Of a DNA stretch of 64,000 nucleotides, positions 1 to 64,000 are shown piece after piece. Below the pieces are notes generated by a model. That model did not search any database. It saw nothing but the letters and a program-made list of their open reading frames with translations, and was not told the origin of the DNA. Numbering within the stretch: position 1 is the first letter of the stretch; each line of letters starts with the position of its first letter. Source of the DNA: Flavobacterium frigoritolerans (lineage in GTDB: Bacteria > Bacteroidota > Bacteroidia > Flavobacteriales > Flavobacteriaceae); NCBI RefSeq assembly GCF_025847275.1, contig NZ_JAOZEV010000001.1, positions 124,001 through 188,000 on the forward strand, given 5' to 3'. The position numbers were made by a program, and so were the translations under genes.

Positions 1-11
1 GTTAAAAAAAA

Positions 12-1106
12 TTACACTAAACTAGGTTGTTCTATTATTCTTGCTCCTGGATCTACGGTTACTGTATAGGCTTCTTTTGCTCCAGCAGCCAATATTGCAG
101 CTACAACTGCATCTTCTTTTTTAGGATCTGCAATTACAACAATGCTTCCACCACCACCTGAACCAACAATCTTGGCACCATAAGCTCCTGCGCGCAATGC
201 GGCATTAATCATATCGTCGATTTTTGGTACTGTTATTTTTAATAAATCTCTTAAAACTGCATGATGCATATTCATTAATTCACCAATTCTTACCAAATCA
301 AGCGTTGGTTTATCAAATTCTTTTAATGCTTCTTTTGTATATTGATAGTTCTTTATAGCTGCTTCAAAAAACGGAATCAATCTGTCTGGTAAATAATTAC
401 GATATTTATCTATATCTTCTAATTCGGTTTTATGTAAATCAAAATCTTTGAAATTCTGTTTTATAATATCGATAGCCAATAATGCATTGCCTTTTAATTC
501 TCCTATTAACCCAATTGTTTCCTTTGGAACTCCAGAAACTCCTGTAATTAATCCTTTTAATTCTGTGCCAATTATGTTGTACGAGAACGGAACGCTTGTA
601 TTAATATGAACAATATTCCCTACTCCTATACTAAAATGATCCATCATTCCGCCTGGCTCTCCATGCTCCAAAACTTCTGATGCATATCCCATTTGCGCTA
701 TAAATTCAGGAGTCACCTCGCAATCAACGCCATAAGCAGTTATCAAAAAATTAATCCATGCCATTAATAATGCCGATGAACTTGATGTCCCTGAATTAAT
801 AGGAATATCTCCTTTTACAGTTATATCATATCCTACAGTAGGAATACAGCCGTGTCTTCTTAAAACTCGTAACGAAGAAGCGAAGTAGTCACGTGGCTCT
901 AATTCTACAAAAGTTGCATTGATATCAATGACTCTAACTTCATTAATATCCTCCATGTTTAGTTTAAAAACTGAAGTCTCATTTTGTATTGCTGTCAATT
1001 GTATATTCCTATTTATTGCACAAGCTATAACAGGCAATCCTAAATAATCTTGATGATCCCCAAAAAGGCACGTTCTTCCTGGTGCCAACGATATAATTTT
1101 CTTCAC
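12..1106 (-). CDS. GHMP-family sugar kinase (galactokinase-like)
   Basis: A 364-residue ATP-dependent small-molecule kinase of the GHMP superfamily, expected to phosphorylate a monosaccharide in the cytoplasm. Visible motifs are the N-terminal sugar-binding segment LAPGRTCLFGDHQDY (about residues 7-21), the ATP-binding loop PINSGTSSSSALL (about 102-114) and the C-terminal glycine-rich motif KIVGSGGGGS (near 315-324). The GDHQDY segment resembles the GEHTDY box of galactokinases more than mevalonate kinases. It is divergent from the LacI-type regulator and has the same operator-promoter module as susC, so it probably phosphorylates a sugar released by the PUL. The exact sugar cannot be read from the sequence. 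The start is ATG and the gene is complete. Confidence 0.85.
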   Translation of the reverse strand: MKKIISLAPGRTCLFGDHQDYLGLPVIACAINRNIQLTAIQNETSVFKLNMEDINEVRVIDINATFVELEPRDYFASSLRVLRRHGCIPTVGYDITVKGDIPINSGTSSSSALLMAWINFLITAYGVDCEVTPEFIAQMGYASEVLEHGEPGGMMDHFSIGVGNIVHINTSVPFSYNIIGTELKGLITGVSGVPKETIGLIGELKGNALLAIDIIKQNFKDFDLHKTELEDIDKYRNYLPDRLIPFFEAAIKNYQYTKEALKEFDKPTLDLVRIGELMNMHHAVLRDLLKITVPKIDDMINAALRAGAYGAKIVGSGGGGSIVVIADPKKEDAVVAAILAAGAKEAYTVTVDPGARIIEQPSLV

Positions 1107-1192
1107 TTTTATAATATATTAAAATACTGCAATACTGCTTATTACACTATTATTTGTTCGTAAAATAGGTTTTTATTTTAATTTCAACTTTA

Positions 1193-1224
1193 CGAAACTA
1201 GATATTAAATTTTAATTAACCTAA
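1193..1224 (-). promoter_or_regulatory. Promoter of the GHMP kinase gene
   Basis: On the minus strand the -7 element TAGTTTCG occupies 1200-1193. A weak -33 element TTAG lies 20 bp upstream (1224-1221). The palindromic operator centred at 1245.5 sits 45.5 bp before the first base of the -7 element, nearly the same spacing as in the susC, metallophosphoesterase and xre promoters. Assigned from the Bacteroidota consensus TTTG-N17-23-TAnnTTTG. Confidence 0.6.
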
Positions 1225-1238
1225 GAAAAAACAAAAAA

Positions 1239-1252
1239 TGTGCTCGAACACA
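1239..1252. promoter_or_regulatory. LacI-type operator, proximal to the kinase promoter
   Basis: TGTGCTCGAACACA, a near-perfect inverted repeat with the central CG step typical of LacI-family operators. It is the same 14-mer as at 3250-3263. Confidence 0.75.
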
Positions 1253-1261
1253 CTTAAATAA

Positions 1262-1275
1262 TGTTATCGAGCACA
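1262..1275. promoter_or_regulatory. LacI-type operator, distal copy
   Basis: TGTTATCGAGCACA has one good half-site and one weaker half-site. Its centre is exactly 23 bp (about two helical turns) from the centre of the 1239-1252 copy. The same 23-bp spacing recurs upstream of susC. Confidence 0.65.
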
Positions 1276-1504
1276 CTTATATATATGCCTGAAAATATTG
1301 ATAAAAATCTTCTTGAAAATTATTAAGATTTTTACGTTAATTGAAACTAAGAATACCTAATTTTATATTTTTATTTTGCATACAAATTTTTCAGTACATT
1401 ATTTATTACAGAACCAAATACTTCATTACAAATTAAAAAGCCATTTACTTTATAAATATTTCCTAAAAAAAATAAATACAAAGTTTTTATATATTTGCCT
1501 CCTT

Positions 1505-2545
1505 ATGAATAAAAAATATACGATTAAAGATATTGCTAAATTAGCAGGTGTTTCGAAAGGTACTGTTGACAGGGTATTGCATAAAAGAGGAAAAGTTTCT
1601 CCGCTGGCTCTAGAAAAAGTAAACGAAGTTTTAAATGTAATTGATTACGAACCCAATCTTATTGCTCGAAATTTAAAGAACAATAAGATTTATCAGATCT
1701 GTATTTTATTACCTGATCCTGAAATCGATCCCTATTGGCTTCCCTGCATCCAAGGAATAAAAGATGCTGTTCAGGAATTTAAAGCCTACAATATACTTGT
1801 TGAAACATTTTATTTTAATCCTGAGAAAACAAAATCGTTTACAAACACCAATGAAACTATTATAGAGAAATCGCCAGATGCAGTTTTGTTAGCACCATTA
1901 TTCCATAAGGAAACATTGGATGCTATAAAAAAATACGATTCTTTAAATATCATTGTAAATACATTTAATAATCAGGTAGAATCTACTTTAATAAAGAATT
2001 TTGTTGGACAAGATTTATTTAGAAGTGGTCGCGTAGCAGCCAAATTATTAAATACAATTCTAATCAGAGGACATATTGCTATTATACATATTGACGAAAC
2101 CTACAAGAATGCAATTCACATGCAGGAAAAAGAAAGAGGTTTCAGAAATTATTTTAGCGAGAAAGAAGACCTTGATTATAAGATTACGACTTTAAAACTA
2201 AAAAGTCCAAATGTAGAAGTTACTCTTAAAAATTTCATTAGTGAAAATCCTGATTTAGCTGGTGTTTTTATTACTACATCCAAGGCATATCAAATAGCCA
2301 AAACTATTAGTGAGATTAAGGATAAAAAAATCCGAATCATTGGGTACGATTTAATCGACGAGAATGTAAACAATCTAAATCTTGGTGTAATTGATTTCCT
2401 GATTCATCAAAACCAAAAAAGACAAGCTTATCTTGGCATAACATACCTTGTAGAGCATTTCCTTTTTCATAAAGAAACTCCTGCTGTTACACTCTTACCT
2501 ATTGATATTATTAATTCCGAAAATGCCGATTTTTATCTGGAATAA
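1505..2545 (+). CDS. LacI-family transcriptional regulator
   Basis: A 346-residue DNA-binding sugar sensor. The N-terminal helix-turn-helix of the LacI family is clear (YTIKDIAKLAGVSKGTVDRVLH, split here as YTIKDIAKLAGVS and KGTVDRVLH), followed by the hinge region and a periplasmic-binding-protein-like effector domain (about residues 60-345) containing ICILLPDPEIDPYW. The frame is open upstream to a TTG at 1376, but the ATG at 1505 places the helix-turn-helix at the usual extreme N-terminus and is preferred. It is divergent from the kinase gene and lies inside the PUL it probably controls. The 14-bp TCGA-centred palindromes around it are the likely binding sites. Direction of control is discussed in the findings. 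Confidence 0.9.
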   Translation: MNKKYTIKDIAKLAGVSKGTVDRVLHKRGKVSPLALEKVNEVLNVIDYEPNLIARNLKNNKIYQICILLPDPEIDPYWLPCIQGIKDAVQEFKAYNILVETFYFNPEKTKSFTNTNETIIEKSPDAVLLAPLFHKETLDAIKKYDSLNIIVNTFNNQVESTLIKNFVGQDLFRSGRVAAKLLNTILIRGHIAIIHIDETYKNAIHMQEKERGFRNYFSEKEDLDYKITTLKLKSPNVEVTLKNFISENPDLAGVFITTSKAYQIAKTISEIKDKKIRIIGYDLIDENVNNLNLGVIDFLIHQNQKRQAYLGITYLVEHFLFHKETPAVTLLPIDIINSENADFYLE

Positions 2546-2546
2546 T

Positions 2547-3197
2547 CTAGTCTTCCAAAGTTAAGATTCCAAACGATGATGAAATATGAAAATTGGGTGT
2601 TTCGGTATCAGGATTCACCCAAGTGATCCAAGTGGGTTCATAATCAGAGCTATCTGTTTTAGAATATTTGGCTCTAAAAATTCCCGTTTCGATTTGGTTA
2701 TTCTTTATTAAATCAAATTGCTTCAGGGATGCAATACGTATCGCGCCTTCTACTACAAAAGAATCCTCATTTACAGATGATTTAACTACTAAATCATCTT
2801 TTGGCCATGACCAATCAAAATTAAAATTCTTATCAGGATACGCTATAAAATCCATTACCCTGGCTTTAGTATCAATCTCCATGCAATAATACGGATTAAG
2901 TGAACTATTTGGTCTAAAAAAGAGTTCTACCCTATCAGAATTATTGATACTATCAATACTATCGTCTTCCTCTTCTATATGAATTTCAGAATCATATACT
3001 GTAAAACAAAAAAATAATTGCTCGGCATCCCATAAGGCTTTAAACTCGATTCGGGAAACTGCTTTAGAATCCCAAGGCGAACAAAAATCATCTAGGATAA
3101 CTGCTGTTTTCCATAATTCAGAATCACCTTTTCCAGATACAATTAATTGGTTTACAGCTATTGATTTTACTTCATAATTCTTAATTCCCTGATTCAT
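2547..3197 (-). CDS. CBM9-like carbohydrate-binding protein
   Basis: About 216 residues, similar in pattern to the CBM9-like/DOMON-like beta-sandwich proteins found in Bacteroidota PULs. Typical features are WDSKAVSRIEFKALWDAEQLFF, here in two parts (SRIEFKALWDAEQ then LFFCFTVYDSEIH), a SDRVELFFRP motif in the middle and a late PTWITWVNP segment. No signal peptide is seen, so it may be cytoplasmic or exported by another route. A TTG at 3209 would add four residues; the ATG at 3197 is chosen here. Its stop lies 1 bp from the stop of the convergent regulator gene. Ligand unknown. Confidence 0.7.
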   Translation of the reverse strand: MNQGIKNYEVKSIAVNQLIVSGKGDSELWKTAVILDDFCSPWDSKAVSRIEFKALWDAEQLFFCFTVYDSEIHIEEEDDSIDSINNSDRVELFFRPNSSLNPYYCMEIDTKARVMDFIAYPDKNFNFDWSWPKDDLVVKSSVNEDSFVVEGAIRIASLKQFDLIKNNQIETGIFRAKYSKTDSSDYEPTWITWVNPDTETPNFHISSSFGILTLED

Positions 3198-3249
3198 ATT
3201 ATTCTTCAATTATCTTTTTGATACAAATATTCCAACAATACAAATATAA

Positions 3250-3263
3250 TGTGCTCGAACACA
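3250..3263. promoter_or_regulatory. LacI-type operator between the CBM9-like and metallophosphoesterase genes
   Basis: TGTGCTCGAACACA, identical to 1239-1252. On the plus strand it lies 46.5 bp upstream of the -7 element at 3303. On the minus strand it falls inside the spacer of a possible CBM9-like gene promoter whose -7 element TATATTTG is at 3248-3241. Confidence 0.75.
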
Positions 3264-3279
3264 TTTTGCAATACTTTTC

Positions 3280-3310
3280 TTTGTTTAATAAAATATAATC
3301 TATAGTTTCG
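3280..3310 (+). promoter_or_regulatory. Promoter of the metallophosphoesterase gene
   Basis: TTTG at 3280-3283 (-33), a 19-bp spacer, and TAGTTTCG at 3303-3310 (-7). The flanking sequence closely matches the susC promoter from the operator to beyond the -7 element. Transcription would begin near 3317 and leave a leader of about 250 nt before the ATG at 3571. Confidence 0.65.
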
Positions 3311-3432
3311 TTTCAATTTACAACAAACTAACAACCATTTTAACTATAAATAATACTTTAGTATATAATTCATTATTTTTTTCTAACACATAAAAACATA
3401 GATCTTATAACTCAAAAAGAATGCAAAAAAGA

Positions 3433-3521
3433 AACTTTTTTCTTTCACATAGCTAACTATGTCCGCTTTAAATAAGTAAAATACCTTTTTTGGAAGTACT
3501 TAACCTATGTAGCTATGTATC
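3433..3521. repeat. Dispersed intergenic repeat, copy 1
   Basis: A segment of about 85 bp that begins TTTCTTTCACATAGCTA and ends CCTATGTAGCTATGTAT. It is similar throughout, in the same orientation, to 51434-51517. Its two ends carry complementary CATAG/CTATG words, so the transcript could form a hairpin. No coding potential is seen. It lies in the long leader of the metallophosphoesterase gene. Confidence 0.6.
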
Positions 3522-3570
3522 AAAAATAATTACATCCAACAGATTATAAATAACCAAAATTTTATCTTTT

Positions 3571-4794
3571 ATGAAAGAAGAAAAAAACTCTCGTCGTTCC
3601 TTCTTAACAAAAACTATAGCAGGTATTTCGGGATCTGTTATAGCAACGAGCATACCATTATCGGCTTTAGCATCAAACACAAATACTGAAGTACTAGACG
3701 CTAAACATGATTTTTTAACAAAGCCCTATTTGCAAGCTCCTACAAGTGATAGCATTACAATAATGTGGCTTACGAACCTACTTTGCTTAAATTGGGTAGA
3801 ATATGGAGAAACCGAGAAATTAGGAACCAAAGCGCAACAATGTGCTCACGGTATGATGAATACCAACTCTAAAATCAATACGGTAACACTCAAAAATCTC
3901 AAACCAGATACCAAATATTTTTATAAGGTTTTCTCTAAACAAATTCTAGATTTCCAACCTTACAAAATCACTTTTGGAAATATTATAAGCAGTGAAACCT
4001 ATCAGTTTAATACACTCGACCCAAAAGCAAAAGAAGTAAGCTGGCTGGTTCTTAATGATATACATGACCGACCGGAATCTTTTGGCGAACTCATACATCT
4101 CAACCAAAATGAGCCCTACGATTTTGTTTTCCTTAACGGAGATATGTTTGACTATCAAACGGATGAAAAACAAATAATCGATCATTTACTCCATCCTTGC
4201 AGCTTATTTTCGGCAGAAAAACCTTTTATGTTTGTGAGAGGAAATCACGAAACCAGAGGTAAATTCTCAAGAAATCTATTAGATTATTATTACAATTATA
4301 ACAAGAAGGAATATTACACTTTCCAGATGGGTCCTGTTTTTACAATTGTTTTAGATACTGGTGAAGATAAAAAAGACTCTCATCCTGTATATGGTGGAAC
4401 TGTTAATTACGATTCTTATCGCGAAGAACAAGCTGTTTGGCTAGAAAAACAAATGAAATCTAAAGCTTTTAAAAATGCTCCGTTTCGTGTAGTAATGATG
4501 CATATCCCTCATTATCATTCTGATGAAGAACACGGAACTACAGAATGCCGCAGACTATTTGGTACTTTATTCGAAAAATACAAAATCGACTTGTTTGTTG
4601 CAGGACACACACACGAATACGGAATGTTTGAACCAAATACCGATCACTCCTATCATTTTGTTATAGGTGGTGGTCCTGAAACTGGAATTAGAACTTTAAT
4701 ACGAATTAAAGCCAATTCTAAAGTTTTAAATTTACAAATGCTTAATGATTCAGGGAAAGAAATAGGCTTGTTTACACTTAATACCAAAAGGTAA
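3571..4794 (+). CDS. Tat-exported calcineurin-like metallophosphoesterase
   Basis: A 407-residue phosphoesterase expected to act outside the cytoplasmic membrane. The N-terminus has a twin-arginine signal (SRRSFLTK, residues 7-14) followed by a hydrophobic stretch. A fibronectin-III-like N-terminal domain (about 45-150) resembles that of purple acid phosphatases. The dinuclear-metal motifs follow in order: NDIHD, NGDMFDY, RGNHE, MMHIPHYH and AGHTHEYG. It is driven by an operator-linked promoter and so belongs to the PUL regulon. It may remove phosphate from a decorated glycan, but the substrate is not known. A hairpin with a 10-bp stem follows the stop. Confidence 0.85.
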   Translation: MKEEKNSRRSFLTKTIAGISGSVIATSIPLSALASNTNTEVLDAKHDFLTKPYLQAPTSDSITIMWLTNLLCLNWVEYGETEKLGTKAQQCAHGMMNTNSKINTVTLKNLKPDTKYFYKVFSKQILDFQPYKITFGNIISSETYQFNTLDPKAKEVSWLVLNDIHDRPESFGELIHLNQNEPYDFVFLNGDMFDYQTDEKQIIDHLLHPCSLFSAEKPFMFVRGNHETRGKFSRNLLDYYYNYNKKEYYTFQMGPVFTIVLDTGEDKKDSHPVYGGTVNYDSYREEQAVWLEKQMKSKAFKNAPFRVVMMHIPHYHSDEEHGTTECRRLFGTLFEKYKIDLFVAGHTHEYGMFEPNTDHSYHFVIGGGPETGIRTLIRIKANSKVLNLQMLNDSGKEIGLFTLNTKR

Positions 4795-4880
4795 GATTAT
4801 CTCTTTTAAAATCGCTTTTTTTATTTCTAATATTCCAATTTGGATTTTACAAAAATTGGCTCAAATTTAAGTAATCAACC

Positions 4881-4910
4881 CCCTTCAAATGACTTCCAAT
4901 ATTTGAAGGG
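4881..4910 (+). terminator. Hairpin downstream of the metallophosphoesterase gene
   Basis: A perfect 10-bp stem (CCCTTCAAAT with ATTTGAAGGG) and a 10-nt loop. There is no clear T-run, so it could be a weak terminator or an mRNA-stabilising hairpin. Confidence 0.5.
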
Positions 4911-5198
4911 ATTCAAGAGTATTAACTCAACCAAAAAAACACATTAAAACTTCAATTCTAAAGACCATTATTGATACTATATTATTGTTTTATTAACAGT
5001 ACTATTTTAAATACATCTACTATTCAATTGAAACATTTTATATAAAATTCATAACTTTTTCAGTAATATTTTTATTTATTCCCTCATCTAATAATAATTA
5101 CCTGTAAAATTCCTGTTTTTACATGAATGCTAGACTTCCTTTTTTTTTAATAATAAACTAGAATTTTATTACTAAAAAAACATTTTCAATAAAAAAAA
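4911..5198. other. AT-rich intergenic DNA upstream of the susC operators
   Basis: No open frame, repeat or structured element could be supported in this stretch. It leads into the paired operators at 5199-5235. Confidence 0.5.
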
Positions 5199-5214
5199 TG
5201 TGCTCGAGAACACA
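5199..5214. promoter_or_regulatory. LacI-type operator, distal susC copy (imperfect)
   Basis: TGTGCTCGAGAACACA has an intact left half-site. The right half-site is displaced by 2 bp compared with the consensus. The CG step of the intact half is exactly 23 bp from that of the proximal copy. Confidence 0.6.
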
Positions 5215-5221
5215 AAAATAG

Positions 5222-5235
5222 TGTGTTCGAGCACA
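5222..5235. promoter_or_regulatory. LacI-type operator, proximal susC copy
   Basis: TGTGTTCGAGCACA, the reverse complement of the consensus seen at 1239 and 3250 with one change per half-site. Its centre lies 46.5 bp upstream of the -7 element of the susC promoter. Confidence 0.75.
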
Positions 5236-5250
5236 TTTTTTATACTTTTC

Positions 5251-5282
5251 CTTGTTTAATAAAAATTAAATATATAGTTTCG
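5251..5282 (+). promoter_or_regulatory. Promoter of the susCD operon
   Basis: CTTG at 5251-5254, a 20-bp spacer, and TAGTTTCG at 5275-5282. The predicted leader before the ATG at 5518 is about 230 nt, long enough for post-transcriptional control, but no known riboswitch was recognised in it. Confidence 0.65.
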
Positions 5283-5517
5283 TCATATCTTAAAAAATAA
5301 AACACAATTTATGTTAAAAAATAGCAATATAATAAACAGGAAAAAACGTACTTTTTTTTAAGGTTTAGAAAATAATTTACTAGATAATTAATATTAAAAA
5401 AGCATAAAAGATCAATTTCATTTTAAGGCAATTATCCCTTAAAAAGATCATAATAAAAATGAATACCAGTTAACACAACACAAAAACAAATTATTAACCA
5501 AACACATTTTTAAGAGT

Positions 5518-8500
5518 ATGAAATTATTAATTAAAAAAAAGCCTAGAGACTTATGGTTTAACCAACCATCTAGGAAGGAAATTAAATTGACAATTCTTTC
5601 ATTGTTCGCTTTAACATTTCAAATTTCAACAGCTGCTCCATCAAAATCAACTACTTATAACAGGATTGATTTAGCGTTTGTACAAAAAATCGTTAAGGGA
5701 AAAGTAACTGACGCCTCTGGATTACCTCTTCCGGGAGTAAATGTCCTAATTAAAGGAACTAGTATTGGAGTACAAACTGATTACAATGGTGAATTTGCCA
5801 TTGAAGTAGCAGATAACCAAACAGTACTGGTTATTTCTTACATGGGAATGCAAGAACAAGAAGTAACGATTGGAAAAGGACCTATCGTTGTTACTCTAAA
5901 AGAAGCTGGAGAACAAATGGACGAAGTAGTTATCGTTGGTTACAGCAAAATTAAAAAAGAGAGCCTTACTGGAGCTTTACAAACCTTAGACAATAAAAAA
6001 CTAACAGATATTACTACTCCATCTGTAGAGAATTTATTAGCTGGTAAAGCAACTGGAGTTTATGTAAGTTCAGGAAACGGACAGCCAGGAGATGCTGGTA
6101 AAATCGTTATTCGTGGAAAAACTACAGTTAACGGAAGCACTGACCCTCTATGGGTTATTGATGGTGTTATCGTAGGAAGTAGCTCTGGAAATATGAATCC
6201 AGCCGATATCGAAACCTTGACAGTGCTTAAAGATGCTGCATCTACCGCTGTGTATGGATCTCAAGGGGCAAACGGGGTTATCATTGTTACTACAAAAAGC
6301 GGGAAATCTGGCAAAGCAACCATTAATGCCTCTATTAAAACTGCCGCTACAACAGTAAATCCAGGAAATTTTGATATTATGAATGGTCAGGAATTATATG
6401 ATTTGTATGATTCCTTTCCTAACAAGCAAGATTTTAGTAATGCGTGGTGGTGGACTCCTGAATTAAGAAATAAAAATTACGACTGGTGGAAAAATGCAAC
6501 AAAAACAGGTATCGCAAGAGATTTTAACTTATCAATTAATGGCGGTAGTGATGTTTTTAAAAGCTACGTTTCTCTAGGAGTATATGATGAAACTGGTGCA
6601 ATAAAAGGATACGATTATACCCGTTATAACTTACTCTTAAAATTTAGTTATAAAGTAAATAACTGGCTAACCATACGTCCACAAGCCAATATTACACGTA
6701 CTGAAACCGAAGACAAACAGCATTCTGTAGGCGCAATGTATGGTAATATGCCTTGGGATAGTCCTTATCTTCCTGATGGAACTTTGGTAGGAAACCAACC
6801 TAATCCTACTTGGGTAAATACAACAGGTTCTAACTATTTGTATGACTTACAATGGAATTACGGAGAATCTGAAAGATATAGTGTTCGATCCAATTTAGAT
6901 TTTGATGCTAAAATTACTAGTTGGTTATCATTCACTTCTACGAATAACTATACATTCTCAAATTATAACTCAATGACCTACATAGATCCAAGATCTTCTG
7001 AAGGGTTGTCAGTAAAAGGAAGAATTACAGATGAAACTACTAGTAATAATCGTTTCTATACCAGTCAATTATTTACCATTAAAAAATCATTTGGAGCGCA
7101 TGCCATAAATGCAGTTGCAGCATACGAATGGAATGAATATAATGGTAAAAGTACTGAAGGAGTTTCAACAGGAATACCTCCTGGGTTTATTGTTGCAGAT
7201 GCAGCTACTGTTCCCGAAAAAGTTAAAGGAAACAGATCGCAATGGGCTGTTCAATCTTTGTTTACCAATATCAATTACACTTATGATGACAGATACATGG
7301 CGCAATTTTCTATTCGCCGTGATGGAGCATCCAATTTTGGAGAAAATGCAAGATATGGTAATTTCTTTTCTATTAGTGGTGGTTGGAACATTCATAAAGA
7401 AAAGTTCTTTAAAGCTGACTATATCAACAACTTAAAACTTAGAGCAAGTTATGGTTCAGTAGGAAACAGACCAACTGGTTTATATCTACACTTACCACTA
7501 TACTCTGTATCTTCTGGCTACAATGAGAATCCTGGAGCTCTTATTTCTCAAATAGGTAACCCAGATTTAAGCTGGGAAAAAACTTTTACAACTGGTGTTG
7601 GTCTAGATATTAGCCTTTTAAACAGAATTAATATAACATTAGACTATTACGATAAAGATACTTCTGGTTTATTATATGAAGTTCCTTTACCTGGAGTAAT
7701 TGGAGTAACTAGTATTTGGAGAAATGTTGGATCTGTAAACAATAAAGGTTTTGAGGCGTCTGTAAATGTAGATATCATTAAAAATGAAAACTGGAGATGG
7801 AATGTAGATGCTAATATTGGTTTAAACAGAAACAAAGTAACAAGTCTTTACGGAACAAAACAACAAATTATTGTAGGTGACGGAACAGGTATTTCTGGTT
7901 CAGCAAACAAACTATTAACACCTGGAAAAGATGTTGATACTTGGTATCTTACAGAATGGGCTGGTGTAAATCCTGATAATGGAAAACCAGAATGGTTTAC
8001 AACCAATGCTGCTGGTGAACGTGTTAAAACGTCTGACTATGGTGAAGCTTCAAAAAATCAAATTGCTATCGACGCCTATACTCCATCTTATTACGGAGGA
8101 TTTTCGACTAGCTTAAATTATAAAAATTTCGATTTTGGAGCAACATTCAGTTATTCAGTAGGTGGTAAAATTTATAACTATGCCCGTGCAGAATTTGATT
8201 CGGATGGAGCTTATACCGATCGTAACCAAATGAACCTTCAAAAAGGATGGAGTCGTTGGGAAAAACCAGGCGATATTGCTACACACCCACAAGCTTCTTA
8301 CAATAATAACAGTAACTCAAATAAAGCATCATCTCGTTTCTTAGAAGATGGATCATACTTAAAAATGAGAAGTGTATCATTTGGATATAATTTGTCTATT
8401 GAACGTTTGAATATTTCTAACCTAAGAATATTTGTATCAGGCGAAAACTTGTTTACAATTACTAATTTCTCAGGGGTAGATCCAGAAATACCTCCATTTG

Positions 8501-8592
8501 AGCGAAATGGTGTAAGAACGATAACAGGAGTTTCAACCTCTGTATATCCACAGACACGCAGATTTGTATTAGGTTTTAATCTTACTCTTTAA
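5518..8592 (+). CDS. susC: SusC-like TonB-dependent outer-membrane transporter
   Basis: A 1024-residue TonB-linked outer-membrane protein of the SusC/RagA family, the import channel for the PUL oligosaccharide. A hydrophobic export segment lies at about residues 22-41. The CarboxypepD_reg-like domain (about 60-140) contains VKGKVTDASGLPLPGVNV. The plug domain (about 145-260) includes VIVGYSKIKKESLTGA and PLWVIDGVIVG, and a 22-strand-type barrel extends to the aromatic C-terminus RRFVLGFNLTL. Length is normal for the family. The susD gene follows after 11 nt, which implies cotranscription. Two operators and a Bacteroidota-type promoter lie upstream. Confidence 0.95.
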   Translation: MKLLIKKKPRDLWFNQPSRKEIKLTILSLFALTFQISTAAPSKSTTYNRIDLAFVQKIVKGKVTDASGLPLPGVNVLIKGTSIGVQTDYNGEFAIEVADNQTVLVISYMGMQEQEVTIGKGPIVVTLKEAGEQMDEVVIVGYSKIKKESLTGALQTLDNKKLTDITTPSVENLLAGKATGVYVSSGNGQPGDAGKIVIRGKTTVNGSTDPLWVIDGVIVGSSSGNMNPADIETLTVLKDAASTAVYGSQGANGVIIVTTKSGKSGKATINASIKTAATTVNPGNFDIMNGQELYDLYDSFPNKQDFSNAWWWTPELRNKNYDWWKNATKTGIARDFNLSINGGSDVFKSYVSLGVYDETGAIKGYDYTRYNLLLKFSYKVNNWLTIRPQANITRTETEDKQHSVGAMYGNMPWDSPYLPDGTLVGNQPNPTWVNTTGSNYLYDLQWNYGESERYSVRSNLDFDAKITSWLSFTSTNNYTFSNYNSMTYIDPRSSEGLSVKGRITDETTSNNRFYTSQLFTIKKSFGAHAINAVAAYEWNEYNGKSTEGVSTGIPPGFIVADAATVPEKVKGNRSQWAVQSLFTNINYTYDDRYMAQFSIRRDGASNFGENARYGNFFSISGGWNIHKEKFFKADYINNLKLRASYGSVGNRPTGLYLHLPLYSVSSGYNENPGALISQIGNPDLSWEKTFTTGVGLDISLLNRINITLDYYDKDTSGLLYEVPLPGVIGVTSIWRNVGSVNNKGFEASVNVDIIKNENWRWNVDANIGLNRNKVTSLYGTKQQIIVGDGTGISGSANKLLTPGKDVDTWYLTEWAGVNPDNGKPEWFTTNAAGERVKTSDYGEASKNQIAIDAYTPSYYGGFSTSLNYKNFDFGATFSYSVGGKIYNYARAEFDSDGAYTDRNQMNLQKGWSRWEKPGDIATHPQASYNNNSNSNKASSRFLEDGSYLKMRSVSFGYNLSIERLNISNLRIFVSGENLFTITNFSGVDPEIPPFERNGVRTITGVSTSVYPQTRRFVLGFNLTL

Positions 8593-8603
8593 AAAACAAA
8601 ACC

Positions 8604-10301
8604 ATGAAAAAAATATTCATATTATTTATTACTCTTAGTTTTCTATCTTCATGTGAACTGGAGCGAGAACCATTTGGCTCATATACAAAAGATAAAATCA
8701 TGCAGGATAAAGAAGCTGCTGTCGAAGTACTTCTTAACGGGTGTTATGCACAACTTAAAGGCTGGTCGGATGTAATGCACCGTGTTGGTGAATACCCAGG
8801 AGATAACATCATGATTAGAGGAACCTCTACCGATGCGTTCTACACTTTTATTTCTTATCAGCATAGCCCTGTCAATGATAGATTATCTACTTTCTGGAAT
8901 AATAGTTACAAAGTGATTTCACAATCAAGCGACTTGATGAAAATGATTTCTGAAGGAGAAAGCCCTAAAATGGATCAACAATTAGGAGAAGCCTATTACT
9001 TAAGAGGAATGGTTTATTTTTATTTAGTTAAAACATACGGTAGACCTTATGCACAATCTCCAGAAACTAATTTGGGTGTGCCAATTGTAAACGGATTACC
9101 CGAAGATATTGCCAACATTAACCTTCCGGATAGAGCTACTGTAAAAGCAAGTTATGAGCAAGCAATAAGCGATCTTAAAAAAGGTGAAGCTTTAATGAAT
9201 GAAAGCAGAACTGCTGCTTACGCAACTAAAGAAGCTGCTCAAGCAATGCTTTCTAGAGTATATTTATACATGAGTGGAACTTATGAAACACCAAATCAAC
9301 AATATGCTGATTTATCTATCGAATATGCAAATAAAGTAATTAATAGCGGTCGTTATAATTTACTTAGCAGAGCCGATTTTATGAAATACAACACTTTTGC
9401 ACCTGACGCTAGTGGACAAACAGAAACTATTTTTGCTGTTAAACGTGTAGCTTCAGAGTTCTCAGGTTTCGATCATTATTATGGTATTGGTGGTATGTAC
9501 GCTAACATTCAAGGACAAGGTTGGGGCGAAATGTATGCAAGCGCGAAATACTTAGACCTTTTACGTAAATCTGGTTTAAAGAAAGATGCAAGATGGGCTT
9601 TTATCGATCCTCAATATGCATTGGATGCTGCTAACAATAAAACAGAAGCTTTCCGTTTTATAACAGATGCTTTTAATGCTGCTGGAGCACAAACTGGTTA
9701 TAACTATGTACAACAACCACTTAAAACTAATCCAAATGGTTCATATTATATTACTATAGCAAATACAGACTACAACCTTACCGTAGTTAATGCTTCCGAA
9801 AATAGTTATTCGATAAATTATGCTGGTAAAACTTATGTAGGAGAAAAAGATTACATGATGTTGTTAAATCGTGTATATCCTATGTACTACGTTACGAAAT
9901 GCTCTTTACAAGACAATAGCTCTCACCTACACTCGCCTATTATCTCTAGATTGGCTGAAATGTATTTGAATATGGCCGAAGCGTATGCTAAAAAATCAGA
10001 TTATCAAAATGCGCTTAAAAATTTAAACATTGTTAGAGAAAGATCAATCGTAGGTGGCGGATATACTTCTTTAACTAGTACAAATGCAGTACAGCTTATT
10101 GATGAAGAACGCCAGCTGGAACTAGCTTTTGAAGCGCAACGTGGGTATGATGTATACAGAAACGGACAAACAATGACACGTCATTATCCTGGTCCTCATA
10201 CACCAATGGTAGATTATCCAGCAACAAGTCCAAGAGTAGTGCAATATATTCCTCAATCGGAAATAAATGCATATCCTGGAACTTTAACTCAAAATCCATA
10301 A
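8604..10301 (+). CDS. susD: SusD/RagB-family surface glycan-binding lipoprotein
   Basis: A 565-residue surface lipoprotein that forms the lid of the SusC channel and captures oligosaccharides. The N-terminal signal ends in a lipobox (FLSSC, cysteine at about residue 17). The SusD-typical helical TPR scaffold follows, with GEAYYLRGMVYFYLVKTYG near residues 130-148 and the late RLAEMYLNMAEAYAK motif near 448-462. It is 11 nt behind susC and must work as its partner. A hairpin (10363-10394) lies between it and the next gene. Confidence 0.95.
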   Translation: MKKIFILFITLSFLSSCELEREPFGSYTKDKIMQDKEAAVEVLLNGCYAQLKGWSDVMHRVGEYPGDNIMIRGTSTDAFYTFISYQHSPVNDRLSTFWNNSYKVISQSSDLMKMISEGESPKMDQQLGEAYYLRGMVYFYLVKTYGRPYAQSPETNLGVPIVNGLPEDIANINLPDRATVKASYEQAISDLKKGEALMNESRTAAYATKEAAQAMLSRVYLYMSGTYETPNQQYADLSIEYANKVINSGRYNLLSRADFMKYNTFAPDASGQTETIFAVKRVASEFSGFDHYYGIGGMYANIQGQGWGEMYASAKYLDLLRKSGLKKDARWAFIDPQYALDAANNKTEAFRFITDAFNAAGAQTGYNYVQQPLKTNPNGSYYITIANTDYNLTVVNASENSYSINYAGKTYVGEKDYMMLLNRVYPMYYVTKCSLQDNSSHLHSPIISRLAEMYLNMAEAYAKKSDYQNALKNLNIVRERSIVGGGYTSLTSTNAVQLIDEERQLELAFEAQRGYDVYRNGQTMTRHYPGPHTPMVDYPATSPRVVQYIPQSEINAYPGTLTQNP

Positions 10302-10362
10302 GTAGGATTTTGAAAAAACTAATTTTGAGTTTTATGGTTAGTTAGTAAATAAGGCTCTCTTT

Positions 10363-10394
10363 AGAATTCCTCCTTAGTAATTAAGGGGGATTCT
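10363..10394 (+). terminator. Intercistronic hairpin after susD
   Basis: AGAATTCCTCC can pair with the downstream GGGGGATTCT through Watson-Crick and G-U pairs. No T-run follows, so it probably lowers or stabilises expression of flanking genes and does not act as a strong terminator. Confidence 0.4.
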
Positions 10395-10439
10395 GAAGAA
10401 GTTAAATGCAAAAATCAATAATAGCTAAAATCAGGCTAA

Positions 10440-11738
10440 ATGAAATATTTTAAAATTATATTCTCTTTCCTTGCATTATTACTTTTATGTACAAATGTAG
10501 CAGCACAAGATTCAAAAAACGAAATCAATTTGCCTCTTGGTGGAAATGCTTTTAGCTCTTACAACCTTGAAAGTAATAATACTATAACCGATAACGGAAT
10601 AGAAAATTGGACAGATCCTAAAGAATACTTCACCGTTTATTTTAGGATTTCAACTCCAGGATTGATTCGGATTTCTACAGATGAGCATGTGAATGTTCAA
10701 GGAAAATCTACATTAGAATTCGGTATTAACAAAGAATTACAAAAGATCGAATTTGACCAGACCAACAAAAGACCTATTTTAATAGGAGAATGGAAAATTG
10801 TTGATACAGGATATGTTGCTTTAAAAATAAAAGGAATTAGTAAAACACAAAATAGTTTTCCTTCTATTTCTAAATTAATCATTAGTGGCTCAGCACTTCA
10901 AGGAAAAACTGCTTTTGTACCTAATAATGATGATAATTTTTTTCATTGGGGACGAAGAGGTCCTTCAGTACATTTAAACTACGAAGTACCAGAAAAAGTA
11001 AACGTTCAATGGTATTATAATGAAATTACTGTTCCTGTAAACGAAGACAAAATAGGTTCATATTATATGGCAAACGGTTTTGGTGAAGGCTATTTTGGAA
11101 TTCAGGTAAATTCCGAAACAGAGCGTCGCGTATTGTTTTCTGTTTGGAGCCCATTTGTTACAGATGATCCAAAAAGCATTCCTGAATCGCATAAAATTAA
11201 AATGCTTAAAAAAGGAGAAAATGTACAAACTGGTGAATTTGGAAACGAAGGATCTGGTGGACAAAGTTATTTAAGATATAACTGGAAAGCTGGAAAGACA
11301 TATAAATTTTTGCTTAACGGAGTTCCTCAAAATGATAACTCAACTACATACACCGCATACTTTTATGCACCCGAATTAAACAAATGGATGCTAATTGCAA
11401 GTTTTAATCGTCCGCAAACCAATACTTATTTAAAAAGATTTCATTCTTTCTTAGAGAATTTCGTACCACAACAAGGAAATAAATCTCGCAAAGTTTTGTT
11501 TAATAATCAATGGTATTGCGATGATAAAGGCAGTTGGACTGAAATAGATTCGGCTATTTTTACAGTAGATAATACAGGAAGAAAAGGATATCGAATGGAT
11601 TATTCTGGTGGCGTCGAAAAAGGATACTTCTTTTTAAAAGATGGTGGTTTCTTTAACAAATACACCAAAGCCAAAACTAAATTTACAAAACCATTAAAGC
11701 ATAATAAGCCAAGTATAAATTTTAGTACTTTGCCATAA
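10440..11738 (+). CDS. Secreted DUF5077/DUF3472 domain protein
   Basis: A 432-residue secreted protein. A signal peptide covers residues 1-22 (ending TNVAAQ). The N-terminal region (about 28-150) matches the DUF5077 pattern, a beta-sandwich that begins EINLPLGGNAFSSYN. The remainder (about 155-410) matches DUF3472, with IQVNSETERRVLFSVWSPF and GGQSYLRYNWKAGKTYKFLL (20 residues). Such proteins are common in Bacteroidota PULs and are presumed to be glycan-binding or accessory proteins; no catalytic role is established here. The gene follows susD after 138 nt and precedes the GH109-type gene by 61 nt. Confidence 0.75.
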   Translation: MKYFKIIFSFLALLLLCTNVAAQDSKNEINLPLGGNAFSSYNLESNNTITDNGIENWTDPKEYFTVYFRISTPGLIRISTDEHVNVQGKSTLEFGINKELQKIEFDQTNKRPILIGEWKIVDTGYVALKIKGISKTQNSFPSISKLIISGSALQGKTAFVPNNDDNFFHWGRRGPSVHLNYEVPEKVNVQWYYNEITVPVNEDKIGSYYMANGFGEGYFGIQVNSETERRVLFSVWSPFVTDDPKSIPESHKIKMLKKGENVQTGEFGNEGSGGQSYLRYNWKAGKTYKFLLNGVPQNDNSTTYTAYFYAPELNKWMLIASFNRPQTNTYLKRFHSFLENFVPQQGNKSRKVLFNNQWYCDDKGSWTEIDSAIFTVDNTGRKGYRMDYSGGVEKGYFFLKDGGFFNKYTKAKTKFTKPLKHNKPSINFSTLP

Positions 11739-11799
11739 AAAAAAACTAAGACAATCCCAAAATAGATTGCCCACAATTTTAAATTAAAATTAATTCAAC

Positions 11800-13179
11800 A
11801 TGAAAACTAGTATCTTTAAATTTATTCTGATATCCTGCTTCTTCTTAGGATATGCTACTTCTTCAGCCCAAATGATTAAGACACCTACTCCTGCGCGTGC
11901 TAAAGGACAAAAAGATGTTTTACGTTTAGCCACAGCACCAATTCCAAACGTTCGTGTTGCTTTTATCGGACTCGGAATGCGTGGTCCAGGAGCAGTAGAA
12001 CGTATGACACATATTCCTGGAGTAGAGATTGTTGCATTATGCGACATGACTCAAGAAAATACTATTAAAGCAAATGAAATTCTAACAAAACAAGGGCTTC
12101 CAAAAGCGCAGGAGTTTTATGGAGATGAAAATGCTTGGAAAAAAGTTACAGCATTACCAAATGTAGACCTAGTATATATTGCAACTGATTGGAAACATCA
12201 TGCTAATATTGGTGCTCAAGCTATGAAAGATGGTAAACACGTAGCTATAGAAGTTCCGGGTGCAATGACTATGAAAGAAATTTGGGATCTAATAGATACT
12301 TCAGAAAAAACTCGTAAACACTGTATGATGCTAGAAAACTGTGTGTATGATTTCTTCGAACTTACTACATTAAACATGGCTCAACAAGGTTTATTTGGAG
12401 AGATTCTTCATGCGGAAGGCTCTTATATTCACGGTCTTCAACCATTTTGGGGAGAATACTGGAATAACTGGCGTATGGATTACAATAAAAAACACCGTGG
12501 AGATATTTATGCAACACATGGTATGGGGCCAGCTTGTCAAGCATTAAACATTCACCGTGGTGACAAGATGAACTACCTAGTTTCTATGGATACAAAAGCA
12601 GTAGGAAATCCAGCTTACATTAAAGAAAAATCAGGTGTCGACGTTAAAGATTTCAGAAACGGAGACCATACTATGACTATGATTCGTACAGAAAATGGTA
12701 AAACAATCCAAATTCAACATGATGTAACATCTCCACGTCCGTACAGCCGTATGTATCAACTTAGTGGAACTAAAGGATTTGCTAATAAATATCCAGTAGA
12801 AGGTTATGCATTAGATGCTAAATCAATTAGCTCAGATATTAAACCAGATCATGAAAACTTAAGTGCACACAAATTCATGCCTGAAGATGTGAAAAAAGCA
12901 TTAATGGAAAAATACAAACACCCAATTGTAGTAGGAATCGAAGAGAAAGCAAAACAAGTAGGTGGACACGGTGGAATGGATTTCATCATGGATTACCGTT
13001 TGATTCACTGTTTACAAAACGGATTACCTCTTGATATGGATGTATACGATCTTGCTGAATGGTCTTGTTTAGGTCCATTAACAGAAATTTCACTGGATAA
13101 CAATTCATCTCCAGTAGAGATTCCAGATTTTACACGCGGTGGTTGGAACAAATTAAAAGGTTTAGAATTTTCTAAATAA
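11800..13179 (+). CDS. GH109-type Gfo/Idh/MocA-fold glycosidase (alpha-N-acetylgalactosaminidase-like)
   Basis: A 459-residue exported protein with an NAD-dependent Rossmann fold. The signal peptide is at residues 1-24. The dinucleotide-binding loop VAFIGLGMRGPG lies at about 52-63, the DWKHHANIG segment near 129, and EVPGAMTMKE near 150. The GH109-like THGMGPACQALNIHRGDKM (19 residues) lies near 245. GH109 enzymes hydrolyse alpha-linked GalNAc by an NAD-dependent mechanism. Export plus PUL context favours a glycosidase over a cytoplasmic sugar dehydrogenase. Substrate specificity within the fold varies, so the exact activity is inferred. A strong terminator-like hairpin follows. Confidence 0.8.
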   Translation: MKTSIFKFILISCFFLGYATSSAQMIKTPTPARAKGQKDVLRLATAPIPNVRVAFIGLGMRGPGAVERMTHIPGVEIVALCDMTQENTIKANEILTKQGLPKAQEFYGDENAWKKVTALPNVDLVYIATDWKHHANIGAQAMKDGKHVAIEVPGAMTMKEIWDLIDTSEKTRKHCMMLENCVYDFFELTTLNMAQQGLFGEILHAEGSYIHGLQPFWGEYWNNWRMDYNKKHRGDIYATHGMGPACQALNIHRGDKMNYLVSMDTKAVGNPAYIKEKSGVDVKDFRNGDHTMTMIRTENGKTIQIQHDVTSPRPYSRMYQLSGTKGFANKYPVEGYALDAKSISSDIKPDHENLSAHKFMPEDVKKALMEKYKHPIVVGIEEKAKQVGGHGGMDFIMDYRLIHCLQNGLPLDMDVYDLAEWSCLGPLTEISLDNNSSPVEIPDFTRGGWNKLKGLEFSK

Positions 13180-13210
13180 AATAAAATTTTGAAGTTAGTT
13201 AAATTGCATC

Positions 13211-13242
13211 AAGAGGGCACCATCATAAAGTGCCCTCTTTTT
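13211..13242 (+). terminator. Rho-independent terminator after the GH109-type gene
   Basis: A 10-bp GC-rich stem (AAGAGGGCAC with GTGCCCTCTT), a 9-nt loop and a T-run. It lies 40 bp before the GH35 start, so GH35 is either read through at a lower level or has its own promoter. Confidence 0.8.
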
Positions 13243-13281
13243 GTTATACACAATAAATTATAATCTTTAATTCAATTAAAA

Positions 13282-15141
13282 ATGAAAAAAGTTTATTTAG
13301 CCTTCCTATTTTCTTTCATTACTCTCTCTCCTTTATTAGCGCAGCAAAAACAAACTTTTGCTATAAGCGATGGAAACTTTTTACTTAATAATAAACCAGT
13401 ACAAATACATTCGGGAGAGATGCATTATTCTCGCATTCCACAACCTTATTGGCGTCATCGTTTAAAAATGATGAAAGCAATGGGATTAAATGCCGTTGCA
13501 ACCTATGTATTCTGGAACTATCATGAAACTACTCCTGGAGTTTGGGACTTTAAAACAGGAAATAAAAACTTAGCCGAGTATATAAAAATAGCGCAAGAAG
13601 AAGGCTTGTTTGTAATCTTACGTCCAGGGCCATACGTTTGTGCCGAATGGGAATTTGGAGGTTATCCGTGGTTCCTGCAAAATGTTCCTGATATGGTTAT
13701 TCGTGGTTACAACACAGCATATTTGGCTGCAACCAAAGCCTATTTTACCGAATTGTATAATCAGGTCAAAGACTTACAAATTACCAAAGGTGGACCAATA
13801 ATCATGGTTCAAGGCGAAAATGAATTTGGTTCTTATGTTGCTCAACGCAAAGATGTACCTCTCGAAGAGCATAAAAAATATAGTGCAGCCGTATTTCAAC
13901 AATTAAAGGACATTGGTTTTGAAGTTCCTTTCTTTACTTCTGATGGAAGTTGGTTATTTGAAGGTGGCGCTTTACCAGGTGCATTACCAACTGCTAATGG
14001 CGAAAGTGATATTGCAAAATTAAAGGCCGTAGTTAATCAATTTAATAATAACCAAGGTCCTTACATGGTAGCTGAGTTTTATCCTGGTTGGTTGGATCAT
14101 TGGGCAGAGCCTTTTCCTACTCAAAAACCTGAGCAGACTGTAAGACAAACAAAAAAATATCTGGACAATCAAGTCTCTTTTAATTATTATATGGTACACG
14201 GAGGAACAAATTTTGGTTTTACCTCAGGCGCTAATTATGATAAAGAACATGACATACAGCCAGATATGACATCGTATGATTATGATGCCCCAATTAGCGA
14301 AGCTGGTTGGGCAACACCAAAATACAATGCTTTAAGAGAATTATTAAAAACAAATGAAACTCCTGCTATTCCTAGCCAAATACCAGTAATCACTATTCCA
14401 GATATAAAACTAGTAAAAGCAGTAGATCTAGCCGATTTAAAATCTAAAATCTCCCCTGTAATAGAAGATAATCCGCAAACATTTGAACAATTAAATCAAG
14501 GTGATGGTTATGTTTGGTACAGCAAAAAGTTTACACAACCTATTAGCGGAAAATTAGAATTGAATGGATTACGTGATTATGCGATAGTATATGTAAATGG
14601 AAAAAAAGTAGCCGAGTTAAATCGTTATTATAAAAAATACGATTGCGAAATCGAAATCCCATTTAATGCAACGTTAGATATTGTTGTCGAAAATATGGGA
14701 CGCATTAATTACGGCTCACAAATCAATGCCAATAATAAAGGAATTATAAGTCCAGTTATTATAAATGGGGAAACTATTACAGGTGATTGGGAAATGTATA
14801 AATTACCAATGACTACTGAACCAGATTTAATAGCTTATAAAAATTCAGCAAAAGCAAATCGCCCAACTTTATACCAAGGTACTTTTAAACTTAGTAAAAC
14901 TGGAGATACATTTCTAGATATGCGTGATTGGGGCAAAGGAATTGTATTTGTAAACGGAATCAATATTGGTCGTTATTGGAGCGTTGGCCCACAACAAACA
15001 TTATACTTACCGGGATGTTGGCTTAAAAAAGGCAAAAACAATATTGTGATTTTTGAGCAAAAAAATGAAGTAATACAAAAAGAAGTAAAAACAATCGCTA
15101 CTCCTATTCTCGAAGATCTAAGACCTGAAAAAGGCTTGTAG
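13282..15141 (+). CDS. GH35 beta-galactosidase
   Basis: A 619-residue exported retaining glycosidase that removes terminal beta-linked galactose. The signal peptide is at residues 1-21 (ending PLLAQQ). The catalytic TIM barrel begins IHSGEMHYSRIP and contains GGPIIMVQGENEFGSY, where Glu181 is the expected acid/base. MVAEFYPGWLDHW contains Glu265, the expected nucleophile. C-terminal beta-sandwich domains (about 360-600) include a second galactose-binding-like module near GDTFLDMRDWGKGIVFVNG (19 residues). Length is typical of bacterial GH35. It is the last enzyme of the PUL and pairs naturally with the galactokinase-like gene at the left edge. Confidence 0.93.
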   Translation: MKKVYLAFLFSFITLSPLLAQQKQTFAISDGNFLLNNKPVQIHSGEMHYSRIPQPYWRHRLKMMKAMGLNAVATYVFWNYHETTPGVWDFKTGNKNLAEYIKIAQEEGLFVILRPGPYVCAEWEFGGYPWFLQNVPDMVIRGYNTAYLAATKAYFTELYNQVKDLQITKGGPIIMVQGENEFGSYVAQRKDVPLEEHKKYSAAVFQQLKDIGFEVPFFTSDGSWLFEGGALPGALPTANGESDIAKLKAVVNQFNNNQGPYMVAEFYPGWLDHWAEPFPTQKPEQTVRQTKKYLDNQVSFNYYMVHGGTNFGFTSGANYDKEHDIQPDMTSYDYDAPISEAGWATPKYNALRELLKTNETPAIPSQIPVITIPDIKLVKAVDLADLKSKISPVIEDNPQTFEQLNQGDGYVWYSKKFTQPISGKLELNGLRDYAIVYVNGKKVAELNRYYKKYDCEIEIPFNATLDIVVENMGRINYGSQINANNKGIISPVIINGETITGDWEMYKLPMTTEPDLIAYKNSAKANRPTLYQGTFKLSKTGDTFLDMRDWGKGIVFVNGINIGRYWSVGPQQTLYLPGCWLKKGKNNIVIFEQKNEVIQKEVKTIATPILEDLRPEKGL

Positions 15142-15165
15142 AATATTTTTTACTAGTAACCATAA

Positions 15166-15199
15166 AAAAGCCATCGAAGAATATTCTTCGATGGCTTTT
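15166..15199 (+). terminator. Terminator after the GH35 gene (perfect palindrome)
   Basis: A perfect 34-nt palindrome centred at 15182/15183, rich in T at the 3' end. It is nearly identical to the terminator at 15985-16020 on the other side of the xre gene. Confidence 0.8.
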
Positions 15200-15429
15200 G
15201 CTTTAAATCCACAATACCCAAATTTAGCAGAAATACAATTCTTTTAATAAAATACTAATCAAAGCCTTTAATAACTGAATTACAGGTTTTGGTTTATAAT
15301 AGATTAACTTTTTATTTAATAAACTACATACTCCTACTTTTAGATATGTATAATTAAAAGTTACCTCTCATCTCATCCTTACAGGAACTTCAAACAAATT
15401 AATTTCACAACAACATAAATAAAGCTTTA

Positions 15430-15443
15430 TCTGTTCGGGAACA
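15430..15443. promoter_or_regulatory. Degenerate LacI-type operator upstream of the xre gene
   Basis: TCTGTTCGGGAACA matches the susC-proximal operator at 11 of 14 positions. The downstream 50 bp also align with the susC and metallophosphoesterase promoters. Its centre lies 46.5 bp before the -7 element, the same spacing as at the intact sites. Confidence 0.5.
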
Positions 15444-15458
15444 TTTTCGTAGCTTATT

Positions 15459-15490
15459 CTTGTTTTATAAGTTTATAATCAATATTTTCG
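15459..15490 (+). promoter_or_regulatory. Promoter of the xre gene at the PUL end
   Basis: CTTG at 15459-15462, a 20-bp spacer and TATTTTCG at 15483-15490, the same geometry as the susC promoter. The leader to the ATG at 15627 is about 130 nt. Confidence 0.55.
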
Positions 15491-15626
15491 TACAATTGGA
15501 TGTTTTATATACTATTATTACTACTTTTTAATCATTCTAAAGATGTGATGTGTTTTTTAGAAAAACTAAAAAATAACCCTATATAAAACTCACTGCAAAC
15601 ATAACATTAACAGAAAACACATAGTC

Positions 15627-15959
15627 ATGAAAGAAAAACTATTAAACGCAAGACTAAATAAAGGTCTCTCTCAAGAAGAGTTAGCATATTTAATAGGTAT
15701 GACACAATCTAATTATAGTCGTAGAGAAAGAGGTTTAAAAAAAATATCCGATTACGAATGGATTCAAATTGCCAAACATTTAGAGGTGAAAGAAGAAGAC
15801 ATTTATGAATTAGATACTCCCAATGAAGACAGACTAAACATAAATCATTCTATTGAAACAGAATCATTTATTATTCCTAGTTTTGTTATAGAACTCATAG
15901 AATTATTAAAAGCAAAGATTAAAAAGCTTGAAGATCAGGTTAAGAAATACGAAGATTAA
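15627..15959 (+). CDS. Small XRE-family transcriptional regulator
   Basis: A 110-residue protein with an N-terminal Cro/C1-type helix-turn-helix (about residues 3-58; GLSQEELAYLIGMTQSNYSR, 20 residues, holds the two recognition helices). A C-terminal amphipathic helix at about 85-110 (LLKAKIKKLEDQVKKYE) probably dimerises. There is no ligand-binding domain. It sits between two almost identical terminators and its promoter resembles the PUL promoters, so it may be a member of the PUL regulon. Its own targets cannot be read from the sequence. Confidence 0.8.
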   Translation: MKEKLLNARLNKGLSQEELAYLIGMTQSNYSRRERGLKKISDYEWIQIAKHLEVKEEDIYELDTPNEDRLNINHSIETESFIIPSFVIELIELLKAKIKKLEDQVKKYED

Positions 15960-15984
15960 CTTTTTGAGCTACTCTATAAACACA

Positions 15985-16020
15985 AAAAAGCCATCAAAGA
16001 ATATTCTTCGATGGCTTTTT
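15985..16020. terminator. Bidirectional terminator between xre and osmC
   Basis: An 18-bp stem with one A-C mismatch, flanked by A-run and T-run. It serves the convergent xre (+) and osmC (-) genes. It is a near copy of 15166-15199. Confidence 0.85.
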
Positions 16021-16038
16021 AAATATAATCTTAAGAAC

Positions 16039-16440
16039 TTACTTCCAGTTAAAAGTAATTCGTTTTTCGATTTCGGTATTCAAGCTTAGGAAAACTGGAC
16101 AAGTCATTGCAGCTCTTTCTAAGATTGTTTTATTCTTTTCGTCATTAGTTCCTTTCATTTCAAAAACAATCTCAATTGCTCCTATTCTTCTTGGCTCAGC
16201 ATTCATGATTTTAGTAACATCTGCAGTAGAGTTAGCAATATCAAGATTCATATCACGGGCTTTGATTCCCATAATAGTCATCATACAACTTGCCAAAGCA
16301 TTTGCAACAGTATCAGTTGGAGAAAAAGCTTCTCCTTTTCCGTTGTTATCTAAAGGTGCATCAGATATGATTTCATTCCCTGATTGCACATGTATTGATT
16401 TAGTTCTTAAATCCCCTAAATAGGTTACTTTTGATGTCAT
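16039..16440 (-). CDS. OsmC-family protein
   Basis: A 133-residue OsmC/Ohr-type protein, a thiol-dependent peroxidase fold that reduces organic hydroperoxides. The two expected cysteines are present: NALASCMMTIMG (about residue 52) and AMTCPVFLSL (about residue 113). Length is normal. The start codon overlaps the stop codon of the upstream LysM gene by one base (TAATG), so translation is probably coupled. Substrate is not known. Confidence 0.85.
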   Translation of the reverse strand: MTSKVTYLGDLRTKSIHVQSGNEIISDAPLDNNGKGEAFSPTDTVANALASCMMTIMGIKARDMNLDIANSTADVTKIMNAEPRRIGAIEIVFEMKGTNDEKNKTILERAAMTCPVFLSLNTEIEKRITFNWK

Positions 16441-18467
16441 TAGTTCGCTTCTTTTATTGTTAAATCACTATCGTAATACAAGATGTAAACGCCTCTATTA
16501 GCATAGCCTCCATCTTCTTTTTTATAAAATTGAAATTTATTGTCTATTTGTTCAGTAGCAATTTCATTAGCAGTCTCTTCATAAATTTTACCTTGAGATA
16601 ATCGCATCATAGTATCAAAGGTAACATCAAAACCTCTGGTAGCATAAGTATTTGGATTGATCTTATTTTTGTTTCTATACTCTTTTTCAAAAACAAGTGC
16701 TCCAGGAGATTCGTTTTCACGAGTTACTGACGGGTACATTAATTTCAACTTAGTTAAACTTTCAAAACTAACTTCGTCTGTGTCCAATGTACTGTTTGGC
16801 TCTAGAATTACCAACTGCACCTGATATGCCGACATAGAACTCAATAACACTTTAATTGTAGCATTAATCATAGCTGTATTTCCCGTTTCCATTACAACAT
16901 AATTCATTCTGTTAGGTACAAACTGAATTTTTAAACCTGCTGGATTAAAATCTCCTGCTTCAGTAACTGGTGCAAAAATCACTCCTTTTTGATTTTGCTG
17001 AATATATTGTCTTATAGATTCTTTCTTCTTATCAACAACTGCAATTATATTACCTCCTTTAGAACGCATATAATCAAACATTGCATTCTTTAAAATATCA
17101 TTAGATGGGATTGTCTGATATAAGTTATCAAAAGGATTTCCTTTGTCTTTAGACAGTGGAGAAATCACAGGAACCTTACTTTCTCCTAATAACTTAGCTG
17201 TTGCTTCTGCATTAGTTTGATAAAATGGTCCGATAACTGCATCAGCTTCTTGTAATCTGTTATTTTGAATAATAGCTGCTACATTTGATCCGTTTTTGGT
17301 TTCCTGCGAATCAAAAATCGAAACATCTATTGGTAACCCAAGTACTTTAGCCGAATCTATTGCCATTAATGCTCCTGAATAAAAGTCTAAAGTCATATTC
17401 AAGAATTTATCTTTTTTCAAACGAGTTGCAGCATTAGTTGTATCACTTTGAATTTTAGACAAATTAAAAGGCAATAATAATGCTATTTTCTTACGGTCAT
17501 TACTTCTCTTTTTAGTCAAAGTAACTATTTCTTTTGCTTCCTCTTTAATTTCTGGCCTTGTCTCAGATTTAATTTCTGGTGGAGGCATAATTCCAGCAGG
17601 AACTTTTAAAATCATCCCTTCCTGAACTCCTCCTGACAAAATCGGATTCAATTTTATTAATTCATCTTGCGATAAACCAAATGTTTTAGACAAACTATAT
17701 AATGTTTCCTTTGGTTTTACCTGATAATCTGCATATGATACTTTCTTAGAAGTTTCTATAACTGGAGTTTTTACTTCATTTTTAACAGCAGTAGTTGTAG
17801 TAGCTACAGTTTTTGGAGCAATACCTTTTATAGTTAAACGATACCCTACTGGCAAATTAGGAATAACTTCTGGATTGCGTTTTTCTAATTCCTCAATTGT
17901 GATTCCGTATTGTTTTGTAATCGAATATTTAGTTTCTTTTGCCAAAACATCATGGTAAACATATTGATCTTGTTTAGCAGGAACTAATTTTGTAGCAGGT
18001 ATTGTTTTTGAGTCTTTTGTAGTGCCTTTTGCACTATTATTCCCTGAAGGAATAACAAGAGTTTGTCCTATTTGCAAACCATCTTTTTCAAGAAATGGAT
18101 TGGCTTTTTTTAAAGCTTCATCTGAAATATTATACTTTTTTTCAATTCCAAAAAGCGTTTCTTTAGCTACTACTTCATGTGTAATTGCACTATTTGATTT
18201 TTTAGGAGTAACCGTAGTTGTTGCCGCTTTTTCTGAACTCGTTGCTTTTCCTGAATTATTTGGAATCAACAAAACGCTGTCCAGCTTCAAACCTCTTTGA
18301 GCATCTGGATTAAGCTTGTAAATATCATAAGGAGTCACCTTATATTTTTGAGCAATTTGGTTAATTGTTTCTCCCTTGGCAACGGTGTGTTTACTAATTT
18401 TATCCTGTGAAAAAACAGAATAAGACATCAAAAAAACGGTTGTAATTAGTATTGAAATGTATTTCAT
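16440..18467 (-). CDS. Secreted LysM protein with a periplasmic-binding-protein-like domain
   Basis: About 675 residues. The start is set at 18467, where a signal peptide begins (MKYISILITTVFLMSYSVFS, 20 residues); an upstream in-frame ATG at 18524 would put 19 residues before it. Four LysM peptidoglycan-binding repeats follow (about residues 28-70, 98-140, 165-210 and 250-292). The C-terminal half (about 325-670) is a type-1 periplasmic-binding-protein fold, starting KKIALLLPFNLSKIQSD, similar to the ABC-transporter substrate-binding or LpoA-like groups. It is probably a periplasmic or outer-membrane-linked wall-associated protein. It is cotranscribed with osmC and follows a second LysM gene. 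Confidence 0.8.
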   Translation of the reverse strand: MKYISILITTVFLMSYSVFSQDKISKHTVAKGETINQIAQKYKVTPYDIYKLNPDAQRGLKLDSVLLIPNNSGKATSSEKAATTTVTPKKSNSAITHEVVAKETLFGIEKKYNISDEALKKANPFLEKDGLQIGQTLVIPSGNNSAKGTTKDSKTIPATKLVPAKQDQYVYHDVLAKETKYSITKQYGITIEELEKRNPEVIPNLPVGYRLTIKGIAPKTVATTTTAVKNEVKTPVIETSKKVSYADYQVKPKETLYSLSKTFGLSQDELIKLNPILSGGVQEGMILKVPAGIMPPPEIKSETRPEIKEEAKEIVTLTKKRSNDRKKIALLLPFNLSKIQSDTTNAATRLKKDKFLNMTLDFYSGALMAIDSAKVLGLPIDVSIFDSQETKNGSNVAAIIQNNRLQEADAVIGPFYQTNAEATAKLLGESKVPVISPLSKDKGNPFDNLYQTIPSNDILKNAMFDYMRSKGGNIIAVVDKKKESIRQYIQQNQKGVIFAPVTEAGDFNPAGLKIQFVPNRMNYVVMETGNTAMINATIKVLLSSMSAYQVQLVILEPNSTLDTDEVSFESLTKLKLMYPSVTRENESPGALVFEKEYRNKNKINPNTYATRGFDVTFDTMMRLSQGKIYEETANEIATEQIDNKFQFYKKEDGGYANRGVYILYYDSDLTIKEAN

Positions 18468-18533
18468 AATAAGATAAAAAATTTTAAACAAGGTAGTATT
18501 TCTATATAAAACAAGATTCCACATACCTGTTAA

Positions 18534-20456
18534 TTATTTGCTAATGTATAATTCTAGTTTAGCAATACTCCAATTTTTATAAAGTGGTGTATTTTCTTTT
18601 TGTTTGTATTCATATAAAGCTTCTTCTATATTTTCAAAACTATCAGAATAAACATAATACGACTGACTGTTTACATTATAGAAAAAACTGGCATTAAAAT
18701 CACCTGAGTCAATTAGTTTCATAATAAACTGATCTCTTGGTGTAGCGTCTGTAAAGATACCTAAAACCAAATAATATCCATTAGGAACTGCTTTTAGGTT
18801 ATCAAAAACTTCAATCATACCTTCTTTATTATTATAAAGTGGATCTACTTTTATTTTTTCTTTAATTTCTTCTAATGATAACGCTACAACAGGAGTTTCA
18901 GTATGAGTTTGATTTTGAAGTGCATTATCTTGATATCTTTTTAATTTAACTAAGGCCACTTTATCATCAAATGCGCGGGCTTCGGATCCATAAAAAGAAG
19001 CTTTACTAATATGTCGTTTTACTTCTATTTTTTTCTGAGTATCTAATGAATCAATTTTGGCAATTAATTTTTGATTCTGAGCATCATTTTTCTCCTGATC
19101 AATTTTATAATATTTGATTTTCTCTAAAGAAAGACTTTGCAATAACGTCTCTCCAGTTTTATTTTTAATATTCTCACGAACCTTTCTTTTATACTCTTGA
19201 TTTTCTTCAACAGCAATTCGCTCTACTTTATTCATCAAGCCTGCGTAAGACTTTCTGTTTTCGGCTAATTCTTTTTTAAGCTGAGAAGATAGTTCGTTTG
19301 TTTTGGCAATACTCTCGAAAGATTTTTTTTCTAATCGTTTGGATTCTTTCATGTTCAAGACATCCATCTTTTTTAAATCAGTTAAATCATCGGTCATACT
19401 AACCACCAATGAATCTAATTTTGACATTAAAACTTCCTGAACGTTTTTATTAGCTTCTAAAACGAGTCTCAATTTCTCTATCGAATTGCCTTTTAAACCA
19501 TCCATTCCCCTAAGATCAACATTAAGATCGTTGATTTTAATTACCTTTTGGTTCATCTCTTTCTGGACAACCAATCTATCTTTTAAATCCTCTAATTCGA
19601 TAGTTTTGGCTTTCGTTTTTTCGACTACAACTTGCTTCTCTGCCAATGCAAGCATCAACTCTTCATTATCGTTAGTAGGCGTTATTTCTTTGGTGTTAAT
19701 TACTAGTTTATTTCCTTCAACCAATCCGTTTACAATCTCAGGATTCTGAGCCTCAAGCTGATCTATTGTAATTTCATATTTTTTAGCAATCGAATATTTT
19801 GTCTCTTTTGGAGCTACAACATGAAAAATAGTTTCTTCATTTATAATACGAACCCTACCATCGATTGTTTTTCTTTTATTTGGAATTACAATTGTTTGTC
19901 CTATTTGCAAACCGTTTAATAAAATCTCTTTATTTAAATTTTCTAAATCCTGTACTGAAACATTGTATTGTCTGGCAATACTAAATAAAGATTCTTTTGC
20001 CAAAACCTGATGCATCACTTTAGATGAAACAATAGTATTTGCAGGGACAATTTTAGTATTACTAACGAGATCTTGTGGAATGATAAGCTCCTGTCCCATT
20101 TTTAATCCATCTGTAAGGACTGAACTATTTGCATTTTGAATGGCTTCGACACTTACATTGTATTGTTTTGATAAACCAAACAATGTTTCCTTTGCTGTAA
20201 CTGTGTGTGTGAGTTGTTTGGTTTCTTTCTCCTTAACGGGAGAATTTATAGGAATCCGGATAATCTGACTATCCTTTAATCCGTTTTGCGATTCGGGATT
20301 TAATTTGTAAATCTCCTCTAAGGAAACATTATATTTCTGGGCAATGAAATAAGCAGTTTCTCCTTTTTGAATTTTGTGTTCAATAGTTGATTCTTGTGCA
20401 ATTATTTTGTTAAACGACAAAATAAAGACAAGAAAAATCGTAAGAAGTTCTCTCAT
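18534..20456 (-). CDS. Secreted LysM protein with coiled coil and SPOR-like C-terminus
   Basis: A 640-residue protein with a signal peptide (residues 1-20, ending NKIIAQ) and four LysM repeats (about 26-68, 82-125, 146-188 and 210-250), each starting with KGET or AKET/AKES. The middle (about 265-480) is rich in K, E, L and Q and predicts as coiled coil. The last 80 residues contain GYYLVLGIFTDATPRDQFI (19 residues) and resemble a SPOR-type peptidoglycan-binding fold. It precedes the other LysM gene by 66 nt and follows guaA by 62 nt. The repeats of the two proteins are similar enough to suggest an old duplication. Confidence 0.8.
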   Translation of the reverse strand: MRELLTIFLVFILSFNKIIAQESTIEHKIQKGETAYFIAQKYNVSLEEIYKLNPESQNGLKDSQIIRIPINSPVKEKETKQLTHTVTAKETLFGLSKQYNVSVEAIQNANSSVLTDGLKMGQELIIPQDLVSNTKIVPANTIVSSKVMHQVLAKESLFSIARQYNVSVQDLENLNKEILLNGLQIGQTIVIPNKRKTIDGRVRIINEETIFHVVAPKETKYSIAKKYEITIDQLEAQNPEIVNGLVEGNKLVINTKEITPTNDNEELMLALAEKQVVVEKTKAKTIELEDLKDRLVVQKEMNQKVIKINDLNVDLRGMDGLKGNSIEKLRLVLEANKNVQEVLMSKLDSLVVSMTDDLTDLKKMDVLNMKESKRLEKKSFESIAKTNELSSQLKKELAENRKSYAGLMNKVERIAVEENQEYKRKVRENIKNKTGETLLQSLSLEKIKYYKIDQEKNDAQNQKLIAKIDSLDTQKKIEVKRHISKASFYGSEARAFDDKVALVKLKRYQDNALQNQTHTETPVVALSLEEIKEKIKVDPLYNNKEGMIEVFDNLKAVPNGYYLVLGIFTDATPRDQFIMKLIDSGDFNASFFYNVNSQSYYVYSDSFENIEEALYEYKQKENTPLYKNWSIAKLELYISK

Positions 20457-20518
20457 AAATAGTAGGTTTTAAAAAATTAAGGCATTACAAATGTAATGCC
20501 TTAATTTGAAAAATAATA

Positions 20519-22048
20519 CTATTCCCACTCAATTGTTGCAGGTGGTTTTGAGCTGATATCGTAAACTACACGATTCACGCCTTTTACTTTATTTATAATG
20601 TCATTAGAAACTTTCATCAAGAAATCGTAAGGTAAATGTACCCAATCAGCAGTCATACCATCGGTAGATTCTACAGCTCTAAGCGCTACTACTTTTTCGT
20701 AAGTACGCTCATCACCCATTACACCAACACTATTTACAGGAAGTAAAATTGCTCCTGCTTGCCAAACTTTATCGTATAATCCCCAAGATTTTAATCCGTC
20801 AATAAATACGGCATCAACATCTTGCAAAATTTGTACTTTTTCAGGAGTAATATCTCCAAGAATTCTAATTGATAATCCTGGTCCTGGAAAAGGATGTCTT
20901 CCTAATAACTCTGGATCTATTCCTAAAGAAGCACCTACTCTACGTACTTCATCTTTAAAAAGCATACGAAGCGGTTCTACAATTTTTAATTTCATGTAAT
21001 CTGGCAATCCACCTACATTATGGTGCGATTTAATAGTTGCAGAAGGTCCTTTTACAGAAACTGACTCAATAACATCTGGATAAATTGTTCCTTGTGCCAG
21101 CCATTTTACATCTTCGATAAGGTGCGATTCATCATCAAAAACTTCGATAAATACACGACCAATCGTTTTACGTTTGGTTTCTGGATCGCTAATTCCAGCT
21201 AATTGACTAAGAAAACGATCTCCAGCATCTACTCCTTTTACGTTTAATCCCATTCCTTTGTATTGATCCAATACATTTTGGAATTCGTTTTTACGAAGTA
21301 AACCATTATTTACAAATATGCAGTATAGGTTTTTACCGATTGCTTGGTGCAATAATACGGCCGCTACAGTCGAATCTACTCCTCCTGATAATCCTAAAAC
21401 TACTTTATCATTACCTAACTTTTCTTTCAATTCTCCCACCATTTCTTCAACGAAAGCATTTGGTGTAAAGTTTTGAGGAACTTCAGCAATTTTTACTAAG
21501 AAATTCTCCAGCATCTTTGATCCATCAGTTGAATGGAAAACCTCTGGATGATATTGAATAGCATAAGTCGTTTCACCTTCAATTTTGTAAGCAGCAAATT
21601 CTACATCGTGCGTACTTGCTAGTTTTACTCCATTTGTAGGCAAAGCTTTGATACTATCACTATGACTCATCCAAACTTGACTATTTTCTGAAACACCTTC
21701 AAAGAAAACTTCGTTTTCCTTAATATAAGATAAATTGGCTCTACCATATTCTCTAGTGTTTGAAGCAGCTACTTCTCCGCCGCTAAAATGAGCTAGATAT
21801 TGTGCTCCGTAACAAACTGCCAACATTGGAAGTTTACCACGAATTTGAGATAAATCAGGATGTGGAGCGTCTTCTGCACGAACAGAAAATGGGCTTCCTC
21901 CTAGAATTACTGCTTTATAACTTGATAAATCACTCGGAAAATGATTATAAGGGAAGATTTCGCAGAATATATTTAATTCGCGAACTCTACGCGCAATAAG
22001 CTGAGTATATTGCGATCCGAAATCTAAAATAAGTACGTTGTGTTGCAT
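20519..22048 (-). CDS. guaA: GMP synthase (glutamine-hydrolysing)
   Basis: A 509-residue enzyme that aminates XMP to GMP in the last step of GMP synthesis. The N-terminal glutaminase domain holds the nucleophile in [13 protein letters not shown] (cysteine near residue 79) and the histidine-glutamate pair in QYHPEVFHS. The ATP-pyrophosphatase P-loop is [13 protein letters not shown] (about 219-231). The C-terminal dimerisation domain ends in [17 protein letters not shown], the expected family end. ATG at 22048 is chosen; a TTG at 22054 would add two residues. It appears to head the guaA-lysM-lysM-osmC unit. Confidence 0.97.
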
Positions 22049-22140
22049 GCGCAAAAATACTTTTTATATTCCGAATTGAAAAATTGAATTTTAATTTTTT
22101 TTTAAAGCTTAAAGTCTCTAGCCTTATAACGTACTGATTA

Positions 22141-22170
22141 TCTATCTTTTCTTGAGTAAAAAAAGATAGA
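22141..22170. repeat. Inverted repeat downstream of the 22.2-22.9 kb gene
   Basis: A 10-bp perfect stem (TCTATCTTTT with AAAAGATAGA) with a 10-nt loop between the guaA start and the next gene's stop. It may be a terminator for the minus-strand gene at 22232. Confidence 0.4.
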
Positions 22171-22183
22171 CACCTATGTAATA

Positions 22184-22224
22184 CTGAGTCCTTACAACTT
22201 TGAACCTCTGTTGCTCTGAACCTT
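22184..22224 (-). repeat. 8-nt period array, copy at 22.2 kb
   Basis: On the minus strand this reads as degenerate 8-mers (AAGGTTCA, GAGCAACA, GAGGTTCA, AAGTTGTA, AGGACTCA). It lies within 10 bp of the stop codon of the minus-strand gene at 22232. The same family appears at 33281, 37855, 52416 and 52684. Confidence 0.6.
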
Positions 22225-22231
22225 AAAAAAC

Positions 22232-22945
22232 CTATTCTTCTTTTGTAACAACTACTGATGCTTTAAAACCAGCTGCAAGATTATTCCAATAATCGTGAAC
22301 AATCACATTTTTACGATCATCCAAAATTTGTATTTCGGCTGTATTACCACCAAGAGTACCTATATTCAGTGCTTCGAATTCCATTTTATTAAATCCCTTA
22401 TCCAAAATAATTTTAATATCTCTATAATTACTATCTAAAAAGATTTCAGATTGAATAACCTTATCATTAGAAGATACTTTTACCAAATCACCATCAATAG
22501 CTCCAAAATCCCTAAGTCTAATAATAAAATAATCTGCTTTAGTTTTAAAATCACCAAACGAAATATTCTGTTTAAGCAAAGCCCCTCTCCCTTCTTTTAA
22601 ACCTTGATCTTTTAATGTTTTATCTAAATCTTTTTCCATTCCTGGTATGAATCTGTCTCCAGGATTTGCAAATTCATTCGAAGGAGTCATTGAAAAACTA
22701 TCCTTTTTACCTATTTGATACGAAGAATTTAATTGCGATTGTACAGGAGCGATATTTATACTATTAAAAACATTTGGTGCTTTAATCCCTGGTATATCTG
22801 TTGGCATTGTAGCAGTTGGCGGAATTTTTTTAGGTTTAATACCAAAATTCGTTGGAGGAATTGGTTTAAACTTAGGTGCAAATTCTGCTTGAGCTGATGC
22901 CGAAAGAGTTGTAATTAATAGGATAAAAAATAAAAGCTGTTTCAT
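22232..22945 (-). CDS. Secreted protein of unknown function
   Basis: A 237-residue protein with a signal peptide (residues 1-19, ending SASAQA). A proline-rich segment (about 22-52) precedes a predicted beta-rich C-terminal domain (about 130-235) containing KADYFIIRLRDFGAIDGD and KVIQSEIFLDSNY. The length and pattern suggest a conserved periplasmic or surface protein of flavobacteria, but no family was recognised. It has no obvious operon partner. Confidence 0.6.
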   Translation of the reverse strand: MKQLLFFILLITTLSASAQAEFAPKFKPIPPTNFGIKPKKIPPTATMPTDIPGIKAPNVFNSINIAPVQSQLNSSYQIGKKDSFSMTPSNEFANPGDRFIPGMEKDLDKTLKDQGLKEGRGALLKQNISFGDFKTKADYFIIRLRDFGAIDGDLVKVSSNDKVIQSEIFLDSNYRDIKIILDKGFNKMEFEALNIGTLGGNTAEIQILDDRKNVIVHDYWNNLAAGFKASVVVTKEE

Positions 22946-23236
22946 TCGGATATAATATTATGGAATCAATTTTTAGATTTTTTCAAAATCATAGGGATAT
23001 AGCAAAAATAGCATAATTAAATTGTGCTCTACAACTTTAAGAGATTTATAACAATATATTAGGCTAATTTTTGGAAACAAAAAACCTGCCAAAAAAATTA
23101 AAACGTACCATTTTTAAAGCGATTATATCAAAAAAGCTCTTTTAAACATTCACCTTATTGAATATACAATTTTGATAATTAATAACTTATTCATAACTTC
23201 AATGTTTTAATTTACCTTTATTAAAAACTTTAAAAG

Positions 23237-24154
23237 ATGGATTATATCGACTATTATAAAACATTAGGAATTACGAAATCTGCCACTGAAGCTGAAATCA
23301 AAAAAGCATATCGAAAATTAGCTCGTAAATACCATCCAGATTTAAATCCGAATGACAAAGAAGCTGAAGCAAAATTCAAAGAAATAAACGAAGCTAATGA
23401 AGTTTTAGGCAATCCTGAAAATCGTAAAAAATACGACAAATACGGTAAAGACTGGAAACATGCCGATGAATTTGAAAAAGCTGGATATGATCCTAACCAA
23501 CAACAATATTCAAAACAACGACAAGATAACAGCAACTATTCTAATTATTCGGGAGAAGATTTTTCAGAAAGTGATTTCTCAGATTTCTTCAATTCTATGT
23601 ATGGTTCCAGAAGAAGCAGTAAAAGCCAAGCTAAATACAGAGGACCAGATTTTAATGCAGAATTGCAATTGGATCTCACTTCAGCTTATACAACGCATAA
23701 ACAAAACCTAACCGTAAATGGTAAAAACATTCGAATTACCATTCCAGCCGGTGTTGAAAACGGGCAAATTATAAAAATTCCTGGACATGGAGGACCTGGT
23801 GCTAACGGAGGTCCTAATGGAGATTTGTATATTACATTTGTAGTTGCAAACAATTCTGATTTTAAACGTGAAGGAAACAATCTATACGCCGATGTTGATC
23901 TTGATTTATATACTGCGGTATTGGGAGGCGAAATTTTAGTGAATACTTTTGATAGTAAAGTAAAAATAAAAGTCCCACCAGAAACGCAACCTGGAACCAA
24001 AGTCAAATTAAAAGGAAAAGGATTTCCCGTATATAAAAAAGAGAACCAATTTGGGGATTTATACATCACTTACACCATAAAAATTCCAACAAAACTATCT
24101 GAAAAAGAAAAAGAATTATTCAAAGAATTATCTAAAATAAGAAATCATGAATAG
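23237..24154 (+). CDS. cbpA: DnaJ-like co-chaperone, CbpA type
   Basis: A 305-residue J-domain protein that stimulates Hsp70 (DnaK). The J domain occupies residues 3-70 with the HPD motif in RKYHPDLNPNDKE. A linker rich in G, S, Y and Q (about 80-130) follows, then two C-terminal substrate-binding beta domains (about 135-300; ITIPAGVENGQIIKIPGHG, 19 residues). There is no zinc finger, which separates it from DnaJ proper and fits CbpA. Its last 8 nt overlap the cbpM-like gene, which encodes its expected inhibitor. Confidence 0.93.
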   Translation: MDYIDYYKTLGITKSATEAEIKKAYRKLARKYHPDLNPNDKEAEAKFKEINEANEVLGNPENRKKYDKYGKDWKHADEFEKAGYDPNQQQYSKQRQDNSNYSNYSGEDFSESDFSDFFNSMYGSRRSSKSQAKYRGPDFNAELQLDLTSAYTTHKQNLTVNGKNIRITIPAGVENGQIIKIPGHGGPGANGGPNGDLYITFVVANNSDFKREGNNLYADVDLDLYTAVLGGEILVNTFDSKVKIKVPPETQPGTKVKLKGKGFPVYKKENQFGDLYITYTIKIPTKLSEKEKELFKELSKIRNHE

Positions 24155-24452
24155 CAAAAACTTAATCCAAATAAAACAATTTTGTTTATATCACGAAATT
24201 GAGGATACCTTTATATCTAATCTAAATAATTATGGCTTAATAGAAATTATCGTTCTTGAAGAAGAACAATATTTACAACCAGAACAATTGCCTTCTATTG
24301 AAAAAATGATACGATTGCACTATGATCTCAAAATTAACTTAGAGGGAATTGATGCCATTACCCATTTATTAAACAAAATCGAAGTTCTGCAAAAAAACCT
24401 GACTGCTACGCAAAATAAACTTCGCCTTTTTGAACAACATCAAATCGGATAA
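24147..24452 (+). CDS. cbpM: CbpM-like chaperone modulator (MerR-like helix-turn-helix)
   Basis: A 101-residue helical protein of the CbpM type, which binds the J domain of CbpA and inhibits it. It is shorter on motifs than the J protein and assigned partly from position: it begins inside the last 8 nt of the cbpA gene (ATGAATAG overlap). The first 70 residues fit the winged-helix fold, with YGLIEIIVLEEEQYL, and the tail (about 75-98) is a leucine-rich coiled coil. Confidence 0.75.
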   Translation: MNSKNLIQIKQFCLYHEIEDTFISNLNNYGLIEIIVLEEEQYLQPEQLPSIEKMIRLHYDLKINLEGIDAITHLLNKIEVLQKNLTATQNKLRLFEQHQIG

Positions 24453-24669
24453 TTTTATTGTAGCATCTTAAATAGATATTCAGATTACAGTAAATACTCA
24501 TTAGCTATTTTCATTAAAGTCACTAATGAAAAATTATATAAACCCAAAAAGACATTCAAACCCTTAAAACCTCATAAATACCTACATAACAACTAAATAA
24601 ATCGATAAAAATAAAAAAAAGCAGAACAAAACAGGTATTTATACGTAATAATTATATTTTTAAATAAGT

Positions 24670-24677
24670 TATTTTTG
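24670..24677 (+). promoter_or_regulatory. Candidate -7 element upstream of the Hint-like gene
   Basis: TATTTTTG matches TAnnTTTG exactly. An imperfect inverted repeat (TTTTGGGTTAT at 24673 with ATAGCCCAAAA at 24699) overlaps it and could be an operator or leader hairpin. No clear -33 element was found. Confidence 0.35.
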
Positions 24678-24729
24678 GGTTATGTCTTTTTTTAAAATAT
24701 AGCCCAAAACTTTCTAAAAAAAATACAGC

Positions 24730-25281
24730 ATGAAAACGAATTCTACTCCAGCGAATGATGTTAGTTTAAATAGTAATGCTTTAGAAAACAATCCTCTTAT
24801 CACAATTCCTACCGGATTAAAATCTGCATATTATTTTACAAAAGGAGATGCAGTATCTGCAATTTCTGTAAAATTAAATAATGGTAAAATTAAATTGTCA
24901 TCATCAATCGCCAAAGTATCTTTTAGTGTGGATACAGAATCTCAAAGCCAATCTAAGAAAATGGTTCATCTTCTTGTTCCCAGTAATGATATTCCTTATT
25001 TTATTTGCGATACAAACCTTCCTTTTTTACTTCCAAATGGAAAATACACAAGAGCTGATAAGCTAATTCCAGGACAAAAAATTGTTGATAAAAATGGAAA
25101 ACCTTTACTAATAGAAGACCTTTCGATAAAGAATTATAATGGTGGCCTACATCATATTTCAACAAATGTAAGATGGAACAACACCCCTAATGGTCATTTA
25201 TTACTTGCAAATGGTATTGTAGTAGGTGATTTTACATTACAAGTATATTTTGATCAAATACCTCTTGAAATGATCCAATAA
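24730..25281 (+). CDS. Degenerate Hint (Hedgehog/intein)-like protein
   Basis: A 183-residue protein without a signal peptide. Residues about 85-180 resemble the second half of Hint domains: NLPFLLPNGKYTRADKLIPG (20 residues) corresponds to the part that normally follows the TxxH motif, and NTPNGHLLLANGIVVGDF resembles the C-terminal splicing block. The catalytic Cys expected at the N-terminus of the fold is absent, and the histidine of TxxH is replaced (DTNLPF). It therefore should not self-cleave. It lies 59 nt before the dioxygenase gene, and the two look like one transcription unit. Function unknown. Confidence 0.6.
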   Translation: MKTNSTPANDVSLNSNALENNPLITIPTGLKSAYYFTKGDAVSAISVKLNNGKIKLSSSIAKVSFSVDTESQSQSKKMVHLLVPSNDIPYFICDTNLPFLLPNGKYTRADKLIPGQKIVDKNGKPLLIEDLSIKNYNGGLHHISTNVRWNNTPNGHLLLANGIVVGDFTLQVYFDQIPLEMIQ

Positions 25282-25340
25282 AAATTTCCTACAAACCAAC
25301 TCCCTTTTTATTTTTCAAAACCACATCTACATTTAAAACT

Positions 25341-26261
25341 ATGCCTTGGAATATTCTTGAAAATCTATGGAACCGCACCTTAAACCCTAACAAGATTGCT
25401 AATACTAATGAAAATTTAACTTGGGACAAAGAAATTGAAATACTATACCGATTAGGGATTAGTATGGAAGATGCATTACAATATTTATATTTTGAAAAAC
25501 CGGATTTTGAAGCTTTTAAAATTTGGGTTAATAAAAACAAAAAGGATATTCCTCTAGGAACCGAAGAGCTTACAGAAAATGTACTATCTAGTGATGATCT
25601 CGAATTTTGGAATACTAATGGATATGTTATTGTAAAAAATGCTATTCCAAAAGAAGATTGTAAGGATACACAACGTGCTATTTGGGATTTCTTAGAAATG
25701 GATCTAGATAAAAAAGAATCTTGGTATAAAAACCATCAGGAACAAAAAGGACTAATGGTTAATTTTTCGGATCATGAAACATTAAACAGAAATAGATTTT
25801 CTCCAAGAATAAAAAAAGCTTACGAACAATTATACAATACTACTGAAATATACAAAACGATTGATAAAGTAAGCTTTAATCCCCCTGAAAATCATGAATT
25901 TACTTTTTTGGGAGGTGCTCTCCATTGGGATGTTAGCTTAAGCCAACCTATTAGTTTTGGATTGCAAGGACTACTCTATCTAACTGATTGTGGTGCTCAA
26001 GATGGTGCATTTCATTGCGTTCCTGGATTTCATAAAAAAATAGATTCTTGGCTGAATAGCCTTAAATCAGATATAAACCCAAGAGAAGAAATAATCAAAA
26101 TAACGCAACCTGTACCAATAGTTGCAAATGCTGGCGATTTTATAATATGGCAAAACACTTTGCCTCATTGTGCTTCGGCAAACCAAGGAACAACTCCTAG
26201 AATGGTTCAATATCTTACTTATTTCCCTAATGATTATACTAGCAGCGAGAAATGGATCTGA
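25341..26261 (+). CDS. Phytanoyl-CoA dioxygenase (PhyH)-family protein
   Basis: A 306-residue Fe(II)/2-oxoglutarate-dependent oxygenase candidate. The iron-binding triad is visible as H-x-D in GALHWDVSLS (about residue 195) and the distal His in NTLPHCASANQG (about 275). The 2-oxoglutarate-binding Arg is probably in TPRMVQYL just after it. An N-terminal helical extension of about 85 residues precedes the PhyH core, which starts near DLEFWNTNGYVIVKNAIP. The substrate is unknown; the linked Hint-like gene gives the only context. Confidence 0.8.
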   Translation: MPWNILENLWNRTLNPNKIANTNENLTWDKEIEILYRLGISMEDALQYLYFEKPDFEAFKIWVNKNKKDIPLGTEELTENVLSSDDLEFWNTNGYVIVKNAIPKEDCKDTQRAIWDFLEMDLDKKESWYKNHQEQKGLMVNFSDHETLNRNRFSPRIKKAYEQLYNTTEIYKTIDKVSFNPPENHEFTFLGGALHWDVSLSQPISFGLQGLLYLTDCGAQDGAFHCVPGFHKKIDSWLNSLKSDINPREEIIKITQPVPIVANAGDFIIWQNTLPHCASANQGTTPRMVQYLTYFPNDYTSSEKWI

Positions 26262-26340
26262 TTTATAACAAACTATAAATTAATTTCTTATTTATGTTTA
26301 AAAACAATCATTAATTAGTCTGTGAGGTTTATTTTGTATG

Positions 26341-26402
26341 TAATCTTTCGTGAGAGATAGTAACAGAAAGCCCACCACCTCTCTTCAGTGGGATACGCCC
26401 AA
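26341..26402 (-). repeat. Degenerate structured repeat upstream of the rid gene
   Basis: The segment can fold as two interlocked stems on the plus strand: GAGAG (26352-26356) with CTCTC (26379-26383), and CCCAC (26371-26375) with GTGGG (26388-26392), which together form an H-type pseudoknot. On the minus strand the words GGGCTTTCTGTTACTATC resemble part of the element at 37732-37800, so it is more likely a worn dispersed repeat than a dedicated RNA. Confidence 0.4.
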
Positions 26403-26569
26403 CTATTTTAAAATTTATCACAAAAACTGATTATTTACAAAGAATTATTTAGCACTATTTCGCAGTCTTTCTTGTGCATTTTTCATAAATTGCAGTACAT
26501 TAATCTAACTACGAATTGCTTTTAAAAACCACTAAAAACAGTTCAAAAACACACAAAAACAACCTTAGA

Positions 26570-26956
26570 ATGAAAAGAGAAAACATCCTGACAGGATCTC
26601 CTTGGGAAGACAAAATGGGATATTGTCGTGCAGTCCGCATTGGTAATATCGTAGAAGTTTCGGGAACAGTTGCTATTGTTGATGGCGAAAAAGTTAAAGC
26701 CGATGATGCCTATGCACAAACATTGAATATTCTGGAAAGAGTAGAAAAAGTACTAGAAGACTTAGGCATTGGAATGAAAGACGTAATTAGAACACGCATT
26801 TTTACTACTGATATTTCGACTTTTGAATCTGTAGCTGGAGCACATTCTACCTTTTTTAAAGACATAAAACCAACAACTGGTTTTTACGAAATTAGTAAAT
26901 TGGTATCTCCGGAATACTTAGTAGAAATAGAATTTACTGCAGTAATTGTAGATTAA
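26570..26956 (+). CDS. Rid (YjgF/YER057c/UK114)-family protein
   Basis: About 128 residues. The ATG at 26570 is preferred over an upstream in-frame start at 26516, because the Rid fold starts right after it (NILTGSPWEDKMGYCRAVRI, 20 residues). RidA deaminates reactive enamine/imine intermediates of PLP enzymes. Here the segment that normally carries the catalytic arginine reads ISKLVSPEYLVEIEF, with Lys in place of Arg. This suggests one of the non-canonical Rid subgroups, so enamine deaminase activity should not be assumed. Confidence 0.85.
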   Translation: MKRENILTGSPWEDKMGYCRAVRIGNIVEVSGTVAIVDGEKVKADDAYAQTLNILERVEKVLEDLGIGMKDVIRTRIFTTDISTFESVAGAHSTFFKDIKPTTGFYEISKLVSPEYLVEIEFTAVIVD

Positions 26957-26982
26957 AAATCAGCATTTAATTATAACATTCA

Positions 26983-27020
26983 AACACGAATTTCACTCCT
27001 TTGTTTGTGAAATTCGTGTT
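26983..27020. terminator. Hairpin after the rid gene
   Basis: A 14-bp perfect stem (AACACGAATTTCAC with GTGAAATTCGTGTT) and a 10-nt loop. The trailing T-run is short. The right arm overlaps the likely upstream promoter region of the ClC gene. Confidence 0.6.
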
Positions 27021-27034
27021 CTAAACTGATTTAT

Positions 27035-27042
27035 TATATTTG
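27035..27042 (+). promoter_or_regulatory. Candidate -7 element of the ClC gene
   Basis: TATATTTG fits the Bacteroidota -7 consensus exactly. A possible -33 element (TTCG at 27013-27016) lies 18 bp upstream, inside the hairpin arm. The ATG is 31 bp downstream. Confidence 0.45.
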
Positions 27043-27073
27043 TACTCAAACAAATATTGTAAGCCCATTTTTA

Positions 27074-28300
27074 ATGAATTTAAAAGAAAAAATACTTCTC
27101 GCTCTCAAATGGATTTTCATTTGTGTTTTAATAGGTATTTTATCGGGCTCGGCTTCGGCATTTTTTTTAATTACTTTAGAATTTGTTACCCATTACAGAA
27201 TCCATCATAACTGGATTATCTGGCTCTTACCTATTGGCGGATTACTTGTAGGTTTTAGTTATTATTACTTAGGTAAAGATGTTGTAAAAGGCAATAATCT
27301 ACTACTTGAAGAATACGAAAATCCTAAACAAATTATTCCGTTAAAAATGGCTCCTTTAGTCTTTTTTGGAACTATAATCACACATTTATTTGGTGGTTCG
27401 GCTGGTCGAGAAGGGACTGCTGTACAAATGGGAGGAGCAATCGCTGACCAATTTACCCGAATCTTTAAACTCGATGATTCTGAAAGAAAAACATTAATTA
27501 TTTTAGGAATCAGTGCCGGTTTTGCTTCTGTTTTTGGAACACCATTGGCAGGAGCTATTTTTGCTCTTGAGGTCGTTTATTTTAGTAAAATTAACTTAAA
27601 AAGTATTTTACTTTCTTTTATTGTGGCATATGTAGCCTATTTTACTGTCGAGATTTGGCAAGTAAAACATACACATTACAGTATTCCGCTTGTTCCAGAA
27701 ATTACTTCAATAAACTTGCTTTATACTCTAATTTGTGGGGTACTATTTGGATTTGCCGCTTTATTATTTTCTCGAAGTACTCATTTTTGGAGCTCTTTAT
27801 TCTCTAAAACTATTAAATATCCTCCTTTTCGTCCTTTTGTTGGCGGAATCATTCTAGCAATTGCTATTGCTGGTTTCGGATTTTCAAAATTCTCAGGACT
27901 AGGAGTTCCTGTAATTGTAGATTCGTTTACAAATACAAATGCTTGGTATGATTTCTTACTCAAAATTCTCTTTACTGGATTTACTTTAGGTGCCGGTTTT
28001 AAAGGTGGAGAAGTTACCCCATTGTTTTTTGTAGGTGCTACTTTTGGCAGTGCTTTGTCACTTATAATTCCTATGCCAATTGCTCTTCTTGCCGGAATGG
28101 GTTTTGTTGCCGTATTCTCTGGAGCAACTCACACTCCTATTGCCTGTACTGTAATGGGAATAGAGCTTTTTGGGATTGAAAGCGGAATTTTTATTGCCAT
28201 TGCCTGTGTTATTGCCTACTTATCCTCAGGCTCCATAGGCATTTACAAATCGCAAATTGTAAAAGGTCCTAAGTATAATTTGTATCAGAAATGGTTTTGA
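27074..28300 (+). CDS. ClC-family anion transporter (possibly fluoride-exporting subgroup)
   Basis: A 408-residue inner-membrane protein with about 10-12 hydrophobic segments. The gating glutamate is in GGSAGREGTAVQMGG (about residues 110-124). The second signature GAGFKGGEVTPLFFVGATFG (20 residues) lies near 305-324, and GTPLAGAIFALEV near 155. The usual GSGIP chloride motif is replaced by a VKGNNLLLEEYENP segment, a pattern associated with fluoride/proton antiporters of the ClC type. The subgroup assignment is an inference. No crcB-type riboswitch was recognised upstream. Confidence 0.85.
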   Translation: MNLKEKILLALKWIFICVLIGILSGSASAFFLITLEFVTHYRIHHNWIIWLLPIGGLLVGFSYYYLGKDVVKGNNLLLEEYENPKQIIPLKMAPLVFFGTIITHLFGGSAGREGTAVQMGGAIADQFTRIFKLDDSERKTLIILGISAGFASVFGTPLAGAIFALEVVYFSKINLKSILLSFIVAYVAYFTVEIWQVKHTHYSIPLVPEITSINLLYTLICGVLFGFAALLFSRSTHFWSSLFSKTIKYPPFRPFVGGIILAIAIAGFGFSKFSGLGVPVIVDSFTNTNAWYDFLLKILFTGFTLGAGFKGGEVTPLFFVGATFGSALSLIIPMPIALLAGMGFVAVFSGATHTPIACTVMGIELFGIESGIFIAIACVIAYLSSGSIGIYKSQIVKGPKYNLYQKWF

Positions 28301-28317
28301 TTTAGTTTTTTAGTATT

Positions 28318-28412
28318 CAGTCCCAGTTTTCGGTTTCAGTTTTCAGTTGCGATTGCAGTTAAAAAATCAAATCTAAAATTGCTGACTAAAAACTAAGACT
28401 GCGACTATCAAC
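28318..28412. repeat. Intergenic inverted-repeat segment
   Basis: Left part repeats CAGTTTTC-like words; right part (GACTAAAAACTAAGACTGCG) is roughly their inverse complement. It looks like degenerate repetitive DNA between the ClC and nrnA genes. No coding function is seen. Confidence 0.4.
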
Positions 28413-28490
28413 CAAAATAAGAACATATAAAAGCATGTTAATGTCTAAAATGTTTTCAGGTTTACAGTAAAAAAATGTAAATTCGCACAC

Positions 28491-29495
28491 ATGAAAATAC
28501 AAGACATTCAAGCCATAAAGTTGTTACTAGCAACTCCAAAAAAGATTGCCATAATTCCACACAGAGGCCCCGATGGAGACGCTATGGGTTCAACCTTAGC
28601 TTTATACCACTTTTTATTAAAAAATAATCATGAGCCAATTGTAATTGCTCCAAATGATTTTCCTGATTTCCTTGCTTGGTTACCAGGTTCAGAAACTGTA
28701 AAAATATTTGAAAAAGATATTGATAACTGCACTAAAATTCTTGAAGAAGCAGAACTAATTTTTACGCTAGATTTTAATGCTTTACATCGCACAGGCGAAA
28801 TGGAACATACTTTAGCAAAGCTTAAAGGTACTTTCATTATGATTGATCATCACCAAAAGCCTGATGATTACTCTGCTTACACTTATTCTGACACTTCGTT
28901 TGGATCTACTTGCGAAATGGTTTACAATTTCATTTCATTTTTAGATAAAAAAGAAGATTTAGATAAAACTATCGCGACTTGCATCTATACAGGGATATTG
29001 ACCGATTCAGGTTCTTTCCGTTTTCCTGGAACAACAGGAAACACGCACCGTATTATTGCAGAACTTATTGACTTAGGTGTTGAAAATACTCAAATTCCTA
29101 TTTTGCTTTTTGACAATAGCTCGTACAGCCGTCTGCAATTACTTGGAAGAGCGTTACAAAACATGAAAGTTTTAGGCGAACATAAAACATCATATACTTC
29201 ATTAACTCAAGCCGAATTAGATGAATTTAATTATGTAAAAGGGGATACTGAAGGAATCGTAAATTACGGTTTAAGCATGAAAGGTATTGTTTTTACAGCT
29301 ATATTTATTGAAAATAAAGAGGAGAAAATAATCAAAATTTCTTTCCGTTCGCAAGGAGGTTTCGATGTAAATGAATTTGCTAGATCTCATTTTAATGGTG
29401 GAGGCCACAGCAATGCTGCTGGAGGAAAATCACTAGATTCGATGGAAGAAACTTTGAAAAAATTTGAAGATTTAGTAACCAAACTAAAAATATAA
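28491..29495 (+). CDS. nrnA: DHH-family bifunctional oligoribonuclease/pAp phosphatase
   Basis: A 334-residue cytoplasmic phosphoesterase that degrades short oligonucleotides and 3'-phosphoadenosine 5'-phosphate in NrnA-type proteins. The DHH domain contains IIPHRGPDGDAMGST, LDFNALHRTGEM and the eponymous MIDHHQKPDDYS (about residue 118). The C-terminal DHHA1 domain ends with the expected FNGGGHSNAAGGKS motif. Length is typical. It heads an operon with gldI 5 nt downstream and two PPIase genes beyond. Confidence 0.9.
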   Translation: MKIQDIQAIKLLLATPKKIAIIPHRGPDGDAMGSTLALYHFLLKNNHEPIVIAPNDFPDFLAWLPGSETVKIFEKDIDNCTKILEEAELIFTLDFNALHRTGEMEHTLAKLKGTFIMIDHHQKPDDYSAYTYSDTSFGSTCEMVYNFISFLDKKEDLDKTIATCIYTGILTDSGSFRFPGTTGNTHRIIAELIDLGVENTQIPILLFDNSSYSRLQLLGRALQNMKVLGEHKTSYTSLTQAELDEFNYVKGDTEGIVNYGLSMKGIVFTAIFIENKEEKIIKISFRSQGGFDVNEFARSHFNGGGHSNAAGGKSLDSMEETLKKFEDLVTKLKI

Positions 29496-29500
29496 CCACC

Positions 29501-30139
29501 ATGAACTATCCCAAAATATTTGCTTCAGCTATTGTTCTAGCCGTTTTAGTTTCGAGCTGTAAACAACATGAAGATGCCAGAAGACCTGTTTCTATTTCTT
29601 CGGGTACATTCATGAAGAAATCTATCGAACGAAATAAAAAACTTGTAGCCACAGAAGAACAACAAATTAAGACTGTTATTAAAAACAATCCTAAAATAAA
29701 ATATATTGCTTCTGCAAAAGGATATTGGTATGCGTATGAAAACCAAAACACTACCGATACAATAACTCCAAAAAAAGGAGATGTTGCTTTTTTTGACTAT
29801 GAAATAAAAGACCTAAAAGGAAATATTATTTATAGTGAAATGGAGTTAAGACCTCAAACTTATTTTGTAGATAAACAAGAAATCATGATGGGATTACGTG
29901 ATGGTATCAAATTAATGCGCAAAAACGAAACTGTAAATTTCTTATTCCCATCTCATATGGCTTATGGCTATCATGGTGATGAAAAACGAATTGGAATTAA
30001 CCAACCATTAATCTGCACTGTTACTTTACACAATTTTGTTCCGGAAACTGCCTACAGAAAACAAATGGAAACAAGATCATCAAAAACTGAAGCACCTAAA
30101 CCTACAACACCTGCAATAAAGAAAGACTCATTAAATTAA
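29501..30139 (+). CDS. gldI: Gliding-motility-associated peptidyl-prolyl isomerase lipoprotein GldI
   Basis: A 212-residue FKBP-type isomerase anchored as a lipoprotein. The lipobox cysteine is in LAVLVSSCKQHE (residue about 20). The FKBP fold is at about 85-185 (KKGDVAFFDYEIKDLKGNII, 20 residues; PSHMAYGYHGDEK). GldI is needed for gliding and chitin use in Flavobacterium, probably by folding exported motility or T9SS proteins. Followed by two further PPIase genes at 24- and 39-nt spacing. Confidence 0.88.
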   Translation: MNYPKIFASAIVLAVLVSSCKQHEDARRPVSISSGTFMKKSIERNKKLVATEEQQIKTVIKNNPKIKYIASAKGYWYAYENQNTTDTITPKKGDVAFFDYEIKDLKGNIIYSEMELRPQTYFVDKQEIMMGLRDGIKLMRKNETVNFLFPSHMAYGYHGDEKRIGINQPLICTVTLHNFVPETAYRKQMETRSSKTEAPKPTTPAIKKDSLN

Positions 30140-30163
30140 TCAAAAACAATTAATATTTTAGAA

Positions 30164-31258
30164 ATGAAAAAAAGCCTCATATTACTATTACTTGCAATTA
30201 CAACACTTTATTCTTGTAAAGATGAACATAGCAATTTACCTGATGGTTTATATGCAGAAATTGAAACCAACAAAGGAAACATCATTGTTGAATTAAATTA
30301 TCAAAAAGCACCTATAACTGTAGCCAATTTTGTAACGCTTGCAGAAGGTAAAAATGAATTCGTTACCAATCCAGAATTAAAAAAGAAACCTTTTTTTGAC
30401 GGATTAAAATTCCATAGAGTTATCGAAGATTTTATGATACAGACTGGAGATCCATTAGGAACTGGTTCTGGAGACACTGGATATAAATTTAAAGATGAAT
30501 TTAACGATTTAAAATTTGACAAAGGTGGTGTTTTGGCAATGGCTAATAACGGACCAGCTACAAATAGCAGTCAGTTTTTTATTACTCATGTTGAAACTCC
30601 TTGGTTAGAAGGCAAACATACTATTTTTGGTCACGTTGTAGACAAAGGAATGGAAGTTGTTAATCAAGTTAAACAAGATGATTATATCAAGAAAGTAACT
30701 ATTATCAGAAATGGTGAGGCTGCCAAGAAATTTGACGCTATAAAAGTATTTCATGATTATTTTTCTGCAGAAGCAAAACAAAAAAGCGAATTTGAATCTA
30801 AATTCAAAGCTGTTCGCGATGAAAAGCTAGCTTACTACGCTGATTTAAAATCAAAAGCAACAAAAACAAGCTCTGGATTAGAATATGTAATTACTGAAAA
30901 AGCTAAAGGTAAAAAGCCTGCTGCTGGAGCACAAGTATTCATAAATTATGCTGGTTTCCTAGAAGACGGAACATTATTTGATACTTGTATCGAAAGTGTG
31001 GCACAGACTTTTGGAAAATTTGATGCTGCAAGAGCCGAAGCAAGACAATACACCCCAATAGCATTTCAAGCAGGTAGTAAAGAAGGTATGATTCCTGGTT
31101 TTATCGAAGGTATCGAGCAACTTTCTATTGGAGATAAAGCAGTACTTTTCATCCCATCGCATTTAGCTTATGGACAAGCTGGAGCTGGAGGTGTAATTCC
31201 GCCAAATGCAAATATTATATTTGAAGTACAGTTGTTAGACAAAATGCCACAACAATAA
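30164..31258 (+). CDS. Cyclophilin-FKBP fusion peptidyl-prolyl isomerase (lipoprotein)
   Basis: A 364-residue double-domain isomerase. The signal ends in a lipobox (TTLYSCKDE, cysteine about residue 18). The cyclophilin domain (about 30-205) includes FFDGLKFHRVIEDFMIQTGD (20 residues) and NSSQFFITHVETPWLEGKHT (20 residues). The FKBP domain (about 255-362) includes GFIEGIEQLSIGDKAVLFIP (20 residues) and HLAYGQAGAGG. It should be a periplasmic or surface folding catalyst. The next gene encodes the same architecture. Confidence 0.92.
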   Translation: MKKSLILLLLAITTLYSCKDEHSNLPDGLYAEIETNKGNIIVELNYQKAPITVANFVTLAEGKNEFVTNPELKKKPFFDGLKFHRVIEDFMIQTGDPLGTGSGDTGYKFKDEFNDLKFDKGGVLAMANNGPATNSSQFFITHVETPWLEGKHTIFGHVVDKGMEVVNQVKQDDYIKKVTIIRNGEAAKKFDAIKVFHDYFSAEAKQKSEFESKFKAVRDEKLAYYADLKSKATKTSSGLEYVITEKAKGKKPAAGAQVFINYAGFLEDGTLFDTCIESVAQTFGKFDAARAEARQYTPIAFQAGSKEGMIPGFIEGIEQLSIGDKAVLFIPSHLAYGQAGAGGVIPPNANIIFEVQLLDKMPQQ

Positions 31259-31297
31259 ATTTATATTAAAAATTAACCGATTTTAAATTAGAATCAG

Positions 31298-32509
31298 ATG
31301 AAATTAAAAATTCTATTTTTATTTTGCTTAGGTGTACTTAACCTACAAGCACAAACAAAAAAGCCTGTTCCAAACAAGAAAACAGCAATTACAAAAGTTG
31401 AAACAAAACCTTCACTTAACGAAGGAATTTTTGCTACAATTACAACAAAAAAAGGAAATATCGTATTGCAACTTGAATACATAAAAACTCCTATTACTGT
31501 AGCTAATTTTATATCATTGGCAGAAGGAACAAATCCTTATGTAACTATTGACAAATTAAAAGGAAAACCATTTTTTGATGGATTAAAATTTCACAGAGTT
31601 ATCAATGACTTTATGATACAAGGTGGTGATCCTGACGGAAACGGTTCTGGAGGCCCTGGATATGCTTTTAAAGATGAGTTCGTATCTAGCCTTAGATTTG
31701 ATAAAGGCGGTGTCCTTGCAATGGCAAATTCTGGTCCAACTACCAACGGAAGCCAGTTCTTTATTACTCACAAAGATACTCCTTGGTTAAATAACAAACA
31801 CACTATATTTGGTCACGTTACAGAAGGAATGAATGTTGTTAATCTTATTCTTCAGGATGATGTAATGCTAACTGTAAAGATTACTCGTAAAGGAGCTATG
31901 GCAAAGAAATTTGATGCCCCTAAAGTATTTGCTTCTTATTACGAAAACAAAGCAGAAGAAGCTAAAAAGCAAGCTTTACTTGATGCTGAAAAAGCCAAAC
32001 AAGCACAAGCTGCTTCTCTTGAACAAGAACGCCTTTACAAAGAAAAATATGCTACTGTAATTGCTGCTAAAAAAGCATATTTTGATACTGCAAAAGCTAC
32101 TATAACAACTACTCCATCTGGTTTATCTTATAAAAAAGTCCAAAAAGGGACTGGAGTAAAACCAGCAGATGGTTCTACTTTCTATTTTCATTATGCTGGT
32201 TATTTTGAAGACGGAACTCTTTTTGACAGTAGCTTTGAAGAGGTTGCTAAAGCGTACGGAAAACATGATGCAAATCGTGCTGCACAAGGAGGATATCAAG
32301 CTTTTCCTTTTCAGGCTGGTAAAAAAGACGGTATGATTCCTGGTTTTATCGAAGGTTTAGATCTTATGTCTTATGGTGATAAAGTAGTGTTCTTCATTCC
32401 TTCAAAACTTGCTTATGGAGAAAGAGGCGCTGGTGGAGTTATTCCTCCAAATACAAACCTTATTTTTGAATTGGAAATCTATAAAGATCAACCAACTCCA
32501 AAACAATAA
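31298..32509 (+). CDS. Cyclophilin-FKBP fusion peptidyl-prolyl isomerase (secreted paralogue)
   Basis: A 403-residue paralogue of the preceding protein. It has a signal peptide ending NLQAQ without a lipobox cysteine, so it is soluble. The cyclophilin domain (about 45-215) contains KFHRVINDFMIQGGDPDGNG (20 residues). An alanine-, lysine- and glutamate-rich helical linker (about 220-265) is longer than in its neighbour. The FKBP domain (about 285-400) ends with YGERGAGGVIPPNTNLIFEL (20 residues). A strong terminator follows, which closes the nrnA-gldI-ppi-ppi unit. Confidence 0.92.
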   Translation: MKLKILFLFCLGVLNLQAQTKKPVPNKKTAITKVETKPSLNEGIFATITTKKGNIVLQLEYIKTPITVANFISLAEGTNPYVTIDKLKGKPFFDGLKFHRVINDFMIQGGDPDGNGSGGPGYAFKDEFVSSLRFDKGGVLAMANSGPTTNGSQFFITHKDTPWLNNKHTIFGHVTEGMNVVNLILQDDVMLTVKITRKGAMAKKFDAPKVFASYYENKAEEAKKQALLDAEKAKQAQAASLEQERLYKEKYATVIAAKKAYFDTAKATITTTPSGLSYKKVQKGTGVKPADGSTFYFHYAGYFEDGTLFDSSFEEVAKAYGKHDANRAAQGGYQAFPFQAGKKDGMIPGFIEGLDLMSYGDKVVFFIPSKLAYGERGAGGVIPPNTNLIFELEIYKDQPTPKQ

Positions 32510-32528
32510 TTTTCTTAAATTATATCAT

Positions 32529-32562
32529 AAAAAAACCGATAGTTTCAACTATCGGTTTTTTT
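32529..32562. terminator. Bidirectional terminator after the PPIase operon
   Basis: A perfect stem built on ACCGATAGTT and AACTATCGGT with a TC loop, flanked by A-run and T-run. It also serves the minus-strand gene ending at 32578. Confidence 0.9.
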
Positions 32563-32577
32563 ATACGCTGTCTTTTT

Positions 32578-33021
32578 TTATTTTTTTGTTGGAAACTTCC
32601 AATCAAATTCATCTTTATTATTGATGATTGCTCCGATTTCGAATTTTACTACTTCTTCAAATTCTGTTTGAAAGATAATCCAGTTTTCTTCGTTGAAATA
32701 GTTCTCGAAAGTATCAAACTCCTCTTGTGTGAATTTTGTAATTCCTTTGGTTGCCAAATCTTTTTTTACATCGGCAATTTTTCTTCCTATAATTTTAAAA
32801 CCAAAAATTTCTAAATCTGGACTTGATGCTACAACATAACCCAATTTTAAAGCTTCTTCCTGATAGAATGTCAATCTCATTTTGTGCTTATTGTAAGCAA
32901 AAATAACATTATCATCTTCGTCTTTATAATTTCTATCTGGTTTACCATAAATAGCTGTAACATCGTTCTGCTTCATACCGAACAACAACTTGTCTATTCC
33001 ATTTTTAGGATTTATTTTCAT
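32578..33021 (-). CDS. Cytoplasmic hypothetical protein
   Basis: A 147-residue protein without signal or membrane segment. The segment LLFGMKQNDVTAIYGKPD near the N-terminus resembles the helix-turn of SmpA/OmlA/BamE-like small folds, and the remainder alternates beta and acidic helical regions (about 75-140). No functional family is assigned. It converges on the PPIase operon. Confidence 0.6.
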   Translation of the reverse strand: MKINPKNGIDKLLFGMKQNDVTAIYGKPDRNYKDEDDNVIFAYNKHKMRLTFYQEEALKLGYVVASSPDLEIFGFKIIGRKIADVKKDLATKGITKFTQEEFDTFENYFNEENWIIFQTEFEEVVKFEIGAIINNKDEFDWKFPTKK

Positions 33022-33123
33022 ATGTCTCTTCTATTTATTTAAAAGGCAAATTTCGTGAAGTTTTTATAAAGTTGCATTACGTTTCTATTTTAATTACAAT
33101 AAAATTAAAGATAAAAAAATGAA

Positions 33124-33150
33124 CCATTAAGAGATTAAGGAAAATTAAGT
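33124..33150. repeat. Short dispersed repeat (CCATTAAGAGATTAAGG type)
   Basis: CCATTAAGAGATTAAGG and following bases match, in inverted orientation, 49394-49422. The rest of the 33022-33329 gap is AT-rich and holds the 8-nt array listed next. Confidence 0.5.
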
Positions 33151-33280
33151 GTTATCCTCAAATTTTCTTAGAAATTCTATTCCTGCAAGGTCTTTTTCTT
33201 GATCTTACAGGATGATAATGTAAAACTTCTATTTATACTAAATTAATTCAAAAGATTAAAATGCTTTTTAAATTCATCTG

Positions 33281-33330
33281 CAAAGCCTTTGAACCTTTGC
33301 TACTTAGAACCTTAGTACCTTAGCCCCTTT
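33281..33330 (-). repeat. 8-nt period array, copy at 33.3 kb
   Basis: The minus strand reads AGGGGCTA, AGGTACTA, AGGTTCTA, AGTAGCAA, AGGTTCAA, AGGC. It directly abuts the stop codon of the GH92 gene and so would form the start of its 3' untranslated region. Confidence 0.65.
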
Positions 33331-35666
33331 TATAGATATATTTTCTTGTTTGGTTTACTACTCATATAAAATGTAATCTTTCCTCCGTTTACAATATCAC
33401 TGTGCTTTATTGTAGGGCTCGTAAGCAGTTTTCCGTTTAAGAGTACTTTACTAACAAACACATTTTTATCTGATTGATTTACTGTAGCTACTTCAAATGT
33501 TTTTCCATTTTCAAGATTAAAAATAGCATTTGCTACTAATGGACTTCCTAAACTATAATCTTCTGATCCTGGTGCAACGGGATAAAACCCTAAACTGCTA
33601 AAAATATACCAAGCACTCATTTGTCCAAAATCATCATTCCCTCCTAATCCATCAGGGCCATTTTTATACATTCTTTTTAAGATCATTCTGATTTTATCTT
33701 GTGCTTTCCATGGCGAATTTGTCCAATTGTATAAATAAACCACATGGTGTGAAGGCTCATTTCCATGTACATAATTACCAATAATTCCTTCTTTGGTAAT
33801 ATCCTCAGTATTTTCAAAATATTTGTCTGGTAAGTGCATCGAAAAAAGTGAATCTAATCTTCTTGTAAAAGCGTCTTTACCATTCATCATTTTTATCATT
33901 TCTGCAGGGTCTTGTGGTACATACAAACTGTAGTTCCAAGAATTTCCTTCAATAAAACCTTGCCCGTGTGTGTCTAATGGATCAAACTCTTTCTTGAATG
34001 TTCCATCATCAAGTTTAGGTCTCATGAAACCTGTTTTGGCATCGTATACATTTTTATAATTTGTTGCTCTTTTAGAGAACTCGTTATAAATTTCTTCTTT
34101 TCCTAACTTTTTGGCTGCTTGCGCAATTGCCCAATCATCATAAGCGTATTCTAAAGTTTTAGATACTGATGAACCATTTTTATCCTCAGGAACATATCCT
34201 TTTTTCATATAATATTCTAATCCATCATAATAAGGGACTTTAGCCGTATTAACAGTTGCTAAAAGCGCTTTATCAACATCAAAACCAGTATTCCCTTTTA
34301 CTATGGCATCTGCAATTACCGAAACACTATGATACCCAATCATACACCAGTTTTCATTGCCATAATGTGACCATATTGGTAACATTTTATGTACACTTTG
34401 GTCATAATGTGCCAACATCGAATTTATCATATCGGAGTTTCTTTTGGGCTGAACCAAATTAAATAACGGATGTAAAGCTCTGTACGTATCCCACAATGAA
34501 AAACTTGTATAATTCTGAAATGTAGTTGCTTGATGCACATTACCATCTAATCCTTTATATTTTCCATCGGTATCCATATATACTGTTGGCCCTAAAAAAG
34601 CATGGTACATTGCGGTATAAAAATTAACCATGTCTTCTTTTTGAATTGTTTGCACCTGAATTTTATTCAATTCTTTGTTCCAAATTTCTTGACTTTCTTT
34701 TTTAACTCTTTCAAAATCCCAATCTGAAATTTCTGCTTTCATATTAGCCAATGCCCCTTGGGTACTTACTGGAGAAATAGCAAATTTTATTTTAATTTTC
34801 TCATTTTCATTGGTATCAAAATCAAAGTATAATTTTAGGTTTGCTCCTGCCATTTCTGGAAAGTTTTTGGTTTGATCAAATCGTCCCCAAAAACCTTTAT
34901 ACACGTTTTTTTCAGGCGTAGCTTGTCCATATCCTTTAATTGGCTTACTAAAAGACATAGCAAAATACACTGTTCTTGTTCTAGCCCAGCCATTTGTCTG
35001 GCGATATCCTGTAATTAAGGTATCGTTCTCTACACGAACAAAAGTCCAAACATTCTTTTTATCATAGTTGTAAATCCCTGCTGTAAGATCTAAAATAATA
35101 TGTGCCTGATCTGACTTTGGAAATGTATATTGGTGCATCCCAACTCTTGTTGTTGCTGTAAGTTCGGCTTTGATATTATGATCTTCCAGAAGCACACTAT
35201 AATAGGCAGGTTCAGCTTTCTCTGTTTTATGTGAAAATACCGATCGATATCCTGTTTCGGGATGACTTGCTGTTCCGGGATTTAATTGTAATTTCCCTAT
35301 TGTAGGCATAATTAAAAAATCGCCTAAATCAGAATGTCCTGTACCGCTAAAATGGGTATGACTAAACCCCACTATCGTTTTATCTTCGTATTGATATCCC
35401 GCGCAATACTTGTAAACATCTTTATTATACTTACCATTTGTAGCATAGGGAATCGTATCGGTTTCTGGACTTAATTGCACACTCCCAAAAGGTACTGTTG
35501 CACCTGGATAAGTATGCCCCATCTTAGCAGTTCCTATCATTGGATCCACGTATTGAACTAAATCTTTAAGTTTGTTCGTTTTTTCCTGTCCGCTGATTTC
35601 ATAGAAAGGAATCAGCATTAAAACTGATAATCCGAAAAAGAATCTTTTGTTATTTACAATATTCAT
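33330..35666 (-). CDS. GH92 alpha-mannosidase
   Basis: A 778-residue exported calcium-dependent exo-alpha-mannosidase, the family that trims N-glycan or other alpha-mannosides. The signal peptide is at residues 1-27 (ending YEISGQ). The N-terminal beta-sandwich starts YVDPMIGTAKMGHTYPGATV (20 residues), the family signature, and contains GFSHTHFSGTGHSDLGD. The (alpha/alpha)6 barrel includes GNEPSHHVVYLYNW and GGNDDFGQMSAWYIFSSLGF (20 residues), where acidic catalytic and calcium residues lie. Length is typical. It stands alone and is 18 kb from the PUL. Confidence 0.95.
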   Translation of the reverse strand: MNIVNNKRFFFGLSVLMLIPFYEISGQEKTNKLKDLVQYVDPMIGTAKMGHTYPGATVPFGSVQLSPETDTIPYATNGKYNKDVYKYCAGYQYEDKTIVGFSHTHFSGTGHSDLGDFLIMPTIGKLQLNPGTASHPETGYRSVFSHKTEKAEPAYYSVLLEDHNIKAELTATTRVGMHQYTFPKSDQAHIILDLTAGIYNYDKKNVWTFVRVENDTLITGYRQTNGWARTRTVYFAMSFSKPIKGYGQATPEKNVYKGFWGRFDQTKNFPEMAGANLKLYFDFDTNENEKIKIKFAISPVSTQGALANMKAEISDWDFERVKKESQEIWNKELNKIQVQTIQKEDMVNFYTAMYHAFLGPTVYMDTDGKYKGLDGNVHQATTFQNYTSFSLWDTYRALHPLFNLVQPKRNSDMINSMLAHYDQSVHKMLPIWSHYGNENWCMIGYHSVSVIADAIVKGNTGFDVDKALLATVNTAKVPYYDGLEYYMKKGYVPEDKNGSSVSKTLEYAYDDWAIAQAAKKLGKEEIYNEFSKRATNYKNVYDAKTGFMRPKLDDGTFKKEFDPLDTHGQGFIEGNSWNYSLYVPQDPAEMIKMMNGKDAFTRRLDSLFSMHLPDKYFENTEDITKEGIIGNYVHGNEPSHHVVYLYNWTNSPWKAQDKIRMILKRMYKNGPDGLGGNDDFGQMSAWYIFSSLGFYPVAPGSEDYSLGSPLVANAIFNLENGKTFEVATVNQSDKNVFVSKVLLNGKLLTSPTIKHSDIVNGGKITFYMSSKPNKKIYL

Positions 35667-35866
35667 TAGGTCTTTTTTAATTTATGGTTGTCGGTTAATG
35701 GCGTTAATCTATTTTACTAAAACGATTTAATAAAACTTTCAGGTTAGAAAATTACAATAAATATTGGTTTTTTTAAAAATTACTTTGCAAATACTATCGA
35801 TGAAATTTGATTCTGAAGTTTAATACTGTATTCACTTACTTTTTTTAAAATAAAGCTAAAAATGAA

Positions 35867-35874
35867 TATCTTTG
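35867..35874 (+). promoter_or_regulatory. Candidate -7 element
   Basis: TATCTTTG fits TAnnTTTG. It lies 25 bp before the ATG at 35899. No convincing -33 element. Confidence 0.4.
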
Positions 35875-35898
35875 AGTAGTCAAAAAGTATTTAAGCTT

Positions 35899-36519
35899 AT
35901 GAAAAAACTCGCCTTATTATTGGTTTTCTTTTACTCTATAATGGGTTTTTCGCAAACAGTACAAAGCAAAATGCTGAGTAAAAACGAAATAATCGAAAGA
36001 AATTTAGATGGAGGGAAATTTCCCGTTTTCAAAGCCTTTGAATATCAAGACAAAGGCGGACTTTATGGATTAACTTTAAATGAAAATCAAAAAGTTATTT
36101 CGTCTAAAGATACGCTAAACACTAAAATTGAAGCTGTTTGCTATTTAAATGACCATGGAAACTATCTCGTAAAATGGACTATAAACGATTTAGTTGAAAG
36201 TGCCGAAGTTGAAGAAACGTCTATTTGGTTTTGGACAAAATATTGCAGCACTCAAGACATAGATGATGATGGATATATCGATCCAGTAATCGTTTATGGT
36301 ACCAAAACTGATGATGAAAATATAAGACGCATAAAAGTTATCACCGTTTACAAAGGCAAAAAATATGCTATCCGTGCTGTAGAGTGCGACTTAGACTATT
36401 GTAGAAGTTTTAAAAAAGATAAAAACTGGAATTTACTACCTCAGAAAATAAAAACACATATCGATAAATTACTTGCCAAAATTAGAAAAGAACAGCATGT
36501 ATTATTGAAAGATGGGTAG
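35899..36519 (+). CDS. Secreted hypothetical protein, EF-hand-like segment
   Basis: A 206-residue protein. The ATG at 35899 is preferred because a signal peptide starts there (MKKLALLLVFFYSIMGFSQ, 19 residues); the frame is open to a TTG at 35872. A segment DIDDDGYIDP (about residue 130) resembles a calcium-binding DxDxDG loop. It weakly resembles the flavobacterial M949_RS01915-type surface polysaccharide family, but this was not confirmed. It has no operon partner. Confidence 0.6.
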   Translation: MKKLALLLVFFYSIMGFSQTVQSKMLSKNEIIERNLDGGKFPVFKAFEYQDKGGLYGLTLNENQKVISSKDTLNTKIEAVCYLNDHGNYLVKWTINDLVESAEVEETSIWFWTKYCSTQDIDDDGYIDPVIVYGTKTDDENIRRIKVITVYKGKKYAIRAVECDLDYCRSFKKDKNWNLLPQKIKTHIDKLLAKIRKEQHVLLKDG

Positions 36520-36580
36520 AAACAAGGTTTTAATAGTTTGCTACCACTAATTTAAAAGATTATCGAGTTTCTTCCGATGA

Positions 36581-36605
36581 TTCTTCGACTCCGTTCAGAA
36601 TGACA
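36581..36605. repeat. Dispersed repeat unit (TTCGACTCCGYTCAG type)
   Basis: TTCTTCGACTCCGTTCAG followed by AATGACA. A close copy, TCCTTCGACTCCGCTCAG followed by GATGACA, lies at 63232-63256 inside the IcmF gene. The 36610-36690 flank is rich in CTTTGCGG-like words. Confidence 0.65.
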
Positions 36606-36721
36606 ATATTTGGGAAAAACTTTGTGATCTTTGTGTCTCTCGATAGCTATCGGGACTGTGTACTTTGCGGTTAAAAACTTTGCGGTTAATTTTTCTGCCA
36701 CTGATTATACCAGCAACTTAT

Positions 36722-37318
36722 TTATAGCTTTTGTCTCAGGTTTTCTTTTACCTCATCGAACCATTCTTCTCGTAGAATACTTAAAATGATTGAATCTCGA
36801 CGTACTTCGCTGCCAAAAGTAGGCATGTGATTTCGTAAAACTCCTTCGACTTTGCAACCGATACTTTTCATGGCTGCAATGCTTCGTTGGTTATTATTAT
36901 CAGCACGGAATTCTACGCGCTCCATTCCCAAAGTTTCAAAAGCAAATTGTAACAATAAGTATTTACAATGCTTGTTCAATCCTGTTCCTCTAAATGCCGA
37001 ACCGTACCAAGTATATCCTAATTGTAATGTTTTGAATGAAAGCTGTATATCGTAAAAACGCGTGCTTCCTGCGTATTTTCCTGATTTTTTATCGAAGACT
37101 ATAAAAGGAAATTCGGTTTTATTATCTCTTGCTTTTAATGCAATAGCTATATAATTCTCTAGATTTTCTTTTCCGTTGGCACGAATTAACGAATACTCCC
37201 AAGTTTCTGGTTCGTTAAGAGAAATCTCTAATAAGTTTTCGACGTCAGTTTTTTGCAAAGGTCGTAATAAAACTAAATCGTCTTCGAGTACTATATTTTC
37301 AGAGAAATTGAAATCCAT
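36722..37318 (-). CDS. GNAT-family N-acetyltransferase
   Basis: A 198-residue acetyltransferase of the RimJ/RimL type. The acetyl-CoA-binding region is visible in LQLGYTWYGSAFRGTGLNKH (20 residues) and the following KYLLLQFAFETLGMERVEFR (20 residues). The core sheet ends NNQRSIAAMKSIGCKVEGVL (20 residues). The substrate, a protein N-terminus or small amine, is unknown. Its stop lies near repeat-rich DNA. Confidence 0.88.
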   Translation of the reverse strand: MDFNFSENIVLEDDLVLLRPLQKTDVENLLEISLNEPETWEYSLIRANGKENLENYIAIALKARDNKTEFPFIVFDKKSGKYAGSTRFYDIQLSFKTLQLGYTWYGSAFRGTGLNKHCKYLLLQFAFETLGMERVEFRADNNNQRSIAAMKSIGCKVEGVLRNHMPTFGSEVRRDSIILSILREEWFDEVKENLRQKL

Positions 37319-37358
37319 TTTATTAAAAATCAGCTTTGTAATTTATTTAAAATTTTGG

Positions 37359-37715
37359 TTACTCATTCATATCATCATACCGTTCTGGAACTTGTGGATC
37401 GTAAAGCGGACATTTAAATTCTTCTAACGCATTTACCAGAATATCCATTGCTTTTCCTTCGGTTCCGTAACAATCGATTCTAATACTTTGTGGTGTAGTT
37501 ATTATCTGAAAAGCTCCTTTTCCTTCTTTGTTTTTCCAACTGTTGTCATCGACTTTCTCCCATTTAGAAAATAATGAACTAATCCTGTTTAGGATTACGG
37601 TAACAGGAAGTTGCTCTAAACCTTCGACGTCTTGCTCTTCAATAAGTGCTTCGTAAACTTCGTGATGGTTTAAATAAATTCCTTCTGAGTATTTCCAAAA
37701 AAGTAATTCGTACAT
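37359..37715 (-). CDS. Hypothetical protein
   Basis: A 118-residue soluble protein with a mixed alpha/beta pattern: an N-terminal aromatic segment YELLFWKYSEGIYLNHHEV, a WKNKEGKGAFQI core, and a C-terminal region containing KAMDILVNALEEFKCPLYDP (20 residues). No family was recognised. It lies between a GNAT gene and purM on the same strand with a repeat element upstream. Confidence 0.6.
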   Translation of the reverse strand: MYELLFWKYSEGIYLNHHEVYEALIEEQDVEGLEQLPVTVILNRISSLFSKWEKVDDNSWKNKEGKGAFQIITTPQSIRIDCYGTEGKAMDILVNALEEFKCPLYDPQVPERYDDMNE

Positions 37716-37731
37716 GATAACGTGATTTTTA

Positions 37732-37800
37732 GCCCCGATAGCAGCGGTATCCTTTTTGGGCGGTGTTCGCCCGAAAAGATATAGCGGATAGCGGGATTAG
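37732..37800. repeat. REP-like hairpin element
   Basis: Two arms of about 31 bp are roughly complementary around a GGGCG-gtgtt-CGCCC core. The left arm starts CCCCGATAGCAGCGGTATCC and the right arm ends AGCGGATAGCGGGATT. The element lies in the 180-bp gap between purM and the 37.4-kb gene. Confidence 0.65.
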
Positions 37801-37854
37801 CTCCTAAAAAAGCTAATTATTAATAAAAAGGTTCTGTTGAAACTCCAGTATAAA

Positions 37855-37893
37855 AACCTTTGCAACTCAGAACCTTTGAACCTTTGTACCTCA
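37855..37893 (-). repeat. 8-nt period array, copy at 37.9 kb
   Basis: The minus strand reads TGAGGTAC, AAAGGTTC, AAAGGTTC, TGAGTTGC, AAAGGTT. It ends a few bases before the stop codon of purM (37899). Confidence 0.65.
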
Positions 37894-37898
37894 AAATA

Positions 37899-39077
37899 TT
37901 AATATTCGAATGTACCGTATTCGCTGGTGATTGTCAGCTTCTTATCTTTGGATGCCTCTACTCTACCTACGATTTGTGCATCGACATTGAATGATTTTGA
38001 AATCGCAATTATATCTTGTGCAATCGCTTCAGGAACGTATAATTCCATGCGGTGACCACAATTAAATACTTGGTACATTTCTTTCCAATCTGTTTTAGAT
38101 TGTTCCTGAATTAATTGAAACAATGGTGGAACTGGAAATAAATTGTATTTTATGATGTGCAAATTCTGTACGAAATGAAGGATTTTTGTTTGTGCTCCTC
38201 CACTACAATGTACCATTCCGTGAATTTCTTCTGGCGTATATTTATCTAATATTTTCTTGATAATCGGCGCGTAGGTTCTTGTTGGTGAAAGAACCAATTG
38301 TCCTGCGTCTATCGGGCTATTTTCGACAGCATCGGTCAATTTTACTTGTCCTGAGTAAATTAATTCTTCGGGAACTGCTGCATCAAAACTTTCTGGATAT
38401 TTGGTTGCTAAATATTTACCGAATACATCGTGACGTGCCGATGTTAACCCGTTGCTTCCCATTCCTCCATTATAGCTTTTCTCGTATGTTGACTGACCAA
38501 ATGAAGCCAATCCTACAATTACATCTCCTGCTTTAATATTTGCATTGTCTACTACTTTTGAACGTTTCATACGTGCTGTTACTGTAGAATCTACAATTAT
38601 TGTACGTACAATGTCGCCAACATCGGCAGTTTCTCCTCCTGTTGAATGAATGGTTACTCCAAAAGTATCTAGTTCTTTTATCAGTTCTTCGGTTCCGTTG
38701 ATGATTGCTGAAATAACTTCGGCTGGAATTAGATTTTTATTTCTTCCGATTGTTGATGAAAGCAATATATTATCTGTTGCTCCTACACATAGTAAATCAT
38801 CTATGTTCATGATTAATGCATCTTGTGCAATTCCTTTCCATACTGATATGTCGCCTGTTTCTTTCCAATACATATAGGCCAAAGATGATTTTGTACCTGC
38901 ACCATCGGCATGCATAATAAGGCAATAATCTTGATCTTGGGTTAAATAGTCTGGAACAATTTTACAAAATGCTTGTGGAAACAGCCCTTTATCAATGTTT
39001 TTTATGGCGTTGTGTACGTCTTCTTTAGATGCCGAAACTCCTCTTTGTGCGTACCTTTTGCTAGAATCTGAACTCAT
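37899..39077 (-). CDS. purM: Phosphoribosylformylglycinamidine cyclo-ligase (AIR synthase)
   Basis: A 392-residue ATP-dependent enzyme that makes aminoimidazole ribotide in purine synthesis. The family features are RYAQRGVSASKEDVHNAI near the N-terminus, CLIMHADGAGTKSSLAYMYW (20 residues), and the glycine-rich TIHSTGGETADVGD. The Bacteroidota form is longer than the 345-residue E. coli enzyme, as here. It is monocistronic by spacing. Confidence 0.9.
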   Translation of the reverse strand: MSSDSSKRYAQRGVSASKEDVHNAIKNIDKGLFPQAFCKIVPDYLTQDQDYCLIMHADGAGTKSSLAYMYWKETGDISVWKGIAQDALIMNIDDLLCVGATDNILLSSTIGRNKNLIPAEVISAIINGTEELIKELDTFGVTIHSTGGETADVGDIVRTIIVDSTVTARMKRSKVVDNANIKAGDVIVGLASFGQSTYEKSYNGGMGSNGLTSARHDVFGKYLATKYPESFDAAVPEELIYSGQVKLTDAVENSPIDAGQLVLSPTRTYAPIIKKILDKYTPEEIHGMVHCSGGAQTKILHFVQNLHIIKYNLFPVPPLFQLIQEQSKTDWKEMYQVFNCGHRMELYVPEAIAQDIIAISKSFNVDAQIVGRVEASKDKKLTITSEYGTFEY

Positions 39078-39158
39078 GAAATTAGTTTGTGTTGTTGATG
39101 TGATGCAAAGATAACCAGTTTTTTTAATTGTTGCGTTTTATGACTGTCTGAAACATAA

Positions 39159-39195
39159 AAAAATCCGATAAGTTTGAGAATCTCATCGGATTTTT
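39159..39195. terminator. Terminator between the propeller lipoprotein and purM
   Basis: AAAAATCCGAT pairs with ATCGGATTTTT around a loop of 15 nt that contains GAGAATCTC. It follows the last gene of the curli operon. Confidence 0.8.
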
Positions 39196-39233
39196 AGAAA
39201 AAAAGTGCTTGGAAATCTAGATCCATACCACGA

Positions 39234-40724
39234 TTATTTCCATTCGGGCATTGATGCGTTTTGAAATAATGTGGTTCTTGATGATGTAGAACCACTTGTA
39301 TTATTGACACTTACTTTTTGTACGTTTTGAGCCGATATCCCGTCATTAGACGTATTTACAAATATGATTTCAGCCTCATTTGGTGAAAATTTCACATCTA
39401 AATCATTAAAACCATTTTGCTTTTGAGTTGTTAACTCTACTGCTGTGTTGGTTGAACGGTTGTACATGAAAATTCGGGAATCTAATCTTCGGTATGTTGA
39501 ATTCTCGAAACCTGAAACGTCTCTTGTAAAAATTACTTTCTGATTATCTACCGATATATTTAACCCGCTTGTCGCTCCGCTTAAACCTGTTTGTACTGTA
39601 TATAAAACTGTTCCTGACATATCTATTACATAAATTTCTACATTATATCCTGATCTGTCATTTACTTTTAATGCAATTTGGCTGCCATCTTGGCTCCAAT
39701 CACACTCGGATATAAATTTTCCGTTTGGCGTTTGAAACAATTGAATAAGTCCTCCTCCATCTGAATCTATACGATATAGTTTATCAAAATTTGGATATAT
39801 TATCTGACTTCCGTTTGTATTCCAGCAATAATTTACAAACTCCATATTAAATCCTGCAACAGGTACATAATTTGTAACTTTAAATACTCCCGACCCATCT
39901 GGATTCATAGTATATATCTGATTCTGAGAACCATCAGAGCTAAGGTACGCAATTTTATTTACACTTAAATTTTTTCTTGGTCTAAAACTATTAACATTTG
40001 CTGATGTTAATTGTAGTTGGTTTCCTGCTTCGTCAGCAGTGTATATAACGTTGTTATTATTCACTTTTTTAACATACAAAAATCTTGGATTTGGGAATGC
40101 CAAAGTTGTAAATGAATTGGTTACGCTATTAGTTGGCTTATTAATTCCATCAGAAGCAGCTACTTGCCAATAGTATTTTGTACTATAACTTAAATCTTTT
40201 ATTGCCAAGGTTGTCGTTTTAAGATCAGGATATATTTTAACCTCATCGGTCGTTCCATTTTTTACAGTAACGGTATAGGTTAAAGTATCTGATTCTTTAT
40301 CGGCAGCTGTCCATGTTAAATTTAAACTTAGAGCCTGATCTTTTGCATTATCAACTGGAGCTGTTAGCACCGGAATATCTGGCGGTTTATTATTTGCAGT
40401 AGATATTTCTAATTCAAATATAACTTGTACTGTAGCATCGGCTGCAACTTTTGCTGGTTCAAATCTGGCAATATAGCCGTCTTTTTGAGCCTGAAAAGAG
40501 TAATCTCCAACCAACACACCTTCCAGAATAAAATAACCGTCTTTATCTGTAAATACCGTACTTGTCGCAGGACTTGAGGATACACGCACATTTTCTATAG
40601 GCGTAAACGTTCCCGACTCGACGACTCTTCCTTTTACAGTTCCACTTGCTCCATCCTTCAATTGTTCTTCACTACAAGAAATCAAAAGAATAAAACACAC
40701 TAAAATTCTTAATCCTATTTTCAT
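39234..40724 (-). CDS. Lipoprotein with carboxypeptidase-regulatory, FN3 and TolB-like propeller domains
   Basis: A 496-residue surface or periplasmic lipoprotein. The lipobox is CFILLISCSEEQ (cysteine about residue 16). A CarboxypepD_reg-like domain spans about 30-110 (VKGRVVESGTFTPIENVRVS, 20 residues). A fibronectin-III domain spans about 118-210. The rest contains TolB/PD40-like propeller repeats (YLSSDGSQNQIYTMNPDGSG, 20 residues, and similar at about 290, 345 and 395). It is 84 nt behind csgG and the last gene of the curli unit, so it may assist curli assembly or anchoring. That role is inferred. Confidence 0.75.
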   Translation of the reverse strand: MKIGLRILVCFILLISCSEEQLKDGASGTVKGRVVESGTFTPIENVRVSSSPATSTVFTDKDGYFILEGVLVGDYSFQAQKDGYIARFEPAKVAADATVQVIFELEISTANNKPPDIPVLTAPVDNAKDQALSLNLTWTAADKESDTLTYTVTVKNGTTDEVKIYPDLKTTTLAIKDLSYSTKYYWQVAASDGINKPTNSVTNSFTTLAFPNPRFLYVKKVNNNNVIYTADEAGNQLQLTSANVNSFRPRKNLSVNKIAYLSSDGSQNQIYTMNPDGSGVFKVTNYVPVAGFNMEFVNYCWNTNGSQIIYPNFDKLYRIDSDGGGLIQLFQTPNGKFISECDWSQDGSQIALKVNDRSGYNVEIYVIDMSGTVLYTVQTGLSGATSGLNISVDNQKVIFTRDVSGFENSTYRRLDSRIFMYNRSTNTAVELTTQKQNGFNDLDVKFSPNEAEIIFVNTSNDGISAQNVQKVSVNNTSGSTSSRTTLFQNASMPEWK

Positions 40725-40808
40725 TTGTAGATTTTATTTATTAGACTTTTATCAAGTTTATCCGATGTGATTTTTCGAATGAGATATTTTTATTATTGTT
40801 AAGAAAAT

Positions 40809-42185
40809 TTACATTCTCTTTTTTTTATGATAGTTCTTTGGGAAATAATAGGTCACTCCTAAACCAAAACGCCAATAAAAATCATCCCTGACTCCGCTAT
40901 CAACATAATCTATCATATCTGTAAAATTCACATTGTATTCTCCGTACACTTTTATACCAAGATTACTTGTTACTAAATACTCTAGCCCTCCTCCAAACTG
41001 AACTTTACTATGAAAATTTTTATACTTGGAGTTGAATCCTAAACCTGCTCCTCCAAAAACAAAAGGCGTAAAAACATCGTGAGGCAATATTGACAATTCT
41101 AAATTTAAATCCAGCGTTGCATAACCTACATCTAACTTATCTTTATTACCGAGTTTAAAAACATTTGTCGAAGCACTAATATCAAAAGCTGGGGTAATAA
41201 AAACTTTTGCCGCGCCTCTCGCCATTGGTTTTGCAACCGGATTAGGATAATCGCCCTGCATATAAGTTGCCCCACCTGATAATTCCAGCCCAAAACGTCC
41301 TCTTCTCTCGGTTAGGTTTCTTCCATAAAGTTGTGCTAAATCGGCTTCGCTTTTTTCATTATCATAGCCAGCAACAAAATTATCTACCTGAACTTGTGGT
41401 GCATCTACTTCCCAAAGCTTATCTTTAATTCCGTCTACAATAAGTCCCTCAACTGCTTTTTCGATAGCTTCAGTAACGGCTAATTGTATGGGTTCATTTC
41501 TGGTAAAACCTGTTTCAACTTCCAGAAGCCTGTTTAGGTTTACATATCGAAATAAATTAGCATCGACACTTTGTGATAAAATGGTTTTGGAAACATAAAC
41601 GGTATTTAAAATTTTACCATTTGATGTTGAAACTAGTCTTAGATAGACTGTAACTCTATCTTGTCTATATCTTACCGAAGCTCCTGCACCAAAATATCGA
41701 GCACCAAAACCTCCTGTAATTATATTTGTATCATAGGATATAATACCTCCTTCTAGCAAAACACCTGCAAATAAAAGAGGCGTTAATGGGGCTTCTTTTT
41801 CATTAGGTTTAGTAGAATATTCCTGTCTTGTAGATCTAATAATGTTTCTTTCATTAAGTAAATTTCCCAAGTTTTCACGTTCAATTGGAATAAACCATTT
41901 TGAGTCTTCAAGTGCTTTTATTAAAATAGAAGTAGCGCCTTGTGTAACTGCTGTACTAAATGTGCTTCCTTGTTCGATGGCTTTATACTGTCCTGTTTGA
42001 TCTTTAAATTTATACACCCCAACAACAATTTGTTCTTTAGGTTTAGGAATATTGGTTAATGCCGAGGTAGCAGGTGTATTCTCTCCATAAATAGCTTTTT
42101 GTACTCCAACTGGTTGATTAAAATAGGCACCACAGCCAGAGAATAAAAGAACTATTAGAACTCCAAAAAGTGATTTTTGATTCAT
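40809..42185 (-). CDS. csgG: CsgG-type curli secretion channel with C-terminal beta-barrel
   Basis: A 458-residue outer-membrane lipoprotein (lipobox LFSGCGAYF, cysteine about 18). Residues about 20-290 match CsgG, the nonameric channel that exports curli subunits: QIVVGVYKFKDQTGQYK, KALEDSKWFIPIERENLGNL (20 residues), LNERNIIR and LLFAGVLLEGGIISYDTN. An extra region at about 300-458 contains aromatic alternating strands (FGLELSGGATYMQGDYPNP, 19 residues; FWRFGLGVTYYFPKN-like end) that predict as an 8-strand OmpA/OmpW-like barrel. E. coli CsgG is about 277 residues, so this is a fusion-like long form. Confidence 0.88.
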   Translation of the reverse strand: MNQKSLFGVLIVLLFSGCGAYFNQPVGVQKAIYGENTPATSALTNIPKPKEQIVVGVYKFKDQTGQYKAIEQGSTFSTAVTQGATSILIKALEDSKWFIPIERENLGNLLNERNIIRSTRQEYSTKPNEKEAPLTPLLFAGVLLEGGIISYDTNIITGGFGARYFGAGASVRYRQDRVTVYLRLVSTSNGKILNTVYVSKTILSQSVDANLFRYVNLNRLLEVETGFTRNEPIQLAVTEAIEKAVEGLIVDGIKDKLWEVDAPQVQVDNFVAGYDNEKSEADLAQLYGRNLTERRGRFGLELSGGATYMQGDYPNPVAKPMARGAAKVFITPAFDISASTNVFKLGNKDKLDVGYATLDLNLELSILPHDVFTPFVFGGAGLGFNSKYKNFHSKVQFGGGLEYLVTSNLGIKVYGEYNVNFTDMIDYVDSGVRDDFYWRFGLGVTYYFPKNYHKKKRM

Positions 42186-42255
42186 AAGTGAGTCTTTATT
42201 AACTTATTACCGATAAAAATGCGAAAGATAGTATTAGGCAATAAAAAACATAAGC

Positions 42256-42693
42256 CTAATTGTTTCCAGGAACAATTACTTGTGTTTGTTCTCCTGTTTC
42301 TATATCCAAGATATCTACAACTAATCCCAGATTAGAATCGTAAACATCTACAGACAATGTTCCAAAAACATACGATCCAGGTTTAATTCCTCCTCCTGTA
42401 CCAGTACCAGTGCCCATTCCTGTGCCAAACTGATCTTCAAACAAAGAGTTCGAAAGTTTATTCAACAATTGGTTGTTAAGATTTTCTTTGAAACGTTGTA
42501 AATCTGATTTTTGTTCGAATCCAGTAGTTTTATCTTCTTTGTAGTCATTTTGTGCTTGCGCCGAACTAAGCAGCCAATTGTAGTTAAAAGTATCTCCCCC
42601 AAAAGCTGGGTTGATAGGTTTGTATGCTAGATCTTGCGCAACTGAAGTAAAACATATTCCTAGTAAACAAAATAGTAAAGTTATTGTCTTCAT
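42256..42693 (-). CDS. csgF: CsgF-type curli assembly factor
   Basis: About 145 residues. The start is set at the ATG at 42693, where a signal peptide begins (MKTITLLFCLLGICFTSVAQ, 20 residues). The mature start DLAYKPINPAFGGDTFNYNW (20 residues) followed by LLSSAQAQNDY matches the CsgF signature (nPsFGGnpxNGxxLLxxAxaQN). CsgF sits on CsgG at the cell surface and helps nucleation. The glycine/threonine-rich linker (about 95-112) is unusual. Gene spacing to csgG is 70 nt. Confidence 0.9.
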   Translation of the reverse strand: MKTITLLFCLLGICFTSVAQDLAYKPINPAFGGDTFNYNWLLSSAQAQNDYKEDKTTGFEQKSDLQRFKENLNNQLLNKLSNSLFEDQFGTGMGTGTGTGGGIKPGSYVFGTLSVDVYDSNLGLVVDILDIETGEQTQVIVPGNN

Positions 42694-42774
42694 TTTGGTA
42701 TTTTTAGGGTTAAAAATAATGGCCAAAAAACATTCAATTAATCTATTCGAAAGTCAACTAATTAAATGTAAAAC

Positions 42775-43509
42775 TTAATACTGAGTGATAAACTTATTTT
42801 GTCGTTCGATATTTTTAAAATACTTGAAAATTTTAGCCGATGATGATTCTGCCATGTATTTTAAAAACTCTTCGTCTGGTCTTGAAATAAATTCATCAAT
42901 TATTTCTCCATCAACATCTATCATTATCTTAGTAGTTCTTCCGAAGGTTAATTCTTCTCGAACTGTAACGATCTTATGTGATTTGATTTTTAATTTCGAA
43001 TATTCTGAATAAAAATAATCGTAAAAATCATTGCCCAACTTAGTCTTGGTATCGTTTGAAACTATACCATTCATTTCTAATCCGTCAATAGGTTTTGGAA
43101 TAGCAATTCTTGCTTCATCCTTTCCACCAAAAACTACTTTATCTTTTCCTATTACCGCATTATTATCGTCATATATTAACAACAGGATAATTATTTCATC
43201 GTCTTGAGTAAAATTTACCTGTGTTTTTGAAAGATTCACTTTTTGAATAGGCTCTAATGTAGCCCTGCCGTCCTGCGCATTATTTGATTGATTCGAATTT
43301 GATTTATTTACTTTTAAAACTGATAATTTATAAGAGATGTTTTTAAACTCTGATTTTAAATTTTCGACAGTTCCAGTAATGGCTAGCAAATTTTCAATTT
43401 TTTCAATTTCAATTTTTGCTTTTACCTCTGTATAAACCACTTGCGAATATGTATCTTGCATTACGAACAGCATCACAATTAAAATAATATTTATAGTATA
43501 TCGCTTCAT
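42775..43509 (-). CDS. csgE: CsgE-type curli assembly factor with N-terminal CsgH-like domain
   Basis: A 244-residue exported protein. Residues 1-22 are the signal peptide (ending DTYSQ). Residues about 130-244 match CsgE: EMNGIVSNDTKTKLGNDFYD (20 residues), the TVREELTFGRTTKIMIDVDG (20 residues) strand pair and a final FLKYMAESSSAKIFKYFKN. Residues about 25-120 match the pattern of CsgH, a small curlin chaperone: SYKLSVLKVNKSNSNQSNNA (20 residues) followed by QDGRATLEP. E. coli CsgE is about 129 residues, so the CsgH-like extension explains the extra length. The gene starts 4 nt after csgB. Confidence 0.82.
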   Translation of the reverse strand: MKRYTINIILIVMLFVMQDTYSQVVYTEVKAKIEIEKIENLLAITGTVENLKSEFKNISYKLSVLKVNKSNSNQSNNAQDGRATLEPIQKVNLSKTQVNFTQDDEIIILLLIYDDNNAVIGKDKVVFGGKDEARIAIPKPIDGLEMNGIVSNDTKTKLGNDFYDYFYSEYSKLKIKSHKIVTVREELTFGRTTKIMIDVDGEIIDEFISRPDEEFLKYMAESSSAKIFKYFKNIERQNKFITQY

Positions 43510-43513
43510 AGCC

Positions 43514-43999
43514 TCAATGATTGAAAATATAAATAGTGCCTGAATTTCCGGTTTGAGTAATTCTCATCCCCTCGGATATAGAATTTGATCCATTATTAAA
43601 AACATTCAGATTGCTTCCGTTTTGAATAATTGACATATTTATAGCCCCACTCGAGTATAAAGAAAAATCGCTCACCATATTATTATTTCCAGTTTGAACA
43701 ACTGATTGATTAATTTCTGGTGCTTTCTTATACATATTTATATAATTGTCATTCCCTATTTGACTAAGAACTACATTGGCATTATTACTAATGATACTTA
43801 CATCCGAAGTATTGTAATTCCCTATTTGCATAATATTTACAATATTATTATTCTGAACAAATAGATTGGCATTTTGATTTCTATAAGTATTATTTCCTTC
43901 CAACGCTTTTATAGCATACGAATCGAGTATCGGATTTAACCCCTGCGAGAAAGCAATACTTGTAAATAGAAATAATATTAAGTACACTATTGGTTTCAT
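43514..43999 (-). CDS. csgB: CsgB-type minor curlin (nucleator)
   Basis: A 161-residue secreted protein with a signal peptide (residues 1-18, ending IAFSQ) and five to six curlin-type strands in which N and Q alternate: NIVNIMQIGNYNTSDVSIIS (20 residues), NNANVVLSQIGNDNYINMY, QSVVQTGNNNM. The repeat periodicity is less regular than in CsgA, as in other nucleators. It ends 4 nt before csgE. It presumably seeds CsgA polymerisation at the surface. Confidence 0.82.
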   Translation of the reverse strand: MKPIVYLILFLFTSIAFSQGLNPILDSYAIKALEGNNTYRNQNANLFVQNNNIVNIMQIGNYNTSDVSIISNNANVVLSQIGNDNYINMYKKAPEINQSVVQTGNNNMVSDFSLYSSGAINMSIIQNGSNLNVFNNGSNSISEGMRITQTGNSGTIYIFNH

Positions 44000-44033
44000 G
44001 ATACATCTTTAAAATAAATCTTCTTTAAAAATT

Positions 44034-44063
44034 TATACCAGTTTTATATATAAAACTGGTATA
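44034..44063. terminator. Perfect 30-nt palindrome between csgA and csgB
   Basis: A 15-bp inverted repeat with no loop (TATACCAGTTTTATA and its complement) in the 111-bp gap between csgA and csgB. On the minus strand the transcript meets a T-rich run after it. It probably attenuates read-through and stabilises csgA mRNA. Confidence 0.55.
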
Positions 44064-44110
44064 AACTGAATTATAAGTAAAATTTAAAATTCTACTTCTT
44101 CAAGTAAAGC

Positions 44111-44800
44111 TTAGTTAGATTGGAAAACTATAGCTCCGTTTGCAATACCTGTTTGAGAAATAGTACTCATATGGTCATTACCCAATTGTAATGTAAGTGC
44201 AAAGTTAGCAGTCCCATTTTGGTAAACACTTGATGTATTGTCATATCCAAGTTGAGCTGTAATTGCAGTATTTCCGTCTCCTAATTGATAAATATCAGAA
44301 GTGTTAAACCAGTAAGATTGTACTACAAATGCATTGTTTCCATCTCCATCTTGGTCAATAGTTGATGAGTTACCTACAAAAAATTGTAATGTTGTTGCAT
44401 TATTGTTATCCCCAGATTGAGTTGTTGAAGATGTATTAAAAGCTCCTAATTGTGCTGTTAATGCAGTGTTGTTATTACCCATTTGGTCAATTACTGCAAT
44501 GTTTCCAAGGCCTAATTGTCCAATAGTAGCACTATTACTATCTCCATCCTGACTTACAGCTGCTATGTTAAGAATACCAACTTGAGTAACGTCTGATTCA
44601 TTTGAATCCCCTGTTTGTCCAACAAATGCTAAATTTGCTAAACCAAACTGTGTTACTTCTGAATCATTTGAAGAACCTACCTGAGCTACCAAAGCTCCAT
44701 TTATCCAACCTGTTTGATTTACATCACTCACATTGGCTTGCGCAATTGCTGCAGCACCTACAAATAGCATCGCGGAGATGCTTAAAACTACTTTTTTCAT
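44111..44800 (-). CDS. csgA: CsgA-type major curlin
   Basis: About 229 residues. The ATG at 44800 is chosen because a signal peptide begins there (MKKVVLSISAMLFVGAAAIA, 20 residues). After it the protein consists of about 19 consecutive 11-residue strand units with the pattern xxNxxxxxQxG, such as DSNESDVTQVG, DGNTAITAQLG and NNNTALTAQLG. This gives roughly nine 22-residue curlin repeats against five in E. coli CsgA. Such proteins form extracellular amyloid fibres in the biofilm matrix. First gene of the curli unit. Confidence 0.93.
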   Translation of the reverse strand: MKKVVLSISAMLFVGAAAIAQANVSDVNQTGWINGALVAQVGSSNDSEVTQFGLANLAFVGQTGDSNESDVTQVGILNIAAVSQDGDSNSATIGQLGLGNIAVIDQMGNNNTALTAQLGAFNTSSTTQSGDNNNATTLQFFVGNSSTIDQDGDGNNAFVVQSYWFNTSDIYQLGDGNTAITAQLGYDNTSSVYQNGTANFALTLQLGNDHMSTISQTGIANGAIVFQSN

Positions 44801-45149
44801 AATAAATATATTTAATTGGTTATTAATACAAATTATTATGTAGGTTTTGTGATGGGGAATCACTCCAAAAAATGTAATTGTAAGTAAGTTAAATAAATTT
44901 AAAAGAAGTGTTTTTATTTCTTAATTACGATTCAAATTTAAAGAACTTTCCTTTAATGAAATAAATACAAACGCCTATTTTTCAACAAGTTAATAGTCTT
45001 TTCGATGAACTGCAAAACAATAACGACGAAATGCTAATTTTATCTTAAATTACTATCAGAAAAAAATTACTAAATCTATTAAATTAATATTAGATTTTTA
45101 TTTCATTCTAAAAAATGCATTTTAAACGTCACTTTTGGATTTATTATAC
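44801..45149. other. Intergenic region upstream of csgA
   Basis: AT-rich and without open frames. On the minus strand it must carry the csgA promoter, but no element with both TTTG and TAnnTTTG at proper spacing could be fixed. The terminator at 45150-45182 bounds it on the right. Confidence 0.5.
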
Positions 45150-45182
45150 AAAAAAGGTCTGGCAAATTGCCAGACCTTTTTT
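45150..45182. terminator. Terminator after the glnN gene
   Basis: A 15-bp perfect stem built on GGTCTGGCAA and TTGCCAGACC with a one-base loop, A-run and T-run on either side. Confidence 0.9.
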
Positions 45183-45200
45183 ATAATACCCTTTAAGCTT

Positions 45201-47390
45201 TTATTTTGTAAACAATAGCTCTCTATATTTAGTCAATGTCCAGATTTCGTTATCTACAAGTAATTCTAGTTTATCACAATGATTTCTTATATCCTCAAAA
45301 TAAGGTTTTACATTATTACAATACGCTTCTGCCATTTCTTGTGCATCTGTAAGATGATTTGCTTTCTTTCTTTCGTTAGTCATCGCTTCTACTTTAGAAT
45401 TGATTCCTTCGATATGTCCTGAAATTTGTTTAATCAATACAATTTGCTCTTTGGCTGTAGTAAGGAAATCATCTCCAAAAATTTCCTTTAACCCTTTTAC
45501 ATTCTCTATCAATGTATTTTGGTAGCGAATAGCAGTAGGAATAACATGGTTTTTCGAAATATCTCCTAAAACTCTTCCTTCTATTTGAATTTTCTTAGTG
45601 TACTCTTCCAATTCAATTTCGTAACGCGCTTCTACCTCAATGTGATTCATGATTCCCAATTCTGAGAACAAATCCAATGCTTTTTTAGATGCTCTTGCTT
45701 TTAATGCCTCTGGAGTTGTTTTATGATTACTCAAACCTCTTTTAGCAGCTTCTATTTCCCATGCTTCACTATATCCGTCTCCTTCAAAAAGGATTTTTTT
45801 AGATACCTTAATATACTCTCTTAAAACATTAAAGATAGCATCGTCTTTCTTCATGTCTTTTAGATCGATCAGAGCATCAACCTCAACTTTAAAGTCTTTT
45901 AATTGTTTTGCAACAATAGCATTAAGCGTAGTCATTGAATTAGCACAGTTTGCTGTTGAACCAACTGCTCTGAACTCAAATTTATTTCCTGTAAAAGCAA
46001 ATGGTGAAGTTCTGTTTCTATCAGTATTATCTAATAATACATCTGGAATTTTACCTACTACATTCAGTTTTAAATCTGTTTTTTCTTCTGGTGATAATTT
46101 TCCAGTTGTTACCCCTTCTAATTCTGCCAAAACCTTAGTTAATTGTTCTCCAATAAATACTGAGATAATTGCAGGTGGTGCTTCATTAGCTCCCAATCGG
46201 TGGTCATTACTTGCTGTTGCAATTGCTGCTCTTAGTAATTCTTCATAATCATTAACTGCTTTAATCGTATTGATAAAGAACGTTAAAAACTGTAAATTAC
46301 TCATTGGTGTTTTACTAGGACTCAACAAGTTTACTCCAGTATCTGTTGCCAACGACCAGTTGTTGTGTTTACCTGAACCATTAACTCCTTTAAATGGTTT
46401 TTCATGAAATAATACTTTAAAGTGATGGCGCTCGGCTACTTTTTGCATTACATCCATTAATAAACAGTTATGATCTACTGCTAGATTTGTCTCTTCAAAA
46501 ATTGGAGCCAACTCAAACTGATTTGGTGCTACCTCATTATGACGTGTTTTAACTGGTATTCCTAACAACATACATTCTTGTTCCAAATCTCTCATATAAA
46601 CTAATGCACGAGTAGGAATTGAACCAAAATAATGATCATCTAATTGTTGTCCTTTTGCAGATGTATGCCCTAACAGTGTTCTTCCTGTCATCATAAGATC
46701 AGGACGAGATTCTGCAAGAGATTTATCTATAAGGAAATATTCTTGCTCCCATCCCAGGGTTGCAGTAACTTTCTTTACATTTTTGTCAAAATATTTACAA
46801 ACATCAGTTGCTGCATCATCAATAGCAGATAGCGCTCTTAATAAAGGTATCTTATTATCTAATGCTTCACCTGTATAGGAAATGAAAACAGTAGGAATAC
46901 ATAAAGTAGTTCCAAATATAAATGCCGGTGATGTAGGATCCCAAGCTGTATATCCTCTTGCTTCAAATGTATTTCTTATTCCTCCATTTGGAAAACTTGA
47001 TGCATCTGGCTCTTGTTGTACCAATTGTGCTCCTCCAAATTTCTCAAATGAATCTGTACCATCATATGATGTCTCAAAAAAGGCATCGTGCTTTTCGGCA
47101 GTTGTACCTGTTAATGGCTGAAACCAGTGTGTATAATGAGTAACACCTTTAGAAAGTGCCCATTCTTTCATACCCATTGCAATATAATCCGCCAATTTTC
47201 TGTCTATCTTAGTTCCATGCTGAACCGCTCCCTGTACTCCTTTAAATGCATCCGAAGTCAAATATTGCTTCATTGCTTTATCGTTAAATACATTAGAACC
47301 AAAAATGGTTGATTTTCTGTCGGTTTCTTCAAACTGAACGGGCTTTCTTGTTGAAGCTTCTTTTAAAGCTTGGAAACGTAATGTTGACAT
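45201..47390 (-). CDS. glnN: Glutamine synthetase type III
   Basis: A 729-residue GSIII that makes glutamine from glutamate and ammonium with ATP. The family-specific N-terminus starts MSTLRFQALKEASTRKPVQF (20 residues). Catalytic segments include TATLGWEQEYFLIDKSLAES (20 residues), RHNEVAPNQFELAPIFEETN (20 residues), KGVNGSGKHNNWSLATDTG and NRTSPFAFTGNKFEFRAVGS (20 residues). Length is normal for GSIII of Bacteroidota. It is divergent from a GSII gene and shares with it a regulatory region that contains four CCCCCAT words. Confidence 0.97.
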   Translation of the reverse strand: MSTLRFQALKEASTRKPVQFEETDRKSTIFGSNVFNDKAMKQYLTSDAFKGVQGAVQHGTKIDRKLADYIAMGMKEWALSKGVTHYTHWFQPLTGTTAEKHDAFFETSYDGTDSFEKFGGAQLVQQEPDASSFPNGGIRNTFEARGYTAWDPTSPAFIFGTTLCIPTVFISYTGEALDNKIPLLRALSAIDDAATDVCKYFDKNVKKVTATLGWEQEYFLIDKSLAESRPDLMMTGRTLLGHTSAKGQQLDDHYFGSIPTRALVYMRDLEQECMLLGIPVKTRHNEVAPNQFELAPIFEETNLAVDHNCLLMDVMQKVAERHHFKVLFHEKPFKGVNGSGKHNNWSLATDTGVNLLSPSKTPMSNLQFLTFFINTIKAVNDYEELLRAAIATASNDHRLGANEAPPAIISVFIGEQLTKVLAELEGVTTGKLSPEEKTDLKLNVVGKIPDVLLDNTDRNRTSPFAFTGNKFEFRAVGSTANCANSMTTLNAIVAKQLKDFKVEVDALIDLKDMKKDDAIFNVLREYIKVSKKILFEGDGYSEAWEIEAAKRGLSNHKTTPEALKARASKKALDLFSELGIMNHIEVEARYEIELEEYTKKIQIEGRVLGDISKNHVIPTAIRYQNTLIENVKGLKEIFGDDFLTTAKEQIVLIKQISGHIEGINSKVEAMTNERKKANHLTDAQEMAEAYCNNVKPYFEDIRNHCDKLELLVDNEIWTLTKYRELLFTK

Positions 47391-47437
47391 GCTGACAAAT
47401 TTTAAGTTATTATTAATTTAGATTTTATAATAAAGTG

Positions 47438-47445
47438 CAAATATA
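47438..47445 (-). promoter_or_regulatory. -7 element of the glnN promoter
   Basis: On the minus strand TATATTTG lies at 47445-47438, 47 bp before the ATG. A CCCCCAT copy (47468-47474, reading ATGGGGG on this strand) lies 22 bp upstream, in the -33 region. Confidence 0.6.
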
Positions 47446-47464
47446 ATAATAAATCCCCTTTTTT

Positions 47465-47722
47465 ACACCCCCATCAATACCTTTTATGTAACTTTTTAAA
47501 AGCACACCCCCATCTTTTCGAAGTAATTTAACAAAACCCCTCGGTTTTCAGCATTATTGAAACAATTTAATAACCACTAGATAACGCTCATTTTAAAAAA
47601 AATCACTCATAATTGCGAAATTATTTTTTATACCCCCATAAAATTGACTATTTAAAAATTTAGGAATCAAAAATTGAGCTTATGCGAAAAATAACAATAC
47701 CATAAATAAAAATTACCCCCAT
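47465..47722. promoter_or_regulatory. Four CCCCCAT motifs in the divergent glutamine synthetase region
   Basis: CCCCCAT occurs at 47468-47474, 47507-47513, 47633-47639 and 47716-47722, always on the plus strand and usually as AyACCCCCAT. In DNA this AT-rich, four C-runs of length five are striking. The outer copies are 22 and 25 bp from the two -7 elements. Inferred to be binding sites of a shared, probably nitrogen-responsive, regulator. Confidence 0.55.
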
Positions 47723-47747
47723 TTTTCTAGCAATAAAAAAATAAATA

Positions 47748-47755
47748 TATATTTG
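47748..47755 (+). promoter_or_regulatory. -7 element of the type II glutamine synthetase promoter
   Basis: TATATTTG matches the consensus exactly and is 40 bp before the ATG at 47796. A CCCCCAT copy takes the place of a normal -33 element 25 bp upstream. Confidence 0.6.
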
Positions 47756-47795
47756 ACCCAACAAAAAAATCCAAAAAAAATTAATTTATATTATT

Positions 47796-48812
47796 ATGGC
47801 TAAAATAAAGTTAGAGTACATTTGGTTAGATGGATATGAACCAACTCAAAATCTTAGAAGCAAAACTAAAGTTGAAGAACACGAAAATTTTAAAGGAACA
47901 CTAGAAGAACTTGGGAATTGGTCATTTGACGGATCATCAACTAAACAAGCCGAAGGTGGTTCTTCTGACTGTTTATTAGTTCCTGTTTCAATTTACCCAG
48001 ATCCAACTCGTATCAATGGATACTTAGTTATGTCTGAAGTTATGTATGCTGATGGAGTACCGCATCCTTCTAACGGTAGAGCTACTATTGATGATGATAA
48101 TGATGATTTCTGGTTTGGTTTTGAACAAGAGTATTTCATCATGGACACTAAAACTTTATTGCCATTAGGTTTCCCTGTTGGAGGTTATCCTGCTCCACAA
48201 GGTATGTACTACTGCTCTGTAGGTGGGAAAAACACGCACGGTAGAAAATTAGTTGAAGAACACGCTGATTTATGTATCGCTGCTGGTCTTAACTTTGAAG
48301 GTATCAACCAAGAGGTTGCTTGCGGACAATGGGAATTCCAATTATTTGCTAAAGGTGCAAAAAAAGCGGGTGACGAAATTTGGATTGCCAGATACTTATT
48401 AGATCGATTGACTGAGAAATATGGTTACTATATCGAATACCACCCTAAACCTCTTGGTGATACCGATTGGAATGGTTCTGGTATGCATGCTAATTTCTCT
48501 AACGAAGTTTTAAGAACTTGTGGAGATCAAGCTACTTACGAAAGAATCTGTGAGGCTTTCCGTCCTGTAACTGCTGAGCACATTGCTGTTTACGGTGCTT
48601 ACAACGATTTACGTTTAACTGGTAAACATGAAACTGCTTCTATTCATGATTTCTCTTTCGGAATCTCTGATAGAGGTGCATCGATAAGAATTCCATTAAT
48701 TACAGTACAAAAAGGTTGGAAAGGTTGGTTGGAAGACAGAAGACCTGCATCTAACGGTGACCCATATAAAATTGCTGCTAGAATTATCAAAACTGTAAAA
48801 TCAGCATTGTAA
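47796..48812 (+). CDS. Glutamine synthetase type II (eukaryotic-type)
   Basis: A 338-residue GSII, the type typical of eukaryotes and found in some bacteria. The N-terminal beta-grasp begins KIKLEYIWLDGYEPTQNLRS (20 residues). The family motifs ELGNWSFDGSSTKQAEGGSS (20 residues), WFGFEQEYFIMD, GINQEVACGQWEFQLF and WNGSGMHANFSNE are all intact. It is much shorter than GSIII and not a fragment of it. Having both enzymes divergently placed suggests complementary regulation of ammonium assimilation. Confidence 0.96.
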   Translation: MAKIKLEYIWLDGYEPTQNLRSKTKVEEHENFKGTLEELGNWSFDGSSTKQAEGGSSDCLLVPVSIYPDPTRINGYLVMSEVMYADGVPHPSNGRATIDDDNDDFWFGFEQEYFIMDTKTLLPLGFPVGGYPAPQGMYYCSVGGKNTHGRKLVEEHADLCIAAGLNFEGINQEVACGQWEFQLFAKGAKKAGDEIWIARYLLDRLTEKYGYYIEYHPKPLGDTDWNGSGMHANFSNEVLRTCGDQATYERICEAFRPVTAEHIAVYGAYNDLRLTGKHETASIHDFSFGISDRGASIRIPLITVQKGWKGWLEDRRPASNGDPYKIAARIIKTVKSAL

Positions 48813-48834
48813 TCTCATAGCCTAATACTATTAC

Positions 48835-48863
48835 AAAAGTGCCTCATATATGTAGGCACTTTT
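48835..48863 (+). terminator. Terminator after the type II glutamine synthetase gene
   Basis: AAAAGTGCCT pairs with AGGCACTTTT around a 9-nt loop, followed by a T-run. Confidence 0.88.
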
Positions 48864-48942
48864 TTTATGCAGTTTATTTTGGTGAAAGGTGAAAAGTTAC
48901 TTGTAAAAGGGTTAATAGTACCGAAGCTTAAATTGCCTATAT

Positions 48943-49095
48943 AAAGGAACGCGGATGACGCAGATTTACAAAAGTAAAGACGCAGATAAAAATGGATTTT
49001 AAAAAACAATCTCGATTCCGAAATGTCGGAACAGGACAAAATCCGTTTAATCAGTGTTTTCGCTTTAGCGAATCCGCCTCATCCGCATTCCTTTT
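48943..49095. repeat. Imperfect inverted repeat element
   Basis: The left arm (AAAGGAACGCGGATGACGCA, from 48943) is nearly the reverse complement of the right arm (ending CATCCGCATTCCTTT, to 49094). Between them lie AT-rich and CG-rich words, including the hairpin TTCGCTTTAGCGAA. No open frame is supported in it. Confidence 0.55.
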
Positions 49096-49430
49096 GCAAA
49101 GAGTTGGACAGAATTTAAAACTTTGCGCCCTTTGCGGTAAAATAAGCCACAGATTAAAAAATTAAAAAGAATTAAAATCTGCTTAATCTGCGAGCAAACT
49201 AACACAAACTTGTCATCCTGATAAAGATTGAACTTTCGTTACGGAGTTTCTTGCGAAGATTTGCTTCGCCTGTTCGCTATCGCTCGAGTCTCCTTACGTC
49301 GAAATGACAATACTGGAGAGTTTCTTTGCCTACTTTACGCTCTTTGCGTATCCCTTTGCGCCCTTTATGGTTAAATTTCCCTCCAACAGTTTAAAACTTA
49401 ATTTCTCTTAATCTCTTAATGGTAAAAAAA
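49096..49430. repeat. Patchwork of short dispersed repeats upstream of the TerC gene
   Basis: The segment contains CTTTGCGCCCTTTGCGG-like words (49122, 49320-49370), a TGTCATCCTGA...CGAAATGACA pair (49209 and 49292) and an inverted copy of the 33124 repeat (49394-49422). No gene was seen in the 700-bp gap. Confidence 0.5.
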
Positions 49431-49481
49431 ATAACATTTTACTTTTTTCAAATTTCACATTCCACTTCTCTCGCCAAAAAC

Positions 49482-49489
49482 TATCTTTG
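49482..49489 (+). promoter_or_regulatory. Candidate -7 element of the TerC-type gene
   Basis: TATCTTTG matches the consensus. It lies 24 bp before the ATG at 49513. A -33 TTTG was not found at the right distance. Confidence 0.4.
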
Positions 49490-49512
49490 TAATTCATTAA
49501 AAAAAATAGTTT

Positions 49513-50481
49513 ATGATTGTCTGGATTCTATTTTTAGCAGCGATAATGGGTATCCTAGCGCTTGATCTTGGTGTATTTAACAAAACTCCTCATATTATAA
49601 GTACTAAGGAAGCCAGTAAATGGACTCTTATTTGGGTAAGCGTCTCGTTTTTATTCTCTGGTGTTATATATTGGCTGTACACTACCAATTATATCGAAAA
49701 TCCAGATGGATTAAAACCTACAGCAGCAGCTATAAAATTCATCACAGGCTATTTAATCGAACTCTCTTTAAGTATTGATAATATTTTTGTGATAGCTATT
49801 ATTTTTGCCTCATTTAAGATTCCGCAAAAATACCAACATCGTGTTTTATTCTGGGGAATTTTGGGTGCTATCGTATTCAGAGGTCTTATGATATTCTTTG
49901 GTGTAATGCTTATTAATAAATTTACTTGGACAACGTACCTATTTGGGGGTTTCTTACTTTTTACAGCTATGAAAATGTTATTCTCGGGTAAAGAGGAAGA
50001 TTTTCATCCAAAGGATTCTTTTATATATAAAGTTTTAGGAAAAGTAATTCCGATTACTTCTCACATGGAGCATGAGAAATTTTTCATATTAACCGAAAAA
50101 GGAAAGAAGGCAGCCACTCCACTATTTGTCGCTTTAATAGTAATTGAGTTTATGGATGTATTATTTGCAATCGACAGCGTTCCAGCTATTCTCGCCATAA
50201 CAAAAGATCCTTTTTTGGTATTCAGCTCAAACATATTTGCTATTCTCGGATTACGTTCGATGTATTTTTTCCTTGCTAATATGCTGGCGAAATTCAGTTA
50301 TCTAGAATACAGCCTAATCGCTATTCTAAGTTTTGTAGGTCTTAAAATGTTACTTCACGATTATATCGAAGTACCCGAATGGGGCTCTCTTGCATTTATT
50401 GCCCTTTCGCTTATAGTAGGTATTATTGTTTCATTGCAATCAAGCAAAAGCAATGAAGGGATTTCTAAAACAGAAGAATAA
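49513..50481 (+). CDS. TerC/Alx-family integral membrane protein
   Basis: A 322-residue inner-membrane protein with about 8-9 hydrophobic segments. The acidic intramembrane motifs ELSLSIDNIFVIAIIFASF (19 residues) and EFMDVLFAIDSVPAILAIT (19 residues) are those of the TerC family, whose members are linked to tellurite resistance and manganese export. A histidine- and lysine-rich cytoplasmic loop sits near 155-190. It is monocistronic by spacing. Metal specificity is unknown. Confidence 0.9.
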   Translation: MIVWILFLAAIMGILALDLGVFNKTPHIISTKEASKWTLIWVSVSFLFSGVIYWLYTTNYIENPDGLKPTAAAIKFITGYLIELSLSIDNIFVIAIIFASFKIPQKYQHRVLFWGILGAIVFRGLMIFFGVMLINKFTWTTYLFGGFLLFTAMKMLFSGKEEDFHPKDSFIYKVLGKVIPITSHMEHEKFFILTEKGKKAATPLFVALIVIEFMDVLFAIDSVPAILAITKDPFLVFSSNIFAILGLRSMYFFLANMLAKFSYLEYSLIAILSFVGLKMLLHDYIEVPEWGSLAFIALSLIVGIIVSLQSSKSNEGISKTEE

Positions 50482-50624
50482 TTACAATGGAAAATCTTTT
50501 TCTTTGAACCATTAAGTTATTAAACTTCATTTCTAATTTACAAATAGGAGCATATTTTATCACAGTAGATTATAATTATTGCATGGTTCAAAAAACTTTT
50601 ATAAAAAATTAAACATATGCTAAA

Positions 50625-50656
50625 ACAAAAAGGGAATCTTACGATTCCCTTTTTGT
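50625..50656. terminator. Terminator between the TerC and 50.7-kb genes
   Basis: AAAAAGGGAATC pairs with GATTCCCTTTTT around a TTAC loop, extended by two further pairs. It serves the minus-strand gene and perhaps the TerC gene as well. Confidence 0.9.
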
Positions 50657-50674
50657 GTTTCTATTGTAAAAACA

Positions 50675-51205
50675 TTAATTTAATTTCTTAACGTTACTAT
50701 CATCAATATTGTATTTCTTGATAACGGCATTATAATCTGAGTAATCTGGTTTATTAACTGATTTCTTTGTATTAATTCCATCATCGCCAGGTACTATAAC
50801 AATACGAAATATTTGATCAACCACAAAATCTGCTGGAATAGGATTAGCCGCCAATCCAAAACCTTCAGTGAAAATTCTCACATTATCTTGAGTGAAATCA
50901 AATTTAAAGGCAAAATAAAGAGAACCATTACTATAATAATGAGATTCTGGAAGCGGAACCCATATATCACGCCCAGTGGCAGGATCAGCTCCATCATATC
51001 TGTAAACTAAGATAACATCACCACTATATATTCTGGAATCAAAATCTACATATATTTGAGAATTTGAAGTTGCGCTAAAATTAACTTTATTAACTTCAAA
51101 AACATAACTAAGTAATCCTGGAGGTCCCGGAGGTCCTTCGTCTCCTTCACAACTTGAGAATACTATCAATCCTACTATGGCAAAAAGTGTAATTATCTTT
51201 TTCAT
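50675..51205 (-). CDS. Lipoprotein with a short collagen-like motif
   Basis: A 176-residue lipoprotein with lipobox VFSSCEGDE (cysteine about 19), directly followed by GDEGPPGPPG, three collagen-like Gly-x-y triplets. The rest is predicted beta-sandwich (about 33-140, IYVDFDSRIYSGDVILVYRY, 20 residues). A GPPG triplet behind a lipidated cysteine is found in many flavobacterial surface lipoproteins of unknown function. Expected at the outer membrane. Confidence 0.7.
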   Translation of the reverse strand: MKKIITLFAIVGLIVFSSCEGDEGPPGPPGLLSYVFEVNKVNFSATSNSQIYVDFDSRIYSGDVILVYRYDGADPATGRDIWVPLPESHYYSNGSLYFAFKFDFTQDNVRIFTEGFGLAANPIPADFVVDQIFRIVIVPGDDGINTKKSVNKPDYSDYNAVIKKYNIDDSNVKKLN

Positions 51206-51433
51206 CTTTTTTATTTTTTAAATTTTATATATAAAGGTATTCCAAAAATCAAACCAAAAAAAATAATTGATAGTGATTTATTCAAAAAATATTATAAAAC
51301 AATCCTTATCTTATTAGTTTTCAGCCAAAAACACAAATATCACACAACGTTATTTTTTAGAATTATATTAGATGTAATTCATAAATAGTACATTTTACAC
51401 ATTAAAACATGGCTTTTATGTGTGAAAAAAATA
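51206..51433. other. AT-rich intergenic region upstream of the lipoprotein gene
   Basis: No open frame or clear site could be supported here. The dispersed repeat at 51434-51517 follows. Confidence 0.5.
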
Positions 51434-51517
51434 CATTTCTTTCACATAGCTATGCATATTTAAAATAAGTGAAACGCCTTTTTTGAGAATACAAAACCTA
51501 TGTTTCTATGTATTTAA
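51434..51517. repeat. Dispersed intergenic repeat, copy 2
   Basis: Similar along its length to 3433-3521, in the same orientation, with the same CACATAGCTA start and CTATGTAT end. It lies 25 bp from the stop of the minus-strand esterase gene. Confidence 0.6.
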
Positions 51518-51542
51518 ATCAATTACAATCAATTGATTATAT

Positions 51543-52409
51543 TTATCTTACAGTAACACCATTTTTAGCCAGAACTTTACTAAAATATAATACATGATAG
51601 GGTAATGCATTTTCCCAATATTCCCATGTATGTGCTCCTGGTCTCTCGGTATAATCGTGGGCTACTTTATTATACAACAATCTTCTGTGCAATTCACGAT
51701 TGGGTTCTATCAAGAAATCATCTACTCCGCAATCTATAATTAAGGCTAGTTGATTGGCTTTTATTTTATCTACCATTCCTAAAACTGCATTTTGCTTGTA
51801 CAGTTCGATGTTATCGCTTTTATCTCCAAAAACGGGTTGCATCAGTTTTATAACCTGAGCTGCTGAATCTCGATTTAACATAACTCCCATATCGACTGCC
51901 CCACTCATACTTCCGGCTGCGCAAAATAAATCTGGATGTTTAGCCGATAAAGACAATGCTCCATGTCCTCCCATAGAAAGCCCCGAGATTACCCTTCCTT
52001 TTCTATCATTAATAGTTCGGTAGGTTTTGTCAATTTTCTGAATTACTTCTTTGGTAATATAGGTTTCAAACTGGCTTTCTTTGTTTACTGGGCTATCCAA
52101 GTAAAAACTAAACGTTTCTCCTTCTGGCATTACGATAATCAAATTATATTGATCGGATAAATTTTGTACTAGTTTTTTATCTGGCGTGCTTTTTAACCAA
52201 TCTCCAAAATGTCCGTATGCTCCATGCAATAAATACAATACTGGAAACGATGCTTTGCTTTTGGCATACGAATTGGGCAAAACAACTGCCGCTTTATAGG
52301 TTTTCCCCATTGCCACACTAGCTATTTGCAGCGTATCTACTTTGGCTCCATAAGACATAAAAGAACTGCATAAAAAAGCAGCTATCAATACAATTTTAAA
52401 GTTTTTCAT
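51543..52409 (-). CDS. Secreted alpha/beta-hydrolase esterase (esterase D/feruloyl-esterase-like)
   Basis: A 288-residue hydrolase with a signal peptide (residues 1-21, ending SYGAKV). The fold is that of the S-formylglutathione/esterase-D group: YLLHGAYGHFGDWLKST for the oxyanion strand, the nucleophile elbow GLSMGGHGALSL (Ser about residue 146), the acid in IIDCGVDDFLIEP and the His in RPGAHTWEYWENAL. All three catalytic residues are visible. Related PUL enzymes remove acetyl or feruloyl groups, but it is not near a PUL here. Confidence 0.88.
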   Translation of the reverse strand: MKNFKIVLIAAFLCSSFMSYGAKVDTLQIASVAMGKTYKAAVVLPNSYAKSKASFPVLYLLHGAYGHFGDWLKSTPDKKLVQNLSDQYNLIIVMPEGETFSFYLDSPVNKESQFETYITKEVIQKIDKTYRTINDRKGRVISGLSMGGHGALSLSAKHPDLFCAAGSMSGAVDMGVMLNRDSAAQVIKLMQPVFGDKSDNIELYKQNAVLGMVDKIKANQLALIIDCGVDDFLIEPNRELHRRLLYNKVAHDYTERPGAHTWEYWENALPYHVLYFSKVLAKNGVTVR

Positions 52410-52415
52410 TTTTCT

Positions 52416-52500
52416 ATAGGTTCTAAGGTTCTAAGATATAAAAAAAGGTGCAAAGGGACAAAGGTACTGAGGTACTGAGGTGCAAAGGGACAAAGGTTTG
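52416..52500 (+). repeat. 8-nt period array, left arm of the 52.4-52.7 kb element
   Basis: From 52447 the plus strand reads GGTGCAAA, GGGACAAA, GGTACTGA, GGTACTGA, GGTGCAAA, GGGACAAA, GGTTTG, a clean 8-nt register. The first 20 bp (AGGTTCTAAGGTTCTAAG) are further units. It starts just upstream of the esterase ATG. Confidence 0.75.
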
Positions 52501-52539
52501 TATTGAACATAAACATTCCTAATCTTATCCTTCTAAAAA

Positions 52540-52590
52540 AAATCTCCGCAAGAAACGTGACACTTTACTGCCTGTTTCTTGCGGAGATTT
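52540..52590. repeat. Central hairpin of the 52.4-52.7 kb element
   Basis: A 17-bp perfect stem (AAATCTCCGCAAGAAAC with GTTTCTTGCGGAGATTT) around a 17-nt loop. Outer AATCTTATCC/GATAAGATT and GAACATAAAC/GTTTTCTGTTC words extend the pairing imperfectly over about 52500-52632. Confidence 0.75.
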
Positions 52591-52660
52591 CTCGTGCAAG
52601 TTTATAGATAAGATTGTAATTGTTTTCTGTTCAACCAACCCATAGTTCCTTCCTAAACAA

Positions 52661-52684
52661 AGACGCACTGCGGTGCGCCTCTAC
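52661..52684. repeat. REP-like palindrome (GACGCACTGCGGTGCGCC type)
   Basis: CGCAC and GTGCG pair around a TGCG loop, with flanking pairs and one A-C mismatch. The GC content is far above its surroundings. Confidence 0.6.
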
Positions 52685-52733
52685 AAAAACCTTTGTCCCT
52701 TTGCCCCTCTGCTACTTTGAACCTAAAATTCTC
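52684..52733 (-). repeat. 8-nt period array, right arm of the 52.4-52.7 kb element
   Basis: The minus strand reads TAGGTTCA, AAGTAGCA, GAGGGGCA, AAGGGACA, AAGGTTT. It is inverted relative to the left arm at 52416 and ends near the stop of the M13 peptidase gene. Confidence 0.7.
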
Positions 52734-52747
52734 AGAATCTCAAAAAG

Positions 52748-54787
52748 CTACCAAATAACTACACGTAAACTATCTGGCTGATACATTTTATCGCCTTTTT
52801 TCACATTAAATGCTTTATAGAACTCTGGCATGTTGCTTAATGGTCCGTTTACTCTAAATTGTTCTGGAGCATGTACATCGGTCATGATTTGATTAATCTT
52901 CGACTCATCTCTCCTATTTATCATCCAAGAATAGGCATAAGAAAGGAAATAGCGCTGATCAGGAGTTAATCCGCTAATTTTTTCATTGTTTTTATACTGT
53001 GCCGTTTTCTTAAATGCTTCATAACCTACTACAACGCCGCCTAAATCGGCAATATTTTCTCCTTGAGTTGCTTCGCCATTAACGTGTTTACCTAATACAG
53101 TAAACTTATTATATTGATCTACAATTAATTTGGTTTTGCTTTTAAATTTTTTCAAATCTTCGGCAGTCCACCAATTATTTAGATTTCCTTTTTCGTCGTA
53201 TTGACTTCCTTGATCATCAAAACCATGCGTGATTTCATGTCCAAAGAAAGAACCTCCAAGAATTCCGTATAATATAGCATCATCAGGCATTCTTCCTTCA
53301 TAACCCGGAACGATGGTATTGCATGCAGGAATCACAATTTCGTTATTACTTGGATTATAATACGCATTGTATGTTTGTGGCTGCATACTCCATTCGTTTC
53401 TATCTACAGGTTTACCATATTTGTTTACCATATAATTGTAATGCCAAGAATTGGCTCTCATCACATTTCCACAATAAGAATTCTTATCGATAGTAAGTTT
53501 GCTCATATCCTTCCATTTATCCGGATAGCCCACTTTCATAACAATTTTATTCAATTTTTGTAATGCTTTCTCTTTTGTTGCATCGCTCATCCAATCTAAT
53601 TTCTTAATATGAACAGCAAATACGTCACGTATGTTATTACCTATTTCTAGTAATTTTTCTTTAACTCCTTTTGGCATATACTCGGCTACATAAACCTGTC
53701 CTATTAGTTCACCTAAATAATTGTCAGTTTGTCCAACAACTCTTTTCCAACGTGGTTTTTGAGTACTTACTCCGTTCATTACTGTAGAAAAGAATTTGAA
53801 ATTTTGCTTCTCTACATCTGCATTTAGGTATTCTGCATAAGAATTAACCAAATTCCATTTAAGGTATGTTTTCCATTCCTCAATAGGATGTGTTTTTAGT
53901 AATCCGTTTAATGCTTTAAAAAACTCTGGCTGACCTACAATTACCGAATCGGCTTTGGTAATACCCAAAACTGGCAAGATTGTTTTCCAATCAATATTTG
54001 GAGTCGACTTATTAAATTGTTCTACTGTAAGTTTATTGTAGTTTTTTATAGGATCTCTAAGTTCTTCTAATTTACGAGAAGATTTTGCCAGATCAGTTTC
54101 TAGCTTCATGATAGTTGCAGCGCTTTTGGCAGCCGTAGCTTCATCCTCGCCAGTAAATTTCAACATCGTTTTAAGATGCGTTAAATACTCCTTACGAATA
54201 GATTCATTTCGTTTATCGGTATCAAGATAAAAACCTCTTTCACCCATACCTAATCCGCCCTGACCAAAAAATAACGCATATTTTGTGCTTATTTTATCAT
54301 CCTGACTTACATAAAATGAAAAAGCTGGACTTGCTCCAATAGTTTGTAAATGCGCAATAGAATTTACTAAAGAAGGAACATCTTTTATAGCTGCAATTTT
54401 TTTCATTTCGCTATTAAGCGGAGACAATCCTGCTTTTTCGATAGCAATCGTATCCATACCCGAAGCATAAAAACCGCCTATTTTTTGTTTGTTACTTCCT
54501 TTTGAAGCCGATTCATCTGTTGCCGATTTTTCACAAATAGTTTTTATTTGCTCATTAATTGTATCCATAACAATCCTCCCAATACCGTTACTACTATCGG
54601 TGCTCGGAATTGGATGTTTCTTAAACCATCCATTATTAGCATAATTAAAAAAATCATCTGCAGGATTTACAGTTGTATCTCGATTGGTTATTAAAGGATC
54701 TGGAAATACTGTTTGCTCTTTCTTGCCACAGCTCGAAACGGTTATCCCTGTTAGAGCAAATACGATAAGTGTTCTAAATAAATTCAT
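52748..54787 (-). CDS. M13-family zinc metallopeptidase lipoprotein
   Basis: A 679-residue neprilysin/PepO-type endopeptidase. The lipobox is GITVSSCGKKE (cysteine about 20). The long N-terminal helical domain begins DDFFNYANNGWFKKHPIPST (20 residues), and the zinc site is GHEITHGFDDQGSQYDEKG (19 residues; HExxH near residue 516) with the third ligand in GENIADLGGVVVGYEAF. The end of the protein (CDSLRVVIW-like, here PDSLRVVIW) matches the family, though the usual C-terminal CxxW is replaced by RVVIW. Probably acts on peptides at the outer membrane. Confidence 0.93.
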   Translation of the reverse strand: MNLFRTLIVFALTGITVSSCGKKEQTVFPDPLITNRDTTVNPADDFFNYANNGWFKKHPIPSTDSSNGIGRIVMDTINEQIKTICEKSATDESASKGSNKQKIGGFYASGMDTIAIEKAGLSPLNSEMKKIAAIKDVPSLVNSIAHLQTIGASPAFSFYVSQDDKISTKYALFFGQGGLGMGERGFYLDTDKRNESIRKEYLTHLKTMLKFTGEDEATAAKSAATIMKLETDLAKSSRKLEELRDPIKNYNKLTVEQFNKSTPNIDWKTILPVLGITKADSVIVGQPEFFKALNGLLKTHPIEEWKTYLKWNLVNSYAEYLNADVEKQNFKFFSTVMNGVSTQKPRWKRVVGQTDNYLGELIGQVYVAEYMPKGVKEKLLEIGNNIRDVFAVHIKKLDWMSDATKEKALQKLNKIVMKVGYPDKWKDMSKLTIDKNSYCGNVMRANSWHYNYMVNKYGKPVDRNEWSMQPQTYNAYYNPSNNEIVIPACNTIVPGYEGRMPDDAILYGILGGSFFGHEITHGFDDQGSQYDEKGNLNNWWTAEDLKKFKSKTKLIVDQYNKFTVLGKHVNGEATQGENIADLGGVVVGYEAFKKTAQYKNNEKISGLTPDQRYFLSYAYSWMINRRDESKINQIMTDVHAPEQFRVNGPLSNMPEFYKAFNVKKGDKMYQPDSLRVVIW

Positions 54788-55402
54788 TAAGTTATAATTT
54801 TGGTTGTTTTGATAAATCTAACTAATTACTGCTTGTTTGTTACAATATTCAAAAACAAGTATGTAAATATAATTTTTTCTCACTTACAAAATGACGTAGA
54901 TTTATTTTTTTAGCCACAGATTAAGAAGAGCTTCTTGCTTATTGAAGACAATATGAAAAGATTGAGATATGAAATTAATGTTACCAATAAAGTATCAATA
55001 TTGTTTAACAAATCTCTTTTACAAACATACAAAACAACTAATACTAAAAATACTGCTGTAACATTCCGTTAAAAGATTGCATTCCCTTATTTATAAAATG
55101 AATTAATTTAATTCGTAAAGTTAAAGGCTTCAAATCATTTAAAAAACAGCACTTTTATTACTTAAAAGAGTTATTTTTTTATTTAAAAGAGTGACAAATA
55201 TTCAAAAATAAGATGTTTATCTAGTTGTTTCTTGCTCTAAAATCATTTTTTATACGCCAAGTACTACAAAATCGTAAAATACTGATTAAAAAAAAGTTAT
55301 AAAATAAGATCCAAAACCGCTATAAATCCGTATATAATCACAGGTCACACAGAAACACTTTTAAATCAACGACTTAGAGTGAAAATTTAACATAAAAAAT
55401 AT
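54788..55402. other. Intergenic region without genes
   Basis: About 600 bp of AT-rich DNA between the divergent M13 and 55.5-kb genes. No open frame, RNA or strong repeat could be supported. Confidence 0.5.
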
Positions 55403-55432
55403 TTTGCAGTTAGCAAACTATTTGTAGTTTTG
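55403..55432 (+). promoter_or_regulatory. Promoter of the small secreted protein gene at 55.5 kb
   Basis: TTTG at 55403-55406, an 18-bp spacer and TAGTTTTG at 55425-55432, a full match to TTTG-N17-23-TAnnTTTG. The expected leader is about 30 nt. Confidence 0.7.
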
Positions 55433-55470
55433 CGCACCGCGATTTGAAAATTAAAACAAAAAACAAAGAC

Positions 55471-55851
55471 ATGAAGAAGATTTTAGGATTAAGCTTAGTA
55501 TTGGTTATTTTTTTGACAACGATGAGTACTTATGCAATTGATGGAAAGGGAGATTATATTTTGAATATAAAAACCGGAAATGGCAAAGTAGTTAGTTTTA
55601 CATTGAATGAGGAACAAAAGTCGAACTTCTCAATTTTTGATAACGAGAGTCATTTGATATACAAAGGAATAGCTACTAATGAGTTGGAAACTTCAAAAAC
55701 ATTAAGCTTAGAAGCATACCCTGCAGGAACTTACTACCTTGAATTACAAGACAATACTAAGAAAGTAAAACACGAAATTGTTGTAAAATCTTCTAAAGTA
55801 AACAAAACAGCAGACGAATCTTATAATCAAAGCCCAGCTTTTCGTCGTTAA
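55471..55851 (+). CDS. Small secreted protein, beta-sandwich
   Basis: About 126 residues from the ATG at 55471; the frame is open to 55444 but the signal peptide MKKILGLSLVLVIFLTTMST (20 residues) starts at 55471. The mature part alternates short beta strands (FSIFDNESHLIYKG, LSLEAYPAGTYYLELQDN) and recalls DUF3244-like or T9SS-sorting-domain-like folds. No catalytic residues. The promoter has both consensus elements, so it may be well expressed. Confidence 0.7.
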   Translation: MKKILGLSLVLVIFLTTMSTYAIDGKGDYILNIKTGNGKVVSFTLNEEQKSNFSIFDNESHLIYKGIATNELETSKTLSLEAYPAGTYYLELQDNTKKVKHEIVVKSSKVNKTADESYNQSPAFRR

Positions 55852-55899
55852 TTTAGTAGCTTTTTAGTAAGCAAAACAATTACAATTTTAGTTATTTAT

Positions 55900-55935
55900 A
55901 AAAATCCCAATTCTTTTCTAAGAGTTGGGATTTTT
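55900..55935. terminator. Terminator between convergent genes at 55.9 kb
   Basis: A 15-16 bp stem (AATCCCAATTCTT with AAGAGTTGGGATT, one G-U pair) with A- and T-runs. It and the preceding 40 bp are similar to 58258-58333. Confidence 0.85.
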
Positions 55936-55937
55936 CT

Positions 55938-57137
55938 TTAATTCTCGGTAATGATTTTATACAATTCATTACAATAAGCAAATTTGTCATTTTGTTGGTT
56001 TCTTTTATTTTCCTGCCCAGTTTCATAAACCAAAACCTGAAACCAATATAATATCCTAATAGCCATATTCTTGTCCAAAATATTTTTATCGTCTAACTTC
56101 ATAGCATTCAAATTTTGAATTTCAGATTTCCAAAACTTAAAATTACTAGTACTCTTAGCCGACTTTAATTCTTGATCAAATCGAAGCGAAAGTTTGTCTA
56201 AAATTTCATTTTCCTGAACCTTTATCTTCTCCATTTTTGCTACTTCATCTTTATATGCTCTGGATTTTTTAATTTCGGAAATCTTAGCTCTTAGGGAATT
56301 GTCTTCATTTGTATTAAATAAAGTGATCCCTTTTTCATAGGCATTCACCGAAGCAACCATTTCATTATTCGCCTTTAAACTATCGGCTATTCGCAAATTG
56401 GTATCATAAATCCTTTTAATAATTGTATCATTCTTTGGTCTTATCTTTTTTCTATATGCCTGAATTTCTAACCAATCAAATGCGCGAAGCATTTCGCTTT
56501 GTTTAGGCCAAACATGCTCTTCATGAGCAACCAAAAGTGTGTTTACAATCTTTGCCTTATCTAACCATTCTTTATTTGCTATCATTTCTAGATAATTCAT
56601 ATCCCTATCTCCAACCATACCTACGTATGAAAAATTATTAGAAGGTGGAATGAGTTTATCCATACCGCTAAAAGAAGCACCACAGGCAATAACTCCTTGA
56701 AAAGCACCCGAAGATATTCCATAAAAACTAGCTAATCTTGCACCGCCCGAAAAACCTGAAATATAGAGTTGTGAAGTATCAATAGGATAGGTTTGTAATA
56801 CATCATCAAATAATCTGTTGGCAACAGCAATATTAACTTCGGTAGATCCATTTCTTAAAGTATTAGAACATACCAAAATATAATTATACGTTTCTGCTGC
56901 CAATATAAATGGCTCAATCCCTTCTTTACCTCTCGCACCTGGTTCAAAAATAAAAACCAAAGCCAATGGGGTTTTAGCATCATATTTTTTAGGGAAATAT
57001 ATTGCATAGGATTCCGTTGGAGTAGTTGCAATTTTCACCGAATCATTAATAACTCCCGTTTGTAATAATTGCTTGTCTTGGCTATAACAAAAAACCGTAA
57101 CAAAAAGAAACAGAATAGAATAGATAGCGTTTTTCAT
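55938..57137 (-). CDS. Secreted alpha/beta hydrolase with helical C-terminal domain
   Basis: A 399-residue protein. The signal peptide covers residues 1-19. The hydrolase part (about 30-225) resembles PHB-depolymerase-type esterases: IYFPKKYDAKTPLALVFIFE (20 residues), the nucleophile elbow SGFSGGARLASFYG (Ser about 130), an acid candidate in VGMVGDRDMNYLEM and the His in LVAHEEHVWPKQ. The C-terminal 160 residues are charged helix, possibly a scaffold or binding region. Function unknown beyond the fold. Confidence 0.75.
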   Translation of the reverse strand: MKNAIYSILFLFVTVFCYSQDKQLLQTGVINDSVKIATTPTESYAIYFPKKYDAKTPLALVFIFEPGARGKEGIEPFILAAETYNYILVCSNTLRNGSTEVNIAVANRLFDDVLQTYPIDTSQLYISGFSGGARLASFYGISSGAFQGVIACGASFSGMDKLIPPSNNFSYVGMVGDRDMNYLEMIANKEWLDKAKIVNTLLVAHEEHVWPKQSEMLRAFDWLEIQAYRKKIRPKNDTIIKRIYDTNLRIADSLKANNEMVASVNAYEKGITLFNTNEDNSLRAKISEIKKSRAYKDEVAKMEKIKVQENEILDKLSLRFDQELKSAKSTSNFKFWKSEIQNLNAMKLDDKNILDKNMAIRILYWFQVLVYETGQENKRNQQNDKFAYCNELYKIITEN

Positions 57138-57152
57138 AACACTAAAATATAA

Positions 57153-57180
57153 AAAAACCTTTCATCTCTGAAAGGTTTTT
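57153..57180. terminator. Terminator after the XRE gene at 57.2 kb
   Basis: AAAAACCTTTC pairs with GAAAGGTTTTT around an ATCTCT loop. Confidence 0.88.
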
Positions 57181-57192
57181 GAATTAATATCT

Positions 57193-57603
57193 TTATTTCT
57201 GTTGTAGTAATTTTTCTAAATATTCGATTTTATCCTTTTCGGCTTGAAGTAAACGCTCGTAAAGTTTTTTATTTTCTTCTACTGTTTCCATTAATTTATC
57301 TAATGGATTGAATGTACAGGCATTATAATCCCCAAAAGTATTACTACCCGAATCATTAAAAGTATTAAAATAATTAATCGCAGCTTCTTCTGAAAAATTC
57401 TTAATTGCTTCAACAGTTACGCCAAGTGCTTTTGCTACTTCAATCAGTTTTTCTTCTTCTATGATTTCGCTGTTTTCAATAGCAGAAATCGTTTGCTGGC
57501 TTATTCCCAAAGCCTGTGCCAAAGCTTCTTGTTTCATATCACGAAGTTCACGAATACGGCTTATTTTTCGCCCTATATGATTTGGTTTTGTAAGTGTGCT
57601 CAT
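57193..57603 (-). CDS. XRE-family transcriptional regulator with coiled-coil tail
   Basis: A 136-residue protein. A Cro/C1-type helix-turn-helix lies at residues about 13-66 (RDMKQEALAQALGISQQTIS, 20 residues). A middle segment (NYFNTFNDSGSNTFGDYNAC, 20 residues) with FN/FND-type repeats resembles a common Bacteroidota XRE extension. A coiled coil fills about 105-136 (VEENKKLYERLLQAEKDKIE, 20 residues). A -7 element TATCTTTG at 57615-57608 on the minus strand lies 5 bp before the ATG. Targets unknown. Confidence 0.82.
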   Translation of the reverse strand: MSTLTKPNHIGRKISRIRELRDMKQEALAQALGISQQTISAIENSEIIEEEKLIEVAKALGVTVEAIKNFSEEAAINYFNTFNDSGSNTFGDYNACTFNPLDKLMETVEENKKLYERLLQAEKDKIEYLEKLLQQK

Positions 57604-57810
57604 AATTCAAAGATAATAATTAAGTGTGAAAAAAAATTCAACTAGTAAAAAACTTATTTAAACTGTCGAATACCAGCCAAAATGGTTTGGTACGATAGAA
57701 TCTATTTCTTTCTTGCAGCGAATTAAACAAAAGTACAATTTTTCTTATAATAAATTATAAAGTCTAATTATAAAACGATTAACAATTTACTGCTAAAAAA
57801 ATCTACAATC

Positions 57811-58137
57811 ATGGAAACCAATGAAACTAAAACTTTAGAGCATCTTAGAAAATTAACCGCCTTACATTTCCAAACCCTAAAACCTGCCAATGATAAATCT
57901 AAAGCTTATATCGCCCAAATTAAGTTCGTAAATTATTATGATTTGGGTTGTGTTATTACCGATATGCTAAAATTATGCATTCTGGCACTCGATGAGGAAA
58001 CTCATAAATTTTCTGAGAAAAACAAAAATGAATCGATTAATGTCAGTCTTATTTTAGAAACTGTTCTACATCTTTTCCCTATGGATGAATTTGAGTTTTT
58101 AAGTGATGTTAGTGAAATGGTTGGTGGGGATTCTTAG
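57811..58137 (+). CDS. Small hypothetical protein
   Basis: A 108-residue helical protein without signal peptide. KTLEHLRKLTALHFQTLKPA (20 residues) and VILETV-like segments predict three to four amphipathic helices, and the C-terminus is acidic (FPMDEFEFLSDVSEM). No family recognised. It diverges from the XRE gene at 57.2 kb and could be its target or partner. Confidence 0.55.
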   Translation: METNETKTLEHLRKLTALHFQTLKPANDKSKAYIAQIKFVNYYDLGCVITDMLKLCILALDEETHKFSEKNKNESINVSLILETVLHLFPMDEFEFLSDVSEMVGGDS

Positions 58138-58180
58138 AGTGTTAACTAATAAATAGGAGTTATGAAGTGTTTATATGCTT

Positions 58181-58201
58181 GCGCGAGCGTCCCGCTCGTG
58201 C
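58181..58201. repeat. GC-rich REP-like hairpin
   Basis: A 9-bp stem, GCGCGAGCG with CGCTCGTGC, around a TCC loop (one G-U pair). The GC content is far above the surrounding DNA. Confidence 0.65.
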
Positions 58202-58298
58202 ACATAAAACTGATTTTAAATTTTTAACAACAACGTTGGGTTCATGCCAGCAAGAGGCTTTTAAGTAAGCACAAAACGATTACAATTTAGTTATTATA

Positions 58299-58332
58299 AA
58301 AAGCCCCAATTCTTAAAAAGAATTAGGGCTTT
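58299..58332. terminator. Terminator between convergent genes at 58.3 kb
   Basis: A 14-bp imperfect stem (AAAGCCCCAATTCTT with AAGAATTAGGGCTTT, one C-A mismatch). The 40 bp before it match the region before the 55900 terminator. Confidence 0.85.
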
Positions 58333-58351
58333 ATTTTTATACCTTCAATTT

Positions 58352-59953
58352 TTATTTTTTTACTATTTTCTTACTAACCAAAGTGCCATTAAACTTAAAT
58401 TCAACAATATAAGTCCCTTGACTCAATTTAGAAACATCAATTTTGTTATTATTGTTACTAGACAAGTTAATTACCAATCTACCGTTCAAGTCAAAAACAC
58501 GAATACCTTTTATCTCATCTTCGTTACTTGAATTTATTTGGATAAAATCATATGAAGGATTTGGATAAAGTATTAAAGACGCTTTACTTTCTATTAATTC
58601 TGTATTCAAATTATTAGCATATTTCCATAATTTATTATCTTTTGAATAATATAAATAATCATTATAAGCAATAGCATTCGTTACATCATCTAGCAAACTA
58701 ATATTTTCGGTATTATGTGATACTACATTAGAAATCCATCCCTTTCTTTTGAAATCCTTATCTCCTCCAGATACCACAAAATACTCATCACTATTAATTT
58801 TAGAAATCGTATATGCATGAAAATCTTTTCTAAATATAAGTGGCTTTTCTACATTAGCATCTGAAAATTTTTTTATTTCTGTAACTACATTATTACTAAG
58901 ATTTAAAGATACTAAAGATGCACCTCCCTCTGTTTCATTTGATGAGCAAAAAAGTAATGAATTATCTGTTTTTGAAAGATTAGAAGGAGAAAAAAATTGA
59001 GTAGCATACTTATTATCGTACGCAATGCTTATATTTTTATTTTTTGGATCAAATTTCCATATTGACAGAGATTTACTATCATTTAAAAAAAACATAAAAT
59101 ATAAATTATTATTCGCCTCGATAACATCACTATGCATTACCAATGTAGTACTTGGTACATATAAACTTCCAACTTTTTTTGTGTTTTCAAGAGTACCATC
59201 AGTCTCATGTAAAAAATATCTACTAACAAAATATAATTTATTATTATAGTTTATATATTGACTTAAAGTAGAAGTGCTCCAATCAGTTCCATTACCATCT
59301 AAATTATCAGTTATAGGAAACGTCCCTTCAGAAGTTCCATCACTTCTCCAAACTCTAGTGTAACTAGTATTCCCTGGAGAGCTAAACGAAAACATAAAAG
59401 TGTTATTACATTCACCCTCAAAAGAATGTGTGTTTATAATCGGTAAATTATCCTTTACTAATTCAGTTCCTCCTTCGGTTCCATTAGTTTTCCAAACTTG
59501 CAATGTACTGCCTAATGGGTCATTAGTTGTTCTGATTAGAAAATATATATAGTTCCCTACACTTGTAAGTTTTAAAGTCCTTCCATTGATGAAATTTGTA
59601 ACTTTTGTAGTCCCATTTTCAGTTCCATCTGTCTTCCAAATTTCACCATCTGAACTCCCATCTTTTGCAATAAAATATAACTTATTATTTAAAATTGCTG
59701 AGCTCCTTTTTAATGAACTAAAGTAGCTACTCTCTTTTCCTTGATTTATGTCTTTTAATAAAGTTGTATTCGACGTAGTTCCATCTGTTTGCCATATTTC
59801 AGCACCAAAATCGCCTTTAGCAGCATTAAAAAAAATGTTATTATTAAATTCAACAAAGCCTAATGAACCGCCTGAAAAATCATAAATTAATTGTTGAGCA
59901 TCAATTTTGGCAATTGCAAACATTAAAAGAAATAAGAGTAATTTTGTTTTCAT
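58352..59953 (-). CDS. T9SS type A sorting-domain cargo protein with WKTDGT repeats
   Basis: About 533 residues; the ATG at 59953 is chosen because a signal peptide starts there (MKTKLLLFLLMFAIAKIDAQ, 20 residues). Five repeats of the ELWKTDGTxxGT type occur in the first half (EIWQTDGTTSNT, EIWKTDGTENGT, QVWKTNGTEGGT, RVWRSDGTSEGT and a weaker HETDGTLENT), the pattern of a beta-propeller. The last 75 residues are a T9SS type A sorting domain: LILYPNPSYDFIQINSSNED (20 residues), DLNGRLV and SQGTYIVEFKFNGTLVSKKI (20 residues). It should be secreted and attached to the cell surface. Confidence 0.85.
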   Translation of the reverse strand: MKTKLLLFLLMFAIAKIDAQQLIYDFSGGSLGFVEFNNNIFFNAAKGDFGAEIWQTDGTTSNTTLLKDINQGKESSYFSSLKRSSAILNNKLYFIAKDGSSDGEIWKTDGTENGTTKVTNFINGRTLKLTSVGNYIYFLIRTTNDPLGSTLQVWKTNGTEGGTELVKDNLPIINTHSFEGECNNTFMFSFSSPGNTSYTRVWRSDGTSEGTFPITDNLDGNGTDWSTSTLSQYINYNNKLYFVSRYFLHETDGTLENTKKVGSLYVPSTTLVMHSDVIEANNNLYFMFFLNDSKSLSIWKFDPKNKNISIAYDNKYATQFFSPSNLSKTDNSLLFCSSNETEGGASLVSLNLSNNVVTEIKKFSDANVEKPLIFRKDFHAYTISKINSDEYFVVSGGDKDFKRKGWISNVVSHNTENISLLDDVTNAIAYNDYLYYSKDNKLWKYANNLNTELIESKASLILYPNPSYDFIQINSSNEDEIKGIRVFDLNGRLVINLSSNNNNKIDVSKLSQGTYIVEFKFNGTLVSKKIVKK

Positions 59954-60048
59954 TCTATATACTGTATTTGTGTTTTTAATCAGTTTGTCAAGATTTATCA
60001 AACTGCAGTTTTTGTTAATTAATTGAGGTAAATATTTAATGTTTTAAA

Positions 60049-61050
60049 CTATAATTTATTTTTTAGTTTGTCTTCCAATTGTTTCAACTCTTCCAAATCT
60101 TGTTCATCGGCTTTTTGAGCATCTATTTTCTTTCGTTGCGTATTAAACATTTCATAAATAAGATCAACTTTTTCTTCCATTTGTATATGACTTACTTTTC
60201 CTTTATGATCTAATACTTTTTTATCGTTAAATTCTATAATACGATCTATATTGGTTTTCCAGAAACTCATAGTGATGTCCTGTCTATTTTTGGCTCTTAA
60301 CTCTGCCGTTTCAAGAAATACAACCACAAAGCGATTTAGGCTGTCAATTTCGTCACTAGTTAGATAATTTTTCGCAATATAAATATCCTGTTTTCTTACG
60401 ACGGTACCTTTCCAACTGGTTAAAGCCATATTAGGATCATTTGGATTGGCTCGGGAAACTATTATTTCAGTCGCCGTTTTTTCAGTAATAGCATATAGAA
60501 TTTTATTTTGTGTTTCGGCAAAGAACATTTGAGTTGCTTTATCTGTTTTATCATAATCACTGCTTAAAGAAAATAAGTCACGAACTTTTTGATAAAACCT
60601 TTTTTCGGAGGCTCGAATATCGCGTATACGATCGAGTAATTCATCAAAATGATCAATTCTACCGTTAGGACTCTTAAGACGTTCGTCGTCCATAACAAAC
60701 CCCTTAATCATATATTCTTGCAAGTTTTGGTTTGCCCATTGGCGGAATTGAGTTCCTCTTTTACTTCTTACTCTAAAACCTATTGCCAAAACCATAGATA
60801 AAGAATAAAAAGTAACCGTATATTTTTTGCCATCTGAAGCAGTTGTCAAGTAATCCTTGACAACTGATTTCTCTTGTAACTCTTTCTCTTTTAACACATT
60901 CCTAATATGCAAGCTAATATTTTGTTTAGAGGTGTCAAAAAGTTCTGCTAATTGATTTTGATTCAACCAAACGTCTTCATCCTTGGTAAAAAGTGCTACA
61001 GAAGATTTTCCATCAATTGTATTATAAATAATGATATCTTGTTTTTCCAT
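60049..61050 (-). CDS. RhuM-family protein
   Basis: About 333 residues from the ATG at 61050; an ATG at 61062 is also possible but would follow a -7 element (TAACTTTG at 61080-61073) with almost no leader. The N-terminal part is the RhuM virulence-protein fold: DVWLNQNQLAELFDTSKQNI (20 residues), SVVKDYLTTASDGKKYTVTF (20 residues) and GFRVRSKRGTQFRQWANQNL (20 residues). A charged coiled-coil tail ends the protein. RhuM proteins are scattered on mobile regions; their function is unknown. Confidence 0.8.
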   Translation of the reverse strand: MEKQDIIIYNTIDGKSSVALFTKDEDVWLNQNQLAELFDTSKQNISLHIRNVLKEKELQEKSVVKDYLTTASDGKKYTVTFYSLSMVLAIGFRVRSKRGTQFRQWANQNLQEYMIKGFVMDDERLKSPNGRIDHFDELLDRIRDIRASEKRFYQKVRDLFSLSSDYDKTDKATQMFFAETQNKILYAITEKTATEIIVSRANPNDPNMALTSWKGTVVRKQDIYIAKNYLTSDEIDSLNRFVVVFLETAELRAKNRQDITMSFWKTNIDRIIEFNDKKVLDHKGKVSHIQMEEKVDLIYEMFNTQRKKIDAQKADEQDLEELKQLEDKLKNKL

Positions 61051-61216
61051 CTTAAAAGGCATTGCAATATTCCAAAGTTATTGTTCTAACTGTTTTTTTT
61101 AACTTTTGGCATTGTAAAAGTATTCTGTTATTTTGATTTGCTAAAGTATTGAAAATTTAATTAAGCAATTTATGTTAATTCTTAAATGGGCTAATTATTT
61201 TTTTATTTACTACAAA

Positions 61217-61242
61217 AAAACCTCCCATTTCTGAGAGGTTTT
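61217..61242. terminator. Terminator after the icmF-type gene
   Basis: AAAACCTC pairs with GAGGTTTT around a 10-nt loop. Confidence 0.8.
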
Positions 61243-61266
61243 CCTAAATCTATAAAATAGTTAAGA

Positions 61267-64000
61267 TTACATATTCCTTCTATACTGTCCTCCTACTTCA
61301 AATAAAGCTGAAGTAATTTGACCAAGCGAACATACTTTGGTAGCTTCCATTAAATGGGCGAATAAGTTTTCGTTTTTAATAGCTGCTTCTTGCAAAGTAT
61401 TTAAATGGTCTTTTACTGATTCTTTATGATACTCATGTAAGTTGTTCAACATATCTATCTGATATTGTTTTTCTTCTTCGGTAGCACGAATAACCTCTGC
61501 TGGAATAACTGTTGGAGATCCTTTTGAACTCAAGAAAGTATTTACTCCTACAATTGGGAAATCTCCGTTATGTTTCAAGGTTTCGTAATACAAACTTTCC
61601 TCCTGAATTTTAGAACGCTGGTACATGGTTTCCATTGCGCCAAGAACTCCTCCACGCTCCGTAATACGGTCGAATTCTTGTAAAACAGCCGCTTCTACTA
61701 AATCGGTTAATTCTTCGATTATAAATGAACCTTGTATTGGGTTTTCGTTTTTAGCCAAACCTAATTCTTTATTAATAATCAATTGTATTGCCATCGCACG
61801 ACGAACCGATTCTTCGGTAGGTGTTGTAATTGCTTCATCATACGCATTGGTATGCAATGAATTACAGTTATCATAAATAGCATATAATGCTTGCAATGTC
61901 GTACGAATATCATTAAAATCAATTTCTTGTGCGTGTAATGAACGCCCTGAAGTCTGAATATGATATTTAAGCATTTGCGCTCTTTCGTTGGCGCCATATT
62001 TAATCTTCATGGCTTTAGCCCAAATTTTACGCGCTACACGACCAATTACTGCATATTCTGGATCTACTCCATTCGAGAAAAAGAAGGATAAGTTAGGTCC
62101 GAAATCATTGATACTCATTCCGCGGCTCAAATAGTATTCTACGTAAGTGAAACCATTAGAAAGCGTAAATGCCAATTGTGTAATTGGGTTTGCTCCTGCC
62201 TCGGCAATATGATATCCTGAAATAGAAACCGAATAAAAATTACGTACGTTTTGCGTAATAAAATATTCCTGAACATCTCCCATTAATCGTAAAGCAAATT
62301 CGGTAGAGAAGATACAAGTATTTTGTGCTTGATCTTCTTTAAGAATATCGGCTTGAACTGTTCCTCGCACTTGCGAAAGCGTTTTGGCTTTTATATCATT
62401 ATAAACCTCTAAAGGTAAAACCTCATCACCAGTAACTCCAAGAAGCATTAATCCTAAACCATTATTCCCCGCTGGCAAATCGCCTTGGTATTTAGGTCTT
62501 GTAATTCCTTTTGCTGCGTATAGTTTAGTAATTTTTTGTTCTACTTCTTTCTCTAAATCATTAGCTTTAATGTAATACTCACATTGCTGATCTATTGCAG
62601 CATTCATAAAGAAACCTAGCAACATTGGTGCTGGTCCATTTATAGTCATACTCACAGATGTTAAAGCATGAACTAAATCAAAACCTGAATATAGTTTTTT
62701 GGCATCATCCAGACAACAAATAGAAACTCCTGCATTTCCGATTTTACCATAAATATCTGGTCGTACATCGGGATCATTACCATATAATGTCACACTATCA
62801 AAAGCTGTCGAAAGGCGTTTTGCAGGTAATCCTGCGCTTACATAATGAAAACGTTTGTTGGTTCTTTCTGGTCCACCTTCTCCTGCAAACATACGAGACG
62901 GATCTTCTCCTTCTCTCTTAAAAGGATATAAACCTGATGCAAACGGAAATTCACCAGGAACATTCTCTTGCAAACACCAACGCAAGATATCTCCCCAAGC
63001 TTCGTATTTAGGCAACGCTATTTTCGGGATTTGTTGGTGCGATAAACTTTCGGTATGTGTTGCTATTTTTATTTCCTTATCACGAACTTTAAAGCTGTAA
63101 ACAGGATTTTTGTATTTGTTTACTTTTTCATCCCAAGTTAGGATCATCTCCCAATTGTATGGATCTAAATCCATTTTTACCTTATCAAACTGATTTAGTA
63201 AAAGATTCAGGAAAACACGATTTTCATCAAGTCCTTCGACTCCGCTCAGGATGACACTATCATCGATTCCTGCCTTTGTAATTACAGGGATTTTGCCCGT
63301 AACACTTTCGATAGTTTTAAAAATACCGTATAACTTTTGAGCTACTTGTTGTTGCGACAAAGCTGTATCATCATACTTACGATTGTTCTCGGCAATCTCG
63401 GATAAGTATCTTGTTCTGTGTGGTGGAATTACGAATATTTTCTCGCTCATTTCACGAGTAATTTCGAAAGTCGATTTTAAATCCGATTCCGTTTTCTCGA
63501 CAATTTTATCCATGATAGATTTATACAATGTATTCATCCCCGGATCATTAAACTGTGAAGCAATTGTTCCAAAAACAGGCATATCGTCAGGATTTTTATC
63601 CCAAAGATTATGATTGCGTTGGTATTGTTTTTTCACATCACGTATAGCATCTAGCGCGCCACGTTTGTCGAATTTGTTTAATGCCACTAAATCGGCAAAA
63701 TCAAGCATGTCGATTTTTTCCAATTGTGTTGCAGCTCCAAATTCTGGTGTCATTACATATAAAGAAACATCTGAATGATCCATAATCTCTGTATCTGACT
63801 GACCGATTCCTGAAGTTTCTAAAATGATAATATCATATTTAGCCGCTTTAAGAACCTGAATCGCTTCGGCAACATATTTAGACAAAGCCAAATTTGATTG
63901 ACGAGTTGCCAACGAGCGCATATAAACTCTAGAATTATTAATAGCGTTCATTCGGATTCTATCTCCTAAAAGTGCTCCTCCTGTTTTACGCTTCGATGGA
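61267..64000 (-). CDS. icmF: IcmF-type fused G-protein chaperone/acyl-CoA mutase, partial
   Basis: The 5' part is beyond the window; the frame remains open to the last base, and at the edge the partial codons read [18 protein letters not shown]. The visible protein has the end of a MeaB-like GTPase ([13 protein letters not shown]) and the catalytic domain of methylmalonyl/isobutyryl-CoA mutase (KFHYVS-type segment here [20 protein letters not shown], 20 residues; [16 protein letters not shown]). The B12-binding domain should lie upstream. Such fusions isomerise acyl-CoA esters with coenzyme B12. An in-frame copy of an intergenic repeat lies at 63232-63256. Confidence 0.9.
63232..63256 (-). 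repeat. Dispersed repeat unit inside the icmF coding sequence
   Basis: TCCTTCGACTCCGCTCAG and GATGACA on the plus strand, a close match to the intergenic copy at 36581-36605. Read in the minus-strand frame it encodes part of [14 protein letters not shown] (about 230-242 residues after the first visible Met). Confidence 0.75.

Follow-up and report, generated by a model that had tools for sequence, protein, structure and literature searches.

The 405-bp gap between the divergently transcribed GSIII and GSII glutamine synthetase genes of Flavobacterium frigoritolerans probably contains an operator belonging to a class-wide nitrogen-assimilation regulon, in which a pair of dyads would be read by a dimeric protein and promoters without a TTG at -33 would be activated. 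The preliminary description of this DNA had proposed that the repeated heptamer CCCCCAT could bind an unknown nitrogen regulator. The part of this proposal that invokes a shared, site-like element at nitrogen genes is well supported, whereas the choice of CCCCCAT as the motif is not.

The GSIII-GSII locus

The window (the whole 64-kb stretch of DNA that was analysed) contains the following genes and predicted promoter elements:

45201..47390, minus strand: GSIII glutamine synthetase, 729 aa (Pfam GSIII_N PF12437, 2.4e-76; Gln-synt_C-ter PF18318, 7.8e-42)
47796..48812, plus strand: GSII (eukaryote-type) glutamine synthetase, 338 aa (NCBIfam gln_syn_GlnII NF041605, 4.1e-108)
47438..47445, minus strand: GSIII -7 box TATATTTG, assigned from the sequence; predicted transcription start ~47433; same box in F. 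hydatis (L346) and genome G004 (L010)
47748..47755, plus strand: GSII -7 box TATATTTG, assigned from the sequence; predicted transcription start ~47760

The -7 boxes were placed at -12 to -5, following the accessible text of PMC9723704, which gives TAnnTTTG at these positions as the promoter element of F. psychrophilum. The larger protein is a GSIII, with a full-length match to PDB 3o6x (E 4.3e-288). The smaller one scores 361.5 bits against NF041605, below the curated cut-off of 500, but is nonetheless a GSII; it matches 16 distinct PDB glutamine synthetase chains (344-423 aa) at E 3.4e-88 to 1.2e-73, including 4bax, 3fky and 2d3a at E<=3.7e-84, and is 97% identical to its best named relatives, all from Flavobacterium. 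The pairing of GSII with GSIII, initially described as uncommon, is usual in Flavobacteriaceae: the two genes are divergent in 24 of the 30 GSIII loci of the genus, in 21 of 29 GSII loci of other genera and in 75 of 80 named GSII loci. The gap itself has a G+C content of 24%.

CCCCCAT repeats and the conserved C4 core

CCCCCAT occurs at 47468, 47507, 47633 and 47716, always on the plus strand, and these are its sole copies in the window. For 64 kb this count is ordinary (shuffle mean 2.82; at least four copies in 31 of 100 shuffles). However, four copies within the gap were reached in none of 5000 dinucleotide and none of 20000 mononucleotide shuffles (dinucleotide mean 0.18, maximum 2), so that the reported run of same-strand repeats between GSIII and GSII is confirmed as clustering beyond chance. 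Their reported proximity to the -33 regions is also fair, given that, relative to the predicted starts, the copy at 47716 falls near -44 (GSII) and the 47468 block between about -35 and -41 (GSIII). The 4.8-Mb genome contains 121 copies, compared with 74 for the pattern read backwards; among the 100 of these 121 places that were inspected, nowhere else do three or more copies fall within 300 bp. The same 100 places show two other close pairs, one in a coding frame (L118) and one in a contig of ribosomal appearance (L117, by eye).

The heptamer itself is not what relatives keep. Exact CCCCCAT/ATGGGGG is absent from 71 of 80 named relatives and present once in the other 9. When the gap is aligned with those of F. 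hydatis and G004, the C4 core is kept in all three at four of the five C-run places, and the bases 3' of CCCC vary; the fifth run (the 47468 block) is C4 in G004 and just CCC in F. hydatis. CCCCCAT as a motif is thus without support. What recurs is the spacing: two C4 blocks lie 51-54 bp apart in 62 of the 80 named relatives and 84 bp apart in one, with no such pair in 17, and the last C4 block starts 32-34 bp 5' of the TAnnTTTG box in 75 of 76 (32 bp in the window). The CCCC core is one half of a dyad of ~20 bp. The single orientation noted at the outset is accordingly true of the window copies only; the full site in relatives is a palindrome, of which the window keeps mostly left halves.

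The paired dyad

The dyad has the consensus ACCC(C/T)-N10-(A/G)GGGT, 19-20 bp long with an A/T centre. The upstream block takes the form ACCCTAAAAAAATAGGGT or ACCCCTAAAATTAAAGGGGT in other genera, and the same palindrome is found at amtB promoters; the consensus of 59 modules (A2) is AATACCCnTAAAATTATAGGG...ATAAAAAT...nCCCTATTTTTTAnnGGG. The dyads are paired, with centres ~53 bp apart, i.e., five helical turns at 10.5 bp per turn.

Dyads were scanned with a hand-set PWM written after inspection of GSII and amtB promoters, and the two members of a pair could be separated by anything from 25 to 130 bp. In 80 of the 97 promoters scanned, the top-scoring pair has a spacing of 50-54 bp; the set of 97 leaves out six amtB rows of other kinds and four rows with less than 200 bp upstream. 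By group, this spacing is seen in 18/24 GSII promoters of the genus, 26/29 GSII promoters of other genera (without L039, a duplicate of the window's locus), 14/14 amtB promoters of class 1, 5/6 of class 2, and 17/24 promoters of GSIII alone, the last set being not wholly unbiased because some of its rows entered through matches of model R1 (see below). The 95% level of a mononucleotide-shuffle control is exceeded by 70 of 80 promoters and not by the other 10.

The exact palindrome ACCCN{11,12}GGGT proved useless as a search pattern when taken alone, with 28 distinct places in the genome of F. frigoritolerans and 20 in the control; both strands give the same count, as they must for a pattern identical to its reverse complement. 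Among the 28 places is a dyad ~30 bp upstream of the second amtB gene (C5:80434). De novo EM ranked the ACCCC dyad first only in other genera; among promoters of the genus the best palindromic solution was a T-tract, with the dyad ranked lower.

Genes associated with the dyad pair

Model R1 (83 positions) was built from 55 GSII and amtB modules, with GSIII kept out of the training set. At E<=0.003, it matches in 65 of 80 Flavobacteriaceae genomes and has no match in 15. At E<=1e-4, it identifies 85 distinct places in the 80 genomes, 83 of them at nitrogen genes: 29 before GSII (46-74 bp upstream of the gene), 39 at glnK/amtB/porin operons, 9 at GSIII and 6 at ald, with 2 unassigned (L224, L239); the tally was made by hand, with genes named from their N-terminal sequence and one example of each kind checked against Pfam. 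Many of the 29 GSII places and the amtB of F. frigoritolerans were in the training set; without these groups, 53 of 55 places are still at nitrogen genes. One cis element is therefore shared by independent nitrogen genes across genomes. Clusters equally common at unrelated promoters, which the preliminary description had named as fatal to its proposal, were not found with the dyad-pair model.

The porin belongs to the BBP2 family (Pfam), and on the opposite flank of the glnK/amtB/porin modules gltB, where present, usually starts at a distance of ~310-320 bp. The porin of F. frigoritolerans itself, one of the 39 operon places, lies ~0.7 kb from its match and is less sure. Weaker R1 matches are more mixed: 14 regions read in the genus (L153-L166) comprise five at nitrogen genes, namely two porins and single cases of ald (L155), urtA/ureA (L156) and narK (L157, a single dyad), and nine that are not, and 13 matches at E>1e-4 (L244-L256) in the Flavobacteriaceae set comprise eight at nitrogen genes and five that are not. 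Glutamate dehydrogenase was rejected as a target: its weak match in F. frigoritolerans is kept in none of four orthologs. Under a second model, R2 (59 modules, none from GSIII), the amtB of this genome, a member of the training set, stands out at E 2.4e-11.

Outside Flavobacteriaceae, R1 at E<=0.001 matches in 17 of 119 genomes of the class, where its 12 loci beyond the family include 8 before GSIII, 1 before amtB and 3 before other genes. R2 matches in 31 of 197 class genomes, a set that overlaps the previous one, with 22 examined loci beyond the family (13 before GSIII, 1 ald, 1 amtB, 7 something else). Most class genomes have no match at the cut-off used. Given that matches also precede nitrogen genes outside Flavobacteriaceae, the element is older than the family.

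The degenerate copy in the window

In the window, the following sites and related features are recognized (no strand assigned):

47714..47734: near dyad of the GSII pair, degenerate (PWM scan); left half TACCCCC, right half decayed; centre ~ -36
47631..47651: far dyad of the GSII pair, half-site only (PWM scan); centre ~ -119; C4 core kept in F. hydatis and G004
47640..47669: ~30 bp extra between the GSII sites; AAAATTGA at 47640, repeated at 47670 (by eye)
47455..47458: extra C4 block on the GSIII side, kept in F. hydatis and G004
47467..47474: half-site ACCCCCAT on the GSIII side, ~ -35 to -41; C4 in G004, CCC in F. hydatis
47506..47513: half-site ACCCCCAT on the GSIII side, ~ -73 to -80; C4 core kept in F. 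hydatis and G004, following bases not

The window element is a degenerate descendant of the conserved pair that consists mostly of half-sites. The best R1 match in the window, at 47669-47726 and overlapping the near dyad, scores 14.1 bits (E 0.0029 in 64 kb), and R2 gives this copy E 0.125 in the genome. Its two GSII sites are separated by 83 bp, or nearly eight turns, compared with ~53 bp in most relatives. The ~30 extra bp also occur in F. hydatis and G004; in L019, AAAATTGA lies directly 3' of CCCC (by eye). On the other side, the two extra half-sites are 39 bp apart, which suggests that GSIII may have gained regulator contacts of its own in the lineage of the window.

Promoter geometry, direction of control and alternative explanations

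In 42 of 53 GSII promoters, the centre of the near dyad falls between -36 and -39. The same position is seen in 18 of 61 module matches at glnK, porin and amtB genes, with the far dyad at -88 to -92; the remaining matches have no perfect box or a box elsewhere (e.g., +28 in L206, -142 in L240). Because few GSII promoters have TTG near -33 (8/118, compared with 29/110 TAnnTTTG sites of the window), an activator that replaces the -33 contact would fit, and activation from the dyad near -37 is the favoured reading of this arrangement. Under this reading, a dimeric DNA-binding protein would occupy the two dyads from the same side of the helix, the near one overlapping the -33 position and its partner five turns upstream, and together they would recruit RNA polymerase to TAnnTTTG promoters that lack the -33 TTG. 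Glutamine synthetase, GOGAT and ammonium uptake would thereby respond together to nitrogen status.

A different geometry is seen in the genus at amtB promoters of class 2 (5 of 6) and at promoters of GSIII alone (11 of 24 rows, two of these with other spacing), where the pair lies near +4/-49; therefore, repression suits these promoters better. More generally, the same operator might be bound by a repressor in nitrogen excess, with one dyad always within the region covered by the polymerase (-38 or +4) and the second, five turns upstream, stabilizing the complex via looping or cooperativity. We consider this a less likely but serious alternative: in either placement (-38/-91 or +4/-49) the core promoter carries a dyad, and the conserved ATAAAAAT tract in the spacer could aid bending, but the rarity of TTG at GSII promoters is what activator-dependent promoters would show, albeit as indirect evidence. 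In Prevotella ruminicola, according to the accessible text of PMC5552732, amtB, glnK, glnN-2 and gltBD are regulated together, 26-69 fold, and are higher on plentiful ammonium, so that the response to nitrogen could run in either direction.

The remaining explanations appear far less probable. That CCCCCAT is a lineage-specific motif of a separate regulator is improbable: its four copies within 255 bp are beyond what the dinucleotide shuffles produce, but the sequence that follows CCCC is variable among the closest relatives, most relatives have no copy, and the window cores coincide in position with the conserved dyads. An RNA element or terminator, instead of a protein-binding site, is barely credible. 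C-run/G-run inverted repeats can form hairpins, and two weak R1 matches (L158, L165) are terminator-like; both dyads, however, lie upstream of the predicted start in GSII and in most glnK and porin promoters, and no Rfam match was obtained up to E 1. Just as implausible are NtrC-type enhancer sites serving sigma-54 promoters, which the paired dyads at nitrogen genes bring to mind. Compared with TGGCACN5TTGC, the most similar site has two mismatches in 1 of 54 GSII upstream regions, three in 8, four in 35 and five in 10, near the level of 162 shuffles (three in 15, four in 89, five in 58), so that no -24/-12 promoter is evident in these regions, and TAnnTTTG boxes are present instead. Furthermore, the sigma-54 regulon of F. 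psychrophilum comprises envelope stress, motility and exported proteins in the accessible text of PMC9723704.

Comparison with known systems and implications

Nitrogen control in other bacteria offers several points of comparison. In Proteobacteria, glutamine synthetase and ammonium-transport genes are controlled by NtrC and sigma-54 through upstream dyads that come in pairs; here, in contrast, the dyad is different, there is no -24/-12 signal, the promoters are of the TAnnTTTG type and the near dyad lies at -36 to -39. NtcA of cyanobacteria (CRP family) recognizes a GTA-N8-TAC dyad near -40 at glnA and amt genes with a sigma-70-type -10 box, whereas the present element, compared by eye using the A2 consensus, is ACCC-N12-GGGT in two copies ~53 bp apart. 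GlnR and TnrA of Bacillus (MerR family) exert nitrogen control via dyads of ~17-20 bp with an A/T centre and TGTNA...TNACA half-sites; the centre is likewise A/T here, but the A2 consensus contains no TGTNA...TNACA. Operators of the MerR, LuxR/NarL, Rrf2 and CsoR types have ACC...GGT or CCCC/GGGG half-sites at a similar distance, and by this resemblance these are possible candidate families for the reader protein.

None of the dyad-pair matches that were classified precedes a transcription-factor gene, and the other weak R2 matches in the genome of F. frigoritolerans do not point to a regulator gene. A LacI-type gene follows amtB in one genome only (G106, L219). A literature search, in which subscription papers were poorly covered, returned no regulator or operator of this kind for nitrogen genes of Bacteroidota. 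A close parallel is the amtB-glnK-glnN-gltBD set of P. ruminicola, a member of the same class with the same gene set and a joint change with nitrogen supply; the accessible text of PMC5552732 contains no occurrence of "transcription factor", "NtrC" or "promoter" and describes no regulator or promoter element.

Bacteroidota are a dominant group in many guts, soils and seas, with ammonium genes that shift in concert by tens of fold, as seen in Prevotella (PMC5552732, accessible text). A defined operator makes the regulator findable by pull-down and allows regulon annotation in new genomes. For the class Bacteroidia as a whole, we see about an even chance that the pair marks an ancestral nitrogen regulon, whose reader protein would come from a family new to nitrogen control and would replace the -33 contact through two dyads five turns apart. 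If so, this protein would do in Bacteroidia the job that NtrC, NtcA or GlnR does elsewhere.

Conserved sequence around the dyads

The stretch adjoining the half-site at 47507, TCTTTTCGAAGTAATTTAACAAAA (47513-47536), is the same in the sequence alignment with the nearest relatives, F. hydatis (L346) and genome G004 (L010), and the alignment of 59 modules (A2) reveals a conserved ATAAAAAT tract, which in many modules lies halfway between both dyads.

Dyad-like matches and a second palindrome

One match to the 83-position module model (R1), at L239 (G123:C38:527832), is a strong dyad pair (E 7.4e-6); the genes 3' of it encode a short stress-protein-like product and a permease-like one, with no evident nitrogen gene. 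Another R1 match, at L160 (G016:C83:14817), is dyad-like (E 0.005), intragenic and probably due to chance. By eye, the gene containing it resembles that for beta-ureidopropionase, within a pyrimidine-breakdown cluster.

A palindrome resembling ACCC[GA]CTAAATTAGCGGGT, distinct from the module dyad, occurs at five places in the F. frigoritolerans genome:
C6: 125826, 126954, 128667
C23: 417780, 419201

Neighboring genes

The small genome G106 (L219), and only this one, carries a gene for a LacI-type regulator immediately 3' of glnK-amtB. Within the window, the glutamine synthetase genes have the following neighbors:
40809-44863, curli-type functional-amyloid cluster adjoining GSIII (CsgG, CsgF, CsgE and a curlin-repeat protein, from Pfam)
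49513-50481, TerC-family membrane protein, after GSII

One 161-aa member of the curli-type cluster had no match in the Pfam search. In L013 and L014, GSIII loci that lack GSII, visual inspection suggests a protein start (MIVWIS...) similar to that of the TerC-family protein immediately 5' of GSIII.
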